Below the pieces are notes generated by a model. The model made no database searches. It was not told the DNA's origin and worked only from the letters and a program-made list of their open reading frames with translations. 64,000 nucleotides of DNA from Mucilaginibacter auburnensis (GTDB taxonomy: Bacteria; Bacteroidota; Bacteroidia; Sphingobacteriales; Sphingobacteriaceae): contig NZ_PGFJ01000001.1 of NCBI RefSeq assembly GCF_002797815.1, positions 186,001 to 250,000 on the forward strand, in the 5' to 3' direction. This document shows positions 1 through 64,000 of the stretch, piece by piece; position 1 is the stretch's first letter; each line of letters starts with the position of its first letter. The translations under genes and the position numbers were made by a program.

Positions 1-589
1 CAACGCATCAGCACAAACTGCTGAGCGCCCGTTGCTACAGTTTAGTGGCGTGGTACGCAATGCCGATAATAAATCAATTGTGCCTTACGTAACAATTACC
101 AACCTCACTACCGGTAAAGAAGTTGGGGCGGCTAACTACGAGGGCTACTTTTCTTTTGTAGCGCACGAACAGGACAGCCTTAAATTTACCAGTGTTGGTT
201 ATTTTGCTACAACCGTTGTTATTCCTAAAGACATAGGCAAAAAAAGCTTGATAGTGGAGATATTTATGCGGGCCCAGGTGGTAAACCTGCCTGTTGTTCG
301 TATTTTCCCATGGGCCACTACTGATGAGTTCAGGCATGATTTCCTGACCATGAAAATTGCTGATGATGAGTTGGAGATAGCCCGTAAAAACTTAAGCGCG
401 TCGTCAATAGCTACTTTAAAGAGAACTTTACCATTAAGCGGTTACGAAAGCTTTAATGCTCAGGATAAGCACAATACGTTGGTAAATTCGCGCGCATTTA
501 CCAACCCTTTACTTAACCCAATGGCTTGGGGCAGCCTGATACGCGATATTGCAGCAGGCGATAAAGCACGAAAAGAAGATAGCAACTAA
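1..589 (+). CDS. Carboxypeptidase-regulatory-like domain protein, 5' end outside window
   Basis: The frame is open from base 2 and has no in-frame ATG near the edge, so the gene starts upstream of the window. The first residues (NASAQTAERPLLQF) resemble the end of a signal peptide with an Ala-x-Ala type cut followed by the mature protein. Next comes a CarboxypepD_reg-like beta-sandwich (SGVVRNADNKSIVPYVTITN, GYFSFVAHEQDSLKFTSVGY), a fold Bacteroidota use on secreted and TonB-linked proteins. The C-terminal half carries no motif I recognise. It is probably periplasmic or outer-membrane associated. It converges on the deformylase gene with one base between the stop codons. Confidence 0.75.
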   Translation, partial: NASAQTAERPLLQFSGVVRNADNKSIVPYVTITNLTTGKEVGAANYEGYFSFVAHEQDSLKFTSVGYFATTVVIPKDIGKKSLIVEIFMRAQVVNLPVVRIFPWATTDEFRHDFLTMKIADDELEIARKNLSASSIATLKRTLPLSGYESFNAQDKHNTLVNSRAFTNPLLNPMAWGSLIRDIAAGDKARKEDSN

Positions 590-590
590 A

Positions 591-1163
591 CTATCTTCCC
601 TTCTTTACCGCCGGAAATTTCATTTTATATTCCACCTTCACCATTCCGCGCGAAATATCATTCAATCTTTTTTCCAGTAATCGCTTGCGTAATGGGCTTA
701 GCTTGTCGGTAAACAATTTACCTTCAATATGGTCATATTCGTGTTGGATAACACGGGCGGCTAAGCCTGAAAATGTTTCTTCGTGGTGTTTCCAGTTCTC
801 GTCGTAATAAGATATACGTACAGTTGATTTACGCATCACATCCTCTCGTATCTCAGGAATACTCAAACAACCTTCATTAAAAGCCCACTCCTCACCGGTT
901 TCTTCTAAAATATTCGCGTTGATAAAAACTTTTTTGAAATCCTTCAGTTCGGGCTCATCGTCATCAAAAGGGGTAGCATCAATAACAAACAAACGCATGC
1001 TCATGCCCACCTGGGGAGCTGCCAAACCTACACCGCGGGCGCTATACATGGTTTCAAACATGTCGGCAACCAGTTCTTTAATATGCGGGTATTCAGCTGG
1101 TTCTATCGCCGTTGCTTTTTGGCGTAAAACCGGGCTTCCGTAAGCTATTATAGGATATTTCAT
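591..1163 (-). CDS. def: Peptide deformylase
   Basis: It removes the N-formyl group from nascent proteins in the cytoplasm. All three family motifs are present in order: GVGLAAPQ (residues 44-51), EGCLS with the metal-binding Cys99, and HEYDH with His141, catalytic Glu142 and His145. The length of 190 residues is usual for type I deformylases. The ATG start is followed at once by the typical YPIIAYGSPVLR N-terminus. It lies downstream of the M16 peptidase gene on the same strand with a 54-base gap, so co-transcription is possible. Confidence 0.96.
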   Translation of the reverse strand: MKYPIIAYGSPVLRQKATAIEPAEYPHIKELVADMFETMYSARGVGLAAPQVGMSMRLFVIDATPFDDDEPELKDFKKVFINANILEETGEEWAFNEGCLSIPEIREDVMRKSTVRISYYDENWKHHEETFSGLAARVIQHEYDHIEGKLFTDKLSPLRKRLLEKRLNDISRGMVKVEYKMKFPAVKKGR

Positions 1164-1217
1164 AGCGCAAAATTAAGCTTTAATTTCTAAAAAATTAACA
1201 CAGCGCTGTCAGGAGCG

Positions 1218-2450
1218 CTATTGTTCCGGCTGAAACACAAGGGTAGTCAACTTATCAGCATCAAATATCTCATTGCTTATATGCTGTAGTTGTTTGGCTG
1301 TAACATTGTTTATCTTATCAAACAACTGTTGCAGGCTGTCGGCATGATCATAATCCAACACGCTTTTGGCTATGGAGAGGATCAAACTCATCCTGTTCTC
1401 TTCTGCCAACGCTATCTGCCCTATAAATTTCTGTTTGGCCTGGTGGAGTTGCAGGCTGCCTAAAGGCTGTTCACGCAGTTTCTTAAACTCTTTATTTACC
1501 AAGCGGGTTGCCTTGTCAGCCTTTTCAGCATCGGTACCAAAGTAAACCGAAAAGATGCCGGTATCGGTAAAAGAAGTGTAGTTTGACTCAACGGTATAGG
1601 CTATACCATGTTTTTCTCGTATCTCTAAATTAAGACGGTTGCTCATACCCATGCCGCCTAACAAATTGTTGAGCAGCAACAACCCTGTTCTGTCGGAGTG
1701 TTTGGCTTTGTAAGCTTGGCCGCCTATTATGCAATGCGTTTGAGATATAGGCTTCTGTACAATGGTTTTTTCCGCACTGTTGCTTTTAGGCGTTATCCTG
1801 TTTTTAACAGGATGGTTGGCAGGTACTTGTCCCCAGTATTTTTCTGATAGCTTAATCACCTTCTCGAAACTGTAATCGCCAAAAACAGCGAAGATCATTT
1901 CGGAGGTATTGTAGTTGTTCTTAATAAATTCCTGAATATCTGCCTTGCTGAAAGCCGTTACCGTTTCGGGAGTACCCAGGATGTTGTTACCCATAGCATG
2001 CCCCTTAAACAACAACGCCTCAAAATCATCCTGAATAGCTTCTTCGGGTTGGTCAAGGTAGGAGGCTATCTCATCCAGTATTACCCCCCGCTCCTTCTCC
2101 ATTTCTTCTTCAGAAAAGGTAGAATGGAAAACAATATCCTCAAACAGGTCGATAGCACGCTCCAGGTGTGGATTAAGCATGGAGGCATGTACACAGGTGT
2201 ACTCTTTGGTGGTGTAAGCATTTAAATCAGCGCCAACCAGTTCAAGCCTGTTCAGTATCTGACTGGTATTGCGCTTTTCCGTCTCCTTAAAAAGCAGGTG
2301 TTCAATAAAATGGGCCAGGCCTTCCTTATTTTCGGGTTCATCGCGCGAGCCCGCATTGACCATAAAACAGCAATGTGTTATAGCCGATGCCGCATACTTA
2401 TGCAGTATTTTAATGCCGTTGGCAAGTGTATGGACCCGGTACTCTGTCAT
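1218..2450 (-). CDS. M16 family zinc peptidase
   Basis: A pitrilysin/processing-peptidase-type metalloprotease of 410 residues, with the two-domain length usual for bacterial M16B proteins. The inverted zinc motif HFIEH (His47, Glu50, His51) is intact, and the third ligand is likely Glu127 in GVILDEI, at the expected distance. The C-terminal half (residues about 170-400) matches the inactive M16 partner domain. There is no signal peptide, so it is probably cytoplasmic. The substrate is unknown. A short hairpin with a T-run lies just after the stop (about 1190-1219, minus strand). Confidence 0.9.
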   Translation of the reverse strand: MTEYRVHTLANGIKILHKYAASAITHCCFMVNAGSRDEPENKEGLAHFIEHLLFKETEKRNTSQILNRLELVGADLNAYTTKEYTCVHASMLNPHLERAIDLFEDIVFHSTFSEEEMEKERGVILDEIASYLDQPEEAIQDDFEALLFKGHAMGNNILGTPETVTAFSKADIQEFIKNNYNTSEMIFAVFGDYSFEKVIKLSEKYWGQVPANHPVKNRITPKSNSAEKTIVQKPISQTHCIIGGQAYKAKHSDRTGLLLLNNLLGGMGMSNRLNLEIREKHGIAYTVESNYTSFTDTGIFSVYFGTDAEKADKATRLVNKEFKKLREQPLGSLQLHQAKQKFIGQIALAEENRMSLILSIAKSVLDYDHADSLQQLFDKINNVTAKQLQHISNEIFDADKLTTLVFQPEQ

Positions 2451-2548
2451 AGGGGGGGCAAAGATAGCGATATAATGTGTTTTTGAGTGGAATTAACCTT
2501 TAGGCAATTCATTCAAAATAACTACATTTACGCCGCAAACAAACAACC

Positions 2549-2755
2549 ATGAGGAGTAGCAAATTACCGGTAGCATCTATATTTTTAGTACTGGTATTTG
2601 GCGTAAAATATGCGGTAACATATTTTTCTCCGGAAAGATCGGCGCAATTAGATCCGGTTTTTACAGGGATACTGGAAATTGCTATTGTAGCGTTTATCAT
2701 ATACTACCTTCGCATGTTTGTTAAATGGGCCTACAACTATCGCAAAGCTGCCTGA
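2549..2755 (+). CDS. Small two-helix membrane protein
   Basis: A 68-residue protein with hydrophobic segments at about residues 7-25 and 37-57, separated by a polar loop containing SPERSAQLDP, and a basic C-terminus (KWAYNYRKAA). I do not recognise a family. It stands 13 bases upstream of hpt on the same strand and is probably co-transcribed with it. The reading frame is supported by the positive-inside pattern and by the tight fit between the divergent M16 gene and hpt. Confidence 0.6.
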   Translation: MRSSKLPVASIFLVLVFGVKYAVTYFSPERSAQLDPVFTGILEIAIVAFIIYYLRMFVKWAYNYRKAA

Positions 2756-2768
2756 CGGCAGATACCCT

Positions 2769-3314
2769 ATGGAGAATAAAATAAAAATAGCCGATCTCGA
2801 ATTTAATTTACTGATTGACGCGGAACATATTAAAAACCGCGTTGAAGCCATTGCAGAGTCACTTAATACCGAGTTTGCGGGTAAAAACCCACTTTTTGTT
2901 GGTGTGCTTAACGGCTGCTTTATGTTTATGGCTGATCTGGTTAGAAATATAACTACACCCTGTGAGATATCCTTCACCAAAGTAGCTTCCTACCACGGTG
3001 GTTTGCAAACTACCTGGCAACTGCGCAATGACCTTGGCCTGGCTGTTGATATTGAAGGCCGCGATGTTATTTTGCTGGAAGACATAAGCGATACAGGCAA
3101 CACCTTAAAATTTCTGATAGACGACCTGAAACAACGCAACCCGGCATCATTAACCGTGTGCGCCCTGTTGCTTAAACCTGCTGCTCAGCAATACCATATT
3201 CCTGAGGTTAAATACGTTGGCTTTGAAATTGAAGACAAGTTTGTGGTAGGCTACGGCTTAGATTATAAAGAGTTGGGCCGTAACCTCAACGGCATTTACC
3301 AGCTTGTGCTATAA
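2769..3314 (+). CDS. hpt: Hypoxanthine phosphoribosyltransferase
   Basis: A purine-salvage enzyme that joins hypoxanthine (or guanine) to PRPP to give IMP (GMP). The PRPP-binding loop EDISDTGNT is clear, and the C-terminal part GFEIEDKFVVGYGLDY is the usual purine-recognition region. I chose the ATG at 2769 (181 residues, family length). A longer frame opening at 2718 would run through the end of the preceding small gene and adds a leader not seen in the family. Confidence 0.93.
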   Translation: MENKIKIADLEFNLLIDAEHIKNRVEAIAESLNTEFAGKNPLFVGVLNGCFMFMADLVRNITTPCEISFTKVASYHGGLQTTWQLRNDLGLAVDIEGRDVILLEDISDTGNTLKFLIDDLKQRNPASLTVCALLLKPAAQQYHIPEVKYVGFEIEDKFVVGYGLDYKELGRNLNGIYQLVL

Positions 3315-3364
3315 AAATGTGACAACAATCACGGTAATCCGTAGCTCATTTTTAGGTTATTGGC

Positions 3365-3394
3365 TTTGATTATATAAGCATCCTGCTAAATTTG
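3365..3394 (+). promoter_or_regulatory. Predicted promoter of the TMEM220-ebo operon
   Basis: TTTG at 3365-3368 is followed after 18 bases by TAAATTTG at 3387-3394, a close fit to the Bacteroidota housekeeping promoter (TTTG about -33, TAnnTTTG about -7). Transcription would start near 3400, giving a leader of about 100 bases before the first ATG at 3501. It is the best-matching promoter seen in the ebo region. Confidence 0.55.
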
Positions 3395-3500
3395 CGGTTG
3401 AGTGTTAGTATACCCTGTTGATAGGTGTGCTAACGTCTGTAATAAACCGCTGTCTGTTTCTTTTACAGGCATTTGATCATCTTTTGAAGAATAGAGCGCT

Positions 3501-3887
3501 ATGATTGCTTTCGTTATTGTTAACGTTATTTTTTGCCTGTCGTTTTTGGTATTTGCCTACCTCAATTTTAACGACCCCGACTGGTACCTCTGGGTGCCTA
3601 TCTATGTGGCTGTTGCTGCCTGCTGCGGTTTAGCGGCTTATGGCATGTACTATCCTAATGTATATCTGGGCCTAACCGCTTTCTACCTTATTTATGCGGT
3701 AAAACTGTATTTTGATAAGGATGGCGTTAGAGATTGGATAGTGAAATATCGCACCCCAAGTTTGGTAGAATCTATGAAAGCCGAGAAGCCCTTTATTGAA
3801 AACACCCGCGAGTTTTTTGGGTTACTCATTATATCAGCAGCTTTAATTATTGATTACTTTGTGGTAGTGAACCAGGGGCTTGTTTAG
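3501..3887 (+). CDS. TMEM220-like membrane protein
   Basis: A 128-residue integral membrane protein of the transmembrane 220 family. The diagnostic stretch NFNDPDWYLWVPIY follows the first helix. About four hydrophobic segments are visible (residues 2-22, 31-49, 53-70, 105-124). The biochemical role of the family is unknown. The stop codon is four bases before the ATG of eboA, and a good promoter lies upstream, so it is the first gene of the ebo operon here and may serve the same pathway. That functional link is inferred from position only. Confidence 0.8.
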   Translation: MIAFVIVNVIFCLSFLVFAYLNFNDPDWYLWVPIYVAVAACCGLAAYGMYYPNVYLGLTAFYLIYAVKLYFDKDGVRDWIVKYRTPSLVESMKAEKPFIENTREFFGLLIISAALIIDYFVVVNQGLV

Positions 3888-3891
3888 TGTT

Positions 3892-4749
3892 ATGTACAAC
3901 TATAATGTAGATGCCCTTAAGGCATTGTTTAAAGATATATTGTCGGCCAATACTTCTGAGGATGTGCTGAACTGGCTTTTACATGAGGGGAACTTCAACA
4001 CCCGCTTTGTAATGGTGCCGCGTAAAACCGGGAAGGCAGCTTTACAGATTAGCCGTGAGCAGGCTGATAGCTTAAATGCCCTGATACCCGGCTTTAGCCT
4101 GAACGGATGGAGTATAGATATGCTGAGCCGTGCGTGGGTGTTGCTGAGTTTAGATGCTACTGACAAGAACGAATACTTCCGCAAGTTAGAGCAACTGTTT
4201 CTGGCTGCCGAGGTGAATGAGCTGTTTAGCTTGTATTCATCATTGCCTTTACTGGCTTATCCTGATATGTGGGCCAAACGTTGTGCCGAAGGTATCCGCA
4301 GCAACATAGGCAACGTGCTGGAAGCCATTATGTACCAGAACCCCTATCCGCAGAAATATTTAGACCAAAGCGCCTGGAACCAATTGGTGCTTAAAGCGTT
4401 TTTTACAGGCAAGGATGTGGGTAAGATACAAGGCATTGATGCCCGAGCCAATAAAGAGCTGGCCTATGTAATTAGCGATTACATGCACGAACGCCGTGCA
4501 GCAGGGCGTGACATCAACCCATCATTATGGCGATTGGTGGGACCATTTATTGATGAGAAGCTGATTGAGGATGTGAAATGGGCTCTGCATAGCGGCGTGT
4601 ATGTAAATGAAAAGGCTGCCTTGCTGGCTTTAACCCAATCAGATTACCCGGCTGCTGTTGAGTTATTGAACCGGTACCCTGAGCTACGGAAAGCTATAGA
4701 AAACAATCAAATAACCTGGGATGGTTTAACGCTGGAGTTTCAGCATTAA
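3892..4749 (+). CDS. eboA: EboA-like metabolite traffic protein
   Basis: A 285-residue soluble, helix-rich protein without signal peptide or known catalytic motif. Its length and its place immediately ahead of a TatD-like hydrolase and a UbiA-like prenyltransferase identify it as EboA. In cyanobacteria the ebo cluster is needed to move a scytonemin precursor to the periplasm. The exact activity of EboA is not known. The frame extends to a TTG at 3880 overlapping the TMEM220 gene; I prefer the ATG at 3892, four bases after that stop. It is the best call for a family recognised mainly by context. Confidence 0.8.
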   Translation: MYNYNVDALKALFKDILSANTSEDVLNWLLHEGNFNTRFVMVPRKTGKAALQISREQADSLNALIPGFSLNGWSIDMLSRAWVLLSLDATDKNEYFRKLEQLFLAAEVNELFSLYSSLPLLAYPDMWAKRCAEGIRSNIGNVLEAIMYQNPYPQKYLDQSAWNQLVLKAFFTGKDVGKIQGIDARANKELAYVISDYMHERRAAGRDINPSLWRLVGPFIDEKLIEDVKWALHSGVYVNEKAALLALTQSDYPAAVELLNRYPELRKAIENNQITWDGLTLEFQH

Positions 4750-4773
4750 CATCGCCCTCAAAATATAAATACT

Positions 4774-5763
4774 ATGTGTTGTACACATTCATTTGAAGAC
4801 AGGCAATCAATAGATAAGGATAACACCCCTGTTGACCTGAGCGGCATTGCAGGCATGAAGTTTTTTGACCCGCATGTGCACATGACCTCGCGCACTACTG
4901 ATGATTACCAAGCTATGGCCGATGCAGGGGTTGTAGCCTTGATAGAGCCTGCCTTTTGGTTAGGTCAGCCGCGTACGGGTTTAGATAGCTTCCGCGATTA
5001 TTATAGCAGTTTGATAGGCTGGGAACGCTTCCGCTCATCGCAGTTTGGTATTAAGCACTATTGCACCATTGGCCTTAACTCCCGCGAAGCCAATAATGAG
5101 CCCCTTGCCGAACAGGTGATGGAAATGCTACCTTTATTCATCTACAAAGAAGGTGTGGTAGGTATTGGCGAGATAGGTTTTGACGACCAGACCGCTGCCG
5201 AAGAAAAGTATTACCGTGCCCAACTGGAACTGGCTAAAGAGGCCGGCTTACCTGTACAGATCCACACCCCGCATCGGGATAAAAAAGGTGGCACCACCCG
5301 CAGCATGGACATTGCTTTAGAGCATGGCCTTGATCCGCACATGGTGATAGTTGATCACAATAACGAGGAGACTGTTAAAGAGGTGCTTGACCGTGGCTTC
5401 TGGGCGGCATTCACCATCTATCCGTTCACCAAAATGGGTAATGAGCGTATGGTGGAGATAGCCAAACAATACGGCTCAGAGCGTATAATGGTTAACTCTG
5501 CTGCTGATTGGGGCATAAGCGACCCGCTTGCTGTACCTAAAACCGCCGCTTTAATGAAGCTGCGTGGCATCAGCGATGAAGATATCCGTTTGATTACTTA
5601 CCAAAATGCCATTACCGCTTTTGCGCAAAGCGGCCAAATTAACGAGGCTGATTTTGCTACAGGAGCAGGCGCTATAGATCAAAGTCAGCGGTTTGAGGGG
5701 AACACCGTTTTACGTGGAGGACAACAGCCGCGTGTAGATAAAAACTCTATTATCATTAGCTAA
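4774..5763 (+). CDS. eboB: EboB, TatD-like metal-dependent hydrolase
   Basis: A 329-residue amidohydrolase-fold protein. Metal-binding features of the TatD family are visible: DPHVHM (His34, His36), VGIGEIGFD, QIHTPHRDK, VIVDHNNEE and a late NSAADWGISDP. Compared with true TatD nucleases it has an N-terminal extension of about 28 residues containing two cysteines, and a C-terminal extension, both expected for EboB. The substrate is unknown. Its TAA stop is directly followed by the ATG of eboC, with no gap, pointing to translational coupling. Confidence 0.88.
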   Translation: MCCTHSFEDRQSIDKDNTPVDLSGIAGMKFFDPHVHMTSRTTDDYQAMADAGVVALIEPAFWLGQPRTGLDSFRDYYSSLIGWERFRSSQFGIKHYCTIGLNSREANNEPLAEQVMEMLPLFIYKEGVVGIGEIGFDDQTAAEEKYYRAQLELAKEAGLPVQIHTPHRDKKGGTTRSMDIALEHGLDPHMVIVDHNNEETVKEVLDRGFWAAFTIYPFTKMGNERMVEIAKQYGSERIMVNSAADWGISDPLAVPKTAALMKLRGISDEDIRLITYQNAITAFAQSGQINEADFATGAGAIDQSQRFEGNTVLRGGQQPRVDKNSIIIS

Positions 5764-6669
5764 ATGGCATCAAAAGCTATAGCCTACCTGCGCATGATGC
5801 GCCCTGCCAACGTGGTAACATCTGTTGCTGATGTATTGGCGGGTGTGGCTATTGCGGGGTACTTTACGGGCCTGCCATTGGCTACCAACAGCTTTTACCC
5901 CATTGTGTTGCTGTGTTTGGCTACCATGGGCCTGTATGCCGGCGGTATTGTTTTTAATGATGTTTTTGATGCCGAACTGGACAAAGTTGAACGCCCCGAA
6001 CGTGCCATCCCCAGCGGTTTAATAACAGTTAAAAACGCGTCCGCTTTAGGCTTATTTTTGTTGCTGTGGGGGATAGGTTTTGGTTACGCCCACAGTCCGC
6101 AATCCGGGTTGATAGCTGTACTGATAGCCTTTTTTGCGCTGCTTTACAATCGCGTTAGCAAGCACCATAAGTTTTTCGGTCCGTTGAATATGGGAGCCTG
6201 CCGTGCGCTTAACCTGTTATTAGGCATCAGCATCATAACACCGGCCATTGTGCAGTGGTTCCATTTAGCTATTGTACCGTTGCTGTACATCTTTTCTATC
6301 ACCATGATCAGTCGTGGTGAAGTGCACGGAGGCGATAAAAAGAACCTCTACGCAGGCGCATCGCTGTATTTAATCGTTATTTTCTCTATCCACTTCATCT
6401 CATCGCACATAGGTATACAGCCGCAAAACATGCTGTACACGCTTATCTTTTTGCTGCCCTTCGCTTACATGATATTTAAGCCGCTCATCATCGCCATAAA
6501 AGACCCAATTGGCCCCAACGTAGGCAAGGCCGTAAAAGCAGGCGTTATCTCCCTCATATTGATGAATGCCGCATGGGCCGCTGCCTTTGGCGCCATTTAT
6601 CCGGCTATATTTATTGCTTGTTTATTGCCGGTGTCTATCAGCTTCGCCAGGTGGTTCGCGGTAACGTAG
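5764..6669 (+). CDS. eboC: EboC, UbiA-like prenyltransferase
   Basis: A 301-residue polytopic membrane protein of the UbiA superfamily with about eight to nine helices. The first Asp-rich motif NDVFDAELD (Asn65, Asp66, Asp69, Asp73) and the following RPERAIPSG are classic for prenyl-diphosphate binding. The second Asp-rich motif is weak (region GEVHGGDKKN). Members transfer an isoprenoid onto an aromatic or other acceptor; the acceptor for EboC is not known. After this gene the operon is interrupted by repeat-rich DNA, while in other genomes eboD normally follows directly. Confidence 0.88.
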   Translation: MASKAIAYLRMMRPANVVTSVADVLAGVAIAGYFTGLPLATNSFYPIVLLCLATMGLYAGGIVFNDVFDAELDKVERPERAIPSGLITVKNASALGLFLLLWGIGFGYAHSPQSGLIAVLIAFFALLYNRVSKHHKFFGPLNMGACRALNLLLGISIITPAIVQWFHLAIVPLLYIFSITMISRGEVHGGDKKNLYAGASLYLIVIFSIHFISSHIGIQPQNMLYTLIFLLPFAYMIFKPLIIAIKDPIGPNVGKAVKAGVISLILMNAAWAAAFGAIYPAIFIACLLPVSISFARWFAVT

Positions 6670-6702
6670 GGTGTAATTGTAGATAGCTCAAAAGTCTTAA
6701 AA

Positions 6703-6810
6703 CAGATTGTCATTCTGAGCGATAGCGAAGAATCCTATACACCGTGCTAATTAAGCGCTCTGTTAGCCCCTTTTACAAGATTCTTCGCTATCGCTCAGAA
6801 TGACAATCTG
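6703..6810. repeat. Palindromic element, family A copy 1
   Basis: Two perfect 32-base inverted arms (6703-6734 and 6779-6810) enclose a 44-base loop. The core GTCATTCTGAGCG reappears at 27009, and both loops contain TAAGCGCT. It begins 33 bases after the eboC stop. It could fold as a strong hairpin in RNA and end eboABC transcription. It is a MITE-like dispersed element with no coding capacity. Confidence 0.85.
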
Positions 6811-6846
6811 CCAACGCCGATTTCGCAGAAAAAAAGGTACTGGCAA

Positions 6847-6894
6847 GGTGTCCGTCCGTCCGCTTATACCCTTACCTGCGGACGGACGAACGCC
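6847..6894. repeat. CCGT hairpin element, family C copy 1
   Basis: The left arm GGTGTCCGTCCGTCCG and the right arm CGGACGGACGAACGCC are nearly perfect inverted repeats around the loop CTTATACCCTTACCTG. The arms consist of tandem CCGT/ACGG units. Four further copies lie between 7.0 and 8.7 kb. Confidence 0.85.
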
Positions 6895-6914
6895 TTAAAC
6901 ACCGACCGCTACCA

Positions 6915-7042
6915 CGTCATTGCGAGGCACGAAGCAATCCCGAACTGTGTAATCCGAAGCGATAAGTATCCTTTATGCATTGGCGTTCAACCTGTCAGCG
7001 GCTTGTCGCTCTGGGATTGCCACGCTATCGCTCTCAATGACG
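6915..7042. repeat. Palindromic element, family B copy 1
   Basis: A 128-base element whose ends are imperfect inverted repeats: CGTCATTGCGAGG at the left, and GGGATTGCCACGC running to CAATGACG at the right. Its right part (6977-7046) is repeated directly at 7571-7640 with the same length and few differences. It carries no gene. Confidence 0.85.
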
Positions 7043-7053
7043 GGTTATTATTA

Positions 7054-7097
7054 AGCGTCCGTCTATCTATACCCTTACCTCCGAACGGACGGACAGC
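7054..7097. repeat. CCGT hairpin element, family C copy 2
   Basis: A degenerate copy: the left arm is shortened (GCGTCCGTC) and the right arm reads CGAACGGACGGACAGCC around the shared loop ATACCCTTACCT. It sits directly behind family B copy 1 in the same arrangement as copy 3 behind the second family B right end. Confidence 0.75.
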
Positions 7098-7115
7098 CAA
7101 AACCCCATCTACCAC

Positions 7116-7143
7116 ACGTCATTGCGAGGTACGAAGCAATCCC
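7116..7143. repeat. Left inverted flank of the GIY-YIG unit (family B)
   Basis: This 28-base family B end (ACGTCATTGCGAGG, then TACGAAGCAATCCC) matches the reverse complement of 7532-7559 in 27 of 28 positions. The GIY-YIG gene lies between the two, 54 bases from this arm. Confidence 0.85.
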
Positions 7144-7197
7144 GAACTGTGCGGGTAGTCAGCTTTACATAAATCACCATTATAATTATATTGCAGC

Positions 7198-7496
7198 ATG
7201 ATAAGAGGTGGATGCATTTACATCATGACCAATAAAACACACTCGGTTTTGTACATAGGTGTTACATCTAATTTACTTTCCAGAGCTTGGGAACATAAAA
7301 ACAAGGTCTATCCAACAAGCTTTACAGCAAAATACAACTGTAATAAGCTGGTTTATTATTGTTTTTATCCTCATATTGAGGAAGCCATCAGCGCTGAAAA
7401 AGCATTAAAAGGAAGTAACAGAAAGCATAAACAGCATTAGTTAGTACGCTTAACGCTGAGTGGATTGATCTGTATGACACCTTGATAAATGAGTAA
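7198..7496 (+). pseudogene. GIY-YIG nuclease, frameshifted near its C-terminus
   Basis: The N-terminal 75 residues form a clear small GIY-YIG domain of the UPF0213/URI-like group: CIYIMTNK, VLYIGVTSNL, an Arg in SRAWEHKNK and a late Glu in SAEKALKG. The frame stops at 7438-7440, but the typical family ending NAEWIDLYDTLINE continues in the next frame to a TAA at 7494-7496. Adding one base near 7431-7437 joins the two parts. It is therefore either a recent pseudogene or a sequencing error. It is flanked by inverted family B repeats, suggesting a small mobile unit. A full-length product would be about 98 residues. Confidence 0.8.
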
Positions 7497-7531
7497 GCTT
7501 GTGGACTACCTGTCTTCTGCTTACATAGTCC

Positions 7532-7559
7532 GGGATTGCTTCGTACCTTGCAATGACGT
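7532..7559. repeat. Right inverted flank of the GIY-YIG unit (family B)
   Basis: The reverse complement of 7116-7143 with one mismatch. It starts 36 bases after the restored stop of the GIY-YIG gene and, with its partner, brackets a unit of about 444 bases. Confidence 0.85.
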
Positions 7560-7570
7560 TTTTTTTATTC

Positions 7571-7640
7571 GCATTGGCAGACTATCTGTCAGCGGCTTGT
7601 CGCTCTGGGATTGCCACGCTATCGCTCGCAATGACGGGTT
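7571..7640. repeat. Family B right-part, direct copy of 6977-7046
   Basis: Seventy bases match 6977-7046 almost base for base, including CTGTCAGCGGCTTGTCGCT and the end CAATGACGGGTT. The match continues into the neighbouring family C hairpin, so the direct repeat spans about 120 bases in total. Confidence 0.85.
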
Positions 7641-7649
7641 GATTGTTAA

Positions 7650-7695
7650 GCGTCCGTCCGTCCGCTTATACCCTTACCTGCGGACGGACGGACAC
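7650..7695. repeat. CCGT hairpin element, family C copy 3
   Basis: Arms GTCCGTCCGTCCG and CGGACGGACGGAC around the loop CTTATACCCTTACCTG, identical in loop to copy 1. It lies 40 bases beyond the end of the convergent VOC gene and could act as its transcription terminator. Confidence 0.85.
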
Positions 7696-7735
7696 CTCAA
7701 CCCTCCCCATTCCCGCTCCTATTTGAGCGTGGATG

Positions 7736-8125
7736 CTATACCTTTTTCTTTTGTTTTAATTGGAAAACATTGCCTTCGGGATCTTCTCCATCGCACAACC
7801 AATATTCATAATTATCAAAAGTTTTAACCTCCCTCATTACTACATTTTGATCAATGAAATATTCCCTGACCTCATTAATGTCATCATCTATTTCAAAAAC
7901 AATTTTAGTATTGTTGTCAAACTTGAACACCCCTTTATCTTCGTTTAAATACTTGTCGCCAATTTTATGAAGGCCTATTTTACACGCCCCTGCATCTAAA
8001 AGTGCCCATGTAGATTGGTATTCTTCAATTGTTTTAAGGTTGAATGTCTTTTCATAAAAAGATCTCAATGCGTCAACATTCTGAACGTAAAAAATTATAG
8101 TGTCGAAAGAAAACTTTAATTCCAT
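7736..8125 (-). CDS. VOC (glyoxalase/bleomycin-resistance) family protein
   Basis: A 129-residue protein with the paired beta-alpha-beta-beta-beta modules of the vicinal oxygen chelate fold: SFDTIIFYVQNVDALRSFYE in the first half, and an ending YWLCDGEDPEGNVFQLKQ in the second. The DPEGN stretch is the usual C-terminal signature. Substrate and metal use cannot be told. It is the only gene on the minus strand inside the ebo region and is more AT-rich than its neighbours, which suits acquisition together with the surrounding repeats. Confidence 0.85.
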   Translation of the reverse strand: MELKFSFDTIIFYVQNVDALRSFYEKTFNLKTIEEYQSTWALLDAGACKIGLHKIGDKYLNEDKGVFKFDNNTKIVFEIDDDINEVREYFIDQNVVMREVKTFDNYEYWLCDGEDPEGNVFQLKQKKKV

Positions 8126-8412
8126 AAATCATTGTATTTCAAGCCCGATTAGATAGTCTTTAAAAAATAGGCTACTTGTATACTACGAATATATACAGAA
8201 CATTGATAAAAATCAGGGAATGAAACATTATATACCGGTAGCAAATTTCTTCGCCTAATAAAATATGGTAGCTACCCATTTTGCTGTGCGATAAGTGAAA
8301 AATCAACCTTGATTTTTGAAAATACCCCTCCAATAGCTCATATATATAAGAATATGGCTTTTGTTGTTGTGCCGATGGCTGCTTAACAACTACAGTATGT
8401 TATGTTTGATAG

Positions 8413-8460
8413 GGTGTCCGTCCGCAAGAGATGCGGACACTAAACGGACGGACGGACACA
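8413..8460. repeat. CCGT hairpin element, family C copy 4
   Basis: The left arm GGTGTCCGTCCGCA and the right arm ACGGACGGACGGACAC enclose a different loop (AGAGATGCGGACACTAA) that carries an extra GCGGACAC. The arms match the other copies but the centre has diverged. Confidence 0.8.
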
Positions 8461-8595
8461 CAATGTTTTACTTGAATATGCAACTGAGGGTTATATTCAT
8501 TACAAAAGTACGGAAAAGTTTTTACAAGACAAAGGAAATAATTATATAAATAATTGATATATAGATAATTATGGAATAAAGCTTATGCCATTGAA

Positions 8596-8643
8596 GGTGT
8601 CCGTCCGTCCGCAGGTGACGGTGTATCCGGACGGACGGACACC
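8596..8643. repeat. CCGT hairpin element, family C copy 5
   Basis: Two perfect 16-base arms, GGTGTCCGTCCGTCCG (8596-8611) and its reverse complement (8628-8643), around a 16-base loop. It lies 108 bases upstream of eboD. Confidence 0.85.
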
Positions 8644-8750
8644 CTTAACCTACCCGCCACTGACTATTTCTTTTCCTAAACTTCTATTTTTTCGTCAAAT
8701 TTTTGATATAGAATGGTAGTAGTTATAAAAATCGGATATTAGCATTTGAT

Positions 8751-9914
8751 ATGGAATATTTGCAGCAGACCTTCAGTGTGAAGTTTGAGTACAAGGTCTT
8801 TTTTACTTCGGGGCTATTTGATTTGGGCAATACCTGCATGGAAGATTTCCTTCTGGATAACGCCACTACAGAGTCGGTAAAGAAAATACTGTTTGTGGTT
8901 GATGAGGATGTGATGAAGGCCACAACAGGCTTAGCCGATAAGATACGCCGCTACTTCTCCATCCACAAAGGCGCGCAACTGGTACCTGACCTGATACTTG
9001 TTCCGGGTGGCGAGAGCGTTAAAAACAATGAGGATCACTTCCATAACTTTTTAAATAAAATTAACGAATACGGTATTGACCGCCACTCGTATGTTGCTGC
9101 CATTGGCGGTGGCTCTGTGCTTGATATGGCAGGTTATGCCGCTGCCGTTGCGCACCGTGGCATTAAACATATCCGCATACCTACAACCGTACTGGCGCAG
9201 AATGATTCGGGCGTTGGCGTCAAGAACAGCATTAACTACTTCGGCAAAAAGAACTTTTTAGGCACGTTTGCACCACCTGTAGCCGTATTTAATGACGATA
9301 ACTTTTTGCTGACCTTAGGTAACCGCGACTGGCGCTCGGGCATTGCCGAAGCCATTAAGGTATCGTTAATAAAGGACCCTGTGTTTTTTGAGTGGCTGGA
9401 GCAAAATGCAGAGGCGCTAACCGCAAGGGATATGGAGGCTATGCGCTACCTCATTAAACGTTGCGCGCAGCTGCATCTTAACCACATAGCCAGCGGCGAT
9501 CCGTTTGAAAAAGGTTCGTCGCGCCCATTGGATTTTGGCCATTGGAGCGCGCACAAACTGGAACAGTTAACCAACTTTGAAGTATTGCACGGCGAGGCGG
9601 TAGCCATGGGTTTGGCTTTAGATACCATGTATTCAAACCTGGCGGGCTTTTTATCTGCTGAGGAAACACAGCGGGTTATAGCATTGATAAAAAAGATAGG
9701 CTTTGCCATTACCCACCCGTTACTGGAAGTAGCATCTGACGATAGCCCGATATTGGTTGGTTTGAACGAGTTTAGAGAGCACCTGGGCGGGCAACTCACC
9801 ATTATGCTGCTTAAACGGATAGGCGAAGGCTTTGAAGTGCACGATATTGATACCGACATATTAAGACAAGCCGGCGAGGCTATAAATGAATACGCTGCCT
9901 TAAACCCGGCGTAA
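8751..9914 (+). CDS. eboD: EboD, 3-dehydroquinate-synthase-like cyclase
   Basis: A 387-residue member of the sugar-phosphate cyclase superfamily. The NAD-binding GGGSVLDMAGYAA (residues 119-131) and the metal ligands Glu200 (GIAEAIK), His264 (DFGHWSAH) and His280 (LHGEAVAMG) are conserved, so it is likely an active Zn/NAD cyclase. In ebo clusters this protein is distinct from housekeeping AroB, and its substrate is not established. It follows the repeat island rather than eboC and probably has its own transcription start. The spacing to eboE is 11 bases. Confidence 0.88.
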   Translation: MEYLQQTFSVKFEYKVFFTSGLFDLGNTCMEDFLLDNATTESVKKILFVVDEDVMKATTGLADKIRRYFSIHKGAQLVPDLILVPGGESVKNNEDHFHNFLNKINEYGIDRHSYVAAIGGGSVLDMAGYAAAVAHRGIKHIRIPTTVLAQNDSGVGVKNSINYFGKKNFLGTFAPPVAVFNDDNFLLTLGNRDWRSGIAEAIKVSLIKDPVFFEWLEQNAEALTARDMEAMRYLIKRCAQLHLNHIASGDPFEKGSSRPLDFGHWSAHKLEQLTNFEVLHGEAVAMGLALDTMYSNLAGFLSAEETQRVIALIKKIGFAITHPLLEVASDDSPILVGLNEFREHLGGQLTIMLLKRIGEGFEVHDIDTDILRQAGEAINEYAALNPA

Positions 9915-9925
9915 AACCATCCACC

Positions 9926-11131
9926 ATGCAAACACCACAGGGACATTTAACCTATTGCACCAATATCCATCCCGGCGAGAACTGGGAAGGGCATTTTGCT
10001 GCTTTACAGCGCAACTTTCCATCTATCAAAGCGCAGGTATGCCCTGATGTGCCAATGGGCTTAGGCTTAAGGTTATCGCACGAGGCAAGTTTAGCCCTAC
10101 AGCACACGGAACAGCTAAATGAATTTAAGCAATGGCTAAAGGATAATGATGCCTATGTGTTTACCATGAACGGTTTCCCGTACGGTGAGTTTCATAATGT
10201 TGAGGTGAAGGACCAGGTACACGCACCCGATTGGACCACGCATGAGCGTTTGGACTACACGGTTAGGATGTTCCGCATACTGGCGCAACTGCTGCCTGAA
10301 GGGATGGAAGGCGGTATATCCACCTCGCCTATCAGCTACCGTTACTGGCACAATACGCCACCGCTTCTTGCTGATGCTACCAAAACAGGAACAGCTAACA
10401 TTTTAAAAGTAGCCAGGGAACTCATCAGCATTGAGCACCATGGTGGCCCTTACATGCACCTGGATATTGAACCCGAACCGGATGGCATTTTAGAGAGCGG
10501 ACCTGAATATATTGAATGGTACACCAATGTACTCTTACCACAGGGTAAGCCGTTTATTGCAGAAACATTTGGGGTAAACACTGAAGAAGCTGAGCGGCTA
10601 ATTAAACGGCACATTTGTTTGTGTTATGATGTTTGCCACTTCGCCATAGGTTTTGAGCCGCATCAGCAAATAATTGAGGAGTTGGAGCATAAAGGGCTTA
10701 AAGTAGGCAAGATACAAATTAGCGCAGCCCTTAAAGCCGCATTGCCCCAACAGCCCAAAGAGCGTAGAGCTATACTGGACACCTTTGAAAAATTTAACGA
10801 GCCAACCTATCTGCATCAGGTAATAGCCAAAACTAACAAGGGTGAGCTTTTGCGCTATCGCGACCTGCCATCGGCATTAAATGATGGCTTGAATGCTGAT
10901 GTAACCGAATGGCGGGCGCATTTCCATGTGCCTATCTTTACTGACGAGTTAGGCCTGCTGCAATCCACCCAAAGCGATATTGCTGAAGTGTTGAACATCA
11001 ATAAAACCCAGCAATTCAGCACTCACTTAGAGGTAGAAACCTACACCTGGGGCGTACTGCCCGATGAAAAGAAGCTCCCCATGGATGATTCTATTGCAAG
11101 AGAACTGAACTGGGTGGCTAATATTTTATAA
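9926..11131 (+). CDS. eboE: EboE, TIM-barrel metabolite traffic protein
   Basis: A 401-residue soluble protein with the look of a xylose-isomerase/sugar-phosphate-isomerase-type TIM barrel. It contains the typical EboE opening HLTYCTNIHPGENW, the stretch MNGFPYGEFHNVEVKDQVH, and acidic/histidine sites that could bind metal (SIEHHGGPYMHLDIEPEPDG, CYDVCHFAIGF). Family work links it to precursor transport or maturation in scytonemin-type clusters; the reaction is unknown. It follows eboD by 11 bases and converges on the SIMPL gene. Confidence 0.88.
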   Translation: MQTPQGHLTYCTNIHPGENWEGHFAALQRNFPSIKAQVCPDVPMGLGLRLSHEASLALQHTEQLNEFKQWLKDNDAYVFTMNGFPYGEFHNVEVKDQVHAPDWTTHERLDYTVRMFRILAQLLPEGMEGGISTSPISYRYWHNTPPLLADATKTGTANILKVARELISIEHHGGPYMHLDIEPEPDGILESGPEYIEWYTNVLLPQGKPFIAETFGVNTEEAERLIKRHICLCYDVCHFAIGFEPHQQIIEELEHKGLKVGKIQISAALKAALPQQPKERRAILDTFEKFNEPTYLHQVIAKTNKGELLRYRDLPSALNDGLNADVTEWRAHFHVPIFTDELGLLQSTQSDIAEVLNINKTQQFSTHLEVETYTWGVLPDEKKLPMDDSIARELNWVANIL

Positions 11132-11140
11132 CCCAATACC

Positions 11141-11872
11141 TCAATCGGCCTGAAACTCCATCCGGATGGTGATGGAGCCCGTTTTGTTACGACTCGAGGT
11201 ATTAAACGCACCACCATAGCTGTAATCTTCGTTGCTGTTCTTCCCGGTTATCTGGAACACGCCCATGTTGGCTTTCTTCAATTTACCTAAACTGCTACCT
11301 GCGTTTTTGGCAATCGCCTCTGCACGTGCTTTAGCATCGGCACTGGCTTGCGCTAACAGTTCCATCTTAACGTTTTTAAGCTGTGTGTTATAAAACCTTG
11401 GCGGGGTTGAATTAAACTCTATACCGCCCTGTATAAGTTCAGTAGCCTCGCGAGACAGTTTGTCTACCTTGTCAACGTTCTTTGATTCAACAGTTACGGT
11501 TTGTGTAAGGTTATAGCCATTAAACCGCTGACCCATAAACCTGCCGTTGGCATCCATCTCGCTGGTAAAATCTTTATTGATGTTTACTGATGAGAATACT
11601 ACCTCGTTAGCGGCAATATCCATTTTGGCCAGGTAGGCTTTGATAGTTGCTTCATCATTCTTCAAATCAGCATAAGCCGCTTTAAGGTCGAATGACTTAC
11701 GCGAGTAGCTGCCGCTCCAAACAATGAGGTCGCTGTTAAAGTCTTTTTCGGCAAGGCCGGTAACAACAATGGTCTCGGTAGTGGTTGAGCGATATTTATA
11801 TGCCCTTGCAACAATAGCAAAAGCAATTATAGCACAAACACCAACAATGGCAGCGGTAATGTAATTTCTCAT
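11141..11872 (-). CDS. SIMPL (DUF541) domain protein
   Basis: A 243-residue protein with one N-terminal hydrophobic helix (residues 5-23) that could be a signal anchor, followed by a SIMPL/DUF541 domain: IVVTGLAEKDF at the start, then AQASADAKARAEAIAKNAG and a final beta strand TGSITIRMEFQ. Most of the protein would be periplasmic. The role of the family is poorly defined. It ends 10 bases from the convergent eboE stop. Confidence 0.85.
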   Translation of the reverse strand: MRNYITAAIVGVCAIIAFAIVARAYKYRSTTTETIVVTGLAEKDFNSDLIVWSGSYSRKSFDLKAAYADLKNDEATIKAYLAKMDIAANEVVFSSVNINKDFTSEMDANGRFMGQRFNGYNLTQTVTVESKNVDKVDKLSREATELIQGGIEFNSTPPRFYNTQLKNVKMELLAQASADAKARAEAIAKNAGSSLGKLKKANMGVFQITGKNSNEDYSYGGAFNTSSRNKTGSITIRMEFQAD

Positions 11873-11951
11873 CAGCTTTATTTTATATAAAATATATAAA
11901 CGCTGTGATTGTTTGAAGGTTTAAAAGTTTAACGGCTTCTTAAATTTATAC

Positions 11952-12971
11952 TTAAGACAATGTAAGCTCACCGCGCAGGTCAACTTCCATCCACTCCTTA
12001 ACCTGTTGCGGATCATTTGACTGGCCCAGCAGATACATCATTTTAGTAACGGCAGCTTCGTAGGTCATGTCGTAACCGTTAGCTACGCCAATATCTTTTA
12101 ACTGCTTACTGGTTTCGTAACGTCCCAGTTCAACGGTGCCCACTTTACATTGCGATATATCAACCACAACCTTACCGCTGTCAATGGCTTTTTTAAGCAG
12201 GTCAATAAACCATTGGTCGGTAGTAGTATTACCTGCACCAAAGGTTTCCATTACAATTCCGCGTACATCGGCACCTAAAATGGCTTCAACAGCCTTTGGC
12301 CCTATGCCCGGGAATAATTTAAGCACAGCCACGTCATTAGCGAGCGTATTGTGTATAACCAATGGACCTTCTGTTGGCTGACGAATATCATTTATACTAA
12401 ATCGCAAATGTACGCCCGATTCGGCCAGTATTGGGTAGTTGGGCGAACGGAACGCCTCAAATTTTGATGAATTGTATTTAAATGAGCGGTTACCACGGAA
12501 TAGTTTATAATCAAAGTAGATACAAACCTCAGGAACGCGGGCACGGTCATTCTTTTTAGCGTTAGCGATCTCAATGGCCGTCATCAAGTTCTCCTTCGCA
12601 TCGGTACGTATAGCGCTGATAGGCAGCTGTGAGCCGGTGAACACTACAGGTTTACCTAAGTTCTCCAGCATGAAACTCATGGCCGAAGCTGTGAATGCCA
12701 TCGTATCTGAGCCGTGCAGAATAACAAAGCCATCTACATCATCATAATGATCGGCAATAAGCGAGGCCAGTTCGCTCCATATCTGCGGGTTCATGTTTGA
12801 CGAGTCAATGATCTCATCAAACGAGTGTACTTTTATTTTACAATTAAGTTTTTCTAACTCGGGCACATTATCCATAATCTGCTCAAAGTTGATGGGCTTA
12901 AGCACTTTGGTAACGGGATCGGTCATCATACCTATTGTCCCTCCGGTATAGATGATAAGTATTTGGCTCAT
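11952..12971 (-). CDS. ansA: L-asparaginase, type I
   Basis: It hydrolyses asparagine to aspartate and ammonia in the cytoplasm. The N-terminal catalytic site IYTGGTIGM (first nucleophile Thr12) and the second site LHGSDTMAFTASAMSFML are intact, and there is no signal peptide, which fits the cytoplasmic type I class. The length of 339 residues is normal. It is followed on the same strand by the SIMPL gene after 79 bases and preceded by tatD with a 33-base gap. Confidence 0.93.
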   Translation of the reverse strand: MSQILIIYTGGTIGMMTDPVTKVLKPINFEQIMDNVPELEKLNCKIKVHSFDEIIDSSNMNPQIWSELASLIADHYDDVDGFVILHGSDTMAFTASAMSFMLENLGKPVVFTGSQLPISAIRTDAKENLMTAIEIANAKKNDRARVPEVCIYFDYKLFRGNRSFKYNSSKFEAFRSPNYPILAESGVHLRFSINDIRQPTEGPLVIHNTLANDVAVLKLFPGIGPKAVEAILGADVRGIVMETFGAGNTTTDQWFIDLLKKAIDSGKVVVDISQCKVGTVELGRYETSKQLKDIGVANGYDMTYEAAVTKMMYLLGQSNDPQQVKEWMEVDLRGELTLS

Positions 12972-13004
12972 TTAATCAGGATAATTTAGTTTTACAAGGT
13001 GGGT

Positions 13005-13769
13005 TCACACACCGAATATTTGTTTTGAATTAGCGGTAGTTATGTTCGCCACCGTTTCAAGGTCTGTTTGATAAATTTCTGCTACCTTTTGCGCAACATA
13101 TATCAAATACGAACTCTCATTAGGTTTACCCCTGTGCGGAACCGGCGAAAGATACGGAGAATCCGTTTCTAAAACGATATGGCCTAGATCTATTTGCTGT
13201 AAAAATTTGTCCAGTCCACCGTTTTTATAGGTAACCACACCACCAATACCCAGGTAAAAACCAAGGTCAATGGCACGTTGAGCCTGCTCATGGTTACCGG
13301 TAAAGCAATGGAAAATACCGCGAAGCAGATCGTCTTTTTCCTCTTCTAACACTTCAAAAGTTTCGTTGAAGGCTTCGCGGCAATGTATAACGATAGGCAG
13401 CCCGAGGCTTTTAGCCCAGGCTATTTGTTGCTTAAATGCCTGCACCTGGTCGGTAAGGTTGGTTTTATCCCAATACAGGTCAATGCCAATTTCGCCAATG
13501 GCGTATAAGGTGCCAACATTGCTTTGTTTAATAGCCTCCAGTTCTGTTTGCCAATCACCTTTTACAGAGCAGGGATGCATACCCAACATAGGGAAACAGG
13601 CTTCAGGATAGGCATGTATAAGCTCATTTATTTTACTTACCGAAGCCAGATCCACATTAGGCAAAAACAGCCTGCTAACACCGTTATCAAAACAACGCTG
13701 CATTAGCCCGACTCGTTTACCGGCATCCTGCTCATAGTATAAATGGGTATGCGTATCGGTGAGTATCAT
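13005..13769 (-). CDS. TatD family deoxyribonuclease
   Basis: A 254-residue metal-dependent hydrolase with the full TatD pattern: DTHTHLY at the N-terminus, AIGEIGIDLYWDKT, IVIHCREAF, GIFHCFTGN and LETDSPYLSP near the end. TatD proteins are 3'-5' DNA exonucleases with a role in repair. The open frame extends to 13826, but that extension crosses a transcription terminator, so I place the start at the ATG at 13769 (MILTDTHTH). Confidence 0.93.
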   Translation of the reverse strand: MILTDTHTHLYYEQDAGKRVGLMQRCFDNGVSRLFLPNVDLASVSKINELIHAYPEACFPMLGMHPCSVKGDWQTELEAIKQSNVGTLYAIGEIGIDLYWDKTNLTDQVQAFKQQIAWAKSLGLPIVIHCREAFNETFEVLEEEKDDLLRGIFHCFTGNHEQAQRAIDLGFYLGIGGVVTYKNGGLDKFLQQIDLGHIVLETDSPYLSPVPHRGKPNESSYLIYVAQKVAEIYQTDLETVANITTANSKQIFGV

Positions 13770-13774
13770 ACTGC

Positions 13775-13813
13775 AAAAATAAAAAAAGCCTTCCGGTTTT
13801 GCCGGAAAGCTTT
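13775..13813 (-). terminator. Rho-independent terminator after the FKBP gene
   Basis: Arms 13785-13796 and 13802-13813 form a 12-base-pair stem with one mismatch. On the minus strand it is followed by a run of T (TTTTTTTATTTTT). It ends the 13836-14861 gene and separates it from tatD. Confidence 0.8.
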
Positions 13814-13835
13814 GGTTAATGATCAAAATATGACC

Positions 13836-14861
13836 TTATTGTTTTTTTGCCGGAGCTTTTTTTGCTGCCGGGGTAGTTGTTTTTTTAATTGTTGATGTCG
13901 CGGTTGTTTTCTTAGCAACGGTCTTTTTTGCCACCGGCTTTTTAACAGCAGCACGCTTTGCCGGCGCTACCTTTACCAGTTCAACATCAAAACGCAGTGT
14001 AGAATATGGCGCAATATCAGCACCTGCACCTCTTTCGGCATAAGCCAGTTTTGAAGGAATGATAAACGTTGCTTTAGAACCTTCATTCAATAACTGCAAA
14101 CCTTCATCCCAACCCGGTATAACTTCATGCGCGCCTAAAGTAAATGAAATAGGCTCATAAGGGCGACCCTCCTGTTTTATGCCGGCCTTTGCCGCTTCTG
14201 CTTCCAGACTGGTGTCAAACACTTTTCCATCTAACGTACGGCCAAGGTAGTTCACGTAAACAGTATCACCCGGCAACGGTTTGCGTTTAGTACTTGCTTG
14301 CGTAATGGCATACTTAAGGCCCGAAGGCGTAGTTTTAAGTACAAGCTTATTATCGGCAATATAACCAGCCATTTTACCGGTTTCTTCCTCACCTAATTTA
14401 GCCATAGCCGCGCGCTCTGCTTCCAAAACTTTATTACGCTCGGCCATTGCTTCGTCTAATGATTGTACCTTTTCAATTTTAATGTACATCATCAAGCTGC
14501 TGCCTTTGGGAAAAAAGGGCGGGCGTTTGTCTTCATTATCCTTGAAAATAGTGTCAGATGGTACTTTAACCACGGCACTGTCTTTATCAGCCAATAATGT
14601 AAATACATCCATCAAGTCGCCCTCTGCCTGTATACGGGCCTGAAATGGGCGACCAACGGTATATGAACTCATCAAAACAGAATCTTTATCTGTTTTTTGT
14701 ACCATGTTGAAAGTAATGACCTGGTCGAGCTTTATTTTCTCGCCGGCATTTGCTTTCACAATTTTATATATGGTACCTTTTGTAGTGCGCTTAAAATCAT
14801 CCTGAGCTTTTGCGCTTAAAACGCACCCAAAAGCAAGGGCCGCTAAAAAAAATCTTTTCAT
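13836..14861 (-). CDS. FKBP-type peptidyl-prolyl isomerase with Lys/Ala-rich tail
   Basis: A secreted or periplasmic protein of 341 residues. The signal peptide MKRFFLAALAFGCVLSAKA ends before Gln-Asp. The FKBP fold is at about residues 180-295, with PGDTVYVNYLGRTLDGKVFD, IPGWDEGLQLLNEGSKATF and IPSKLAYAERG. The N-terminal 160 residues form the dimerisation-like region found in Bacteroidota FKBPs. The last 45 residues are a repetitive Lys/Ala/Thr tail with several AKK and VAKKT units, unusual for an exported isomerase. It sits 49 bases downstream of a paralogue, with a terminator between them. Confidence 0.9.
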   Translation of the reverse strand: MKRFFLAALAFGCVLSAKAQDDFKRTTKGTIYKIVKANAGEKIKLDQVITFNMVQKTDKDSVLMSSYTVGRPFQARIQAEGDLMDVFTLLADKDSAVVKVPSDTIFKDNEDKRPPFFPKGSSLMMYIKIEKVQSLDEAMAERNKVLEAERAAMAKLGEEETGKMAGYIADNKLVLKTTPSGLKYAITQASTKRKPLPGDTVYVNYLGRTLDGKVFDTSLEAEAAKAGIKQEGRPYEPISFTLGAHEVIPGWDEGLQLLNEGSKATFIIPSKLAYAERGAGADIAPYSTLRFDVELVKVAPAKRAAVKKPVAKKTVAKKTTATSTIKKTTTPAAKKAPAKKQ

Positions 14862-14862
14862 A

Positions 14863-14897
14863 ATAAAAAAAGGCCTTCCTTTTTAGTGGAAGGCCAT
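14863..14897 (-). terminator. Rho-independent terminator between the two FKBP genes
   Basis: The perfect arms GGCCTTCC (14872-14879) and GGAAGGCC (14888-14895) are followed on the minus strand by TTTTTTTATTA. It would end the transcript of the upstream lipoprotein FKBP gene. Confidence 0.75.
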
Positions 14898-14909
14898 ATA
14901 GTTGTTTTG

Positions 14910-15830
14910 TTATTTCTTGGGATGAACAATGTCAATCAGTTCCACTTCAAACACTAATGGAGCGTTACCCGGGATAACCTGATTACCTCTTTCGCCATAA
15001 CCTAATGCTGATGGGATGATAAAGGTTGCTTTAGCACCTTTGTTCAACAATTGCAAGCCCTGATCCCAACCGGCTATAACCTGTTGCTGACCAACCGGAA
15101 AACGGATAGGCTGAAAAGGACGCATTTCAATTTGCTGCAGGCCGCCTTTAACAGCTTCTGCTTTAATATTACTGTCAAACACTTTACCGTTAAGTAATTT
15201 ACCTGTGTAATTTACTACAGCTGTATCACCAGGGGCAATTACCGCACCTGTTCCCTGTTTGTTGATCACATAGTATAAACCTGAATCGGTTTTAGCTACA
15301 TTCAACTTATTATCAGCAATGTATTTCTGGATCTTCGCCGGCTCTTGTTTTTTAACCGCATCAACCTGTCCTTTTATGTAAGTTGATATAGTACGTTGAA
15401 ACACCTCATCGGTTAATTTACCCTTTGGTATTACTTTTTCAATTTTAAGGTCGTAGACAACGTATTTGCTGCTTTTAAACTTGTCAGGACGAGGCTGACC
15501 GCCTTTGAAAAGGCTATCGGCTACTATTTTAAAGGTAACGCTATCGCCTTCGCCAACCAGTTTAAGGCCATCCATCATATCGCCTTTAAATTGTGCTGCC
15601 TCAGCAACAAGGTATTGCGGCTGTCCGCCATCGTAAGCATTGTATATTACAGAGTCAGCATCGTTTTTTATTACAAGATATGCTGATACAAAGTCGCCTT
15701 GTTTAATTTTAGTTGAACTTTTTTCGCTGTGGATATCATATAGCAACCCGCTTGGGTCTTGTTTAAATCCACCGTTACATCCTGCAAAGCCAATAGCCGC
15801 AAGTGCTAAAAACATTATGTTTTTCTTCAT
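14910..15830 (-). CDS. FKBP-type peptidyl-prolyl isomerase lipoprotein
   Basis: A 306-residue isomerase with a lipoprotein signal (MKKNIMFLALAAIGFAGC, lipobox Cys18), so it is membrane anchored. The FKBP domain is C-terminal (about residues 195-302): APGDTAVVNYTGKLLNGKVF, VIAGWDQGLQLLNKGAKATF, PSALGYGERG. It is a paralogue of the next gene without the Lys/Ala tail. Its start lies two bases after the stop of the DHH phosphoesterase gene, indicating one transcript. Confidence 0.92.
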   Translation of the reverse strand: MKKNIMFLALAAIGFAGCNGGFKQDPSGLLYDIHSEKSSTKIKQGDFVSAYLVIKNDADSVIYNAYDGGQPQYLVAEAAQFKGDMMDGLKLVGEGDSVTFKIVADSLFKGGQPRPDKFKSSKYVVYDLKIEKVIPKGKLTDEVFQRTISTYIKGQVDAVKKQEPAKIQKYIADNKLNVAKTDSGLYYVINKQGTGAVIAPGDTAVVNYTGKLLNGKVFDSNIKAEAVKGGLQQIEMRPFQPIRFPVGQQQVIAGWDQGLQLLNKGAKATFIIPSALGYGERGNQVIPGNAPLVFEVELIDIVHPKK

Positions 15831-15832
15831 TT

Positions 15833-16843
15833 TTACTGAATTAATAATTTTTTATATTTTGGTAATACTGATTTGAATTGTTCAACAACCTGGTCTATAC
15901 CATCGGTTGATTGTCCTCCTGCCGCGTTGCGATGCCCACCTCCGTTAAAGTAAAGTTTACAGATCTCGTTAGCCGGAAATTCGCCTTTAGAACGTAATGA
16001 CATTTTAACCTGCCCATCACGCTCCACTATAAACGCAGCCAACCTTATGCTTGTTATAGATAGCGCGTAATTTACAATACCTTCGGTATCGCCGGTTTTC
16101 ACATCAAATGCTGCGAGGTCCTGCTTTCTTAATACAATTACCGCTGTATTAAACTCGTGCAACACCTCTAAACAATTGCTAAGGCAATGGCCTAACAAGC
16201 GTATGCGGTTCTCTGATGCGCTGTTGTAAACCAGCTCATGTATGCGCCAGTTAACTGCTCCGGCGTCTATCAGATCAGCAACTACACGGTGTACATCAGA
16301 CGTTGTATTAGGCAACCTGAACGATGCCGAATCCGTCATGATTCCGGTGTATAAGCTGGTTGCTACGTCTTTATTTATATATACTTTATGCCCTAAAACA
16401 TTGGCAATAAAATCATAAACCAATTGCGCGGTAGCGCAGGCATTGATGTTCCAGTGGCGATAATCGTCAAAATCAGCAGGATCAAGGTGATGGTCTATCA
16501 TGATCTTTTTTGCAGCACTTTCACGTACCGGACCTGCCATGTCATTTATACGGTCAAGACTGTTAAAGTCAAGGCAAAAAATAAGGGATGCATTTTCAAT
16601 CAGGGCAAGCGCTTCTTCCTTTGTTTCAGGAAAAACAAGCACTTCTTCATTGCCCGGCATCCATGTTAAAAAATCAGGATAATCGCTCGGAGCAATAACG
16701 CGCGCGTGGTGGCCCAACTGTATCAAATAGTTATACAAACCTAATGACGAGCCTAATGCGTCTCCGTCAGGTTTATGATGGGTGGTGATAACTATTTTTT
16801 GAGGCTGACTTAGCAGATCAATCAGCGCGCCCGTATCTAACAT
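15833..16843 (-). CDS. DHH/DHHA1 phosphoesterase (NrnA-like)
   Basis: A 336-residue enzyme that degrades very short RNAs (nano-RNA) and/or dephosphorylates pAp, as NrnA does in Bacillus. Metal motifs are in order: HHKPDGDALGSS near the N-terminus, LDFNSLDR, IDHHLDPADF (DHH), GIMTDSASFRLPNT, and the DHHA1 glycine motif GGGHRNAAGG near the C-terminus. It is the first gene of a unit with the lipoprotein FKBP gene. Confidence 0.9.
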   Translation of the reverse strand: MLDTGALIDLLSQPQKIVITTHHKPDGDALGSSLGLYNYLIQLGHHARVIAPSDYPDFLTWMPGNEEVLVFPETKEEALALIENASLIFCLDFNSLDRINDMAGPVRESAAKKIMIDHHLDPADFDDYRHWNINACATAQLVYDFIANVLGHKVYINKDVATSLYTGIMTDSASFRLPNTTSDVHRVVADLIDAGAVNWRIHELVYNSASENRIRLLGHCLSNCLEVLHEFNTAVIVLRKQDLAAFDVKTGDTEGIVNYALSITSIRLAAFIVERDGQVKMSLRSKGEFPANEICKLYFNGGGHRNAAGGQSTDGIDQVVEQFKSVLPKYKKLLIQ

Positions 16844-17064
16844 ACTTTTTAAAAAGATGCAAATCTATGTAAATTAAACAGAAAGCATAATTAATAAATT
16901 AAAAAGACTGCTGTAAAATAAAGCCCTAAAGGCTTAGTAAAATTTTTGTTCTTTCAAACCAACCGTTTGTTTATTAAATAAATATGCCTAACTTTACTTG
17001 CTTAGTCGCCCTAAACATTGTCGTTGTAAAAATTGGTATAGGGTTTGTTTGGTACTGTAGAGAT

Positions 17065-17262
17065 ATGAAAACCGCATTAAAAATATTACGTCTGGCTATT
17101 GCTATTTTAGCGATAATATTTGTGCATTTATTATTTTTCATACACCATCCTCCCGAAGTTCAACTGGCCTTTTTAACTCCAGGTGTTACATTGGTGGGAT
17201 ACTCGCTTATTCGAGATGAGCTTTATGTAAGGCCGACAGCCCGAATGCTTAGAGAAAGATAA
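17065..17262 (+). CDS. Small membrane protein, unknown
   Basis: A 65-residue protein with two hydrophobic segments (about residues 7-26 and 35-50) and a charged C-terminus (RDELYVRPTARMLRER). The frame opens at 16984, but the 27 extra residues have no helix or signal logic, so I favour the ATG at 17065. No family is recognised. Its end overlaps the convergent DUF721 gene by 14 bases. Confidence 0.45.
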   Translation: MKTALKILRLAIAILAIIFVHLLFFIHHPPEVQLAFLTPGVTLVGYSLIRDELYVRPTARMLRER

Positions 17263-17545
17263 TTTCTTCAACCAATACATCTCCGGCTTCCTCGTTTATT
17301 TTCTGTATTATCTGCGTTCGCATCAATATCAGTTCGTTTTTTATTACAGATGATTCTATACGTATAAACAACTTCTTGTTATTGATGTATAATTCCTTCG
17401 TTCGGTTGGCTACCGCTTTTCCTACAATTTCGGGCCAATGTGCAACAACTGCGGTTTCATCAAAACGGCGCTTTATTTTATATACCTTAAGCATTTGCTC
17501 CAATGCTTCTTTAATAGATTTGTCATTGGCCTTACGCATCTGCAA
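17249..17545 (-). CDS. DUF721 (DciA-like) protein
   Basis: A 98-residue DUF721 domain. In other bacteria a member of this family, DciA, is the replicative-helicase operator, and the short form here contains only that domain: RFDETAVVAHWPEIVGKAVA followed by LFIRIESSVIKNELILMR. Its 5' end overlaps the 3' end of recF by 14 bases, an arrangement common across Bacteroidota and consistent with a replication/repair role. Confidence 0.88.
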   Translation of the reverse strand: MQMRKANDKSIKEALEQMLKVYKIKRRFDETAVVAHWPEIVGKAVANRTKELYINNKKLFIRIESSVIKNELILMRTQIIQKINEEAGDVLVEEIIFL

Positions 17546-18635
17546 CCTCTCCTTTACTTATTTTAAATAATTTAACAGGCACCTGCATATTTTCAAATAT
17601 CTGCTTAACGCGACTGTAGCCGGTATCGGTAATAAATACTTGCCCGAAATCATGATTAGATACCATTTGCATCAGTTTTTCCACCCGTTTATCATCAAGC
17701 TTGTCAAAAACATCGTCAAGCAATAGCAACGGTTTAAATCCTTTAGCCTGTTGCAGCAAAGTATATTGCGCCAGCTTTAACGCTATCAGAAACGATTTTT
17801 GCTGACCCTGAGATCCAAACTTTTTTACCGGCATGCCATGTATGTAAAAAACCAGGTCGTCCTTATGTATACCGCAGGTAGTGCGCTCCAGCACTTTATC
17901 TTTTTCGGACGATTTTCTCAGCAAAGCTTCAAAACCCGACTGCAGCAATTGCGATTCATAGATCAACTCCACCCTTTCCGCCTCTCCTGTTAAAAAGCTG
18001 TAATGCTGATTAAAAACCGGTGTAAATGCCTCCATAAAAGCCTTCCGCTTTTCAAATATCACACTGCCTGATGCGACGAGTTGTTCGTCAAATATCTCCA
18101 GCAGACTTTGATCGTATCGTCCTGTATCAGCAGCTGCCTTAAGCAATGCATTCCGGTTGATCAATACCTTATTATATTGTATCAACTGGTCAAGGTAGTT
18201 GTTATCTGTTTGTGAGATTACGTTATCAATAAACTTACGGCGCTCCTCGCTACCCTCAACAATAATACTGATGTCATTAGGCGACACCATAACCACTGGC
18301 AGCAAACCAATATGATCTGCGAGGCGTGGATAATCCTTTTTATTACGTTTGAACTGCTTTTTCTGGTTGCGTTTTACCGAACAGGCAATGGCTTCTGTTT
18401 GTCCGTTACGGTTAAATGTGCCCGTAACAATAAAAAAGTCGGCATCCTGCTTTATCTGCTGACTATCTATAGGATTGAAGTAGCTTTTACACAGCGTTAG
18501 GTAATGTATAGCATCCAGCAGGTTTGTTTTGCCCGCGCCGTTATCGCCTAAAAAAGCGTTAACACCATCGCTTAAGGTTAGCGTGGCCTCGGTATAATTT
18601 TTAAAGTTGATTACGGATAGCTGCTGTAGATGCAT
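17532..18635 (-). CDS. recF: DNA replication and repair protein RecF
   Basis: An SMC-like ATPase that helps load RecA at gaps. The Walker A motif GDNGAGKTN (residues 30-38) follows the typical INFKNY start. The ABC-type signature lies at KFGSQGQQKSFLIALKLAQ and Walker B at LLLLDDVFDKLD. The length of 367 residues is normal. It is co-transcribed with DUF721. Confidence 0.95.
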   Translation of the reverse strand: MHLQQLSVINFKNYTEATLTLSDGVNAFLGDNGAGKTNLLDAIHYLTLCKSYFNPIDSQQIKQDADFFIVTGTFNRNGQTEAIACSVKRNQKKQFKRNKKDYPRLADHIGLLPVVMVSPNDISIIVEGSEERRKFIDNVISQTDNNYLDQLIQYNKVLINRNALLKAAADTGRYDQSLLEIFDEQLVASGSVIFEKRKAFMEAFTPVFNQHYSFLTGEAERVELIYESQLLQSGFEALLRKSSEKDKVLERTTCGIHKDDLVFYIHGMPVKKFGSQGQQKSFLIALKLAQYTLLQQAKGFKPLLLLDDVFDKLDDKRVEKLMQMVSNHDFGQVFITDTGYSRVKQIFENMQVPVKLFKISKGEVADA

Positions 18636-18645
18636 AAATAAAGTT

Positions 18646-18653
18646 CAAATTTA
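18646..18653 (-). promoter_or_regulatory. Predicted -7 box of recF
   Basis: On the minus strand TAAATTTG (18653 to 18646) matches the Bacteroidota -7 consensus. It lies 10 bases upstream of the recF ATG, which would leave almost no leader. No good -33 element is seen. Confidence 0.35.
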
Positions 18654-18720
18654 ATAATTACCCGCGGGCTTTATTGTTTTAACAGCCTTAAAAGCTTGTA
18701 TCTACATAAAATAAAATGCT

Positions 18721-18752
18721 ATTGCTAAACCTTTTTAAAAAGTGTAGTTTTG
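18721..18752 (+). promoter_or_regulatory. Predicted promoter of the TPR membrane protein gene
   Basis: TTG at 18722-18724 is followed after 20 bases by TAGTTTTG at 18745-18752, fitting the Bacteroidota -33/-7 pattern. The ATG is at 18775. Confidence 0.55.
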
Positions 18753-18774
18753 CAACCTTTAATTTAGAATAACA

Positions 18775-19452
18775 ATGTCAAAAACCCAGGAGAGTACCCA
18801 AAAGCCATTGAACGAGAAAGGTTTGGGTAACGTAAGTAATTTTACAAGGGATAACCAAAAGAGCTTAACATTTATAGTAGCGGCAGTTGTTGTAATGATA
18901 GCTGTATACGTGCTTTATCAAAAATTATATTTAGCCCCACGCGAAGTTACCGCGTCAACACAAATGCGTGTAGCGCAGGAATCATGGGCTAAGAAAGATT
19001 GGGACAAAGCCATTAAAGGCGATGCCGGCTACCCTGGTTTTGAAAAAATTATAAGCGAGTACAGCAACACAAAAGCTGCTAACCTTGCCCATTACTATTT
19101 AGGCATTGCTTACCTTAACAAAGGCGAGTACAACAAAGCGATAGAGAATTTAAATGACTATAGCGGCAATGACAACATGTTTGCTGCTGAAGCCCTTGGT
19201 GCTACAGGCGATGCTTATGTTGAATTGAAAGATTACCAGAACGCTGCTTCGTACTTTAAAAAAGCAGTTGATAAAGCAGGCAACGATTTCTTATCACCTT
19301 TGTACCTTAAAAAGTTAGGCCTTACTTATGAGGCTGCCAATAACAAAGAAGGCGCTGTAGATGCTTACAAAAGCATTAAGAAAGACTACCCTACAAGCAC
19401 CGAAGCACAAAGCATTGATGCTTACATAGCACGCGTTGAAGCAAAGTTATAG
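18775..19452 (+). CDS. TPR-repeat protein with N-terminal membrane anchor
   Basis: A 225-residue protein: a short cytoplasmic N-terminus, one transmembrane helix (about residues 31-49), then four to five tetratricopeptide repeats (AHYYLGIAYLNKGEYNKAIE, ATGDAYVELKDYQNAASYFK, LGLTYEAANNKEGAVDAYKS). The layout resembles YfgM/ancillary SecYEG-chaperone proteins, but the repeats alone do not prove that role. It reads towards ribH, with a palindromic repeat in the 87-base gap. Confidence 0.85.
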   Translation: MSKTQESTQKPLNEKGLGNVSNFTRDNQKSLTFIVAAVVVMIAVYVLYQKLYLAPREVTASTQMRVAQESWAKKDWDKAIKGDAGYPGFEKIISEYSNTKAANLAHYYLGIAYLNKGEYNKAIENLNDYSGNDNMFAAEALGATGDAYVELKDYQNAASYFKKAVDKAGNDFLSPLYLKKLGLTYEAANNKEGAVDAYKSIKKDYPTSTEAQSIDAYIARVEAKL

Positions 19453-19537
19453 TGAATTAGTGATTAGTTGATTAGAGATTGGTTTTACCAGGCGCTAATC
19501 AACTAATCACTAATCAACAAATCTCTAATCACTAACC
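19453..19537. repeat. GATTAGTGATTAGTTG-type palindrome, copy 1
   Basis: The left arm (19453-19483) is built of GATTAG/TTAGTGA-like units and the right arm (19494-19537) of their reverse complement (AATCAACTAATCACTAATC). The whole gap between the TPR gene and ribH is filled by it. Related copies occur at 44.2 and 49.8 kb. Confidence 0.8.
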
Positions 19538-19539
19538 CA

Positions 19540-20034
19540 ATGGCTACCCAGCTAAAAAATCTCTCCGACTTTTCGGGAACAACCATACCATCTGCGGCTC
19601 CATATACTTTTGCTGTTATTGCTGCCGAATGGAATATTGAAGTGACCAGCGCATTGTTCAATGGAGCTATTGAAGCTTTAACTGAGCATGGCGCGCTTGA
19701 AGAGAACGTACAATCACATTGGGTACCGGGAAGTTTTGAACTGACCGCCGCTGCCGACATGGTTTTAAAAGCCACCGGTGTTGACGCTGTTATATGTTTA
19801 GGCTGCGTTATTCAAGGCGAAACAAGGCATTTTGATTTTATTTGCGATGCTGTTGCAAACGGTTTGAGTAATGTTGCTGTAAAATACAGTAAACCTGTTA
19901 TATTTGGAGTGCTCACCCCTGATAATCAGCAGCAGGCTATTGACCGCGCAGGCGGCAAACATGGCAATAAAGGAGTAGAGGCTGCTGTTACTGCTATAAA
20001 AATGGCACATTTGGGTAAAACATTGGGCATATAA
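19540..20034 (+). CDS. ribH: 6,7-dimethyl-8-ribityllumazine synthase
   Basis: It catalyses the penultimate step of riboflavin synthesis, condensing 5-amino-6-ribitylaminouracil with 3,4-dihydroxy-2-butanone 4-phosphate. Family stretches are present: AAEWNIEVTSALFNGA, WVPGSFELTAAADM, LGCVIQGETRHFDF with the catalytic His, and GVLTPDNQQQAIDRAGGKHG. The length of 164 residues is typical. No other riboflavin genes are nearby. Confidence 0.95.
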   Translation: MATQLKNLSDFSGTTIPSAAPYTFAVIAAEWNIEVTSALFNGAIEALTEHGALEENVQSHWVPGSFELTAAADMVLKATGVDAVICLGCVIQGETRHFDFICDAVANGLSNVAVKYSKPVIFGVLTPDNQQQAIDRAGGKHGNKGVEAAVTAIKMAHLGKTLGI

Positions 20035-20061
20035 TTTGCGTATAATATCAAAAACCCCACA

Positions 20062-20175
20062 ATGAAAAAAATTGCCTACATACTATTGTTCGTTTTAGCC
20101 TTAGGTACATTGGCATCTTGCTCAAACAGGCTATGCCCGGCTTATGGAACCTATCCAAAAGGTGGCCGCAGATAA
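20062..20175 (+). CDS. Tiny lipoprotein, 37 residues
   Basis: The ATG at 20062 opens a 37-residue frame beginning MKKIAYILLFVLALGTLASC, a textbook lipoprotein signal with lipobox LASC. The mature part is only about 18 residues and reads CSNRLCPAYGTYPKGGRR. A short lipoprotein with a CPAY-type motif behind ribH has the look of a conserved Bacteroidota micro-gene, but I cannot verify this here. No function is known. Confidence 0.6.
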   Translation: MKKIAYILLFVLALGTLASCSNRLCPAYGTYPKGGRR

Positions 20176-20246
20176 ACAATACCGCATTTATTGTTTGACT
20201 TTGCAATTACCAAGAACAATTTGTCCGTTTCTATATTTGTAATATT

Positions 20247-20579
20247 ATGAATTGGACACAGTTGGAATCGCCCGAGCAGTTAAATCAAATTAAACAACAA
20301 CAAGGTTACAGCCTTATATTCAAGCATAGCACACGCTGTTCTATCAGCATGATGGCTAAAAAACGTTTTGAATTAGATTGGGATGCTTTTCCGGCAGATA
20401 TGCCTCTTTACTTTCTTGATCTTATTCGCTACCGCGATATTTCTAACCAGGTAGCTCAGCTATTCCAGGTACATCATGAATCACCGCAAATGCTGCTTAT
20501 AAAAGATGGCGAATGCATACTTGATCAATCGCACGGCGGTATTTCTGTTGACGAGGCGGTTGGCGAGATCGTAGCTTAA
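20247..20579 (+). CDS. ytxJ: YtxJ-like monothiol bacilliredoxin
   Basis: A 110-residue thioredoxin-fold protein of the YtxJ (DUF2847) family, linked to bacillithiol redox chemistry. The single active-site cysteine is Cys31 in HSTRCSIS. The remainder (YFLDLIRYRDISNQVAQLF, HESPQMLLIKDGE, LDQSHGGIS) follows the thioredoxin core with the cis-Pro region. It would reduce mixed disulfides of proteins with the low-molecular-weight thiol. Confidence 0.88.
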   Translation: MNWTQLESPEQLNQIKQQQGYSLIFKHSTRCSISMMAKKRFELDWDAFPADMPLYFLDLIRYRDISNQVAQLFQVHHESPQMLLIKDGECILDQSHGGISVDEAVGEIVA

Positions 20580-20638
20580 TAAAACGCTGTTTATAACAAT
20601 CCGTTGGTTAAAACTAATGGCAATTAATCACTATATTA

Positions 20639-20676
20639 GCCTTATTGCCGCTCCAATTATGGGTTGGCAATAAGGC
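20639..20676. terminator. Hairpin between convergent ytxJ and osmC
   Basis: Arms GCCTTATTGCC (20639-20649) and GGCAATAAGGC (20666-20676) form a perfect 11-base-pair stem with a 16-base loop. The downstream T-run is moderate on the plus strand (ATTGTTGTTT). It is likely a shared terminator. Confidence 0.55.
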
Positions 20677-20710
20677 ATTGTTGTTTACAACAATTAATTC
20701 CGGGCAGTAA

Positions 20711-21112
20711 CTACCAGCCGAAATCAATTGTCTTCTTAACATCCGGATGCAGGCTTACATGTACCGGGCAGGTAGTAGCCGCTTTCTCTAATATAGTTTT
20801 CTCTTTATCTGTATAGATTTTCGGGAACTTTAGATTAACAATAACCTCGGCTACACGGCGTGGGTTGGGCGCCATTACCTTAGTTACTTCTGCGGTAGTA
20901 TTATCCATATCAATGCCGTGCACATCCGCAGCAATACCCATAGTAGTCAATATACATCCTGCTAATGCCTCAGCTAACAGATCGGTTGGCGAAAAAGCCT
21001 CGCCTTTGCCTTTATTATCAACAGGGGCATCAGTTAAAATTGTTGTGCCTGATTGCAGGTGCGTTGCCTCGGTTCTCAATCCGCCTAAGTAGGTAGTTTT
21101 TATAGTAGCCAT
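20711..21112 (-). CDS. OsmC family peroxiredoxin-like protein
   Basis: A 133-residue OsmC/Ohr-fold protein that reduces organic hydroperoxides with a pair of cysteines. Both are present: Cys53 in EALAGCILTT and Cys115 in AATTCPVHVSL. It has the short form typical of the YhfA/OsmC-like group. It is divergently arranged with the HAD-Ter operon, sharing a 173-base control region. Confidence 0.9.
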   Translation of the reverse strand: MATIKTTYLGGLRTEATHLQSGTTILTDAPVDNKGKGEAFSPTDLLAEALAGCILTTMGIAADVHGIDMDNTTAEVTKVMAPNPRRVAEVIVNLKFPKIYTDKEKTILEKAATTCPVHVSLHPDVKKTIDFGW

Positions 21113-21131
21113 AATGTTATAGTGTAGGCAA

Positions 21132-21139
21132 CAAATTTA
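21132..21139 (-). promoter_or_regulatory. Predicted -7 box of osmC
   Basis: TAAATTTG on the minus strand (21139 to 21132) matches the -7 consensus and lies 19 bases upstream of the osmC ATG. The -33 region is not clear. Confidence 0.4.
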
Positions 21140-21173
21140 CATGTTCCGTTTATGTTTAGTACGCGAAAACTCT

Positions 21174-21195
21174 TTTTAACACAACTGTGTTAAAA
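21174..21195. promoter_or_regulatory. Perfect dyad between osmC and the Ter operon
   Basis: TTTTAACACA (21174-21183), two bases, then TGTGTTAAAA (21186-21195): a perfect 10-base inverted repeat. It is centrally placed between the divergent osmC and HAD genes, where a dimeric repressor or activator could control both. No cognate regulator gene is visible next to it. Confidence 0.45.
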
Positions 21196-21285
21196 GATGG
21201 TTGAGTTTTTAATTAAAACTTAACTTAAAAATAGTTGCTCACTGCTAATATTATTTATACATTACAACAAACTTTAGCATATAAC

Positions 21286-22011
21286 ATGCTCTTAAACCAA
21301 AATTATCAGCACCTTTCTTTCGATCTTTGGCTCACGCTGATACGTTCTAATCCTGATTTTAAGAAAAAAAGGGCAGCTCATTTTCATCAGCACTTTAATT
21401 ACAATAATTGCACGCTTGAGCAAGTAGAACATGCCTTCAGGCAGGTTGATGTGATGTGCAACCTCATCAACGAAAAAACAGGCAAGAACATTGACGCAGA
21501 TGAAATGTACCTGATGGTGCTGAGCATGATGAACAATGCTAATGCTAAAGTATGGCAGATTAACGTTAATGCTCTATATGCCGATATGGAAGCATTACTA
21601 TTTCAAAATTTACCCCTACCCTATTCAGCAGAAACGCTGAACGCGCTTGCATATTTAAAGCAAAACACCAACGCTACAATAGGCATACTTAGTAACACCG
21701 GCTTTATTAAGGGTGTAACATTGCGCAAGGTTTTAAATCAAATTGGTATAGACAGGTATATTGATGTACAACTTTACTCTGATGAGGTCGGCATGTCAAA
21801 ACCAAACACCGGCTTTTTTAAAATGATGCTTGAACAGCTTAAACAACATCATATTCAGGTTGACTTAGATCGTATTATCCATATAGGCGATAACCCTATT
21901 GCAGATGTAGGCGGCGCTAACACTGTTGGTATACGCAGTCAGCTCATCAATTCTAACCACATCTACTTAACAGACATAATTGATAATGCACACCACCTAC
22001 TCCTTACATAA
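21286..22011 (+). CDS. HAD superfamily hydrolase of the Ter operon
   Basis: A 241-residue HAD-fold protein. The nucleophile motif is FDLWLTLI (Asp13), where Trp15 replaces the usual second Asp, as in the DxWxTL subgroup. ILSNTG, SKPNTGFF and IHIGDNPIADVGGA supply the remaining motifs, and an alpha-helical cap lies between. The frame extends to a TTG at 21235, but the ATG at 21286 puts motif I at the usual distance. It overlaps the phosphoribosyltransferase gene by 26 bases. In Ter systems HAD and PRTase proteins are proposed to make or process a nucleoside-like metabolite. Confidence 0.82.
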   Translation: MLLNQNYQHLSFDLWLTLIRSNPDFKKKRAAHFHQHFNYNNCTLEQVEHAFRQVDVMCNLINEKTGKNIDADEMYLMVLSMMNNANAKVWQINVNALYADMEALLFQNLPLPYSAETLNALAYLKQNTNATIGILSNTGFIKGVTLRKVLNQIGIDRYIDVQLYSDEVGMSKPNTGFFKMMLEQLKQHHIQVDLDRIIHIGDNPIADVGGANTVGIRSQLINSNHIYLTDIIDNAHHLLLT

Positions 22012-22819
22012 GATAAGCACTACCGACGACTTTGGCTTCAAGGCGGCCGATTACAGCCGTTTTAAATTTGGTGATGGAGATATTGCCGTCAATTTTGGCG
22101 AGGCATTAGCTATTGGTTTTATAAAAGAACACACGGATTTACTTAATACAGGCCATCAACTGGTAGTAATTCCAAGTCCGTATTCATTTATCCCAACCGC
22201 TACTTTCACCCTTAAAAATACGTTTGTATCAACGCTTAATCGCTGGCTGGCCAAACATAATTTGCCGGTGGTGCAGGAAAATAAGGTACACCGTACCATT
22301 ACTTATAAAGAAGACTATGGCGAATTAAATGCCGAGGAGCGCCTTCGCCTTATCGGCAACGATTCATTTCATATTGATAAAGCCTTTTTAAAAGGCAAAA
22401 CCCTGGTGTTTTTAGATGACATCAGGATAACCGGCGGCCATGAGCGCATGATCAAAAAAATGATAGACGCCTATGAACTGGATAATACCGTTTACATGCT
22501 TTATTTTGCCGAGCTGGTTAATGATGCCATCCACCCAAGCATCGAAAACTATTTGAATTATTTCAGCGTTCAAACTATTTTTGATCTGGATGATATTATT
22601 AACGGTGGCAATTTTTGCATTAACACGCGCATTGTTAAGTACATGCTCAACTATGATCATGAAAGCTTCTGTGTGTTTCTGCAAAATAAGTCCGACGCTT
22701 TTATTAACCAGTTTTATGACATGGCTTTAGGCAATAGTTACCATACAATGGAAAGCTATCGGCCAAATTTAAATTACCTTAGCAACCAATTAGTTTCCAA
22801 CAATAAAAAGTTAGCATAA
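21986..22819 (+). CDS. Phosphoribosyltransferase-fold protein of the Ter operon
   Basis: A 277-residue protein with a PRPP-binding loop VFLDDIRITGGHE, similar to type I phosphoribosyltransferases, in the middle (about residues 135-150). A C-terminal region of about 100 residues (FDLDDIINGGNFCINTR onward) has no family I can name. Genes of this kind accompany TerD/TelA in stress operons. The frame opens at a TTG at 21980; the ATG at 21986 is used. It is translationally coupled to the HAD gene and ends one base before terD1. Confidence 0.78.
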   Translation: MHTTYSLHKISTTDDFGFKAADYSRFKFGDGDIAVNFGEALAIGFIKEHTDLLNTGHQLVVIPSPYSFIPTATFTLKNTFVSTLNRWLAKHNLPVVQENKVHRTITYKEDYGELNAEERLRLIGNDSFHIDKAFLKGKTLVFLDDIRITGGHERMIKKMIDAYELDNTVYMLYFAELVNDAIHPSIENYLNYFSVQTIFDLDDIINGGNFCINTRIVKYMLNYDHESFCVFLQNKSDAFINQFYDMALGNSYHTMESYRPNLNYLSNQLVSNNKKLA

Positions 22820-22820
22820 T

Positions 22821-23375
22821 ATGGCTATTAATCTGCAAAAGGGGCAACGCGAATCTATTTCGGCTCCTAAATTTACCATCGGTTTAGGATGGGATACCAA
22901 TTCATCATCAACAGGATCAGCATTTGACCTTGACGCGTCTGTATTTATTATGGGCGATAATAAAAAGCTTTTAAGTGATGAGCACTTTGTGTTTTATAAC
23001 AACCTTACATCGCCAGACGGCGCTGTTGAACATAGCGGAGATAACCTTACCGGCGACGGCGAAGGCGACGATGAGCAAGTAAAAGTTGACCTGTCGAAAA
23101 TATCACCGCAGGCATCAGAGATCTGCATCGTAATAACCATACATGAAGCAGCTAACCGCCGCCAAAACTTTGGCCAGGTGCGCAACTCATTTATACGTAT
23201 ATTTGATACCGCCACCAATGCGGAGTTGCTTAAATATGAGCTGGAAGAAGATTTCTCAATAGAAACAGCTGTTGAATTCGGTCGCATTTACAAACGCAAC
23301 AACGAGTGGAAATTTGAAGCGGTAGGCGTAGGTATGAAAGGCGGCTTACAGGATTACTTAAACAAATACAACTAA
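22821..23375 (+). CDS. TerD family protein (first copy)
   Basis: A 184-residue TerD domain, a calcium-binding beta-sandwich of tellurite/stress operons. Recognised stretches are FTIGLGWDTN, FDLDASVFIMGDN, FYNNLTSPDGAVEHSGDNLT, GDDEQVKVDLSKI and the final WKFEAVGVGMKGGL. The acidic residues that bind calcium are kept. The N-terminus MAINLQKGQRESI is shared with the next gene, so they arose by duplication, but the proteins have diverged widely. Confidence 0.93.
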   Translation: MAINLQKGQRESISAPKFTIGLGWDTNSSSTGSAFDLDASVFIMGDNKKLLSDEHFVFYNNLTSPDGAVEHSGDNLTGDGEGDDEQVKVDLSKISPQASEICIVITIHEAANRRQNFGQVRNSFIRIFDTATNAELLKYELEEDFSIETAVEFGRIYKRNNEWKFEAVGVGMKGGLQDYLNKYN

Positions 23376-23385
23376 ACCTAAAACA

Positions 23386-23997
23386 ATGGCAATTAATTTA
23401 GAAAAAGGACAGCGCATAAGCCTTGAAAAAAGCAATGGCAGCAAGCTGCAAAATATTTGTGTTGGCATAAACTGGGGCGCTATTGAAAAGAAAGGCCTTT
23501 TTGGCTTCGGCAGTTCAAAAGAAGCCGTAGACCTTGATGCCAGCTGCGCTTTATACAATGACAGCAAACAGTTAGAAGAGGTAGTTTACTTTGGCAACTT
23601 AAAATCAAAAAATGGCGCCGTTAAGCACAGCGGCGACGACCTGACCGGCGACTTAGGCGGTGACGACGGCTTAGACAACGAAGTAATAACAGTTGACCTT
23701 GGCGCTTTGGCTCCTACCACTACGTATGTGGCATTTGTGTTGAACAGTTTCCGCGGACAGGATTTTGGCAGCATACCATTCGCGTCGCTGCGCGTTTACG
23801 AGGGTACTCCAAAACGTGTTAACGAAGTATTTGCCAAATACAATATTACAGGCGGTAACTTTGCGGGCCACGTATCAATGGTATTGGGCGTGTTTTACAA
23901 ACGCAACGGCGAGTGGAAATTTAACGCCATTGGCGAACCTACAAAAGACAAAAAACTACAGGAAACTGTGCAAACAGTAACGCAACAATATTTATAA
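23386..23997 (+). CDS. TerD family protein (second copy)
   Basis: A 203-residue TerD-like protein closer to the TerZ/TerF type, with an insert after the first strand (GAIEKKGLFGFGSSKEAVDL). The motifs VDLDASCALYNDS, NLKSKNGAVKHSGDDLTGDL, GDDGLDNEVITVDL and VFYKRNGEWKFNAIG are clear. It follows the first copy by 10 bases. Both are likely cytoplasmic or membrane-surface proteins. Confidence 0.92.
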   Translation: MAINLEKGQRISLEKSNGSKLQNICVGINWGAIEKKGLFGFGSSKEAVDLDASCALYNDSKQLEEVVYFGNLKSKNGAVKHSGDDLTGDLGGDDGLDNEVITVDLGALAPTTTYVAFVLNSFRGQDFGSIPFASLRVYEGTPKRVNEVFAKYNITGGNFAGHVSMVLGVFYKRNGEWKFNAIGEPTKDKKLQETVQTVTQQYL

Positions 23998-24042
23998 TAA
24001 ACAGCGCTCTACCCTTTGGGCGGAGCCTTACAACTTACAGGC

Positions 24043-25152
24043 ATGGAACCTACTACAAACAGTACAGAACCGGTTGCACCTATAACAGCCGTAAAGTTGA
24101 TTGATAAAGAAGGCAATGTTGACCTTACGCAGGCAACGCCCGAGGATATCAGCAAATATTCGGCTTTAGGAAAAGACCTTAACCCGGCAGATGCTAACTC
24201 CATACTCAACTACGGTGTTGAAGTACAAAACTCAATGGAAAGGTATAGCAACCAGTTCCTTTCATCTGTACGCACCTATAATTCGGGCGAAGTTGGCGGA
24301 TTGATCAATGAGTTATTAGCTGAGCTTAATTATATTGATGTTGACGAACTGGAACAAAATTCCTTTAAAACGTTCCTGTCAAAAATACCTTTTCTAAAAA
24401 ATTTGGTGTTCGACATCAAAAAGATGTTCCAGAAGTATGACCTGGTGATAGCAAACGTCGATAAGATCACCAACAAGGTAAAAGCAGGCAGGTTAAACGC
24501 TATTAAAGATAATAGCTCGCTACAAACCATGTTTGAAAGCAATGTGCAGTACATCCATCAAATGGAAGAACTTATCATATCCGGGCAGTTAAAATATAAG
24601 GAGTTGATGGAGAAGCTGGCCGAAATGGAAGCCAACCCTTCAGCTTATCAGGATTATGAAATAGCCGACTTGCGCGAGTTTAATGGCCGCTTAGATAAGC
24701 GTTTGGCTGATATGAAGATAGTACGCTTCATCATGCTGCAATCATTAGCACAAATACGGGTAGTTCAAAATAACAACACCTCGATAGCAGAAAAAGCACA
24801 GTCGATAGTTTCAACTACTATTCCGGTATGGAAAAATCAGCTTACCATAGCGGTTGCATTGCAAAGGCAAAAAGCCAATGTGGAGATGCAACGCAAAATA
24901 TCTGATACTACTAACACCATCCTTCAAAAAAATGCCGATCTGCTGAAACAGAACAGTATTGATGTGGCGAAGGAGAATGAAAAAACAGTAGTGTCTATAG
25001 ACACGCTAAAGCGCACTACCCAATCGTTAATTGAAACCTTGAACGAGGTTAAACAGATACACGAGCAGGGCACCCAAAACAGAAAAGTATTAAACACCGA
25101 ATTACAAAACCTGGAAACCGAACTAAGAAAGAACGTAACTAACGTAAGTTAA
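24043..25152 (+). CDS. telA: Toxic anion resistance protein (TelA family)
   Basis: A 369-residue, almost wholly helical, coiled-coil protein of the TelA/KlaA family found in tellurite and other stress operons. Characteristic parts are FLSKIPFLKNLVFDIKKMFQ, the SIVSTTIPVWKNQLTIAVAL segment and the C-terminal NADLLKQNSIDVAKENEKTV. The frame opens at a TTG at 24016; I chose the ATG at 24043 (MEPTTNSTEPVAP). It has no signal or membrane segment. Confidence 0.9.
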   Translation: MEPTTNSTEPVAPITAVKLIDKEGNVDLTQATPEDISKYSALGKDLNPADANSILNYGVEVQNSMERYSNQFLSSVRTYNSGEVGGLINELLAELNYIDVDELEQNSFKTFLSKIPFLKNLVFDIKKMFQKYDLVIANVDKITNKVKAGRLNAIKDNSSLQTMFESNVQYIHQMEELIISGQLKYKELMEKLAEMEANPSAYQDYEIADLREFNGRLDKRLADMKIVRFIMLQSLAQIRVVQNNNTSIAEKAQSIVSTTIPVWKNQLTIAVALQRQKANVEMQRKISDTTNTILQKNADLLKQNSIDVAKENEKTVVSIDTLKRTTQSLIETLNEVKQIHEQGTQNRKVLNTELQNLETELRKNVTNVS

Positions 25153-25166
25153 GTTGATGATGCTGC

Positions 25167-26123
25167 ATGGAGGATAACGCTGTATTACGTGAATCAAACC
25201 GTATATTAAATAAACTACATCTTTTATCGGCCTTTTTTGAGGATGAGATAGTTTATAAAATATACCTGCGTACACAGGTTATCCACCGCTTGTATGAGAG
25301 CAATCCGGAGCTTGACGTAAACAAGCTGGAACTTTTTCACGTGCAGTTTACTTCGGCGGTTATTGATCTGCTTAAAAAGATCAAAAAGATCAACGAGCGC
25401 AATACTTCACTTTTGTTTGAAGAGATACAACTCAACAAAGACCTGATTCAAAGCGTAAAGGACAGCGATTTTAACCTTGCCGATTTTAATAATGACAAAC
25501 AACGGCAGGCCCTGCGCATTAATAATTCTTTAAGGCGATTGTATGAAGTACTTTCTTCCGATACGGACGAATACCCCTTTGTAAAGAATATCAACGCTTT
25601 CAGCGCGCGCTATGCGCAGGACTATTTTTTTGATATAAGCGCCGAAACGCTTGCCCAACTTACCGAATACAATCCTAACGAAGTTTACACCCATGCCAGC
25701 GTAATTATTGAGCGCAAGCTAATGGGCAAGGCTTGCAAATACGATTTCAGGACAGAGTTTTATTGCGGACTAAAAACAGGCAACCTGGCCATAGAGGTTT
25801 ATAAGTTTATAGATGAGGATACTTACTATGTATTCAATCCGCAGCGAAACCTGCTTTTGCTTTGCGATGAAGAACTGCTAAAAACCATTGATCAGGCCAG
25901 TGAAGTAACGCGTAATGAAAGAATTATTCAGGAGCTTTTAGACAAAAACGACCAGTTGCAAAGCAGCGCTGCTTTGGCCAGAATCAGTATCCCGGCAGAA
26001 GTAAAAGCTTTATTGGCAGAAAATTATAAGAAGATAACCGACATTAACTTTTTGCAGAATATTGCCGGCTTTGACGCGCAGGCAAATATTTTAAAAACCA
26101 TGCTGAATACCGATATCATTTAG
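25167..26123 (+). CDS. Unknown protein linked to TelA
   Basis: A 318-residue soluble protein that I do not recognise. The first 130 residues are predicted helical with Leu/Lys/Glu-rich segments (LLKKIKKINERNTSLLFEEI). The central part includes KACKYDFRTEFYCGLKTGN and YVFNPQRNLLLLCDEELL, which look like beta strands of a small domain. It sits 14 bases after telA and 54 bases before terC and reads in the same direction, so it belongs to the Ter operon. Confidence 0.7.
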   Translation: MEDNAVLRESNRILNKLHLLSAFFEDEIVYKIYLRTQVIHRLYESNPELDVNKLELFHVQFTSAVIDLLKKIKKINERNTSLLFEEIQLNKDLIQSVKDSDFNLADFNNDKQRQALRINNSLRRLYEVLSSDTDEYPFVKNINAFSARYAQDYFFDISAETLAQLTEYNPNEVYTHASVIIERKLMGKACKYDFRTEFYCGLKTGNLAIEVYKFIDEDTYYVFNPQRNLLLLCDEELLKTIDQASEVTRNERIIQELLDKNDQLQSSAALARISIPAEVKALLAENYKKITDINFLQNIAGFDAQANILKTMLNTDII

Positions 26124-26177
26124 CATATTGTAACACGCAAACACCGCTACAGTCTAAATACATATTTACTTAAACAA

Positions 26178-26990
26178 ATGGACATTTTACATTCGCTTTT
26201 AGGCGAAGACATTAAAGCAGGCTTACTTATTATTTTAAACCTGATCGTAATTGAAAGCTTGTTATCAGTTGATAACGCTGCCGTATTAGCTACCATGGTG
26301 CTTGACTTGCCTAAAGAGCAGCGCAGTAAAGCCTTAAAATATGGTATTATAGGCGCTTACGTTTTCAGGGGTATCTGTTTGTTGGTAGCATCATGGCTGG
26401 TTAAAGTATGGTGGTTGAAACCTTTAGGAGGCTTATATCTCATTTACCTGGCCTTTAGCTACTTCAAAAACAAATCAAAAGATAAAGACGAAGAAGAAGC
26501 CGTAAATAAAGAAGAGAGCTGGCTATACAAATCAACCGTGGGTTTGATCGGTCCGTTTTGGGCTACGGTAGCCTTGGTTGAGTTAATGGACTTAGCTTTT
26601 TCTATTGATAACGTTTTTGCTGCGGTAGCTTTTACAGACCATGTATTTTTGATCTACACCGGTGTATTTATAGGCATATTGGCCATGCGTTTTGTAGCAC
26701 AGGCTTTTGTTAAATTGATGGAGAAATTTACCTTTCTGGAAGCTATAGCATTTATTGTTATAGGTGTGTTGGGTATAAAGTTAACCTCATCACTTTACAC
26801 CCACTTTTACCCGGAAACAGATCTGGCCAAAGCCATTGAAGGCGAGCATACCGATATGCTGGTATCCATATTTACCGTAGCCATATTTGTGCTGCCGGTA
26901 TTATCATCACTGTTATTCAATTATCCTAAAAAGAACGTTGTGAAGCCGGAAGTTGCTGAAGCGGCGGAGGACGTTTTGGATAAGAGTTAA
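26178..26990 (+). CDS. terC: TerC family integral membrane protein
   Basis: A 270-residue polytopic protein of the TerC/Alx family with seven to eight helices. The paired acidic motifs ESLLSVDNAAVLA and ELMDLAFSIDNVFAAVAF are hallmarks thought to bind metal, probably manganese. TerC proteins take part in metal efflux and stress resistance. It closes the Ter operon; a palindromic repeat follows 19 bases later. Confidence 0.92.
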   Translation: MDILHSLLGEDIKAGLLIILNLIVIESLLSVDNAAVLATMVLDLPKEQRSKALKYGIIGAYVFRGICLLVASWLVKVWWLKPLGGLYLIYLAFSYFKNKSKDKDEEEAVNKEESWLYKSTVGLIGPFWATVALVELMDLAFSIDNVFAAVAFTDHVFLIYTGVFIGILAMRFVAQAFVKLMEKFTFLEAIAFIVIGVLGIKLTSSLYTHFYPETDLAKAIEGEHTDMLVSIFTVAIFVLPVLSSLLFNYPKKNVVKPEVAEAAEDVLDKS

Positions 26991-27008
26991 AAGGCATTTA
27001 ACAAAAAT

Positions 27009-27105
27009 GTCATTCTGAGCGATAGCGAAGAATCTTATTCGCTTTGCTACCTAAGCGCTTTTTAAAGCATAGTTTATTAGATTCTTCACTGCGTTCCAGA
27101 ATGAC
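27009..27105. repeat. Palindromic element, family A copy 2
   Basis: Arms 27009-27035 and 27079-27105 are imperfect inverted repeats. The left arm is identical over 26 bases to the copy at 6709-6734, while the right arm has drifted. It lies just after terC, and could act as a terminator there. Confidence 0.8.
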
Positions 27106-27200
27106 AACCTTTTACATGACAGGTTAGACCAATTATGCCTACTTAAAGGCCGTTCGTCTTTCTCAACTTTTCCTGCTAAATTAGCTGTACAACATTTGCC

Positions 27201-28604
27201 ATGGAAAAAGTTACCGCAGCCTGGCTGCAAAGCATAGATGCACTAAAGGATGTACCCCTTGAACAATTGCAATGGTTCCTGGACCAAAGCGAGCAAATTA
27301 CCCTCCAGGAAGGCGACCCTATTTTCATACCCAACGAACCCATAAAAGGCACCTATATAGTAATTGACGGCAGTTTTCGCATTTGTATGCCTATGGGCAA
27401 AGAAATGAGGGAGGTTGGCGTGTTCGAGGCGCAGGATATTACCGGGCACCTCCCCTTCTCGCGCAGTAAAACGGCTATCGGCAAAGCGGAGGTTGTAGAA
27501 ACCGTCACTTTTTTATTGTTTCCCATTGAGCGCGAAGAAGCCATGATACGTAGTCAGTTTGAACTGACCCAGGCATTGGTACACGTAATGGCCAACCGCA
27601 TCCGCGACTTTACAGCCCTGCAACAGCAGAACGAAAAAATGATGGCGCTGGGTAAGCTCTCAGCAGGTTTAGCGCATGAGCTGAATAACCCGGCTTCTGC
27701 AGTGGTACGTGGTTCGGCATCGTTGTTGAAACACCTTAAGCTGGTGCCTGATGCATTCAAACAGGTAATGTCGCTTAAGCTGAGCGTTAATGACGTTAGT
27801 TTTGTGAGCGATAAACTCTTCGGCGTTATCTGCAAAGACGAAAAACCCACCATGAGCATGATGGAACGCTCAGAAAAAGAAGACGACGTGCTTGACTGGC
27901 TGGATGATAACGATATTGACAACAGCCAGGAAATTGCAGAAAACCTGGTTGATTTCGGCTTCGGGGTTGATGACCTCAACGATTTTAAAAAACACATCCC
28001 GACCGAAGCGCTCTCTCCGGTTTTTGGCTGGATCAACAACAACCTCGTCACCGAAAAAATGGTGATAGATATAGAGGAAGCGTCCCGCCGCATTGCCACT
28101 TTGGTAGGTGCCGTTAAAACATTCACTCATATGGATCAGGGCCATGGCAAGCAGTATACTGATATTCATATCGGCATACGCAATACCCTTACCATGCTTC
28201 AGCATAAAATAAAGCAAGGCAATGTTAAGGTGGACGAACTATTTGATACTACCCTACCGCCTGTAAACGCCCTCATTGGCGAACTTAATCAGGTTTGGAC
28301 CAACCTGATAGACAACGCCCTTGATGCTATGGAAGGCAGCGGCAAAAGCGTACTTCAAATAAAAACCGGTCGGGCCAAAGATTGTGTACAGGTTGTTATT
28401 ATTGACAACGGGCCCGGTATACCCGACGATGTGAAGAGCCGCATTTTCGATCCTTTCTTTACCACCAAAGAAGCCGGCAAAGGCACCGGCCTTGGTTTAG
28501 ATGTGGTAAACAACATTGTAAAACAACATAACGGAAAAATAAAACTGGAATCAGAACCCGGCCGCACTGCATTTATTGTTGAGTTCCCTTTTAATGGTAA
28601 TTAG
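27201..28604 (+). CDS. Histidine kinase with cyclic-nucleotide-binding-like domain
   Basis: A 467-residue soluble kinase. Residues about 15-125 form a cNMP-binding-type beta barrel (VIDGSFRICMPMGKEMREVG), but the phosphate-binding cassette (ITGHLPFSRSKTAIGKAE) is degenerate, so the ligand is uncertain. Dimerisation helix: ALGKLSAGLAHELNNPA with phospho-acceptor His159. ATPase: VWTNLIDNALDAM (N box), IIDNGPGIPDD (G1), GTGLGLDVVNNIV (G2). Between His159 and the ATPase is a long helical insert. Its partner, a receiver-fused flavoprotein, starts 17 bases later. Confidence 0.88.
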   Translation: MEKVTAAWLQSIDALKDVPLEQLQWFLDQSEQITLQEGDPIFIPNEPIKGTYIVIDGSFRICMPMGKEMREVGVFEAQDITGHLPFSRSKTAIGKAEVVETVTFLLFPIEREEAMIRSQFELTQALVHVMANRIRDFTALQQQNEKMMALGKLSAGLAHELNNPASAVVRGSASLLKHLKLVPDAFKQVMSLKLSVNDVSFVSDKLFGVICKDEKPTMSMMERSEKEDDVLDWLDDNDIDNSQEIAENLVDFGFGVDDLNDFKKHIPTEALSPVFGWINNNLVTEKMVIDIEEASRRIATLVGAVKTFTHMDQGHGKQYTDIHIGIRNTLTMLQHKIKQGNVKVDELFDTTLPPVNALIGELNQVWTNLIDNALDAMEGSGKSVLQIKTGRAKDCVQVVIIDNGPGIPDDVKSRIFDPFFTTKEAGKGTGLGLDVVNNIVKQHNGKIKLESEPGRTAFIVEFPFNGN

Positions 28605-28621
28605 CCTATATTTATACCACC

Positions 28622-30289
28622 ATGAGTCTGCCCATAATTTTTTGTATTGATGATGATGCCCAGGTACTAAGGGCTATTACCCGCGATTTGAAAAGTCGCT
28701 ACCGAGACAGATATAGAATACTAAGCACAACAAGCGTACAGGAGGCGCTAACCAGCCTGCACGACCTGAACAACAAGGGCGAAAATATTGCGCTGTTCAT
28801 ATCAGATCAGCGCATGCCCGAAATGGCCGGTGTTGATTTTTTATGTAAAGCGTTGGATTATTTCCCTGAAGCAAAAAGGGTATTACTAACTGCCTATGCG
28901 GATAAGGATGCCGCCATACAAGCTATCAATGAAGTAAAGCTAAACTATTACTTGATAAAGCCCTGGGACCCACCCGAGGAAAAACTATTCCCGGTGATAG
29001 ATGACCTGTTGGATAACTGGGAGTGCGATTACCACCCGGTGTTTAAAGGCATAAAGGTTATTGGGTACCAGTACTCGCAACGCTCGCATGACTTGAAAGA
29101 CTTTTTGGCCGGTAACCTGGTTCCTTACCAGTGGCTGGATATCCAAACCGAAAAGGAAGCTGAAAAGCTACTCAAGCATAATAACTTAACAACAAACGAT
29201 CTTCCGGTTGTGATACTGGATGATGGCGGCGTTTTGAAAAACCCGGGCATTGTTGAAGTAGCCGAAAAGATAGGCCTCAACCCTCAGGTAGCACGCCAGG
29301 ATGTTTATGATGTGGTAATTATAGGTGCAGGTCCTGCGGGCCTGGCAGCGGGCGTATATGGCGCATCGGAAGGCTTAAAGACTTTGCTGATCGAACGCCG
29401 CGCACCTGGTGGACAAGCTGGCACGAGCTCTCGTATTGAGAATTATTTAGGGTTTCCTACCGGCTTGAGTGGCGCAGAGTTAACCCGTCGCGCCATGACG
29501 CAGGCGGCAAGATTGGGTACCGAGTTTCTTTCACCACAAACTGTTAAGGCCATACAGCAAAAAGATGGCTATAAACGCATTGTAATGGAAGATGCGGAAG
29601 ACATTGTTACCCGCAGCGTAATAGTTACTACCGGTGTTGATTACCGCAAGCTCGAAACGCCCGGTATGAGTGAGTTTACAGGTGCCGGCATCTATTACGG
29701 TGCAGCCATGACCGAAGCGACCGCCTGTCGCGATAAACAGGTTTACGTGGTAGGCGGAGGTAACTCAGCAGGACAGGCGGCCATGTACTTGTCAAAATTT
29801 GCCAAAGATGTCTATATCCTCATCCGCAAGGATAGCTTGAGCTACACCATGTCGGCTTATTTGATTGAGCAGATAGCAGGCGAGGCTAATATTAAGGTAA
29901 TGCCTAAAACAGAGATCACCTCAGCCTATGGTTCTGAACGATTAGAGAGCCTGGATATACAGGATCTGGAAACCGGTGAGACAACCCGCAAAACGGCCGA
30001 TGCACTCTACATTTTCATCGGCGCCAAGCCTTTTACAGACTGGCTGGGTCTTGATATTATAAAGGACGATCGCGGTTTTATTGAAACCGGGCGCGACTTG
30101 CGGCAGAACAGTGAGTTTGGTAAAATATGGAAGCAAAAACGCGAACCTTATTTGCTGGAAACCAGTTGCCCCGGTGTATTTGCCGCGGGCGATGTACGTG
30201 CCGGAGCAATGAACAGGGTAGCATCTGCCGTAGGCGAAGGCTCAATGGCTATTAGTTTCGTACATAAATACTTAGCAGAGGTTAAATAA
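28622..30289 (+). CDS. Receiver domain fused to thioredoxin-reductase-like flavoprotein
   Basis: A 555-residue fusion. Residues 1-130 are a response-regulator receiver with Asp10-Asp12, phospho-acceptor Asp62 (ISDQRMPEM), Thr90 and Lys113. Residues about 143-226 look like a glutaredoxin/thioredoxin fold (GYQYSQRSHDLKDFL, LVPYQWLDIQ) without a Cys pair. Residues 230-555 are a FAD/NAD(P) reductase: VIIGAGPAGLAAG (FAD), VYVVGGGNSAGQAAMY (NAD(P)), VFAAGDVRAG (FAD). The redox CxxC of true thioredoxin reductase is missing: the segment between the cofactor sites reads YYGAAMTEATACRDK. It may reduce another acceptor under control of phosphorylation. Confidence 0.87.
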   Translation: MSLPIIFCIDDDAQVLRAITRDLKSRYRDRYRILSTTSVQEALTSLHDLNNKGENIALFISDQRMPEMAGVDFLCKALDYFPEAKRVLLTAYADKDAAIQAINEVKLNYYLIKPWDPPEEKLFPVIDDLLDNWECDYHPVFKGIKVIGYQYSQRSHDLKDFLAGNLVPYQWLDIQTEKEAEKLLKHNNLTTNDLPVVILDDGGVLKNPGIVEVAEKIGLNPQVARQDVYDVVIIGAGPAGLAAGVYGASEGLKTLLIERRAPGGQAGTSSRIENYLGFPTGLSGAELTRRAMTQAARLGTEFLSPQTVKAIQQKDGYKRIVMEDAEDIVTRSVIVTTGVDYRKLETPGMSEFTGAGIYYGAAMTEATACRDKQVYVVGGGNSAGQAAMYLSKFAKDVYILIRKDSLSYTMSAYLIEQIAGEANIKVMPKTEITSAYGSERLESLDIQDLETGETTRKTADALYIFIGAKPFTDWLGLDIIKDDRGFIETGRDLRQNSEFGKIWKQKREPYLLETSCPGVFAAGDVRAGAMNRVASAVGEGSMAISFVHKYLAEVK

Positions 30290-30552
30290 TGGAAGTTTGC
30301 CAACACTTAAAAGAAATAACCAGCCTAAAGGTGGCTGATAAACTGGTTTGCGAAGAATGTGTTAAAGAAGGAGGCAACTGGGTGCACTTACGAACCTGTC
30401 AAACCTGCGGTGTAACCCTGTGCTGCGATAGTTCGCCTATGAAGCATATGACAGCCCATTACCATGCAACGCACCATCCGGTAGTAACCTCTGCCGAGCC
30501 CGGCGAACGCTGGCTGTGGTGCTACGCTGACGAGGCTTTTGCTGAATATTAA
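30289..30552 (+). CDS. UBP-type zinc finger protein
   Basis: An 87-residue protein that is essentially a single ZnF-UBP domain. Likely zinc ligands are Cys4, His6, Cys21, Cys24, Cys37, Cys40, Cys45 and histidines at 53, 57/59 and 62/63, with the family ending GERWLWCYADEAFAEY. In eukaryotes the domain binds the free C-terminus of ubiquitin; the bacterial target is unknown. The start ATG overlaps the stop of the flavoprotein gene (TAATG), so the two are translated together. Confidence 0.88.
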   Translation: MEVCQHLKEITSLKVADKLVCEECVKEGGNWVHLRTCQTCGVTLCCDSSPMKHMTAHYHATHHPVVTSAEPGERWLWCYADEAFAEY

Positions 30553-30576
30553 CAGCCTCAGAATTACATTTAACAA

Positions 30577-30609
30577 AAAAAGCGCCCTTGTAATACAAGA
30601 GCGCTTTTT
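30577..30609. terminator. Bidirectional terminator
   Basis: AAAAAGCGC (30577-30585) and GCGCTTTTT (30601-30609) pair, with an inner CTTG/CAAG stem. A/T runs on both sides fit termination of the convergent UBP and fasciclin genes. Confidence 0.8.
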
Positions 30610-30626
30610 CATTTTGCAATATTAAA

Positions 30627-31208
30627 TTACTTCAATACAGAGTTTATTCCGTTAACTACCCCGTTGGTGGCCCAAAGGTCATATAATGATACTTCGGCCA
30701 TACTACCTGCAGCATTGGTTAGCTGCAAAGTTTTATTAGGACTCACAGACAATGTCAATGACTGACCGTCAATCGTAGTCAGGGTTGCTTTACCTTTACC
30801 TTCAGTAAGCGCTTTTATAATTTCGGCCTTACCATACTTACCTGTAACCACATGGCCTTTTAACAAAGCGCCAAGCTTAGCCGGATCTTTTTTCAAACTA
30901 TCAACAGTGCCGGCCGGCAATTTTGAAAAGGCGGCCTCATTAGGTGCAAATATGGTAAATGGGCCCGCTGCTTTTAAGCTGGCTTCCAACCCGGCAGTTT
31001 TTATTGCGGTTGCAGCAGTTGTATAATCTGTATTTGAAGCAACGGTTTCTGCAACGTCTTTAGTAGGTGTTGCCGGTGTTGTGGCCAATGATGGCGCAGT
31101 TGCCGGTGTTGAGGTTTTGGTAGTATCTGTTGCCTGGGCATTTGCTTTTGCCGGTGCAAAGTATACCGCCGATGTTGCTACGGCTGCTATAAAAAGGAAC
31201 TTTCTCAT
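30627..31208 (-). CDS. Secreted fasciclin (FAS1) domain protein
   Basis: A 193-residue exported protein: signal peptide MRKFLFIAAVATSAVYFAPA followed by an Ala/Thr/Pro-rich linker (residues 26-55), then one FAS1 domain (about 58-192) with the conserved FTIFAPNEAAFSKLP, GHVVTGKY and the ending NGVVNGINSVLK. FAS1 domains mediate adhesion. The preceding genes on the same strand code for an anti-sigma and a sigma factor, an arrangement like mycobacterial sigK-rskA with mpt70/mpt83. Confidence 0.92.
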   Translation of the reverse strand: MRKFLFIAAVATSAVYFAPAKANAQATDTTKTSTPATAPSLATTPATPTKDVAETVASNTDYTTAATAIKTAGLEASLKAAGPFTIFAPNEAAFSKLPAGTVDSLKKDPAKLGALLKGHVVTGKYGKAEIIKALTEGKGKATLTTIDGQSLTLSVSPNKTLQLTNAAGSMAEVSLYDLWATNGVVNGINSVLK

Positions 31209-31601
31209 TTTTCTTCTTTTTTAGTGAATTAATAGTTGAGTAAAGTATTCTTATATGCTCCTTTCTTTTTGTTAAGTGTTATTTAAAAGACGCTTTTATA
31301 CTGCAAATTGTTGTAACAACTTAAGTTGTTAGTCATTAATTAACTGAATATCAGGAAGAATAAAATAAATTAATTATTAATTGAAGCGTAATTTTGAAAA
31401 TTAAGGTAAAAAAAGAAGCCTCCCGACACTCGCTGTCAGAAGGCTCCAACCTAAACCTTATCACATTAGTAAGAAAGGATTCCTTACTAAGGACCAAATA
31501 TAGTGAATATTTTTCTATACAAAATTATTTTTAAAATTTTACCTACTAATTCGTCGTTGTCCACCACTTTTTTACATGGAGGTGGACAAACTTGTGCCGT
31601 A
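31209..31601. other. Control region between anti-sigma and fasciclin genes
   Basis: This 393-base AT-rich gap holds two hairpins: a terminator (31405-31445) and a second stem TTAGTAAG/CTTACTAA (31466-31490). The promoter of the fasciclin gene must lie between about 31210 and 31400; an imperfect TACTTTAC on the minus strand is the nearest match to a -7 box. No coding frame is convincing. Confidence 0.5.
31405..31445 (-). terminator. Terminator of the sigma/anti-sigma operon
   Basis: Arms AGCCTCCCGACA (31417-31428) and TGTCAGAAGGCT (31434-31445) pair with two mismatches, followed on the minus strand by CTTTTTTTACC. It would stop read-through into the fasciclin gene, so that gene needs its own promoter. 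Confidence 0.7.
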
Positions 31602-32087
31602 CTATTTTTTTAGTTCTTTAAGTTCAGCCTTTGTTTCCTGTAATTGTTGCTTTGCCTGCCTGCTCTCCAGGTAAAAATAAATAGTACAGGCTAAAAATAT
31701 TTTACTCAAAATAAACACAACTGCAAAAACCAGTTTCCAGTTTTTGTGAACGCGCATGTAATTTGATTCGGCTTCAACTTCTATGTAAGGACTTTTCCGT
31801 TCTTCACGGAAATCATTATGGCGGTAATCAGGGCGGGCTATCGCGGTATCAGGTGTTATTACCAGATCGTTGATACTGTTCTCAATGCGGGTCAACATAT
31901 CAGGCGGTGGTGTAACAGCCATATATTCAGCAATTCGCTCCATATCGCTTTCCAGCTCTGCAAGCGCAGCGCTAACTTCCGGATGCTGTTGTTTCATTCG
32001 CGTCAACTCCTGCATCTCGTCATCAGTTGCCACACCTAAAACAAACGCTTCAAGCACACCGCTTTCTATGTACTGCTTAATCTTCAT
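31602..32087 (-). CDS. Putative anti-sigma factor, single-pass membrane protein
   Basis: A 161-residue protein whose N-terminal 70 residues (YIESGVLEAFVLGVATDDEM) match the start of RskA-type anti-sigma factors, where a short helical domain binds the sigma factor. One transmembrane helix spans about residues 118-140, followed by a Lys/Glu-rich coiled coil (141-161), which would be periplasmic. There is no His-x3-Cys-x2-Cys zinc motif. The 11-base overlap with the sigma gene supports the pairing. Confidence 0.72.
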   Translation of the reverse strand: MKIKQYIESGVLEAFVLGVATDDEMQELTRMKQQHPEVSAALAELESDMERIAEYMAVTPPPDMLTRIENSINDLVITPDTAIARPDYRHNDFREERKSPYIEVEAESNYMRVHKNWKLVFAVVFILSKIFLACTIYFYLESRQAKQQLQETKAELKELKK

Positions 32088-32562
32088 CCTTCAATCCCCT
32101 AATAATCGTAAAAGCCTCTTTTAATGCCAGCTTTAAAGCAATCTCACACAAACCTGTCTCCCGGGCTATTAACGCAATTGATTTACGGTGATAATAAGCC
32201 CCGCAAAAAACAAGTCGCTGTATATCATTCATCTTGCTCAGATATTTGTGTGACCGGACGTAGTTACCGTCTTCTGCAACGGCTATGCACTCATTTGCCG
32301 CATTTTGCAAACCGGCAATCTGGTTTTGCGCCAGTGCTGTTAACCAACTCCACGTATTGGTGTGATGGGTTGCGGCCAATTGTCCGTTTTTTGAAAATAT
32401 ATCAGCAAAAACTTTCACTACCATATCCTCAGCTAAAGGCCTGTTGTTTACAATGGCCAGAATGTACCCTAATAATTTATCGGCGTACTGGTTATACAGG
32501 TGTTTTACCCCCTCAGGTTTGGATTCTGTAATCAAATCGTTTTGGATGTAACCTCGCTCCAT
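32077..32562 (-). CDS. ECF-type RNA polymerase sigma factor
   Basis: A 161-residue sigma-70 family protein of ECF size. Region 2 is around HLYNQYADKLLGYILAIVNN with RPLAEDMVVKVFADIF. Region 4 is around KMNDIQRLVFCGAYYHRKSI with the helix-turn-helix SIALIARETGLCEIALKLAL. Several consensus positions are altered, so promoter preference is not predictable. It lies upstream of an anti-sigma gene and, further on, a fasciclin gene. Confidence 0.78.
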   Translation of the reverse strand: MERGYIQNDLITESKPEGVKHLYNQYADKLLGYILAIVNNRPLAEDMVVKVFADIFSKNGQLAATHHTNTWSWLTALAQNQIAGLQNAANECIAVAEDGNYVRSHKYLSKMNDIQRLVFCGAYYHRKSIALIARETGLCEIALKLALKEAFTIIRGLKDED

Positions 32563-32959
32563 ACTTAAAATTTATCGCTCCCCGAACTTAGTTTTGATCC
32601 CCCGATCAGCCAGGCTTAAAGATACGAATTTATTGAAGTTGATTGGTTTTGGTTTAAAAGTTATATTATGTAGAAATAGTTATAGGCTGTTTAACGGCTA
32701 AGTGCTTAAAATGTTTAACCATCTCTTAGTAACCGTTACAGGCAGAAGTAAAGACTCTTTTGCCTGGATTAAGTAGATGGTAAAATTATGCAAATGCAAC
32801 AACACCCGCATAAACAATTAAAAATCAACAATATAATTATCCCATCCAAATTTGCAAGCAGAAATCGACTCCATTTCTTAATAGCTAATTTGTTTACAAC
32901 TAATGTGTTTAAACGACGCTGTGATACAAACATTGTATTGTGGCGCTAACGCTTCACGT
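32563..32959. other. Intergenic region, nothing recognised
   Basis: This 397-base AT-rich gap lies between the lipoprotein gene and the sigma gene, which both read leftwards. I see no RNA gene, repeat or convincing frame. The promoter of the sigma operon should be in its left part; TATCTTTA on the minus strand, near 32620-32630, is a weak -7 candidate. Confidence 0.5.
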
Positions 32960-33457
32960 CTATTCCTTCTTTAGGCTTTGATGAGCAACAACGCTATTAA
33001 ACTTTTCATCCATTTTGAAAATGTGGATATATAATGTACTATCCGTCGACCTATAGGTTTGTTCTAAAATCCAGCCGTTGGGTTTGCCATGGTAGTTAAG
33101 CATGTATTGCAGGCTTTGTTGCAACAGCGTGTTCGTCACGTCTGAATTTCTACTGATACGCTTTTCCAATGCCGCTCTGTCGTTGGCATTTTGAGTAACA
33201 ATATAAGCTTTACTCAAGGCATCGGCTACATGGCGGGTACTGTCAATTTTAGCGGTGAGGAGCTGATATGCCGGATCGCTATCAGGGCCTTCTCTCAAGG
33301 TATCAATAGGCATAGACGCTACTAACCGGTAAGTGTTAAAGTTTGCCACTGCTGTGTCAAGGTAAGCTTTGGCAAGCTGTTCAGCTTTTTGCTGAGGTGT
33401 AGAAAAGTAGGTACACGAGGTGATAAAAAGTAATAGGGTTAGGCGAAGGTGTTTCAT
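32960..33457 (-). CDS. Unknown lipoprotein
   Basis: A 165-residue protein with a lipoprotein signal MKHLRLTLLLFITSC. The mature part is helical and polar, with no family I recognise; it contains YLDTAVANFNTYRLVASMPI and ends in a short beta-like stretch. An earlier ATG at 33478 would add seven residues ahead of the signal; I prefer the inner ATG. It stands alone on the strand, 71 bases from the E1 gene stop. Confidence 0.6.
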   Translation of the reverse strand: MKHLRLTLLLFITSCTYFSTPQQKAEQLAKAYLDTAVANFNTYRLVASMPIDTLREGPDSDPAYQLLTAKIDSTRHVADALSKAYIVTQNANDRAALEKRISRNSDVTNTLLQQSLQYMLNYHGKPNGWILEQTYRSTDSTLYIHIFKMDEKFNSVVAHQSLKKE

Positions 33458-33528
33458 AAGCGAGATAACGGATCGCACAATATAACTAATCTCTTAGTGA
33501 ATAAGGTATTTGTTTTACGGCTTTAAAT

Positions 33529-35505
33529 TTAATATTCCAGCAGTGCTTTTATAGCCTCTTCCAACCGCGATTTAGCCAAAAACTGATCTTCCAAACCCTT
33601 GTCCATCGGAACAGGGGTATCCAAACTGGCACAACGCATAACAGGTGCATCTAAATGCTTAAAACATTGTTCGGCAATACATGCCGCCACCTCTGCGCCA
33701 AAGCCGCAGGTAAGGGTATCTTCATGTAACACCAGGGCTCTCCCCGTTTTGTTTACGCTTTCAATTACAGTTGCCTTATCCCATGGTTGCAGGCTGCGCA
33801 GGTCTATCAATTCAATATCCTGATCGGGATGCGCGGCCATATATGTTAAGGCCCAATGCACAGCATAGCCGTAAGTAAGAATAGTAGCCGCCGAACCTTC
33901 TTTCACCACACGCGCTTTTCCTATTTCTACATACGTTTCACCGTCGGGCACCTTGCCCATAAGGTTACGGTACAGGTATTTATGCTCAAAGTACATTACA
34001 GGGTTAGGGTCGGCAATAGCTGCCATTAATAAACCTTTGGCATCATCAGGAAAAGCGGGGTAAACTACTTTTAGTCCCGGTGTTTTAATAAACCAGGCTT
34101 CGTTACTTTGAGAATGGAAGGGGCCTGCTGCGCTACCCGCGCCCGCAGGCATACGTATCACCACATCAACGTTCTGGCCCCAGCGGTAATGGGTTTTGGC
34201 CAAGTGATTAACTATTTGCGTAAAGCCACTGCTTGCAAAATCAGCAAACTGCATTTCAACCAAGGCTTTATAGCCGTTCAGTGCCAATCCCATAGCTGCA
34301 CCTATCACACCCGATTCGCAAAGCGGTGTGTTACGCACATGGTCTTTACCGAACTCTGTTACAAAACCCTCAGTCACTTTAAATACACCACCATATTCGG
34401 CAATGTCTTGCCCCATCAATATCAGGTTATCATACTTTTGCATGCTTTGCTTTAACCCGGCAGATATGGCATCTATATAACGTATTACTTTATTCTTACT
34501 TTCAGCTGCCACCTGCGGCAGATCGCTTTCGCGGTATACATCATTTAACTCTTCAGAAATGTCAGGCTGAACATTGGACTCGGCAAACACTTTTTCAATC
34601 AGCGGCTCTAAACGCGCGGTGATCTCATCGCGCAGATATGGCCCCCATTCGCGACGGAACAGACCTTCAGCAATCAGATACTCTTCAAACAAACGTAACG
34701 GGTCTTTATCCTGCCATTCACTTAGCAACTCCTGCGGGACATACTTGGTACCCGAAGCTTCTTCATGGCCTCGCACGCGAAAAGTCATACACTCAACCAA
34801 AGCCGGTCTGGGCTGCTTACGTATGCTGTTGGCTATTTCGTTTATAGCGTAGTAAACTTCGAGTATATTGTTTCCATCAATACGCCTTCCTTCCATACCA
34901 TAGCCGTTGGCACGGTCAACCAGCCGTTTACAGTTAAATTGTTCGTTAGTTGGGGTAGAAAGCGCGTAGCCATTATTTTCTACCAAAAAAATAACCGGCA
35001 GGTTCCAAACCGAGGCAATGTTGAGTGCTTCATGAAAATCACCTTCGCTGGTGGTACCCTCTCCTACAAAAACAAGTGTGGCGCGGCCATTTTTGTTAAG
35101 TTGGTCTGCCAAAGCTATGCCATTGGCCAGCGTAGGTTGCGGACCGAGGTGTGATATCATGCCCAATATTTTATGTTCTTGTGAGCCAAAATGGAATGAC
35201 CTGTCGCGCCCCTTGGTAAAACCCGAAGGCTTGCCTACCCACTGTGCCAGCAAGCGCTCAAACGGCACATTGCGGGTAGTAAAAACGCCCAGATTACGGT
35301 GCATGGGTAGAATATACTCTTCGGCTTGCATGGCCATAGTTGCCCCCACCGCTATAGCTTCCTGACCTATGCCTGAAAACCACTTGCCTACACGACCTTG
35401 ACGCAGCAACACCAGCATTTTCTCTTCAATTACCCGCGGTAACAACAGCTTACGGTAAATACCAATAAGCGTGTTATTATCCAGATTTTTGCGATCAAAG
35501 TTCAT
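33529..35505 (-). CDS. Fused alpha/beta E1 subunit, 2-oxoacid dehydrogenase
   Basis: A 658-residue thiamine-diphosphate enzyme in which the alpha (about 1-320) and beta (about 335-658) chains of branched-chain or related 2-oxoacid dehydrogenase E1 are joined. The TPP-binding stretch VGEGTTSEGDFHEALN...VENNGYAL is in the alpha part. The beta part has MGQDIAEYGGVFKVTEG and MPAGAGSAAGPFHSQS. The genes for E2 and E3 are not in the window. The frame opens at 35565, but the ATG at 35505 (MNFDRKNL) fits the family. It catalyses the decarboxylating step that acyl-loads lipoyl-E2. Confidence 0.9.
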   Translation of the reverse strand: MNFDRKNLDNNTLIGIYRKLLLPRVIEEKMLVLLRQGRVGKWFSGIGQEAIAVGATMAMQAEEYILPMHRNLGVFTTRNVPFERLLAQWVGKPSGFTKGRDRSFHFGSQEHKILGMISHLGPQPTLANGIALADQLNKNGRATLVFVGEGTTSEGDFHEALNIASVWNLPVIFLVENNGYALSTPTNEQFNCKRLVDRANGYGMEGRRIDGNNILEVYYAINEIANSIRKQPRPALVECMTFRVRGHEEASGTKYVPQELLSEWQDKDPLRLFEEYLIAEGLFRREWGPYLRDEITARLEPLIEKVFAESNVQPDISEELNDVYRESDLPQVAAESKNKVIRYIDAISAGLKQSMQKYDNLILMGQDIAEYGGVFKVTEGFVTEFGKDHVRNTPLCESGVIGAAMGLALNGYKALVEMQFADFASSGFTQIVNHLAKTHYRWGQNVDVVIRMPAGAGSAAGPFHSQSNEAWFIKTPGLKVVYPAFPDDAKGLLMAAIADPNPVMYFEHKYLYRNLMGKVPDGETYVEIGKARVVKEGSAATILTYGYAVHWALTYMAAHPDQDIELIDLRSLQPWDKATVIESVNKTGRALVLHEDTLTCGFGAEVAACIAEQCFKHLDAPVMRCASLDTPVPMDKGLEDQFLAKSRLEEAIKALLEY

Positions 35506-35638
35506 TACGGCCTTGGTTGATGGAACTATAGGTATATGAATAAGCCCATAGTTAACGCGCAGCATAGACGCCGCCTGTTAACTATGGGTTAACAGCAATA
35601 TTAATGAATTTATTAATTAGAAAAGAGATTTTAAGTTA

Positions 35639-35659
35639 AGCCCCTTATTTTGAGGGGCT
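35639..35659 (-). terminator. Weak hairpin at the end of lutB
   Basis: AGCCCCT (35639-35645) and AGGGGCT (35653-35659) pair across the lutB stop codon. The T-run after it on the minus strand is poor (TTAACTTAAAATC), so it may only attenuate transcription into the E1 gene. Confidence 0.35.
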
Positions 35660-37030
35660 ATTCTTTTCTTCCCACTGTTTAGCGAATGATTTTGGAGCTA
35701 CAACAGGCATTTCTTTGTAATGACCCCAGGTCTTTTTGAAAAATGTACGCAGCAGGAAGTTTTTGGTTTTTCCGCTAAAAAAATCTTCGAGCTTACGGCT
35801 CAGCATGCCTTTGGTCCACAATTTCCAACCCAGCTTTTCCTTACCATATACCAGCCCTTCTGTAACAGCATCGCGGCGATTAAGCAGCAGCATCTTATGA
35901 ATATCTATCTTAACCGGGCAAACCTCGGTACACTTGCCACATAAACTGGAAGCATAGCTAAGGTGTTTAAACTCTTTCATTCCCTGTAAGTGCGGCGTAA
36001 TGATAGAGCCAATAGGGCCACTATATGGCGTATTGTATGTGTGTCCACCAATATTTTTATAAACCGGACAAGCATTTAAGCAGGCGCCGCAGCGTATGCA
36101 GTATAAGCCCTGGCGCTGGTCTTTTTGCGCCAACAGATTGGTGCGGCCATTATCCAGCAGTATAACATACATTTCATCCGGCCCGTCCACTTCATTGGCT
36201 TGGCGCGGACCGCTTAAAATGGTATTGTATACGGTTAAATTTTGCCCGGTACCGTGACCGGCCAGCATGGGCCAGAATAAGTCAAGATCTGTTATAGATG
36301 GGATGATCTTTTCAATACCAACTACGGCTATATGTATTTTAGGGAACGTAGTGGTTAAGCGTGCGTTGCCTTCATTTTCGCTGATGGCTATGCTTCCGGT
36401 GTCGGCAATTAAAAAATTACCGCCGGTAATGCCAACATCTGCTCTTAGGTATTTTTCCCGTAGTAACTCGCGGGCTTTAAGGGTAAGCTGCTCGGGTGTA
36501 GCATCGGGAGGTGTACCAAAACGTTCGTGGAACAACTTGGCAATATCCTCCTTTGAAAGGTGCATAGCCGGCGTTACAATATGGTAAGGCCGTTGCCCTA
36601 ACAGCTGAACTATATATTCGCCAAGGTCTGTTTCTATTGATTCAATGTTATTACTCTCCAAAAACTCATTTAAATGAATTTCTTCAGTCGCCATTGATTT
36701 TGATTTAACAATGGTTTTAGCATCCACCCGGCGCAGTATGTTGAGTATTTCTTGGTTGGCTTCCGCAGCATCATTAGCCCATATCACCTTGCCGCCACGC
36801 TTCTGAAAATTAGCTTCAAACTCCGGTAAAACCTTATCCAGATTCTCCATCATTTTCCATTTTAAAACGTGCCCTCGTTTTTTGGCATTATCTATATTGA
36901 TGATACGTGAGAGGCCGCGTGCAACGGCGGTATCATATTTTCCGATATTGTAATTGATAATGCGCCTGTGGTCTGCATCAAAAGCCTTTTGCTCAGCATC
37001 TGTCAAAAATTCTTCGGCAATTGTACTCAT
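35645..37030 (-). CDS. lutB: Lactate utilisation iron-sulfur protein LutB
   Basis: A 461-residue protein of the LutB/YkgF family that works with LutA and LutC to oxidise L-lactate. An N-terminal LUD-type domain (about 40-300) is followed by two 4Fe-4S clusters bound by CIRCGACLNACPVY and SLCGKCTEVCPVKI. The rest of the operon (lutA, lutC) is not next to it, so the partners would lie elsewhere. It ends about 140 bases before the E1 gene, with a weak hairpin at its end. Confidence 0.9.
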   Translation of the reverse strand: MSTIAEEFLTDAEQKAFDADHRRIINYNIGKYDTAVARGLSRIINIDNAKKRGHVLKWKMMENLDKVLPEFEANFQKRGGKVIWANDAAEANQEILNILRRVDAKTIVKSKSMATEEIHLNEFLESNNIESIETDLGEYIVQLLGQRPYHIVTPAMHLSKEDIAKLFHERFGTPPDATPEQLTLKARELLREKYLRADVGITGGNFLIADTGSIAISENEGNARLTTTFPKIHIAVVGIEKIIPSITDLDLFWPMLAGHGTGQNLTVYNTILSGPRQANEVDGPDEMYVILLDNGRTNLLAQKDQRQGLYCIRCGACLNACPVYKNIGGHTYNTPYSGPIGSIITPHLQGMKEFKHLSYASSLCGKCTEVCPVKIDIHKMLLLNRRDAVTEGLVYGKEKLGWKLWTKGMLSRKLEDFFSGKTKNFLLRTFFKKTWGHYKEMPVVAPKSFAKQWEEKNSPSK

Positions 37031-37178
37031 ACTGCTAAGGTAGCTGTTTTAACGGTTATTTGTGCTTTTGCACAGTTGTCAATTTCTATGCAAGCTATTG
37101 TTAAAGTGTTTTTTGTTGTTTAAGTTTGAGTAACTAAGCCCTTAGTCAAATTTATTTAACGCTCAAACCCGTATAGCC

Positions 37179-39941
37179 TTGAAACAGCGCATTATATTTT
37201 TTTTGTGGTGCCTGCCTTTTTTGTTCTCAAAGCTTAGCCATGCTCAACAAGCACCTGTATCGCATTTAAAGGCTTATACATCGGCATTAAGTAATATTCG
37301 CGTGCTTAAACCTATTGAAAAACTCTACCTGCAAACAGACAAGTCTTATTATAACACAGGAGATACAATAAGATTCAAAGCCTATTTACTTAAAGCAGAT
37401 TACCTGGTACCATCAGAAATGAGCGGACTGCTTTATATTGAGCTGGACAACGACCAGGGCAAAAGCGCTAAGCGCATAATGGTGCCTGTTGAAGTGGGGT
37501 TGGCATGGGGAGATATTGCTTTAGACTCCACCGAAATACCCGATGGTAATTATACGCTCAGGGCATATACCAATTGGATGCGCAATTTTGATGACGACTA
37601 TGTTTTTAAAAAGAGCATACGCATAGCGCGATATACAGACAACCCCTTGCTGGTAAAGGCAGCCTTTAAACAAGATGGCAATAAGTTAGAAGCCAAACTT
37701 TTATTTAACCAGATGGACGGCAGACAGCTTGCCTTTAAAGATGTGGAACTGAAGGTAATAAGCGGGCGCAAAAATCTGACGAAAGATAAGTTGATTGCCG
37801 GACCTGATGGTTCGGTGAATTTTAATTCTGACACGCCCGAAGGTTCGGGCAACTTAAGTTTGCAGGCAACTGTAGCCGGCAAAAGTATGCTAAACATTCC
37901 GGTTGCCATTAACCGAACGGATAATACAGACCTGCAGTTTGTGCCAGAGGGCGGGCAATTAGTAGCGGGTATAAGCAGTAAAGTTGGTTTTAAAGCAATA
38001 GGCGAAGATGGTAAGGGTGTAAATGTCAGCGGCAAATTATTTGACAGTAAAGGCAAACAGGTAGCCACTTTTGTTTCGGCGCATGCCGGTATGGGTTGCT
38101 TTGAATTTACACCAGCAGCCTCAGAAACTTATTCAGCCCAAATTGACGGAATCAATAAAGTTTATACCTTACCGCTGTAAAACCATCAGGCATTGTTTTG
38201 GCTGTAAAACAAGCGGGGAGCGACTCGTTACAAATAGCAATTTCTTCAACACCAGATGTTAAGGGCATGTTATACCTTATAGCACATGCAAGGGGTGTTG
38301 TATGCTATGCGCAGTCGTTCAACGCCGCCAACAAGAGCGTTATCGTCGCAAAAAAGCTTTTCCCAACAGGTATTGCACGGTTTAGTCTGCTTAGTGATGC
38401 TTACCTACCGCTTAATGAGCGTGTGGCGTTTATCAATCATCACGATGCTTTAAATATTTCCGTTAAGCCCGATAAATTAAGTTACGGCACGCGAGATAGC
38501 GTTGCTTTACATATTGAGGTAAAAGATAAAAATGGAGATCCGGTTAACGCCAACTTCTCTTTAGCTGTTACCGATGCCGGTCAGGTTAAAAAGGATAGCT
38601 TTGGCGGTAATATATTGAACAACCTATTGCTTACATCTGATCTGAAAGGAAATATAGAGGAACCCGGTTTTTATCTAACGGGCGATAAAGACGCAGAACT
38701 GGATAACTTAATGCTTACCCAGGGATGGGTGGGATATGATTGGAAAGAGGCCTTTAAGCCCAACCTGCCCTTTACTTTTAAGGCTGAAAAAGAATTTTCA
38801 GTAAGCGGCACGGTGGTGAACGCGTTTGGTAAACCCATTCAAAAATCAAACGTGCTGTTGATCTCTAATCGTCCTATTGCTTTTAAAGATACAATTACAG
38901 ATAGTGAGGGCCGTTTCGTTTTCAAGGATATATTTCCGGTTGATACAGCCATTTTTAAACTACAGGCCAGGAACAAAAATAACAAAGAGTTTAATGTGGG
39001 TATTAACATGGATGAAGCGACGCTGCCTGTTTTTAGCCCTGCACCACCAATTGATCCATGGTACCTGAATATTGACAGCTCAGTGCTAAGAAACACCCAA
39101 AGCAAGTTAGCAGAAGCTAAAGCTATATCATCATTCAGGGGCGATGGCAATGTGCTTAAGGAAGTTAACATTAATTCAAAAAGAATTGTGAAAGGCTCAA
39201 GGAATGTGAACGGCCCGGGCGGATCTGACTTTGTAATTAGTGAGGAGGAAATTGATAAAAAGCCGGTTAAAACTACCTTAGAACAACTTTTGGTTGAAAA
39301 ATTTCCCGGATTTACGCCCTTGGGTGGTATGTGGAGTTACAGAATTCCCGGAGGTTCTAAAACTGTCCGATTGTCGTATGTGTGGAAGTTAAAAAAGGTG
39401 CGTTTCATATTTGATGGCATACCTATTGACCGCTTTTTTACACCTACAGGTCCCGGCAGCGACTCACGCTATCATAACATAAAGCCTATTTTGGATTATT
39501 TCACTGCCGAAGATATTGTTGGAATTGAAGTAATGGAAAATACAAAGTATAGTGGCAGTTATCATACTGAATACGCCGGCATGGATGCAGAATACATGCA
39601 GATACCTCCGGATTGTTATGTTTATATTGAAGTGACAACCCGTGCCAAACAAGGCCCTTTTATGAAGGTAACGCCGGGAACTGCTTTGTATAAACCAATG
39701 GCTTTCTCCATAGCGAAACAATTTTACAGTCCGAGATACACAGTTAGCAATAAAACTACTGTATTAGGCACTGATCTTCGTTCTGGGAACCAAACATATT
39801 ACTGACAAGGAAGGCAAGGCTACTGTACATTTCTACAGTGCAGACAGGGCTGCTAAATACAATATAATTATAGAGGCAACCGATCTGGAAGGACAGTTAG
39901 GTTTAGGTACGCAACAACTTATTATAAAACAACAACCGTAA
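37179..39941 (+). pseudogene. MG2/TonB-plug outer-membrane protein, three frameshifts
   Basis: One gene is spread over three frames. Part 1 (37179-38180) has a signal peptide ending SHAQ and an alpha-2-macroglobulin-type MG2 domain (KLYLQTDKSYYNTGDTIRFK). Part 2 (to about 39782) holds a carboxypeptidase-regulatory domain (FSVSGTVVNAFGKPIQKSN) and a TonB-plug-like domain (VRFIFDGIPIDRFF). Part 3 has FWEPN, then ITDKEGKATVHFYSADR to the TAA at 39939. Breaks near 38174, 39782 and 39797 each look like loss of one base from a short run. Such proteins (about 900 residues) occur singly in Bacteroidota and their function is unknown. It may be decay or sequencing error. Confidence 0.78.
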
Positions 39942-39946
39942 TTAAT

Positions 39947-40240
39947 TCATTCATTTAACAATTGTTGCACCAACTGCTCCCATTCCTCATCTAAAGGAAT
40001 ATCGGGGCGGGTAGCTTTGGTCCTGCTGTACCAGTAATCGGCATTCCAGATATCTCCTTCTTTTCGATGCAGGTAAGCGTGAACACGCTGCGCGGCTTTA
40101 TTGTTCAAATGGTCTACTTCTGCATGAGCCCTGTTCCAGTCGCCTTTTCCGTCGTACCAAAGACTTTTTAAAGGCGCAGTAAGGTTATGCGGAGGATTAG
40201 CTTGATCTAATGAGGCCTTAAATTCGGCAAATGTATTCAT
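39947..40240 (-). CDS. Unknown conserved-looking cytoplasmic protein
   Basis: A 97-residue acidic protein with dense aromatic residues (LKSLWYDGKGDWNRAHAEVD, YLHRKEGDIWNADYWYSRTK), suggesting a compact helical fold. I do not recognise a named family. The open frame extends to 40282 but crosses a terminator hairpin; the ATG at 40240 (MNTFAEFKASLDQ) is preferred. It stops five bases after the broken gene to its left. Confidence 0.62.
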   Translation of the reverse strand: MNTFAEFKASLDQANPPHNLTAPLKSLWYDGKGDWNRAHAEVDHLNNKAAQRVHAYLHRKEGDIWNADYWYSRTKATRPDIPLDEEWEQLVQQLLNE

Positions 40241-40246
40241 AATGGA

Positions 40247-40279
40247 AATAAAAAAGCCATCCTGCAAAGGCAGAATGGC
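40247..40279 (-). terminator. Terminator of the M28 peptidase gene
   Basis: Arms GCCATCCTGC (40256-40265) and GCAGAATGGC (40270-40279) pair with one mismatch; on the minus strand the stem is followed by TTTTTTATT. Confidence 0.75.
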
Positions 40280-40300
40280 CAAAGTTTTTATTAATAAGTT

Positions 40301-41869
40301 TTATCGGGTATTCTTACCGTCAACAGCAGGCCGCTTATCGGCGTTAGCCAAGTCCCAAGCTGTAAAGTACACCAGCTGCGCACGTTTTGCTAAAAGCGGG
40401 AAATTGATCTTGCTGATCTCATCTCCCAAACCATGGTAGTCGGCATGTACACCATTGAAGTAAAATATGATTGGAACGCCAAATTTAGCGAAGTTATAGT
40501 GGTCTGAACGGTAGTAAAAACGGTTCGGATCATTTGGGTCATCATATTTATAATCAAGTTTTAATTTAGTGTAAGTATTATTGGCGCTTTCGCCGACTTT
40601 ATGCAGGTCAGAACTCAACATTGACGAACCTATTACATATACAGTGTTAGCAGAATCCGCTTTACCAACATATTCCTCACCAACACGACCAATCATATCA
40701 ATGTTCAAATCGGCAATTGTACTGGCCATCGGCACCACCGGGTGTTCTGAATAATATTCAGATCCTAATAATCCTTTTTCTTCGCCAACATTACCTAAAA
40801 ATAATATGCTTCTGCGCGGGCCTTTACCAGCTTTTTTTGCGGCTGAAAATGCGCGGGCAATCTCCAGCATAGCTGTAGTTCCAGAACCATCATCATCAGC
40901 TCCGTTGTATATACGGTCGCCTTTTGTTCCCTCTGGCAGCATACCTATGTGGTCATAGTGCGCAGATACAACCAGATACTCATCTTTTAATTTAGCGTCT
41001 CTGCCCGGTAAAATACCTACTACGTCAACAGCTTTTACAGGCTTTTCGGTACCAGTATAGATGGTAGAAAAATCAGCTTTTATGGTTTGTGTTTGAGGAG
41101 TGCCACTTTGGTCAATATCCGTTTTCAGTTGCGCAATGGTTTTATTAGTTGGTTGAAGCAATGCGTTAGCCATTGCAGGTGTAATGGTGTAAACAGGCAC
41201 ATCGGTATTCTCTTTCTTCAACACCATGCGCGATCCATTGCTGCGTCTAACAGCGCCGCCCGCAGGGTTTACAGCTAATATCAACGCGGGTTTTTTGCTC
41301 TGAATAAATTGTATTCTACGGCTTCGATCGGTACTCCAGTTTGATGTTTTGTCTGTTCCGGTAACTTTAAAAACGCCGTTATTCACCGGCTCGCCTGTAT
41401 TAATGTATAATACCACTTTGCCGGTAATGTCAGTACCTTTCAGGTCATTGTAAGTATCAGCGCCAATACCGTAGCCAATAAATACGATATCGCTTGAAGT
41501 AACGGTTTTTGTACCAACGCCGCCTGTTGCTGAAAAATCTGTACCAATGGTGTATGTTTTGCCATTAGCCGTTAATGCATTTACGGTAAAGGAAGGCTCA
41601 ACAATTGGCACATCCAGAAAATAAGAGCCGTTTACGGCGGGTTTCAATCCTAAAACCTTAAACTCATTAGCTATATAATTGGCGGCCTTTTCAGCACCCG
41701 GTTTACCTGTTTCCCGACCTTCAAACTCGTCAGACGCAATAATGCTAAGATGTTTTTTGGCCAGTTCGGCACTTACAATTTTTGAATATTTTAAAGCAGT
41801 AGGGTTCTGCTGTGCACACGCGCCGGTAGTAAAGCCGGCAACAACGAGCATTATGAGTGTTTTTTTCAT
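40301..41869 (-). CDS. M28 family zinc aminopeptidase, exported
   Basis: A 522-residue metallopeptidase with a signal peptide (MKKTLIMLVVAGFTTGACA; a cysteine at the end may allow lipidation). A PA-type insert precedes the catalytic domain. Metal ligands are visible as HYDH, GADDDGSG, the catalytic EE in GNVGEEKGLLGSEYY, an Asp in DLNIDMIGR and the last His in YRSDHYNFAKFGVP. It would cleave amino-terminal residues in the periplasm or at the surface. It has its own terminator and is preceded by the terminator of the tatC unit. Confidence 0.9.
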   Translation of the reverse strand: MKKTLIMLVVAGFTTGACAQQNPTALKYSKIVSAELAKKHLSIIASDEFEGRETGKPGAEKAANYIANEFKVLGLKPAVNGSYFLDVPIVEPSFTVNALTANGKTYTIGTDFSATGGVGTKTVTSSDIVFIGYGIGADTYNDLKGTDITGKVVLYINTGEPVNNGVFKVTGTDKTSNWSTDRSRRIQFIQSKKPALILAVNPAGGAVRRSNGSRMVLKKENTDVPVYTITPAMANALLQPTNKTIAQLKTDIDQSGTPQTQTIKADFSTIYTGTEKPVKAVDVVGILPGRDAKLKDEYLVVSAHYDHIGMLPEGTKGDRIYNGADDDGSGTTAMLEIARAFSAAKKAGKGPRRSILFLGNVGEEKGLLGSEYYSEHPVVPMASTIADLNIDMIGRVGEEYVGKADSANTVYVIGSSMLSSDLHKVGESANNTYTKLKLDYKYDDPNDPNRFYYRSDHYNFAKFGVPIIFYFNGVHADYHGLGDEISKINFPLLAKRAQLVYFTAWDLANADKRPAVDGKNTR

Positions 41870-41916
41870 AAATCAGTTAATTAACGCTAAGGTATATGTT
41901 TTGGTATAAAAACAAA

Positions 41917-41946
41917 AACAGCGATGAGGGTTATCTCATCGCTGTT
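41917..41946 (-). terminator. Strong terminator after tatC
   Basis: A perfect 12-base-pair stem, AACAGCGATGAG (41917-41928) with CTCATCGCTGTT (41935-41946), followed on the minus strand by TTTGTTTTTAT. It ends the lipid-synthesis/tatC transcript. Confidence 0.85.
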
Positions 41947-41968
41947 TGATTATAATGTTTTTAACAAG

Positions 41969-42832
41969 TTATGAATTCATCAATTCCTGAGTTTTCTTTT
42001 CTCTGCGCTTTCCTACGCCTGCAGCTACCCAAATACCAACCTCGTAGAGTAAAAGCAGTGGCACCGCTACTACACTCATGGTTATGGCATCGGGCGTTGG
42101 TGTTATAATGGCCGAAATGATCATGATGATCAAAATGGCGTACCTACGCGTCCGGCGCATTAATTGCGCGTTTAATATACCTAAACTTGCAAGCAGGTAA
42201 ATTAAAATAGGCAACTCAAATACAATACCCGAACCCAAGGTTAAAGTGGTAAGTGTTGACATGTAGGAATCTACACGTATTAGCGTTTCAATTTGCTCAC
42301 TTACTTTAAAGCCTATCAAAAACCTGATGGATAGGGGAGCTACGATATAATAGCCGAACAGTACGCCCAACAAAAATAATCCCGAAGCATACAAAACAAA
42401 GCCCGAAGCAGCTTTTCGCTCTTTCTCGTGCAAGGCTGGCTTTATAAATTTCCAAACCTCATATAAAAAATATGGTATGGCGAGTATAAGGCCGGATACA
42501 ATACAGATGTTGATCATTAAGTTAAAGTTGGCACCCAACTCCGTAGCGATCATTTTCTGCTTAAACCCCTCAAAGCACCAACCGTCCATATGAAGAGCTG
42601 TACCCAATTTGCACATCATGCGGTAGGTCCAGAAATCTTTACTCCTGGGTCCCATCACAATGCCATCAATTACAAAATCTGAAAAGTAAAAGGCTAATGT
42701 TGTAAAGATCAACAAAGCAATTACAGACCGTATTAAATGCCAGCGCAAAGCCTCCAGGTGCTCAAAGAATGACATCTCCGCCTCAAGGTTTTTACCCTTA
42801 TCTTTTATAGCATCAACCAGTTTGTTAGCCAT
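41969..42832 (-). CDS. tatC: Twin-arginine translocase subunit TatC
   Basis: A 287-residue polytopic protein with six helices. The conserved N-terminal SFFEHLEALRWHLIRS and the loop before the third helix, ending in FLYEVWKFIKPALHEKER, identify TatC, the signal-peptide receptor of the Tat pathway. It is longer than the minimal form, with an insert after helix 1 (MGPRSKDFWTYRMMCKLG) common in Bacteroidota. It is 14 bases downstream of accC; tatA is not in the window. Confidence 0.93.
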   Translation of the reverse strand: MANKLVDAIKDKGKNLEAEMSFFEHLEALRWHLIRSVIALLIFTTLAFYFSDFVIDGIVMGPRSKDFWTYRMMCKLGTALHMDGWCFEGFKQKMIATELGANFNLMINICIVSGLILAIPYFLYEVWKFIKPALHEKERKAASGFVLYASGLFLLGVLFGYYIVAPLSIRFLIGFKVSEQIETLIRVDSYMSTLTTLTLGSGIVFELPILIYLLASLGILNAQLMRRTRRYAILIIMIISAIITPTPDAITMSVVAVPLLLLYEVGIWVAAGVGKRREKKTQELMNS

Positions 42833-42846
42833 CTGTTTATTCAGGC

Positions 42847-44181
42847 TTAGTATTCAAAGGTTTCCATAAACTTGGTTGTAAAGTTACCCGCACGGAAGTT
42901 AGGGTCTTTTAACAACTTTAAGTGGAATGGAATAGTGGTTTTAATACCTTCAATAACAAACTCACTCAGCGCGCGCTCCATTGTGCTCAAAGCTTCGTCG
43001 CGGGTTTGAGCCACGCAAATCACTTTTGCTATCATGGAATCATAATTGGGCGGAATAGAATAACCGGCGTACACATGCGTATCTACACGTACACCATGAC
43101 CTCCCGGTGAGTGGAAATTGGTGATTCTGCCTGGTGACGGGCGGAAGTTATTATACGGATCTTCGGCGTTGATACGGCACTCAATGGCATGCATTGTTGG
43201 CTCGTAATTTTTACCGGAGATAGGAATACCGGCGGCAACCTTGATCTGCTCTTTTATCAGGTCAAAGTTAATAACCTCTTCGGTAACCGGGTGCTCTACC
43301 TGTATACGGGTGTTCATCTCCATAAAGTAGAAGTTGCGGTCTTTGTCAACCAAAAATTCTACAGTACCTGCACCTTCATATTTAACGGCTTTAGCGCCTT
43401 TAATAGCAGCCTCGCCCATTTTGCGGCGAAGTTTATCAGTCATGAAAGGAGACGGAGCCTCTTCAACCAGTTTTTGGTGACGGCGCTGAATAGAGCAATC
43501 ACGTTCAGACAGGTGGCAAACTTTACCGTATTGATCGCCTACTACCTGTATCTCAATGTGGCGCGGATCTTGAACATATTTTTCAAGGTACATGCCATCG
43601 TTACCGAAAGCTGCGCCTGATTCTGCACGGGCAGAATCCCACGCACCTTCAAACTCTTCATCTTTCCAAACAATTCGCATACCACGGCCACCACCACCGG
43701 CAGTAGCTTTAAGTATAACCGGATAACCGATTTTTTTAGCGATGGATATGCCTTGTTTAACGTCCTGCAATAAGCCTTCAGAACCAGGGATAGTTGGCAC
43801 ACCGGCTTTTTTCATGGTTTCTTTTGCTGATGATTTATCGCCCATGGCGTTGATCTGATCAGCAGTAGCACCTATAAATTTAATACCATAATCAGCACAG
43901 ATGGCAGAGAATTTAGCGTTCTCTGACAAGAAACCATAACCTGGATGGATAGCATCGGCATTGGTTAATTCAGCAGCTGATATAAGGTTGGGGATATTTA
44001 AATAAGAATCTCTGCTTGGCGGCGGACCAATACAAACGGCCTCATCAGCAAACCTAACGTGTAAGCTGTCACGGTCGGCAGTAGAATATACAGCTACGGT
44101 TTTAATACCCATTTCCTTACAGGTGCGAATAATTCGCAGGGCAATTTCGCCACGGTTAGCTATAAGTATTTTTTTAAACAT
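42847..44181 (-). CDS. accC: Biotin carboxylase of acetyl-CoA carboxylase
   Basis: It carboxylates the biotin of AccB using ATP and bicarbonate, the first step of fatty acid synthesis. The ATP-grasp glycine loop [10 protein letters not shown], the N-terminal [13 protein letters not shown] and the active-site [16 protein letters not shown] are intact; the length of 444 residues is usual. It is separated from accB by a palindromic repeat of about 107 bases but reads in the same direction. Confidence 0.96.
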
Positions 44182-44288
44182 GGTTAGTTGATTGGTTAAA
44201 CAGTTGATTAGTGATTAGCTCGCTTTGATCGCAATGTGGCCGACTACTGCTGGCATACCAGTCACTAATCAACCAATCACTATTCAAC
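44182..44288. repeat. GATTAGTGATTAGTTG-type palindrome, copy 2
   Basis: The left arm (44182-44218, GTTGATTAGTGATTAG) and the right arm (44261-44288, CACTAATCAACCAATCAC) flank a 42-base loop and fill the accB-accC gap. The units match the copies at 19.5 and 49.8 kb. Confidence 0.75.
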
Positions 44289-44768
44289 TTATACGGGTTC
44301 TACTAAAAACAAAGGCTGGTCGTACTCAACTGGCGATGCGTTATCAACCAGTACTTTTACAATACGGCCTGATACTTCTGATTCAATTTCATTGAACAGT
44401 TTCATGGCCTCAATAATGCAAACTACGCCGCCTGCTTTTATCTCGTCGCCAACGTTAACATATAACGGTTTATCCGGAGATGCAGAACGGTAGAAGGTAC
44501 CGATCATTGGCGATTTTATGGTGATATAATTTGAAGTGTCTTCGGTTGCTGCCGCCGGAGCTGCCGCTGCAGGAGCCGCTTGTACCTGTGGTGCTGCTAC
44601 AGGAGCTGCTACCATGGGGGCTTGCGCTTGTGGTATAGTTGCGTTAACTATAGTAGGCGCCTGGTTAGTTTTAATGGTGATCTTGAAGTCTTGCTGTTCA
44701 ATAGCTACTTCGTTTACGCCCGATTTTGAAACAAAGCGTATAAGCTCTTGTATTTGTTTAATATCCAT
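44289..44768 (-). CDS. accB: Biotin carboxyl carrier protein
   Basis: A 159-residue carrier of acetyl-CoA carboxylase. The N-terminal domain ([17 protein letters not shown]) is followed by a Pro/Ala-rich linker (residues 50-80) and a biotinyl domain whose lysine lies in EAMKLFNEI. The frame extends to 44810 into a repeat; the ATG at 44768 is the family start. It lies between fabH and accC in the transcript. Confidence 0.95.
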
Positions 44769-44773
44769 AGTTT

Positions 44774-44957
44774 CAATTAATGTGCAAATATACAGATGTG
44801 CATTAGCCAATATGCGGACATGCAGATGTGCAAATATGCAGATGAATTTTTTATTTTAGGTTATTGATAATTAACAACTTTTATCTTTTAAAGTTTACCC
44901 GCCATTGATGTAGCAGAGAATTTACATATCTGCTAATCCGCGTATCTGCACATTAGC
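44774..44957. repeat. GCAGATGTGC-type palindrome between fabH and accB
   Basis: The left part (about 44782-44843) consists of degenerate GTGCAAATATGCAGATG units and the right part (about 44924-44957) of their reverse complement (ATCTGCTAATCCGCGTATCTGC). The left part also contains TATATTTG on the minus strand (44792-44785), which resembles a -7 box 16 bases before accB. It is not related to the GATTAG family. Confidence 0.7.
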
Positions 44958-45947
44958 TTAATAAGCCCACTTTAAATAAAGTGATCCCCAGGTAAAACCG
45001 CCGCCAAAGGCAGCCATTATAATGTTATCACCTTTTTTAAATTTGTCTTCCCACTCCCAAAGGCAAAGCGGAATAGTTGCATTGGTAGTATTACCGTAAC
45101 GCTCAATATTCACGATCACTTTATCTTCGCCAATATTCATGCGTGATGCGGTAGCATCAATAATACGTTTGTTAGCCTGATGTGGCACCAGCCAGGCAAT
45201 ATCATCGCCTTGCAGGTTGTTGCGCTCCATTATCTCAGCAGCAACATTAGCCATATTTGTTACAGCAAATTTAAATACTGTTTTGCCTTCCTGATAAGCG
45301 TAGTGCTCGCGCGCATCAATGGTTTCGTGGCTGGCGGGCTTAACAGAACCACCTGCTTTCATGTGCAGGAACGGGATGCCTGCGCCATCGCTTTTTAAAA
45401 TAGAATCAACCACGCCTAAACCTTCATAATTGGGCTCAAGCAGGGCAGCGCCACAACCATCGCCAAAAATAATACAGGTAGCACGGTCCTGATAGTCAAC
45501 TATTGACGACATTTTATCTGCCCCAACTACCAATACTTTTTTGTGCTTTCCGGTTTCAATAAACTGCGCACCGGTAGCCAGGCCAAAAACAAAACCAGAA
45601 CAAGCCGCCTGCAGGTCAAAGCCCCATGCGTTCACTGCACCAATTTTATGCGCGAAAAGGTTAGCTGTAGCCGGGAAAGGCATATCAGGCGTAGTAGTAC
45701 AGAAAATGATCATGTCGATCTCTTCGGCACCAATGCCTCGTTTTCTTAAAAGTTCGTTAACAGCAGGAACAGCCAGGTCTGATGAGCCTAAGCCCTCTCC
45801 TTTTAAAATCCTGCGTTCTTTAATGCCTGTACGGGTGGTTATCCATTCATCATTGGTTTCCACCATTTGGGATAACTCTTCGTTAGTGAGTACGTAATCA
45901 GGCGCGTAGCCATGTACAGCGGTAATTGCTGCAGTAATTTTACTCAT
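44958..45947 (-). CDS. fabH: 3-oxoacyl-ACP synthase III
   Basis: It starts fatty acid chains by condensing acetyl-CoA with malonyl-ACP. The catalytic triad is in [13 protein letters not shown] (Cys), [11 protein letters not shown] (His) and [12 protein letters not shown] (Asn). The length of 329 residues is standard. It lies 9 bases downstream of plsX. Confidence 0.96.
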
Positions 45948-45956
45948 AGTATATTT

Positions 45957-46892
45957 TTACTGGAGGGCGCTGGCTATTTTATTTACCAAATCGCTCTCAA
46001 CCATATCTTTTGATAACAGTACCATATTTTTTATGGCCTCGTCATTTGAAATGCCGTGACCAACAACAACCGGCGCGTTTACCCCTAAAATTGGGCTGCC
46101 GCCATATTGCTCGTAGTTAAAGCGGTCAAAAAAATCATCCTTGATACCCTTTTTGCGGGATATACCATAAAATGATTCGGCCAGCTTTAAAATAATGTTC
46201 CCGGTAAAGCCGTCGCAAACATACACATCAGCGCTGTCAGTAAACAAATCGCGCCCCTCGGCATTACCAACAAAATTAAACAATGAAGTTGTTTTCATTA
46301 GCGGGTAAGTAGCCTGGCAAAGCAAATTGCCTTTCTCTTCTTCCTCACCAATGTTCATCAATGCCACGCGCGGATTGTCAATATTGTACACATGCTGGGC
46401 CATTAAGCTGCCCAAAACGCCAAACTGCACAAGTACATCGGGCTTACAATCAGCATTGGCACCCACATCTAACAAAATACCCAAACCGTTTTTCAGTTTG
46501 GGTACAATAGTAATTATGGCCGGCCTTAAAACGCCAGGTATTGCCTTTACGCTAAACATTGCGCCTACCAGCATGGCTCCGGTATTACCTGCAGATGAGA
46601 ATGCCTGAATGGCACCCTGTTTTAGCAGGTTAAAGCCTACACTAATGCTCGAATCGGGTTTTTGAACAATTGCCTTTGTAGGATGTTCGCCCATGCCAAT
46701 AACTTCGGTTGTGTGTACAAACTCAAAATTATCAGCACTAACGCCGTTCTCGGCTAAAATGCTGAGCGCCGCTTCTTTATCGCCAATAAGTACCAGCGTA
46801 TGACCTTGCAAGACTTTATATGCTTTGATTGCCCCTAAAACCGCAGCTTTGGGAGCGAAATCACCGCCCATAATATCCAATCCGATTTTCAT
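45957..46892 (-). CDS. plsX: Phosphate acyltransferase PlsX
   Basis: It makes acyl-phosphate from acyl-ACP, the first step of phospholipid synthesis with PlsY. The N-terminal GLDIMGGDFAPKAAVLGAI and the central FSAGNTGAML are diagnostic; the length of 311 residues is normal. It sits between rpmF and fabH, the classical arrangement. Confidence 0.95.
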   Translation of the reverse strand: MKIGLDIMGGDFAPKAAVLGAIKAYKVLQGHTLVLIGDKEAALSILAENGVSADNFEFVHTTEVIGMGEHPTKAIVQKPDSSISVGFNLLKQGAIQAFSSAGNTGAMLVGAMFSVKAIPGVLRPAIITIVPKLKNGLGILLDVGANADCKPDVLVQFGVLGSLMAQHVYNIDNPRVALMNIGEEEEKGNLLCQATYPLMKTTSLFNFVGNAEGRDLFTDSADVYVCDGFTGNIILKLAESFYGISRKKGIKDDFFDRFNYEQYGGSPILGVNAPVVVGHGISNDEAIKNMVLLSKDMVESDLVNKIASALQ

Positions 46893-46908
46893 ACGTGGAA
46901 AACGGAAA

Positions 46909-47100
46909 TTAAGCTACTGCAGTTTTCTCTATCAGCAATTTGCCGTTGTAGTATACGTTACCATCAACAGTATAAGCTCTGTGAGTTAAATGCACAGCGC
47001 CTGTTACTTTGCAGGTAGTTAAAGTTGGAGCAACAGCTTTATCATGCGTTCTGCGCTTGTCTCTTCTTGATTTGGATATTTTACGTTTTGGATGTGGCAT
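46909..47100 (-). CDS. rpmF: 50S ribosomal protein L32
   Basis: A 63-residue basic ribosomal protein with the standard start [19 protein letters not shown]. Zinc-ligand cysteines are reduced to a single Cys ([10 protein letters not shown]), the zinc-independent form. It is the second gene of the lipid-synthesis run. Confidence 0.95.
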
Positions 47101-47109
47101 AACTTAATG

Positions 47110-47634
47110 TTATTTATTTAAATTTTTGAGTGCGTCCCAACGCGGGTCACTATTCTCGTTTTCTTCATTACTTCCTGATAAACTATTAAGCTTATCAAGC
47201 ATATCTTTATCACAATAAGAGGTATTACCCTCATCGTTGCAAACCGTAACAAACGGAACCGCAACAGTAACATATTCATAGATCAGGCTCGCAAGCGCAA
47301 TCTCGTTTTCATTTTTCCCAAGGGTGATAACGTCTTCGTCATCGCCCATCTCCTCATCGGTAAACTTAGCTACCTGCTGCTCCTGTACATCAATAACCTG
47401 CGGATACTGTGCCAGGCACCTATCGCAAGTTGCACCAATAGTACCTGCAATGCGAAAGTTAAGGATGAGCATGGTTTCCTGCTTCTCCATTTCAACCTCA
47501 CATTTCAGATCAGCAGTTTTTACCAGCGAATATTCAAACTCACTGAAAAAAGCGTCGTCAACAGCATACTCAAACTGATGCTTTCCTAAAGCCAGACCGG
47601 TATACGGGATGGAATATTTTTTAAGCGATTTCAA
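47110..47634 (-). CDS. DUF177 (YceD-like) protein
   Basis: A 174-residue acidic protein of the YceD/DUF177 family, linked to 23S rRNA processing and always found ahead of rpmF. CDRCLAQYPQVID and CNDEGNTSYCDKDM supply paired cysteines that may bind metal. No ATG lies in the right place. The open frame goes to 47742, but the family N-terminus KSLKKYSIPYTGL begins at a TTG at 47634, which I take as the start. Confidence 0.83.
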   Translation of the reverse strand: MKSLKKYSIPYTGLALGKHQFEYAVDDAFFSEFEYSLVKTADLKCEVEMEKQETMLILNFRIAGTIGATCDRCLAQYPQVIDVQEQQVAKFTDEEMGDDEDVITLGKNENEIALASLIYEYVTVAVPFVTVCNDEGNTSYCDKDMLDKLNSLSGSNEENENSDPRWDALKNLNK

Positions 47635-47750
47635 TGAGCAACAATTAGCCTGCAAATGTAGATAAAAATAATAATACAGTGAAACGTTTTTTAAAAATGG
47701 TAAAACGGTGAGAATGATGCTGAAAACATCGCAAAAATACACTCAAATTG

Positions 47751-48932
47751 CTAAATCTTGAGTTTTATTTTCATTTTCAAAAGCAATGCCGTAGCCCATA
47801 CCATTAAAAACGTAAAAACAACACCTCTTATAACCCCGCCTGTTCCATCTTTTATCAGATCAGGATAATCCAGATCTGTTGTTTGGAGCCACCCGTAAAA
47901 TATATCTGGCAGCATAAAGCATGTTAAGGTAGCTATACCGGCAGCTTCAATAGGTTTTATCCAATTGTACTTGCCCTTTACATCAACCACAAATATAAAA
48001 ACGAGGTAAACTAAAGTGCATATGCCCGTACAAATGGCCACCCAGGCAGGCGTTTCTGAAGCTTTGGAGATACCGCCTGTGCTATCGCTTATCAGAAAGC
48101 CCAGCACACCAAGCAAAACTGTACCTATTAAAATAGATATGTTAAACCTACCAATTTTGTTATTAGCTAACGCATAACTGTAAAAGGCAGCAACCGCAAT
48201 ACCGGCCATAGTAAATGCCTGCATTGCGCCGTTGCCAGCTAACCATATAAACGGGTATAATGGGTAAATAAAATCTGTGTGACCTAAACTGGCTAATACA
48301 TTATAAACCATAAAGAAAACCCACGCGCTTATTTGCAGCCAAAGTTTGCCGCCCGAAAAATGGTAGATAAGCGCTCCATATAAATAAGCCCAGCCTATCA
48401 AACCTAAAATGCCCCACCAGGTAAAGTGCAACCAAGGCTGCCCATCATCTGTGCTTCTGTAAACTTTTGCTAAGAACACGAGTAATAGCAATCCTGCGCC
48501 TTGTAATATATATTTGATCCATGCCTGAGCAATCCAACTATAATCTATAAAAGCTAAAAACATGCTACCAATAGACAAGTATTGCCATGTGCCAGATTGC
48601 AATATGGCGTTGTCGTCATCATAAGTTTCCAGGTTAGTGAACCAAAAACCCCAAAACATTAAAATAACCGAACGCTTAATAATGTACAGCGCTGTATTCA
48701 ATTTCCCTTCAGAACGGTTTTGTAATGCGATAGGAATAGAAAGGCCTACAATGAATAAAAAGGCCGGGAATATCACATCGGCAAGCCCTATTCCATCAGC
48801 ATCGTCGGCAACGTGGTGTAGCCATTGTGGCGTATTGGGGATATCCTCAATATCGTTCACAAATATCATCAGAAACATAGTAACCGCCCTGAATGCATCA
48901 ACAGAACGTATTCGGGGTAAGGCTTTTATCAT
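47751..48932 (-). CDS. DUF5009/heparan-acetyltransferase-like membrane protein
   Basis: A 393-residue polytopic protein with about ten helices. The N-terminal RIRSVDAFRAVTMFLMIFVN and the paired FPAFLFIVGLSIPIAL resemble the DUF5009 group, related to heparan-alpha-glucosaminide N-acetyltransferase and to acyltransferase families that acetylate surface sugars. The substrate is unknown. The ATG at 48932 is chosen over the upstream TTG at 48938. It follows the pgl terminator and reads towards DUF177. Confidence 0.78.
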   Translation of the reverse strand: MIKALPRIRSVDAFRAVTMFLMIFVNDIEDIPNTPQWLHHVADDADGIGLADVIFPAFLFIVGLSIPIALQNRSEGKLNTALYIIKRSVILMFWGFWFTNLETYDDDNAILQSGTWQYLSIGSMFLAFIDYSWIAQAWIKYILQGAGLLLLVFLAKVYRSTDDGQPWLHFTWWGILGLIGWAYLYGALIYHFSGGKLWLQISAWVFFMVYNVLASLGHTDFIYPLYPFIWLAGNGAMQAFTMAGIAVAAFYSYALANNKIGRFNISILIGTVLLGVLGFLISDSTGGISKASETPAWVAICTGICTLVYLVFIFVVDVKGKYNWIKPIEAAGIATLTCFMLPDIFYGWLQTTDLDYPDLIKDGTGGVIRGVVFTFLMVWATALLLKMKIKLKI

Positions 48933-48964
48933 TAGCAAACCGCTTTAAGACTATGCGGTTGGCC

Positions 48965-49019
48965 GAAAAATAAAATAAAAAAAGCAGATAAACTAACCAT
49001 GTGGTTGGTCTATCTGCTT
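48965..49019 (-). terminator. Terminator of the pentose-phosphate operon
   Basis: Eighteen-base arms (48982-48999 and 49002-49019) pair with two mismatches and a very short loop, and on the minus strand are followed by TTTTTTTATTTTATTTTTC. It ends the long operon after pgl. Confidence 0.8.
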
Positions 49020-49041
49020 CGTTACAAAGAGTATTTTAATA

Positions 49042-49773
49042 TTAATATTCTTCTTCCAGATTAGCAGCTGCAGCTTCATCTAAAAACCACTGCACCTCAC
49101 CTACTATCGAATCAATCAATTGTGCAGGATATAGTTCAACGTCTTCTTCCGCCTCTAACGCGTTGTAAACAGCAGGCGCTTTGCCTTCTCCATATACAAG
49201 GAACGCTATATTTTTTGCTTCGTTAATAAGCGGAGCGTTGAAGGTGATACGATAAATATCTTTTTCTGGTAGGTAGTTGGCTTTAACTGATGGCGTAACG
49301 TCGTTCAACGCAGCTGTATGCGGGAATAAAGAGGCGGTGTGTGTGTCATCACCCAGTCCAAGCAATACCAGATCAAAACTCATTTCTTCGTCGTTAAAGA
49401 ACTCAGCTATTTGTTCTGCATATTTTTGAGCGGCTTCGTTCGGGGTTAATGAGGTATCAACAGCAAAGATGTTCTCGCCCTGGATCATCAATGGCGCGAA
49501 TAAAGCCTTTTTAGCCATCAGGTAGTTACTGTCTGCATGGTCTTGAGGCACATTGCGCTCGTCGCCGAAAAAGAAATATACCTTCGTCCAATCCACTCTA
49601 TCGGCATGGCTTGTTGAGGCCAGCAGTTCATAAAGTTTTTTTGGTGAACTACCTCCTGATAACGCTACCGAAAACCTGCCACGGGCCGCAATAGCATCAT
49701 TAGCAACCTGTATAAAATATTCGGCAAGCGCACTAAGCACTTCATCGGGTGTTGGGAAGATGTTAAGTTTCAT
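49042..49773 (-). CDS. pgl: 6-phosphogluconolactonase
   Basis: It hydrolyses 6-phosphogluconolactone, the second step of the oxidative pentose phosphate pathway. The DevB/SOL-type motifs SVALSGGSSPKKLYELLA, VYFFFGDERNVPQDHADSN and LLGLGDDTHTASLFP are present; the length of 243 residues fits. It is the last gene of the operon and is separated from zwf by a palindromic repeat. Confidence 0.94.
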   Translation of the reverse strand: MKLNIFPTPDEVLSALAEYFIQVANDAIAARGRFSVALSGGSSPKKLYELLASTSHADRVDWTKVYFFFGDERNVPQDHADSNYLMAKKALFAPLMIQGENIFAVDTSLTPNEAAQKYAEQIAEFFNDEEMSFDLVLLGLGDDTHTASLFPHTAALNDVTPSVKANYLPEKDIYRITFNAPLINEAKNIAFLVYGEGKAPAVYNALEAEEDVELYPAQLIDSIVGEVQWFLDEAAAANLEEEY

Positions 49774-49861
49774 AGGTAGTTGATTAGTGAATAGTTAATC
49801 AGTGATTAGTTGATCAGCGATTGGAAACTAATCTCTAATCACCATTCAACTAATCACTAAA
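49774..49861. repeat. GATTAGTGATTAGTTG-type palindrome, copy 3
   Basis: The left arm (49777-49823) carries TGATTAGTGAATAGTTAATC and related units; the right arm (49826-49860) carries AATCTCTAATCACCATTC and AACTAATCACT. It fills the zwf-pgl gap. Confidence 0.75.
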
Positions 49862-49863
49862 TA

Positions 49864-51390
49864 TTAATGCTTCGCTTTTTTATTTCCGTTAACGGGCAGC
49901 GTGAACCAGTGGAAACCGTCGCGGGCTATTAAGGCCTCGGCAACTTCGGGGCCCCATGAATCGGCTGAGTAATTAGGGAAGCTAAGGCTTTTCTTGCCTT
50001 CCCAGGTTTTCAGTATCGGCATGATCAGGTCCCATGCAGCTTCAACCTGGTCGCCACGCATAAACAGCGTTTGATCGCCTGCCATGGTATCTAACAACAG
50101 GGTTTCGTAAGCCTCAGGAGCCTCGTTGGTATAAGTGCCTTTATAGTCAAACACCATATCAACTGTGTTAAGTACCATATCAATACCCGGGCGTTTAGCC
50201 TGTACCTGTAAACGGATACTCATTTCAGGCTGAATGCTGATAATGAGCCTGTTTTGCTGCCAGCTATCTGTAGCCTCCGCCGGGAACACCAGGTGCGGAA
50301 CGTCTTTAAACTGAATAGTGATTGTTGATGCCGACTGGTGCATGCGTTTACCGGTACGTACGTAGAACGGTACGCCATGCCAGCGCCAGTTATCAACAAA
50401 GAATTTTATAGCCGCAAAAGTTTCGGTATTTGAGTTAGGATCAACCTTGGTTTCCTGGCGGTAGCCCGGTACTTCTTCGCCCTGTATCCAACCTGGACCG
50501 TATTGGCCCCTAACGGCAGACGTACGTACATCTTCAGGCGTAAATTTACGCATGGCTTTCAACACATCCACTTTACGGTTACGCAGTTCTTCTGCATTAA
50601 AGCTGTTTGGGGCTTCCATTGCTACAAAGCAAAGTAACTGTAACAAGTGGTTCTGGATCATATCGCGCAATGCGCCCGAGCCTTCGTAGTAAGGACCGCG
50701 ATCCTGAACACCTAACTGCTCAGTAACTGATATCTGCACGTGCTCAATAAAGTTACGGTTCCATATTGGCTCTAAAATAGAGTTGGCAAAACGGAAAGCC
50801 ATAATGTTTTGAACCGTCTCTTTACCCAGGTAGTGGTCTATCAGGTAGATCTGGCAGTCATCATACAAGCTTGAAATTAACTTATTTAATTCCTGAGCCG
50901 ATTCAAGATCATGACCGAATGGTTTTTCAATTACTATACGTACACGCTTTTTATCTTCGGCCAGTTTAGCTTTGGCTATGTTAGTAGTAATGATCGGGAA
51001 GAACTCCGGTGCAACAGCAAGGTAGTAAATTACGTTGGCTTTAGCTTTCCACTCGGCATTGTGCGCGTCAATACGTTTACCAAACTCTTTGTAGGTTTCA
51101 GCGTCTTTCGCGTCAGACACCTGGTAGTAAACATTTTTAATAAACTCGTCCCATTTTTCTTTCTCAGCTTTACCACTGCGAGAAAACTGGTTGATATCTT
51201 CTAATAATTTTGTTCTGAACTCTTCATCGCTCATTTTGGTACGACCGGTACCAATAATAGAGAACTTTTTAGGCATCCAGCCATCCAGAAACAGGTTGTA
51301 AAGGGCCGGGGCCAGCTTACGTGCGTTCAAGTCGCCGGTACCGCCAAAAATGATAAATATGGTAGGATCAGATGTTGCTTTTGTTGACAT
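49864..51390 (-). CDS. zwf: Glucose-6-phosphate dehydrogenase
   Basis: It oxidises glucose-6-phosphate with NADP or NAD and feeds the pathway. The N-terminal IFGGTGDLNARKLAPALY and the active-site IDHYLGKETVQN are clear, with EKPFGHDLESAQELN between. The length of 508 residues is typical. It is preceded by gnd and followed by pgl on the same strand. Confidence 0.95.
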   Translation of the reverse strand: MSTKATSDPTIFIIFGGTGDLNARKLAPALYNLFLDGWMPKKFSIIGTGRTKMSDEEFRTKLLEDINQFSRSGKAEKEKWDEFIKNVYYQVSDAKDAETYKEFGKRIDAHNAEWKAKANVIYYLAVAPEFFPIITTNIAKAKLAEDKKRVRIVIEKPFGHDLESAQELNKLISSLYDDCQIYLIDHYLGKETVQNIMAFRFANSILEPIWNRNFIEHVQISVTEQLGVQDRGPYYEGSGALRDMIQNHLLQLLCFVAMEAPNSFNAEELRNRKVDVLKAMRKFTPEDVRTSAVRGQYGPGWIQGEEVPGYRQETKVDPNSNTETFAAIKFFVDNWRWHGVPFYVRTGKRMHQSASTITIQFKDVPHLVFPAEATDSWQQNRLIISIQPEMSIRLQVQAKRPGIDMVLNTVDMVFDYKGTYTNEAPEAYETLLLDTMAGDQTLFMRGDQVEAAWDLIMPILKTWEGKKSLSFPNYSADSWGPEVAEALIARDGFHWFTLPVNGNKKAKH

Positions 51391-51423
51391 GTTATTGTGC
51401 GCTAAGTCGGTTTATGTATCTGA

Positions 51424-52845
51424 TTAATTTTTGGCTACCCACTGTGTATGGAACTTGCCTTCTTTGCCTATCAGCTCATAAGTGTGCGCACCAAAATAAT
51501 CACGTTGTGCCTGTATCAGGTTTGATGGCATACGACCGCTGCGGAAAGCATCAAAGTAGCTTAATGATGCAGCATAGCATGGTGCGGCAATACCGGCAGC
51601 TGTAACAGCTGATACAACAGTACGTGCACCGCTAACAGCGCCTTTAACCTCATTAGCAACACCGCCATCAAGTAACAAGTGCTCTAAGCCCGGGTTAGCT
51701 GTAAACGCTTCATAAATATTTTGCAGGAACAGCGAGCGAATGATACAGCCGCCTCTCCATATTTTAGCGATCTCGGCAAGGTTCAAACCATATTGGAACT
51801 CGGTAGACGCGTTAGTTAACATATGTATGCCCTGCGCATAGCTAATGATCATGTTAAAGTAGAAAGCGTTCTCTAAAGCGGCCAAAAACTCCTCTTTATT
51901 AACGCTTAGTTGTCCTTCAACACCACCGTAAATACCCTCGGCTTGTACACGCAGTTCTTTATATTTAGAAAGATCGCGCATCGCAACTGATGAATCAACG
52001 GTCGGGATAGGTGCCTGCAGGTCCATAGCTACTTGTGAGGTCCATTTACCGGTCCCTTTAGCGCGGGCTTCGTCTTTAATATCGTCTAATAATAAATGAT
52101 CAGAACCCGGTTCTTTGTAACGGAACACATCGCGTGTAACTTCAACCAGAAATGATTTTAAGCGTCCCTCGTTCCACTGGGTGAATACTTGCTCAATGGC
52201 GGAGTTATCCATGCCCAAACCTTTTTTCAGTATCTCGTAGGTTTCTGCTAACAATTGCATTACACCATACTCAATGCCGTTGTGCACCATTTTAACAAAG
52301 TTGCCTGCCGAACCTGTACCACAATAGGTAACGCAAGGCTCGCCGTCAACTTTAGCCGCTATTGATTCAAATATTGGCTTTACAACATTGTAGGCTTCTT
52401 TGTCGCCGCCCGGCATCATGCTCGGGCCACGGCGTGCGCCTTCTTCACCGCCGGATACGCCCATACCGAAAAAGTGAATTCCTTTTTTGTTCAGGTAATC
52501 AAAACGGCGGTTCGTGTCTGTATAATATGTGTTACCGCCGTCAATTATAAGGTCGCCCTTATCAATCAGGGGTAATAATTCTTCTATAACGTCATCAACA
52601 ATTTTACCGGCGGGCACCAGCATCATTATAGCGCGCGGACTATTAAGGCTGGCTACAAATTGCTTTATATCACTAAAACCTTTTAAGTTACCGTTGGTAC
52701 TCTCCTGCTCTAATAAAGCGCCTTTTGATGCGTCTTTATCAAAACCGGCTCCCTTAACGCCATGATCTCCCATGTTCAGCAGCAGGTTGCGACCCATTAC
52801 CCCTAAACCGATCATCCCGAAATCAAATTTTTCTGGTGTGCTCAT
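51424..52845 (-). CDS. gnd: 6-phosphogluconate dehydrogenase, decarboxylating
   Basis: It converts 6-phosphogluconate to ribulose-5-phosphate with NADP. The N-terminal GLGVMGRNLLLNMGDHG (Rossmann), GVSGGEEGARRGPSMMPGG and IEYGVMQLLAETY are intact; the length of 473 residues is standard. It stands between a HAD gene and zwf. Confidence 0.95.
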   Translation of the reverse strand: MSTPEKFDFGMIGLGVMGRNLLLNMGDHGVKGAGFDKDASKGALLEQESTNGNLKGFSDIKQFVASLNSPRAIMMLVPAGKIVDDVIEELLPLIDKGDLIIDGGNTYYTDTNRRFDYLNKKGIHFFGMGVSGGEEGARRGPSMMPGGDKEAYNVVKPIFESIAAKVDGEPCVTYCGTGSAGNFVKMVHNGIEYGVMQLLAETYEILKKGLGMDNSAIEQVFTQWNEGRLKSFLVEVTRDVFRYKEPGSDHLLLDDIKDEARAKGTGKWTSQVAMDLQAPIPTVDSSVAMRDLSKYKELRVQAEGIYGGVEGQLSVNKEEFLAALENAFYFNMIISYAQGIHMLTNASTEFQYGLNLAEIAKIWRGGCIIRSLFLQNIYEAFTANPGLEHLLLDGGVANEVKGAVSGARTVVSAVTAAGIAAPCYAASLSYFDAFRSGRMPSNLIQAQRDYFGAHTYELIGKEGKFHTQWVAKN

Positions 52846-52848
52846 ATA

Positions 52849-53472
52849 TTAATTGTTGTGGTTTTCTTCTTTTAATTTTTCGAGTATAGCTTTTGTAGAT
52901 TCCAGATCTGTGTGCTGAAAGGCACGTATGCCCAACCGCGACGCGGCTTCAACAAACATAATACGGTCGTCAAAATATACACACTGATCGGGCGATGCCT
53001 GAGCAATACCCATGGCCAGCTGCCATATGCCCGGATCGGGCTTGCGCATTTTTACCTCGCATGAGGATACAAACGCGTCAAAAAACTCGTGGAGTTTAAA
53101 TTTCTTTACGCGATAATCATTCAGTTCCTTGCCCTCGTTGTTTACCGAGATCACACGGAAACCGCAATCGCGTTTCCAATCTTTGAGCCACTGTAAAGTG
53201 GGAAGCTCAACAGATTGTTCATAGATAAAAGCCTTAAAATCCTCTCTCGTGAAATCGCGGGGCTGGGTAAATATTACCCTGTCCAGGTATTCATCTAAAG
53301 TTATGCTGCCGATCTCATACACGTTGAAGATGAAGTTGTGCAGCTCGTTTATCTCGTTGTAATCAAGCCCGAATTTTTCAGAAGCCAGTTTACGTGATTG
53401 ATGCCCCCAGCCATTGCTGAGCAATATACCCCCGATATCAAAAAGGAGGATCTTAAGGTTATTCTTTGTCAT
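52849..53472 (-). CDS. HAD family hydrolase
   Basis: A 207-residue HAD-fold phosphatase-like protein. The nucleophile motif is ILLFDIGGILLS, where Gly replaces the usual second Asp, with VISVNNEGKELND (motif II) and KMRKPDPGIWQLAM then QCVYFDDRIMFVEAA (motifs III/IV). Position between tal and gnd suggests a phosphatase acting on a pentose-pathway sugar phosphate, but this is inference; the gene stops three bases before gnd. Confidence 0.85.
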   Translation of the reverse strand: MTKNNLKILLFDIGGILLSNGWGHQSRKLASEKFGLDYNEINELHNFIFNVYEIGSITLDEYLDRVIFTQPRDFTREDFKAFIYEQSVELPTLQWLKDWKRDCGFRVISVNNEGKELNDYRVKKFKLHEFFDAFVSSCEVKMRKPDPGIWQLAMGIAQASPDQCVYFDDRIMFVEAASRLGIRAFQHTDLESTKAILEKLKEENHNN

Positions 53473-53493
53473 TAGCTTGTTGTGAGTTGCTAA

Positions 53494-54585
53494 TTAAACT
53501 TTGCTTGCTTGCGCTTCAATAGCTTTTAACAGTTTGTCAAACGGAGCATTGAACTTCTCAATACCTTCGTCTTCTAATTGCTGAGTTAAAGCGTGAATGT
53601 CAATTCCTGCTGCTGCAATTTTGTCTAAAGCCTCAGTTGCTTTGTCTAAGCCTTCTTCTAAAGTATTAGCTGCTACACCGTGGTCACGGAAAGCTTCGAT
53701 AGTTTCTAAAGGAACGGTATCAACTGTATCCGGACCAATTAATGCCTCAACATATTTAGTGTCTTTAAACGCAGGGTTTTTGCTGCTGGTACTTGCCCAA
53801 AGCAAACGCTGTGGCTGTGCACCTTTAGCTGCTAATTTTTCCCAACGCTCGCCGCTGAATATGCGTTTGTATATTTCGTAAGCTTTTTTAGCTGACGCGA
53901 TAGCGATTTCACCTTTCAGATCACCAAGACCTTTTTCGTCTAACAATGGGTCAACCAAAACATCAATACGGCTCAAGAAGAAACTTGCTACTGATGAGAT
54001 ATGAGCAATTTCATGACCTGCAGCTAAGTGGTCTTCTAAACCAGCGATGTAAGCTAATGCTACTTCTTCGTAACGAGGTAAGCCGAATAACAAAGTTACG
54101 TTGATGTTGATGCCTTGCGCGATAGATTTGCGGATAGCATCCAAACCTGGTTGGGTACCAGGGATCTTGATCATTACATTCTCACGATCAACTTGTTTCC
54201 AAAGTAATTTAGCTTGTTCAAAAGTTTCTTCGCCTTTCAATGCTAAAAACGGAGACACCTCTAATGATACATAACCGTCAACTTTGTTGCTTTCTACGTA
54301 AAGATCTTTGAACAGATCGCAAGCTGCCTGGATATCTTTTATTGCTAAACCGAAGAATATCTCTTCATTAGTTCTGCTACCGTCAGATAGTTCGGCAATA
54401 TCACCATCATACATATCGCTGCTGCTGATGGCTTTTTCAAAAATGGCAGGGTTTGAAGTTACACCTCTAACACCGTCATTGTCAATTAATGATTTTAAAC
54501 GGCCGTCGCCAATAAAGCCACGGTCAATAAAGTCCAGCCAAATGCTCTGGCCAAAGCTGTGTATTTTTTTTACGTTATTTTCCAT
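53494..54585 (-). CDS. tal: Transaldolase
   Basis: It transfers dihydroxyacetone units between sedoheptulose-7-phosphate and glyceraldehyde-3-phosphate. The Schiff-base lysine is in VMIKIPGTQPGLDA, and QSIWLDFIDRG at the N-terminus, RRTNE-like and EVSPFLAL stretches match the long (about 360 residues) class found with glucose-6-phosphate isomerase fusions elsewhere. The ATG at 54585 (MENNVKKIHSFG) is preferred over 54627. Confidence 0.93.
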   Translation of the reverse strand: MENNVKKIHSFGQSIWLDFIDRGFIGDGRLKSLIDNDGVRGVTSNPAIFEKAISSSDMYDGDIAELSDGSRTNEEIFFGLAIKDIQAACDLFKDLYVESNKVDGYVSLEVSPFLALKGEETFEQAKLLWKQVDRENVMIKIPGTQPGLDAIRKSIAQGININVTLLFGLPRYEEVALAYIAGLEDHLAAGHEIAHISSVASFFLSRIDVLVDPLLDEKGLGDLKGEIAIASAKKAYEIYKRIFSGERWEKLAAKGAQPQRLLWASTSSKNPAFKDTKYVEALIGPDTVDTVPLETIEAFRDHGVAANTLEEGLDKATEALDKIAAAGIDIHALTQQLEDEGIEKFNAPFDKLLKAIEAQASKV

Positions 54586-54684
54586 TATTAAGTATTTTAA
54601 GTTTAATCTGTTATTTATTTGCCTCAATAAGCATACCGCTACGGCCTGTCAAACTCTTAAAAAAAGAAGATGACTTTCAAATTG

Positions 54685-55383
54685 TTATGCTACCAGTATT
54701 TCGGCAGGTTGGTTTTGAAACAATCCACTTTCAATAACACCGGTTATGCATTTAATTTTATACTCCATGTCTTTGTCAATGTGTTCAAACTTAACATCAA
54801 GTATCAAATTGCCATTTTCGGATATGATAGGTCCATCTTTACCTGTAGCCGGACGCAGCACTATTTCGGTAGCTCCCAGTTTTTTCAAACCGGCTTCTGC
54901 AACCATTAATGCCGACGGAAACACTTCTACCGGAACAGGGAATTTTGAACCTATAACATCAACCAGCTTGCTGTTATCAACAATAATATAGTTGCGCTCG
55001 CTGGCTGTCATTATCAGTTTTTCTTTAAACATGGCGCCACCGCGACCTTTTATCAAATGCTTGTTAGGGTCAACCTCATCTGCACCGTCAAAATACCAGT
55101 CGGGCTTATATTCATAGAGACTAGTGGTTGGTATGCCTAAGTTACTGCACGTTAAAGCTATTTCAACCGAAGTTGGTATAGCCAGCACATTCAGCTTTTC
55201 GGCTTTTATTTTTTCGCCAATAGCCAAAATGGCCAGGTATGAGGTTGAACCTGAACCTACGCCAATAATGTCGCCATCTTTAACCTTAGCGGCAATCTGT
55301 TCGGCTACCTTCTGCTTGCTTTCGCGGTTGCTGATGGTGGCGTTCCAGGCCAGGTTTTTTAATATGTCGCTATTCCAATCCAT
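54685..55383 (-). CDS. rpiA: Ribose-5-phosphate isomerase A
   Basis: It interconverts ribulose-5-phosphate and ribose-5-phosphate. IIGVGSGSTSYLAI, FDGADEVDPNKHLIKGRGGA and VEVFPSALMVAEAGLKKLGA are family signatures; the length of 232 residues is usual. It lies between tkt and tal. Confidence 0.95.
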   Translation of the reverse strand: MDWNSDILKNLAWNATISNRESKQKVAEQIAAKVKDGDIIGVGSGSTSYLAILAIGEKIKAEKLNVLAIPTSVEIALTCSNLGIPTTSLYEYKPDWYFDGADEVDPNKHLIKGRGGAMFKEKLIMTASERNYIIVDNSKLVDVIGSKFPVPVEVFPSALMVAEAGLKKLGATEIVLRPATGKDGPIISENGNLILDVKFEHIDKDMEYKIKCITGVIESGLFQNQPAEILVA

Positions 55384-55386
55384 GTA

Positions 55387-55472
55387 TTATAGATTTGAGA
55401 CGTGAGATATGAGATGTGAGATGATAACCAACGGTAAAGTCAGTCTCAAATCTCACACCTCTATACTCATAT
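55387..55472. repeat. GAGATATGAGA-type palindrome between tkt and rpiA
   Basis: The left arm (55391-55423) is built of GAGATATGAGATGTGAGATG units and the right arm (55444-55472) of the reverse complement (CTCAAATCTCACACCTC). It fills the gap in the operon and is a third sequence family, unrelated to the GATTAG and GCAGATG types. Confidence 0.7.
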
Positions 55473-57470
55473 CTATAAAAGCGCTTTCGCTTTTTTAACT
55501 GCGTTATCTACAGTAAAGCCGAAGTATTTGTATAATTCGTCTGCCGGAGCTGACTCACCAAATGTTTCCATAGCCAGGATGTCACCTTCGTCGGTAACAT
55601 ATTTGTGCCAGCCAAGCGGAGAAGCCATTTCAATAGCTAAACGTTTTTTCAATGTTTTAGGGAACACGCTTTCTTTGTAAGCAGCATCTTGTTTCTCAAA
55701 CAACTCCCATGATGGCATGCTCACAACGCGTGCAGCAATACCTTCTTCAGCTAATTTAGCCTGAGTGTCCATTGCCAAAGCAACTTCAGAACCTGTAGCG
55801 ATCAATATTAATTGAGCGTTTTCAGCATCAGATAACACGTAAGCGCCTTTTTCTAAGTTTTCAGCTTTAGCATATTTGTCCTGATCTAACACAGGTAATG
55901 CCTGGCGGGTGAAGATCAACACAGTTGGGCCACCTTTTTTCTCAACTGCTACGCGCCATGCATGTGCAGTTTCGTTAGCATCAGCCGGACGGATAATAGT
56001 TACGTTAGGAATTGAACGTAAAGAGATCAATTGTTCAATTGGCTGGTGAGTAGTACCGTCTTCACCTAAACCAATACTATCATGCGTGTAAACGAAGATT
56101 GGGCTGATTTTCATGATGGCCGCTAAACGAATTGGCGGGCGCATGTATTCTGAGAACATCAGGAAAGTTGCACCGAAAGGTTTGATACCTTTTGTTAAGG
56201 CCATACCGTTCAATGCAGAACCCATAGCATGCTCGCGGATACCGAAGTGGAAGTTACGACCTGCACGGTTCTCCGATGTAAATGAATCAGACTCTTTTAG
56301 AGTAGTTTCTGTAGATGGAGCTAAGTCGGCCGCACCACCAATCAGATTAGGGAAGCTACCTGCAATAGCGTTCAACACTTTACCAGATGCCTGGCGGGTA
56401 GCTAATTTAGTACCTGCTGCAAATACCGGTAATTTATCTTTCCAGCCTTCAGGTAATTCATCTTTAGCAGCAGCAGTGTATTCAGCAGCTAATTCAGGGA
56501 ATTTAGCTGAGTAATCGGCAAATAATTTGTTCCATTTGTCTTCTACCGGAATTCCTCTTGCACCAATTTCTTTGTAGTAAGCTTCAACTTCTTCAGGAAC
56601 GTTAAATGATTTTTCAGGGTCAAAACCAAAGAACTCTTTAACCAGTTTGATCTCGTCAGCACCAAGTGGTGAGCCGTGTGAACCTGCAGTACCTGATTTA
56701 TTAGGGCTACCGTAAGCGATCAACGAACGAACACGGATCAATGATGGTTTTTGTTTTTCGGCTTTAGCATTTGTTAAAGCTAATTGCATCGCGTGGATGT
56801 CGTTAGCGTCATCAACAAACTGTACGTGCCAGCCGTATGAACGGAAACGCGCGTCAACATCCTCGTTAAAGGTAATGTCTGTGCTGCCTTCTATTGATAT
56901 TTTGTTGTCATCATAAATGTAGATGATGTTACCTAACTCAAGGTGACCTGCTAATGAAGCAGCCTCTGCAGTTACGCCTTCCATCAAATCGCCGTCTGAG
57001 CAGATAGCGTAAACATGGTAATCAAACAGGTTAAAACCAGGTTTGTTATAACGCGCAGCTAAGTGTTTTTGACCGATAGCAAAACCTACACCGTTGGCAA
57101 AACCCTGACCCAACGGACCGGTAGTAACATCAACACCCGGAGCCAAACCATATTCTGGATGACCCGCAGTTTTGCTGTGTAACTGACGGAAGTTTTTAAT
57201 ATCCTCTAAAGAAAGATCATAACCTAACAAATGCAAAAAGCTGTACTGTAAAATACACGCGTGACCCGCTGATAAAATAAACCTGTCGCGGTTTGCCCAA
57301 TCAGGATTTTTAGGGTTAAAGTTGATAAACTCTTTCCATAATACGTGTGCAACCGGTGCAAGCGCCATAGCGGTACCCGGGTGGCCCGAATTGGCTTTCT
57401 GAACAGCATCAGCAGATAAGATCCTTACGGTATCTATCGCTAATTTCTCAATGTTTTGATTTGAACTCAT
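55473..57470 (-). CDS. tkt: Transketolase
   Basis: A 665-residue thiamine-diphosphate enzyme that moves two-carbon units between pentose and hexose phosphates. NSGHPGTAMALAPVAHVLW, PLGQGFANGVGFAIGQKH, SDGDLMEGVTAEAAS and THDSIGLGEDGTTHQPIEQ are all present. It is the second gene of the leftward operon after the glucokinase. Confidence 0.96.
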   Translation of the reverse strand: MSSNQNIEKLAIDTVRILSADAVQKANSGHPGTAMALAPVAHVLWKEFINFNPKNPDWANRDRFILSAGHACILQYSFLHLLGYDLSLEDIKNFRQLHSKTAGHPEYGLAPGVDVTTGPLGQGFANGVGFAIGQKHLAARYNKPGFNLFDYHVYAICSDGDLMEGVTAEAASLAGHLELGNIIYIYDDNKISIEGSTDITFNEDVDARFRSYGWHVQFVDDANDIHAMQLALTNAKAEKQKPSLIRVRSLIAYGSPNKSGTAGSHGSPLGADEIKLVKEFFGFDPEKSFNVPEEVEAYYKEIGARGIPVEDKWNKLFADYSAKFPELAAEYTAAAKDELPEGWKDKLPVFAAGTKLATRQASGKVLNAIAGSFPNLIGGAADLAPSTETTLKESDSFTSENRAGRNFHFGIREHAMGSALNGMALTKGIKPFGATFLMFSEYMRPPIRLAAIMKISPIFVYTHDSIGLGEDGTTHQPIEQLISLRSIPNVTIIRPADANETAHAWRVAVEKKGGPTVLIFTRQALPVLDQDKYAKAENLEKGAYVLSDAENAQLILIATGSEVALAMDTQAKLAEEGIAARVVSMPSWELFEKQDAAYKESVFPKTLKKRLAIEMASPLGWHKYVTDEGDILAMETFGESAPADELYKYFGFTVDNAVKKAKALL

Positions 57471-57506
57471 TTCTTTTTTTAGTTGTTATTGTTATTGTCA
57501 GGTGAT

Positions 57507-58241
57507 TTACTTTTTTGATGACTTGGTTTTGGCCTCATTTGTCCAAAGCCTTGCGCCGCCTTTAATACCATCTTTGTTGGATACAACGGTCATGTTGTCA
57601 TCCAGCTTCATGGTCAATAAACGGGAATTACCCCCGCCTATGTATAAATGATCGTAATTGAATACGGTTTTTAGCACTTGAAACACTCGTTCCATACGCT
57701 GGTTCCACTTCTTTTTACCAATTTTTTCCAACTCACGGTCGCCCATGTACTGGTCATAATCTTTGGTTTTAGTTATAGGGTGGTGTGCCATTTCCAGGTG
57801 AGGTAACAAAACCCCGTCAAGCAGCAACGCGCTACCTAAGCCTGTACCGAGAGTAATTACCAGTTCAAGGCCTTTGCCCGAAGCAATGCCCAATCCCTGC
57901 ATGTCGGCATCATTAACTACTTTAGCCGGCACCTTCAACTCTTCGGAAAGTTTGGAAGCAAAGTCATACCCCGCCCATGCTTTATTGTCCAGATTTGGAG
58001 CCGTCCCTACCACACCATCGCGCACGTAGCCCGGAAAACCAACAGAAACACGATCATACGTTAGTTCTTTGGTCAGTTCCTTAATGGCTTTCATCACGCT
58101 TTCAGGGTTGGCCGGTGAAGGGGTATCAGTTTTGATATAATCGCTCAGCATTTGGCCATTTTTATCCAAAACGGTGGCTTTAACATGGGACCCGCCTATG
58201 TCAATTGCAAGAACTTTAAGCTGAGATGAGGTGGTTTTCAT
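57507..58241 (-). CDS. ppgK: ROK-type (polyphosphate?) glucokinase
   Basis: A 244-residue ROK-fold sugar kinase. LAIDIGGSHVKATVLDKNG is the phosphate-binding loop, VNDADMQGLGIASG carries the catalytic Asp, and VITLGTGLGSALLLDGVLLP is the adenosine-binding region. Size and sequence style match polyphosphate glucokinase, but ATP use cannot be excluded. Placed first in the pentose-phosphate operon, it would supply glucose-6-phosphate to zwf. The ATG at 58241 is chosen over the upstream frame opening at 58289. Confidence 0.82.
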   Translation of the reverse strand: MKTTSSQLKVLAIDIGGSHVKATVLDKNGQMLSDYIKTDTPSPANPESVMKAIKELTKELTYDRVSVGFPGYVRDGVVGTAPNLDNKAWAGYDFASKLSEELKVPAKVVNDADMQGLGIASGKGLELVITLGTGLGSALLLDGVLLPHLEMAHHPITKTKDYDQYMGDRELEKIGKKKWNQRMERVFQVLKTVFNYDHLYIGGGNSRLLTMKLDDNMTVVSNKDGIKGGARLWTNEAKTKSSKK

Positions 58242-58255
58242 AACTGTATGGGTAG

Positions 58256-58263
58256 CAAAAGTA
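58256..58263 (-). promoter_or_regulatory. Predicted -7 box of the pentose-phosphate operon
   Basis: TACTTTTG on the minus strand (58263 to 58256) fits the -7 consensus and lies 14 bases before the glucokinase ATG. A TTG 23 bases further upstream is a poor-spacing -33 candidate. Confidence 0.4.
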
Positions 58264-58542
58264 ACATGTATTTTGTTAATATGTAACAATCTTTATGTCA
58301 ATAAATCATGAGTTTGTGCAATTAATTTCACTAAAACGTTTTTCTGATAGCGTGAAGGCACTTTTTGACGAAAAAAAATTTTATTTCAAATACAAAAATA
58401 TATTGAATTTGGTATAAAAACCGCTTTTGCAATCGATAACATAGGGTATAAAAAGCTATTTTAGGTCATAAAACTAATGAGCGTACTTTGTACACTCAGC
58501 ATGCCATTGACAGACCGAACCGTAAGGCAGCTTACAACTAAG

Positions 58543-60858
58543 TTATTTTTGTTTTTGAAGATAAATGGTGAACACCGTTCCAACGTTGATCTTGCTGGCT
58601 ACCTCAATGCTTCCGCCCATGGCTTCTACCTGGTTTTTGGTAATGAATAATCCTATACCCCTCGCATCGCGGTTACCATGAAATGTTTTATACATGCCGA
58701 ATAGTTTATTACCATGTAATTTAAGGTCAATGCCGCTGCCATTGTCTTTAACAACAATACTTACATGGGTATCGTCAGCAATGGCGCTAATGTTGATTAT
58801 TGGTGACCTGAACGGGGATTTATATTTGAGGGCATTTGTGAGCAAATTAAGTATAATGCTTTCAAGGTAGGCCGGCACTGCACGTACAAATACTTCTTTT
58901 TCAACCTCGTTTTTTACCACCGCGTTGTTTTCCAAAATAATTGCCTGAATGTTCAGCAATGCGCGGTCAACATACTCAGCCAGGTTCAGAAAAACCATAC
59001 TTTTTTCAACTCCGGTACTCATAAGTACTATTTCATTGAGGTGTGCAATAGTATCGGTTAAGTTGTTAGATGCCTTTTGCAATAGCGGGTAAAACTCGTT
59101 TTGTGTACTTTCCGGTGTTTCTTCCTGCATCAACTCCAGCACCATGCCAATATTACCCGAATGCGAACGCAAATTATGTGATACGATATGTGCGAAGTTA
59201 AGCAGACGATTGTTTTGTTCGCGTGTTACATCAAGCAATGTCTTTACTTCTTGCTCTGCATCTTTCAACAGGGTTATGTCAAAAAATATGAAAAGATAAC
59301 CAACAACATCGTTATCTGCATTTTTCACAGGAGTTACAGTTGTTTGTACCGCAAATTCAGATCCGTCTTTACGAACCAAATTCCATTCCTGCGTTTCAAA
59401 AGCATTGGTTTTAAGGTTAATTACTAATGCTTCTAAACCAATAATAGGTCTGCTGTATAATTGAGCTAAATGGCTCTTTCGCTCCGCAATCTCGGTCTTG
59501 TTATGAAATAATAGCGGGCTGTGCAGGTCAACAACTTCTTGTGACGTATAGCCCAACAGGTTTTCGGCACCTGTATTAAACACGCGTATGAGTCCGTTAA
59601 GATCGGTTTCCACAACACCTACCCTGGTTGAGGCGTTTTGAATACTTTTCATTTTGTCTACAGACTCTTTTAGTGCAAATTCAAGCGTTTTTAATTGCGT
59701 GATATCGTTAACCTGAGATATAAAGTAGAGCGGATCGCCATTTTTGCTTTTTACCAGTGCAACAGCCAGAAGGGCATAAATTATGTTTCCATTTTTATGG
59801 ATATACCTTTTCTCCATTGTAAAGCCATCCCGTTCTCCTCTTAAAACCGATGCCACCAAGGCCAGGTCAGCTTGAAGGTCATCCGGATGTGTCAGGTGCT
59901 GAAAATCAGTTACACGCAACTCATCTTCGCTATAGCCAAGCAACTGGCAAAAGTTTTTGTTAATGCGCAACCATCGCCCTTCCGGACTCACCAACGCAAC
60001 TCCATTGGGTGCAAATTCAAACGTTAGCCTGAATTGTTCCTCCTCCAAAGCCAGTCTGTTTAGGGTTACCGCTTTTTCATCAATATCCTGCACCAAACCA
60101 TAAATGCGTACACATTTATGGTTCTCAATAACCGGCGCCGCAACTATCCTTACCCATTTATTGTTATTTGCAGCAGTAAGCACTTGTAACTCTACGTCAA
60201 AGGCCTCGGCATTAGCGATCAGGTTGTCTAACTTAGCCCTGATCAATTGCCGGCTATGTCCTTCCGGATGAAACTCAATCAGATTTTCGCAAAGTGGCAC
60301 ATAATCAGGGCCTACCTCAAATATTTTCTTGGCAATAGCGCTCCAATGCACTTTGCGGTTTACCAGGTCAATTTCCCAGGTGCCAATTTGTGCAACTTCT
60401 TTGGTGGTTTGTAAAAGGTCTTTGTAGTGAATTAAAAGTAGCTCATTATTTTTACGTTCCGTAATATCGCGTATGGAGCCCATTATCCACTCTGGCTGCC
60501 CATCAGACGTAAAAGTTGCTATACTTCCTTTATCAATCACCCAAACCCAACTTCCGTTTTTGTGTCTATATCTAACCTCCAACTCATAGTAATCCACTTC
60601 GCCATCCAAGTGTGCACGCATATGCTTACTCACACGCGGTTCATCATCAGGATGTAATACAGAAAGCCAGAACTGTTGAGTGGGAGGCGAAATTTCATCA
60701 AGTGTATAACCCAATGTAGCTGCCCAATGACTATTATAAATGAGTTGGCCGGTTTGCAGATTGTACTCCCAGGTGCCGAGGCCGGCACTGTCAATTATTT
60801 TCTTGAAGCGCTGTAGTTGGTTTTCAAAACTATTTGCATCGGCATGTATCAAAGTCAT
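58543..60858 (-). CDS. Multi-PAS sensor histidine kinase
   Basis: A 771-residue kinase without membrane segments. Four PAS domains are seen at about residues 12-138, 142-268, 272-395 and 400-525 (for example GTWEYNLQTGQLIYNSHWAA and VETDLNGLIRVFNTGAENLL), each followed by a PAC-like stretch. A short helical linker precedes the H box FAHIVSHNLRSHSGNIGM, then LLTNALKYKS (N box), VVKDNGSGIDL (G1) and ARGIGLFITKNQVEAMGGSI (G2). The signal is unknown and no response regulator is next to it. Confidence 0.9.
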   Translation of the reverse strand: MTLIHADANSFENQLQRFKKIIDSAGLGTWEYNLQTGQLIYNSHWAATLGYTLDEISPPTQQFWLSVLHPDDEPRVSKHMRAHLDGEVDYYELEVRYRHKNGSWVWVIDKGSIATFTSDGQPEWIMGSIRDITERKNNELLLIHYKDLLQTTKEVAQIGTWEIDLVNRKVHWSAIAKKIFEVGPDYVPLCENLIEFHPEGHSRQLIRAKLDNLIANAEAFDVELQVLTAANNNKWVRIVAAPVIENHKCVRIYGLVQDIDEKAVTLNRLALEEEQFRLTFEFAPNGVALVSPEGRWLRINKNFCQLLGYSEDELRVTDFQHLTHPDDLQADLALVASVLRGERDGFTMEKRYIHKNGNIIYALLAVALVKSKNGDPLYFISQVNDITQLKTLEFALKESVDKMKSIQNASTRVGVVETDLNGLIRVFNTGAENLLGYTSQEVVDLHSPLLFHNKTEIAERKSHLAQLYSRPIIGLEALVINLKTNAFETQEWNLVRKDGSEFAVQTTVTPVKNADNDVVGYLFIFFDITLLKDAEQEVKTLLDVTREQNNRLLNFAHIVSHNLRSHSGNIGMVLELMQEETPESTQNEFYPLLQKASNNLTDTIAHLNEIVLMSTGVEKSMVFLNLAEYVDRALLNIQAIILENNAVVKNEVEKEVFVRAVPAYLESIILNLLTNALKYKSPFRSPIINISAIADDTHVSIVVKDNGSGIDLKLHGNKLFGMYKTFHGNRDARGIGLFITKNQVEAMGGSIEVASKINVGTVFTIYLQKQK

Positions 60859-61086
60859 AAAAACAATAGCACCTTGGGCACCTTTAGGGGTATAAAAATG
60901 ATCAGTTACAAATGCTAATATACATCAAAATAGCTTTTACAGAGCAACTTGATTGGTTATCGTTCCCATAACTTTAACGTAGGTAAGATTGTTTGCAGTA
61001 TCCTGCAAACAATCATTATATATTGAGCGATCGAATTTTTAATGGGCTGATCATATCAGGCACTATTGGTGAAGTGCCGCAGCGAA

Positions 61087-62439
61087 CTACAGGTTAAGAT
61101 GATTCCACATCACGTCGAAAATTGCAGTAGGCTGGATGCTGCCTTCACCCTGCGATTGCCCGGTTATTAAAACCGCTTTATAAGCATCATCAATATTGGT
61201 TCGCCCGTGGGAGCCTTTTATAAGCGTAGCATCAAGCGGAATAACATCCATTACATACCTGAATCCCGCCAGTTTACGCAATAATTTATAACCTGCGCGT
61301 GCTTTAGATGTCATGAACATTTCAACCGGATCATAACCGGGTTTTTTGTGGATATCGACGCATCGGGCATAGTCGGGCGCAACCGCGTCATCTAACCAGA
61401 AGTAGTAAGTAAACCAACTGTCCTTATCGGCTACTACAACAATATCGCCTGCGCGTTCGTGGTCGATATGATATTGCTTTTGCCCTGCTCTATCTAATAT
61501 TAACTCAATGCCTTTAACGCCTTTTAGCAAAGCTTTTACTTTTTCGGTTACAGATTGATCATTGATGTAAATATGAGCTATCTGGTGGTCGGCAATGGCA
61601 ACTGCTTTTGACGCTGCTGCATCCAACAACTCCAACCCCCGCTCTACCCTAACCTGTATCAGCCCCTCTTTACGCAACAGTCGATTAAGATGTATGGGGT
61701 TACTTACCGGCGCTATGCCGTATTCAGACAAAATAATGATCTCAGCATTTTTCTTTTGGTAGAAGGTTACGAGTTGTTCAATCACTTTATCTATCTCGCC
61801 TAACTCAGTACTGATTTTTGAAAAGTCCGGACCAAATTTTTGCAGGCAATAGTCTAAATGTGGAAGATAAATAACCGTGAATGTTGGGTTATTCATATCA
61901 TCGTTCAACATACTTGCATCGGCTATCCATTGTGTTGATTTGATGTTAGCCCCCGGTCCCCAAAACTGGAATAGTGGAAACTGGCCCAGTTTTTCCTGCA
62001 AAACATCACGCAACTCAGCCGGCTGCGAATAACAATCGGGCATTTTTCGGCCATCGGCAAGGTACTGTGGCCTTGGCGTTACCGAAAAATCAGCCGTTGA
62101 ATACATATTGTACCACCAAAACATATTGGCACTGGTAAATGCAGGGTCTTGCTTTTTGGCTTTGTCCCATATTTTTTCACCGTTAACCAACTTGTTAGAT
62201 TGCTTCCAGAACTTCACTTCAGAATCTTCACGGTCAAACCAGCCGTTACCTACAATTCCTGTATCAACTGGCCATTTACCGGTAAGATAAGTTGACTGAA
62301 CAGCGGTAGTAACAGCAGGCAATACCGGTTCTATGGTGGTAATGTGCCTTTCGGCTATATATTTTTTTAAGAATGGGGTATGCTCGCCAATTACAGATTT
62401 TGACAGGCCCACCACATCAATAACAACAGTTTTTTTCAT
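61087..62439 (-). CDS. eboF: EboF-like type I phosphodiesterase
   Basis: A 450-residue alkaline-phosphatase-superfamily protein (nucleotide pyrophosphatase/phosphodiesterase type). The N-terminal VVIDVVGLS supplies the first metal Asp, and VTTAVQSTYLTGKWPVDTGI carries the nucleophile Thr. LPHLDY and GSHGRTN add metal ligands. The usual SDHGM site reads ILSEYGIAPV, so Asp-His is replaced by Glu-Tyr. It has no signal peptide. It resembles the sixth protein of ebo clusters, but here it is far from eboA-E and behind an outer-membrane barrel gene. Confidence 0.75.
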   Translation of the reverse strand: MKKTVVIDVVGLSKSVIGEHTPFLKKYIAERHITTIEPVLPAVTTAVQSTYLTGKWPVDTGIVGNGWFDREDSEVKFWKQSNKLVNGEKIWDKAKKQDPAFTSANMFWWYNMYSTADFSVTPRPQYLADGRKMPDCYSQPAELRDVLQEKLGQFPLFQFWGPGANIKSTQWIADASMLNDDMNNPTFTVIYLPHLDYCLQKFGPDFSKISTELGEIDKVIEQLVTFYQKKNAEIIILSEYGIAPVSNPIHLNRLLRKEGLIQVRVERGLELLDAAASKAVAIADHQIAHIYINDQSVTEKVKALLKGVKGIELILDRAGQKQYHIDHERAGDIVVVADKDSWFTYYFWLDDAVAPDYARCVDIHKKPGYDPVEMFMTSKARAGYKLLRKLAGFRYVMDVIPLDATLIKGSHGRTNIDDAYKAVLITGQSQGEGSIQPTAIFDVMWNHLNL

Positions 62440-62474
62440 AGTATTATTTTCAAAACAACAACGAATGCGGAAGG

Positions 62475-63914
62475 CTAAAAGTTGTAAATGTAAGCAAACA
62501 ACAAGCCCATTGAAAAATGGTGGGCGTGTGTTTTGCCCAATTCGCCTTCTAAAATATTCTCCTCACTCGGCGAATCAAAGTTAATGGATTGTTGGTAGTT
62601 ATTGGTTGAACCGTAAGCAAACATAAATCCGGTACGTAAGTTAAACTTCCGCTTTTTTACGTTGGTACCTAATTGCCAGCGAATGTTGTTCCAGTTAGTG
62701 GTATTGTATTGATAACCTACGTTATCTTTATTAAGCGCTTCACTGGCGTAACTAAAGTCTGTCCGTACAGAGGCATATCCCGTTACATTGGGCTTTAACA
62801 AATAGCTAACACCTACCCCAAAGTTTATTACAGCACGACGTGCATCGGTAAGGTTAAGCAACTGAGGTGAATACAACGCGCTGATAGCGCCCCCTCGTGC
62901 AAAGTAATCATTGGTAGCAGTCAGGATGTTGTATAACGGAACGTTTTTAAAATACTCGGTTGTAAAATTAACTTGTCCTTTATTGTTGTTAAAGTCGCGG
63001 GCATAACCCAGCGCTACGCTTACAGGCATTTTCCATGTAGCTGAAAGATTGGTTTGACGGGCATTGGCGAGCAGGTTTACCGGTTCCGGTAAAAAAGAGG
63101 GTTGGATATTGTTTAATTCAACGTCGCTAAGGATAGTACCCTTGCCGTACAAACGCATAGAAGGTGTAGTTAGTAACAAACCCACATGGTTTTTCCCTTC
63201 ATCATATGACAGACCAATTTTAAAGCGCATATTAAGGTGGTAATAATCGGCCTGGTAAGAATCGTGTGCGCTAATGTATGCCGGATAATTTCCGGTTGAC
63301 GTGTTTCTGAAGGCTCGGCTACTGTAATATGCCTGGTAAAAATAATGCCGTAACCCCGATTCGCCTGTGAAACCAAGGGCAACCTTATCCGAAATTTTAA
63401 AGCCCACACTTAACAATGCTGATGTATAACTGGCTTTATTTTGAACCGCGTACTGCCCTAAAAAACTTTCCTTGCCCGGACTCTCATTCTGACTGATGAT
63501 ATCTACATCAGAATTACCTTGCTGATGCGACTGATAGTTTATTTGCGGATCATGTAAAAAAGCGTAACCAATAGTAAAGGCCTTACCCACATTTAAATGC
63601 AGCGTGCCCGATCCCATTACCGGGATAATGTTGGCATACACCGAACGCAGATCTTTACCCGTGCCGGTACCGTTAGCAATTTTTATCAGTTGCCATTGGT
63701 ATAAGTTGCCGCTGATGGATGCGGAGTTTTTCAAAGAATAAGCCAACAGTGCAGGGTTGTAAAAAACCACGCCGCTATCTCGGTTATTGGCAACCACGCC
63801 TCCGGGCATTACAAAACTGCCCGCCGAAAAGTTTGACGACCAGTAATGAGTATCCTGAGCGGATGCATTAAGGGAAAGAATAAGGAAAATAAACAGCAGT
63901 AAACGTTCAATCAT
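62475..63914 (-). CDS. Outer-membrane beta-barrel protein (FadL-like)
   Basis: A 479-residue exported protein: signal peptide MIERLLLFIFLILSLNASAQ followed by alternating polar/aromatic strands ending with Phe (LLFAYIYNF), the C-terminal mark of barrels. The start of the mature part, GVVANNRDSGVVFYNPALLA, has the FadL/OmpP1-type plug sequence. It may transport a hydrophobic compound. It is 35 bases upstream of the phosphodiesterase gene and likely shares its transcript. Confidence 0.72.
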   Translation of the reverse strand: MIERLLLFIFLILSLNASAQDTHYWSSNFSAGSFVMPGGVVANNRDSGVVFYNPALLAYSLKNSASISGNLYQWQLIKIANGTGTGKDLRSVYANIIPVMGSGTLHLNVGKAFTIGYAFLHDPQINYQSHQQGNSDVDIISQNESPGKESFLGQYAVQNKASYTSALLSVGFKISDKVALGFTGESGLRHYFYQAYYSSRAFRNTSTGNYPAYISAHDSYQADYYHLNMRFKIGLSYDEGKNHVGLLLTTPSMRLYGKGTILSDVELNNIQPSFLPEPVNLLANARQTNLSATWKMPVSVALGYARDFNNNKGQVNFTTEYFKNVPLYNILTATNDYFARGGAISALYSPQLLNLTDARRAVINFGVGVSYLLKPNVTGYASVRTDFSYASEALNKDNVGYQYNTTNWNNIRWQLGTNVKKRKFNLRTGFMFAYGSTNNYQQSINFDSPSEENILEGELGKTHAHHFSMGLLFAYIYNF

Positions 63915-63925
63915 AAGGTAAGGAT

Positions 63926-64000
63926 CTATTTGCTGTATACAGCGCTTTTGTTCAGCTCAACACAATAATCAGTTATCCAGGCGCCGGCCATATCTACATA
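63926..64000 (-). CDS. C-terminal end of an unidentified protein, continues past window
   Basis: The minus strand is open from the window edge to a TAG at 63926, giving 24 residues that include DMAGAWITDYCVELNKSAVY. The gene starts outside the window and stops 11 bases before the barrel gene, so it is probably the upstream member of the same transcript. The family cannot be told from this fragment. Confidence 0.55.
   Translation of the reverse strand, partial: YVDMAGAWITDYCVELNKSAVYSK

Follow-up and report, generated by a model that had tools for sequence, protein, structure and literature searches.

We describe in Mucilaginibacter auburnensis a three-gene unit that we consider moderately likely to be a two-component system whose output is an NAD(P)H flavoprotein without a redox dithiol, with a UBP zinc finger as its adaptor. 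The unit lies within the window, the 64,000-nucleotide stretch of contig NZ_PGFJ01000001.1 that was analysed, and comprises the following features:

27201..28604, + strand: gene for a soluble cNMP-barrel histidine kinase of 467 aa, with a Crp/cNMP-type barrel (aa 34-116), an H-box with His159 and an HATPase domain (aa 361-464)
28622..30289, + strand: gene for a flavoprotein of 555 aa, with receiver, glutaredoxin-like and thioredoxin-reductase-fold parts
28637..28975, + strand: receiver domain of the flavoprotein (aa 6-118), with Asp62, Asp10-12, Thr90 and Lys113
29042..29287, + strand: glutaredoxin-fold domain of the flavoprotein (aa about 141-222), with Ser152/Ser155 at the CxxC cysteine positions
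29306..30274, + strand: FAD/NAD(P)H two-Rossmann domain of the flavoprotein (aa 229-551), without a dithiol site
29699..29716, + strand: GAAMTE of the flavoprotein (aa 360-365), in the place of the TrxR CxxC
30289..30552, + strand: gene for a zf-UBP protein of 87 aa, its start overlapping the flavoprotein stop by 1 nt
30577..30609, + strand: terminator-like hairpin followed by U residues (z -4.97; absent from the list of a simple terminator scan)

The first-pass annotation had read a kinase, a receiver-flavoprotein fusion and a zf-UBP protein here, and this three-gene observation is confirmed: all three lie where it placed them, on the + strand, and the profile matches agree. The stop/start overlap that it reported between the last two genes is a single nucleotide, within TAATG at 30287-30291, and the hairpin closes the unit on its 3' side. 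By taking the fusion as receiver plus flavoprotein only, it overlooked a third, glutaredoxin-like domain that sits between them. The Ter/TelA/TerC genes just upstream were considered as further members and rejected; loci L027-L101 give one match, at L090, to TerD. A role in anti-phage defence was also considered, and PADLOC gave no match for the kinase, the flavoprotein or the zf-UBP protein.

In the cytoplasmic system that we propose, the Crp-like barrel of the kinase would sense an internal signal and the kinase would phosphorylate Asp62 of the receiver, so that the attached flavoprotein changes in activity or exposure. Its FAD would accept hydride from NAD(P)H. Because the glutaredoxin-like and reductase CxxC sites are both gone, electrons would have no dithiol through which to leave, so the flavoprotein would either reduce a non-thiol acceptor (a quinone, an electrophile, oxygen or a protein carrier are candidates) or be a switch poised by NAD(P)H. 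UBP, in this scheme a small protein-binding finger, would serve as the adaptor between the module and its target.

Kinase and receiver are very likely a cognate pair, judging from their residues and their distribution. The receiver (Response_reg 4e-12) has a complete acceptor set, with Asp10-12, Asp62, Thr90 and Lys113 each conserved in 44/44 receivers, and the kinase has an H-box His and an ATPase domain; these are the sequence requirements of predicted two-component phosphotransfer. Among 198 Bacteroidota genomes, the kinase (E up to 1e-60) and the full-length receiver-flavoprotein (E up to 1e-70, match starting at residue 4 or earlier) occur in the identical 28 (hypergeometric 1e-34, ignoring relatedness). 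Four others of the 198 hold only receiver-less relatives of the flavoprotein and have no kinase at E up to 1e-60. The first-pass annotation had asked whether the genes are rarely neighbours elsewhere. For kinase and flavoprotein they are not, since the two adjoin, at most 260 nt apart, in 26 of the 28 genomes; one of these pairs is divergently oriented (G014), and in another the kinase match lacks the barrel (G086, residues 140-465). In G133 the two genes lie on separate contigs. On plasmids, a kinase is directly downstream in 6/7 receiver-headed members examined (records H62, H67, H69 and H70 lie outside these 7), and the seventh, the divergent L099, has no kinase listed alongside. All 4 kinases scanned from such loci have the cNMP barrel. 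If the proposed system is right, it would place a metabolic-type flavoenzyme under direct phosphorelay control.

The kinase matches HATPase_c (1.5e-25), its HisKA match (0.0087) is under the cut-off, and 95% or more of the 46 ORFs compared keep His159 (46 of 47, with one L036 fragment left out and L057 and two second kinases included). The first-pass annotation assigned it a cNMP domain. The profile match stands, barely above its cut-off (9.8e-7; 29.1 vs 27.5 bits), but another motif seems to take the place of the canonical phosphate-binding cassette with its Glu and Arg. This motif, Gx[LI]P[FY]SR, was read by eye at the expected place of the cassette in 39/46 kinases (38 Bacteroidota, 1 Deinococcus) and is missing from the other 7. 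An attempt to exclude a cNMP signal through missing cyclases failed; because the genome encodes one class III cyclase, a true cNMP signal may reach the barrel.

The name thioredoxin-reductase-like, given to the flavoprotein in the first-pass annotation, survives in part. The fold is borne out (Pyr_redox_2 1.9e-33; NCBIfam matches led by the thioredoxin reductase and AhpF types, PDB matches by thioredoxin reductases), but CxxC is absent from both the reductase and the glutaredoxin-like site in 58/58 aligned members, so the name is a fold label only. The alignment takes in 58 of 65 ORFs; the others are two fragments each from L036 and L074, L048 (cut by the locus end), L057 (the same as L035) and L099 (divergent, 34%), and 6 of these 7, read individually, also lack CxxC. 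The ORF caller overextends ORFs in GC-rich plasmid loci. Glu365 stands at the former TrxR CxxC place in 57/58 members, and the FAD and nucleotide glycine motifs are retained across the alignment. The dithiol-less core is shared with TrxR-type ferredoxin/flavodoxin NADP+ reductases (FNR), known for an FAD/NAD(P)H core of this kind; they match the window flavoprotein more weakly than thioredoxin reductases do and are not known to have a receiver or glutaredoxin head.

The domain between receiver and core gives, when modelled separately, a pLDDT of 87.5 and best structural matches of glutaredoxin type. It is matched by 2lqo (E 3.2e-9), whose CxxC aligns with SxxS of the window protein, and Pfam Glutaredoxin, taken up to E 0.1, is found in 10/27 members; the match of the window protein (0.099) is below the cut-off. 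The first active-site Cys of a CxxC or CxxS occurs in 0/58, and position 152 is Ser in 43/44 and 9/14. Packing of the domains is beyond the full-length AlphaFold model, which is too weak for this at pLDDT 66. The head is exchangeable: in receiver-less relatives a cNMP barrel of the same kind as in the kinase replaces the receiver, and among those scanned 7 have cNMP_binding (one just under the cut-off) and 2 do not. In a tree built by a quick method, the members with a receiver head make up one side of a branch supported at 88; the outgroup branch is extremely long and the root unsure.

How such a protein would work can be read in more than one way. Low-Mr thioredoxin reductases and AhpF have the same two-Rossmann fold, and AhpF likewise carries a thioredoxin-fold head. 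A disulfide reductase of one of these two types, switched by a two-component system, would accord with this likeness and with the closest NCBIfam and PDB names. Such an enzyme is barely credible here, given the absence of CxxC from either site in every aligned member, a TIGR01292 (TRX_reduct) score of 237.8 bits vs a cut-off of 343.45, and a separate canonical TrxR with CAVC encoded in the same genome. By its residues, the flavoprotein is very likely not a dithiol reductase; if so, a broad family often annotated as thioredoxin-disulfide reductase has another function. Because Cys369 is kept in 43/58 members and a lone Cys occupies the second glutaredoxin position in 3/58, single-cysteine chemistry may occur in the family. 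Alternatively, the flavoprotein could lack turnover and either sense NAD(P)H/NAD(P)+ or form a scaffold, with receiver, kinase or UBP finger reading the state of its FAD. The loss of both dithiol exits together with retention of the nucleotide-binding motifs, and the interchange of receiver and cNMP barrel on one core, are consistent with this. Glu365 and the strict FAD/nucleotide motifs nevertheless resemble retained chemistry, and we find a protein without turnover possible but doubtful. Phosphorelay control of a dithiol-less flavoprotein with predicted redox activity remains the reading that we prefer.

The combination of receiver and thioredoxin reductase is itself already published, in two Heimdallarchaeota, as a 'Mycobacterium-like combination' (PMC5847659). 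These regulators resemble the window protein in the fusion of a receiver to a thioredoxin-reductase-fold flavoprotein; the part of that paper dealing with them gives the architecture only, with no mention of dithiol loss, a glutaredoxin domain, a kinase partner, UBP or an antiporter. Beyond the architecture, our literature searches, whose scope left out most subscription papers, found nothing, and a search of PMC8945050 by terms returned nothing relevant.

The third protein matches zf-UBP (4.7e-11), and its best solved relative is 2ida_A (E 7.6e-26), a structural-genomics entry deposited as a hypothetical protein that has the CCD-x-S and H-L-R motifs in common with this family. The genomic contexts of prokaryotic zf-UBP have reportedly been surveyed by the Aravind group. 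One phage record matches part of the UBP protein. The zf-UBP domains of HDAC6 and USP belong to the same zinc-finger family. HDAC6 has an Arg-Tyr pair in its tail pocket, the Arg contacting the ubiquitin tail carboxylate. The pair is replaced in the bacterial family, in most members by Ser-Ser: the Arg column has Arg in 0/47 (Ser, Asp, Gln or Ala instead), and the Tyr column is Ser in 47/47.

Two readings of the finger compete with an adaptor role. It might read a ubiquitin-like or other free C-terminal protein tail. Bacterial ubiquitin-like systems exist, and other positions of the finger are well kept: zinc-ligand Cys/His columns in 42-47 of 47 members per column (some gaps being cut ORFs), Trp/Tyr/Phe at position 77 in 47/47, Tyr/Phe at position 79 in 46/47, and Arg35, which could substitute for the HDAC6 tail-carboxylate Arg, in 46/47. 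Replacement of the HDAC6 pair throughout makes a tail reader quite improbable. On the view of the first-pass annotation that a bacterium offers the finger no ubiquitin, a PF00240 search of the genome gave no match but is uninformative, as no control matched either. The finger could also be a passenger, co-transcribed but outside the mechanism. The neighbourhood check upheld its place in the unit only in part: in 18/23 UBP genomes of the 198 UBP has the kinase or the flavoprotein no more than 1 kb away, and the linkage recurs across phyla, but it is far from universal, UBP standing beside close relatives of the window flavoprotein at 2/10 and 7/18 loci (the 18 count L057, although it duplicates L035). 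UBP loci G026, G100 and G163 lie outside the wide-flank set, and matches under the zf-UBP cut-off in G023 and G131 were left uncounted. A passenger would suit this absence beside most close relatives and the occurrence of UBP alone elsewhere. No UBP was present within the fetched flanks of 8/11 flavoprotein-led plasmid loci, and neither flavoprotein nor antiporter was in reach at 6/14 UBP-led ones. Against a passenger, the flavoprotein family is found in 21/23 UBP genomes vs 32/198 overall (p 3e-18, ignoring relatedness), the two genes are at most 1 kb apart in 19/20 plasmid records listed for both (coordinates read by eye, many near-copies), and the three-gene set recurs with 4-nt overlaps in the Actinomycetota Streptomyces fungicidicus and Tsukamurella; we regard a passenger as unlikely. 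UBP also stands beside cNMP-headed or bare flavoprotein relatives in Rhodococcus, Streptomyces, Rhizobium, Agrobacterium, Burkholderia and Paraburkholderia. UBP is an optional, recurrent member of the unit, and it is probably a working partner of the flavoprotein. If it is an adaptor, bacterial UBP fingers acquire a testable non-ubiquitin role.

Other lineages suggest what such an adaptor might engage. In lineages that fuse UBP to a Kef-like antiporter, of potassium/proton type, or encode the two side by side, the antiporter would be the most probable target. KefC has a flavoprotein partner, KefF, and the placing of an RCK-bearing CPA2 antiporter with a flavoprotein in these lineages is similar. 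The likeness stops at a different flavoprotein family, two-component control and the UBP finger, and with the KefC model of NCBIfam the antiporters reach 132.7, 292.9 and 279.7 bits, far short of its cut-off of 752. The window locus has no antiporter gene, its genome has no close match to the f22 Kef-like antiporter (best 30% over residues 5-315, E 6e-8), and 4/16 antiporter-UBP loci (L039, L041, L082, L090) have no flavoprotein within the fetched stretch. That the module controls antiporters in some lineages is a tentative suggestion. A broader and unlikely reading is a widespread, undescribed signalling class built on a dithiol-less AhpF-like flavoprotein as NAD(P)H switch. A cNMP-type barrel would gate it directly, or a barrel kinase would do so by way of a receiver, and through a non-ubiquitin UBP it would control Kef-type cation/proton antiporters or other effectors in redox or electrophile stress. 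At 12/12 fetched loci of f22, UBP lies at most 0.82 kb away, and in two Bacteroidota and two Deinococcus it is fused to a second Kef-like antiporter, 23% identical to f22.

Domain searches bore out the three ORFs of the first-pass annotation, at the positions given there. The first encodes a soluble histidine kinase bearing a cNMP/Crp-type barrel, the second a fusion of a receiver to a two-Rossmann flavoprotein, and the third a zf-UBP protein (UBP); the TAA of the flavoprotein gene and the ATG of the UBP gene share one base.

21235-26987, same strand: HAD hydrolase, ComF-like PRTase, two TerD, TelA, an unassigned 318-aa ORF, TerC
27008-27106: imperfect 41-nt inverted repeat
27201-28604, + strand: kinase
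28622-30289, + strand: receiver-flavoprotein
30289-30552, + strand: UBP
30577-30609: hairpin, then U residues (fold analysis)

The genes at 21235-26987 are a Ter-type stress cluster, which we rejected as part of the unit, as its conservation beside the unit was not found in other loci. The inverted repeat upstream of the kinase (fold z -7.67) looks like a small dispersed repeat, because a pattern from its arm has seven exact genomic matches, against none in a backward control.

To ask how often the three genes co-occur, we compared searches for each across one set of 198 Bacteroidota genomes. The receiver-flavoprotein (E up to 1e-70, match from residue 4 or earlier) and the kinase (E up to 1e-60) each occur in 28, and these are the identical 28 genomes. 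The pair lies within 260 nt in 26 of them, counting a divergent pair in G014 and a kinase match without barrel in G086; an antiporter-UBP gene separates the two in G183, and in G133 they are on two contigs. Four further genomes (G103, G122, G138, G182) have only receiver-less flavoproteins, and no kinase was found there at E up to 1e-60. UBP scored above cut-off in 23/198 genomes; 21 of the 23 carry the flavoprotein family, versus 32/198 overall, and in 18 UBP lies <1 kb from the kinase or flavoprotein. For kinase with receiver-flavoprotein p is 1e-34 and for UBP with the flavoprotein family 3e-18; both values depend on threshold and ignore relatedness. The kinase is present in 9/10 loci retrieved with the window's flavoprotein as query and in 17/18 same-family loci (one a duplicate of one of the ten), versus 2/10 and 7/18 with UBP alongside. 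Kinase and flavoprotein are thus the core and UBP is a frequent option: co-occurrence held for the first two genes and is common but not universal for UBP.

We interpret the unit as a two-component system with the flavoprotein as output and UBP as adaptor to a target. The kinase would transfer phosphate to the flavoprotein's receiver, the output would act on a redox substrate, and UBP may link the system to its target. Across 46 kinase ORFs, conservation is 95% or higher for His159 and the ATP-binding motifs, and 39 of these ORFs have Gx[LI]P[FY]SR in the barrel, presumably where a cyclic-nucleotide cassette would lie. Among 58 aligned flavoproteins (44 with receiver, 14 without), Asp10-12, Asp62, Thr90 and Lys113 are invariant in all 44 receivers.

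FAD and nucleotide glycines are retained across this alignment. The thioredoxin-reductase CxxC is absent from all 58 members; most have G-A-A-x-T-E in its place, with Glu365 in 57/58 and Cys369 in 43/58 (elsewhere Phe, Thr, Val or Ile). A canonical thioredoxin reductase with CAVC is encoded separately in the window's genome. Residues 141-222 are a glutaredoxin fold, on the strength of profile, Pfam, model and PDB matches. A profile from 27/58 members matches mycobacterial glutaredoxin 2lqo at 3.2e-9; Pfam Glutaredoxin matches 10 of the 27 when E values to 0.1 are allowed, the best at 3.4e-6 and the window's copy reaching no better than 0.099; and the domain model (pLDDT 87.5) has a glutaredoxin fusion protein, mycoredoxin and thioredoxin-like proteins as its best PDB matches. 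SxxS aligns with the glutaredoxin CxxC (Ser152 in 43/44 and Ser155 in 41/44 receiver members); Cys occurs at position 152 in none of the 58 and at 155 in three. Two loci (L036, L074) each have the flavoprotein gene in two ORFs, probably through frameshifts or assembly errors.

The UBP finger retains its zinc-ligand columns (42-47 of 47 fingers per column), but the HDAC6 Arg and Tyr of zf-UBP are replaced, by Ser (39), Asp (4), Gln (3) or Ala (1) and by Ser (47/47), respectively. Arg35, in 46/47, is without HDAC6 counterpart in the alignment. REC-thioredoxin reductase fusions are mentioned in PMC5847659; literature searches, largely at listing level, returned no published account of dithiol loss, the UBP link or an antiporter link.

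That antiporter link is seen in one Bacteroidota family, f22, where a Kef-like CPA2 antiporter (Na_H_Exchanger and TrkA_N in the one scanned with Pfam) lies within 0.82 kb of UBP in 12/12 fetched loci. DsbA-like (7/12), carboxylesterase (8/12) and glyoxalase (7/12) genes occur within 5 kb. A different Kef/YbaL-like antiporter, 23% identical to that of f22, is fused to UBP in two f28-family genomes and on two Deinococcus plasmids. Neither antiporter comes near the KefC cut-off score. At four of the 16 antiporter-UBP loci (L039, L041, L082, L090) the fetched stretch contains no flavoprotein gene, and nothing closely related to the f22 antiporter was found in the window's genome.

In plasmid records of other phyla, seven of 11 flavoprotein-led loci have a receiver-type head, and in six of these a kinase is directly downstream (Nostoc, Streptomyces fungicidicus, Deinococcus aetherius, Gloeothece, Caballeronia, Tsukamurella). 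At the divergent seventh, from Streptomyces (L099), no kinase was listed nearby; the receiver-like head of its flavoprotein (4902-6593) looks degenerate near the phospho-acceptor, and reading the sequence found no CxxC. UBP is present in 3/11, and follows next in line with 4-nt overlaps in S. fungicidicus and Tsukamurella. In the latter, S-(hydroxymethyl)mycothiol dehydrogenase and MBL hydrolase genes lie 3' of UBP (L096:8134-10261). Fourteen UBP-led loci have a flavoprotein nearby (six), an antiporter fusion (two) or neither (six: Hymenobacter, Oscillatoria, Nostoc C057, Streptomyces NBC_01558, Variovorax, Nonomuraea). Among 20 records common to the best 60 of 87 UBP and best 60 of 134 flavoprotein plasmid records, many of them near-copies from Rhodococcus, the two genes are <1 kb apart in 19 (coordinates read by eye).

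In a head scan, cNMP_binding heads the UBP-linked flavoproteins of Rhodococcus, Streptomyces angustmyceticus and Agrobacterium, falls just under cut-off in Rhizobium, and was not detected in Burkholderia or Paraburkholderia; the same barrel type heads the flavoproteins of loci L052, L076 and L089. The two wirings are telling: in one the flavoprotein carries the barrel itself, in the other it carries a receiver whose partner kinase bears the barrel. Either arrangement would allow one kind of sensor to gate one kind of core. On the Rhodococcus and S. angustmyceticus plasmids (L080, L100), clusters of dnaJ, clpB and trxA end with UBP and the cNMP-headed flavoprotein.
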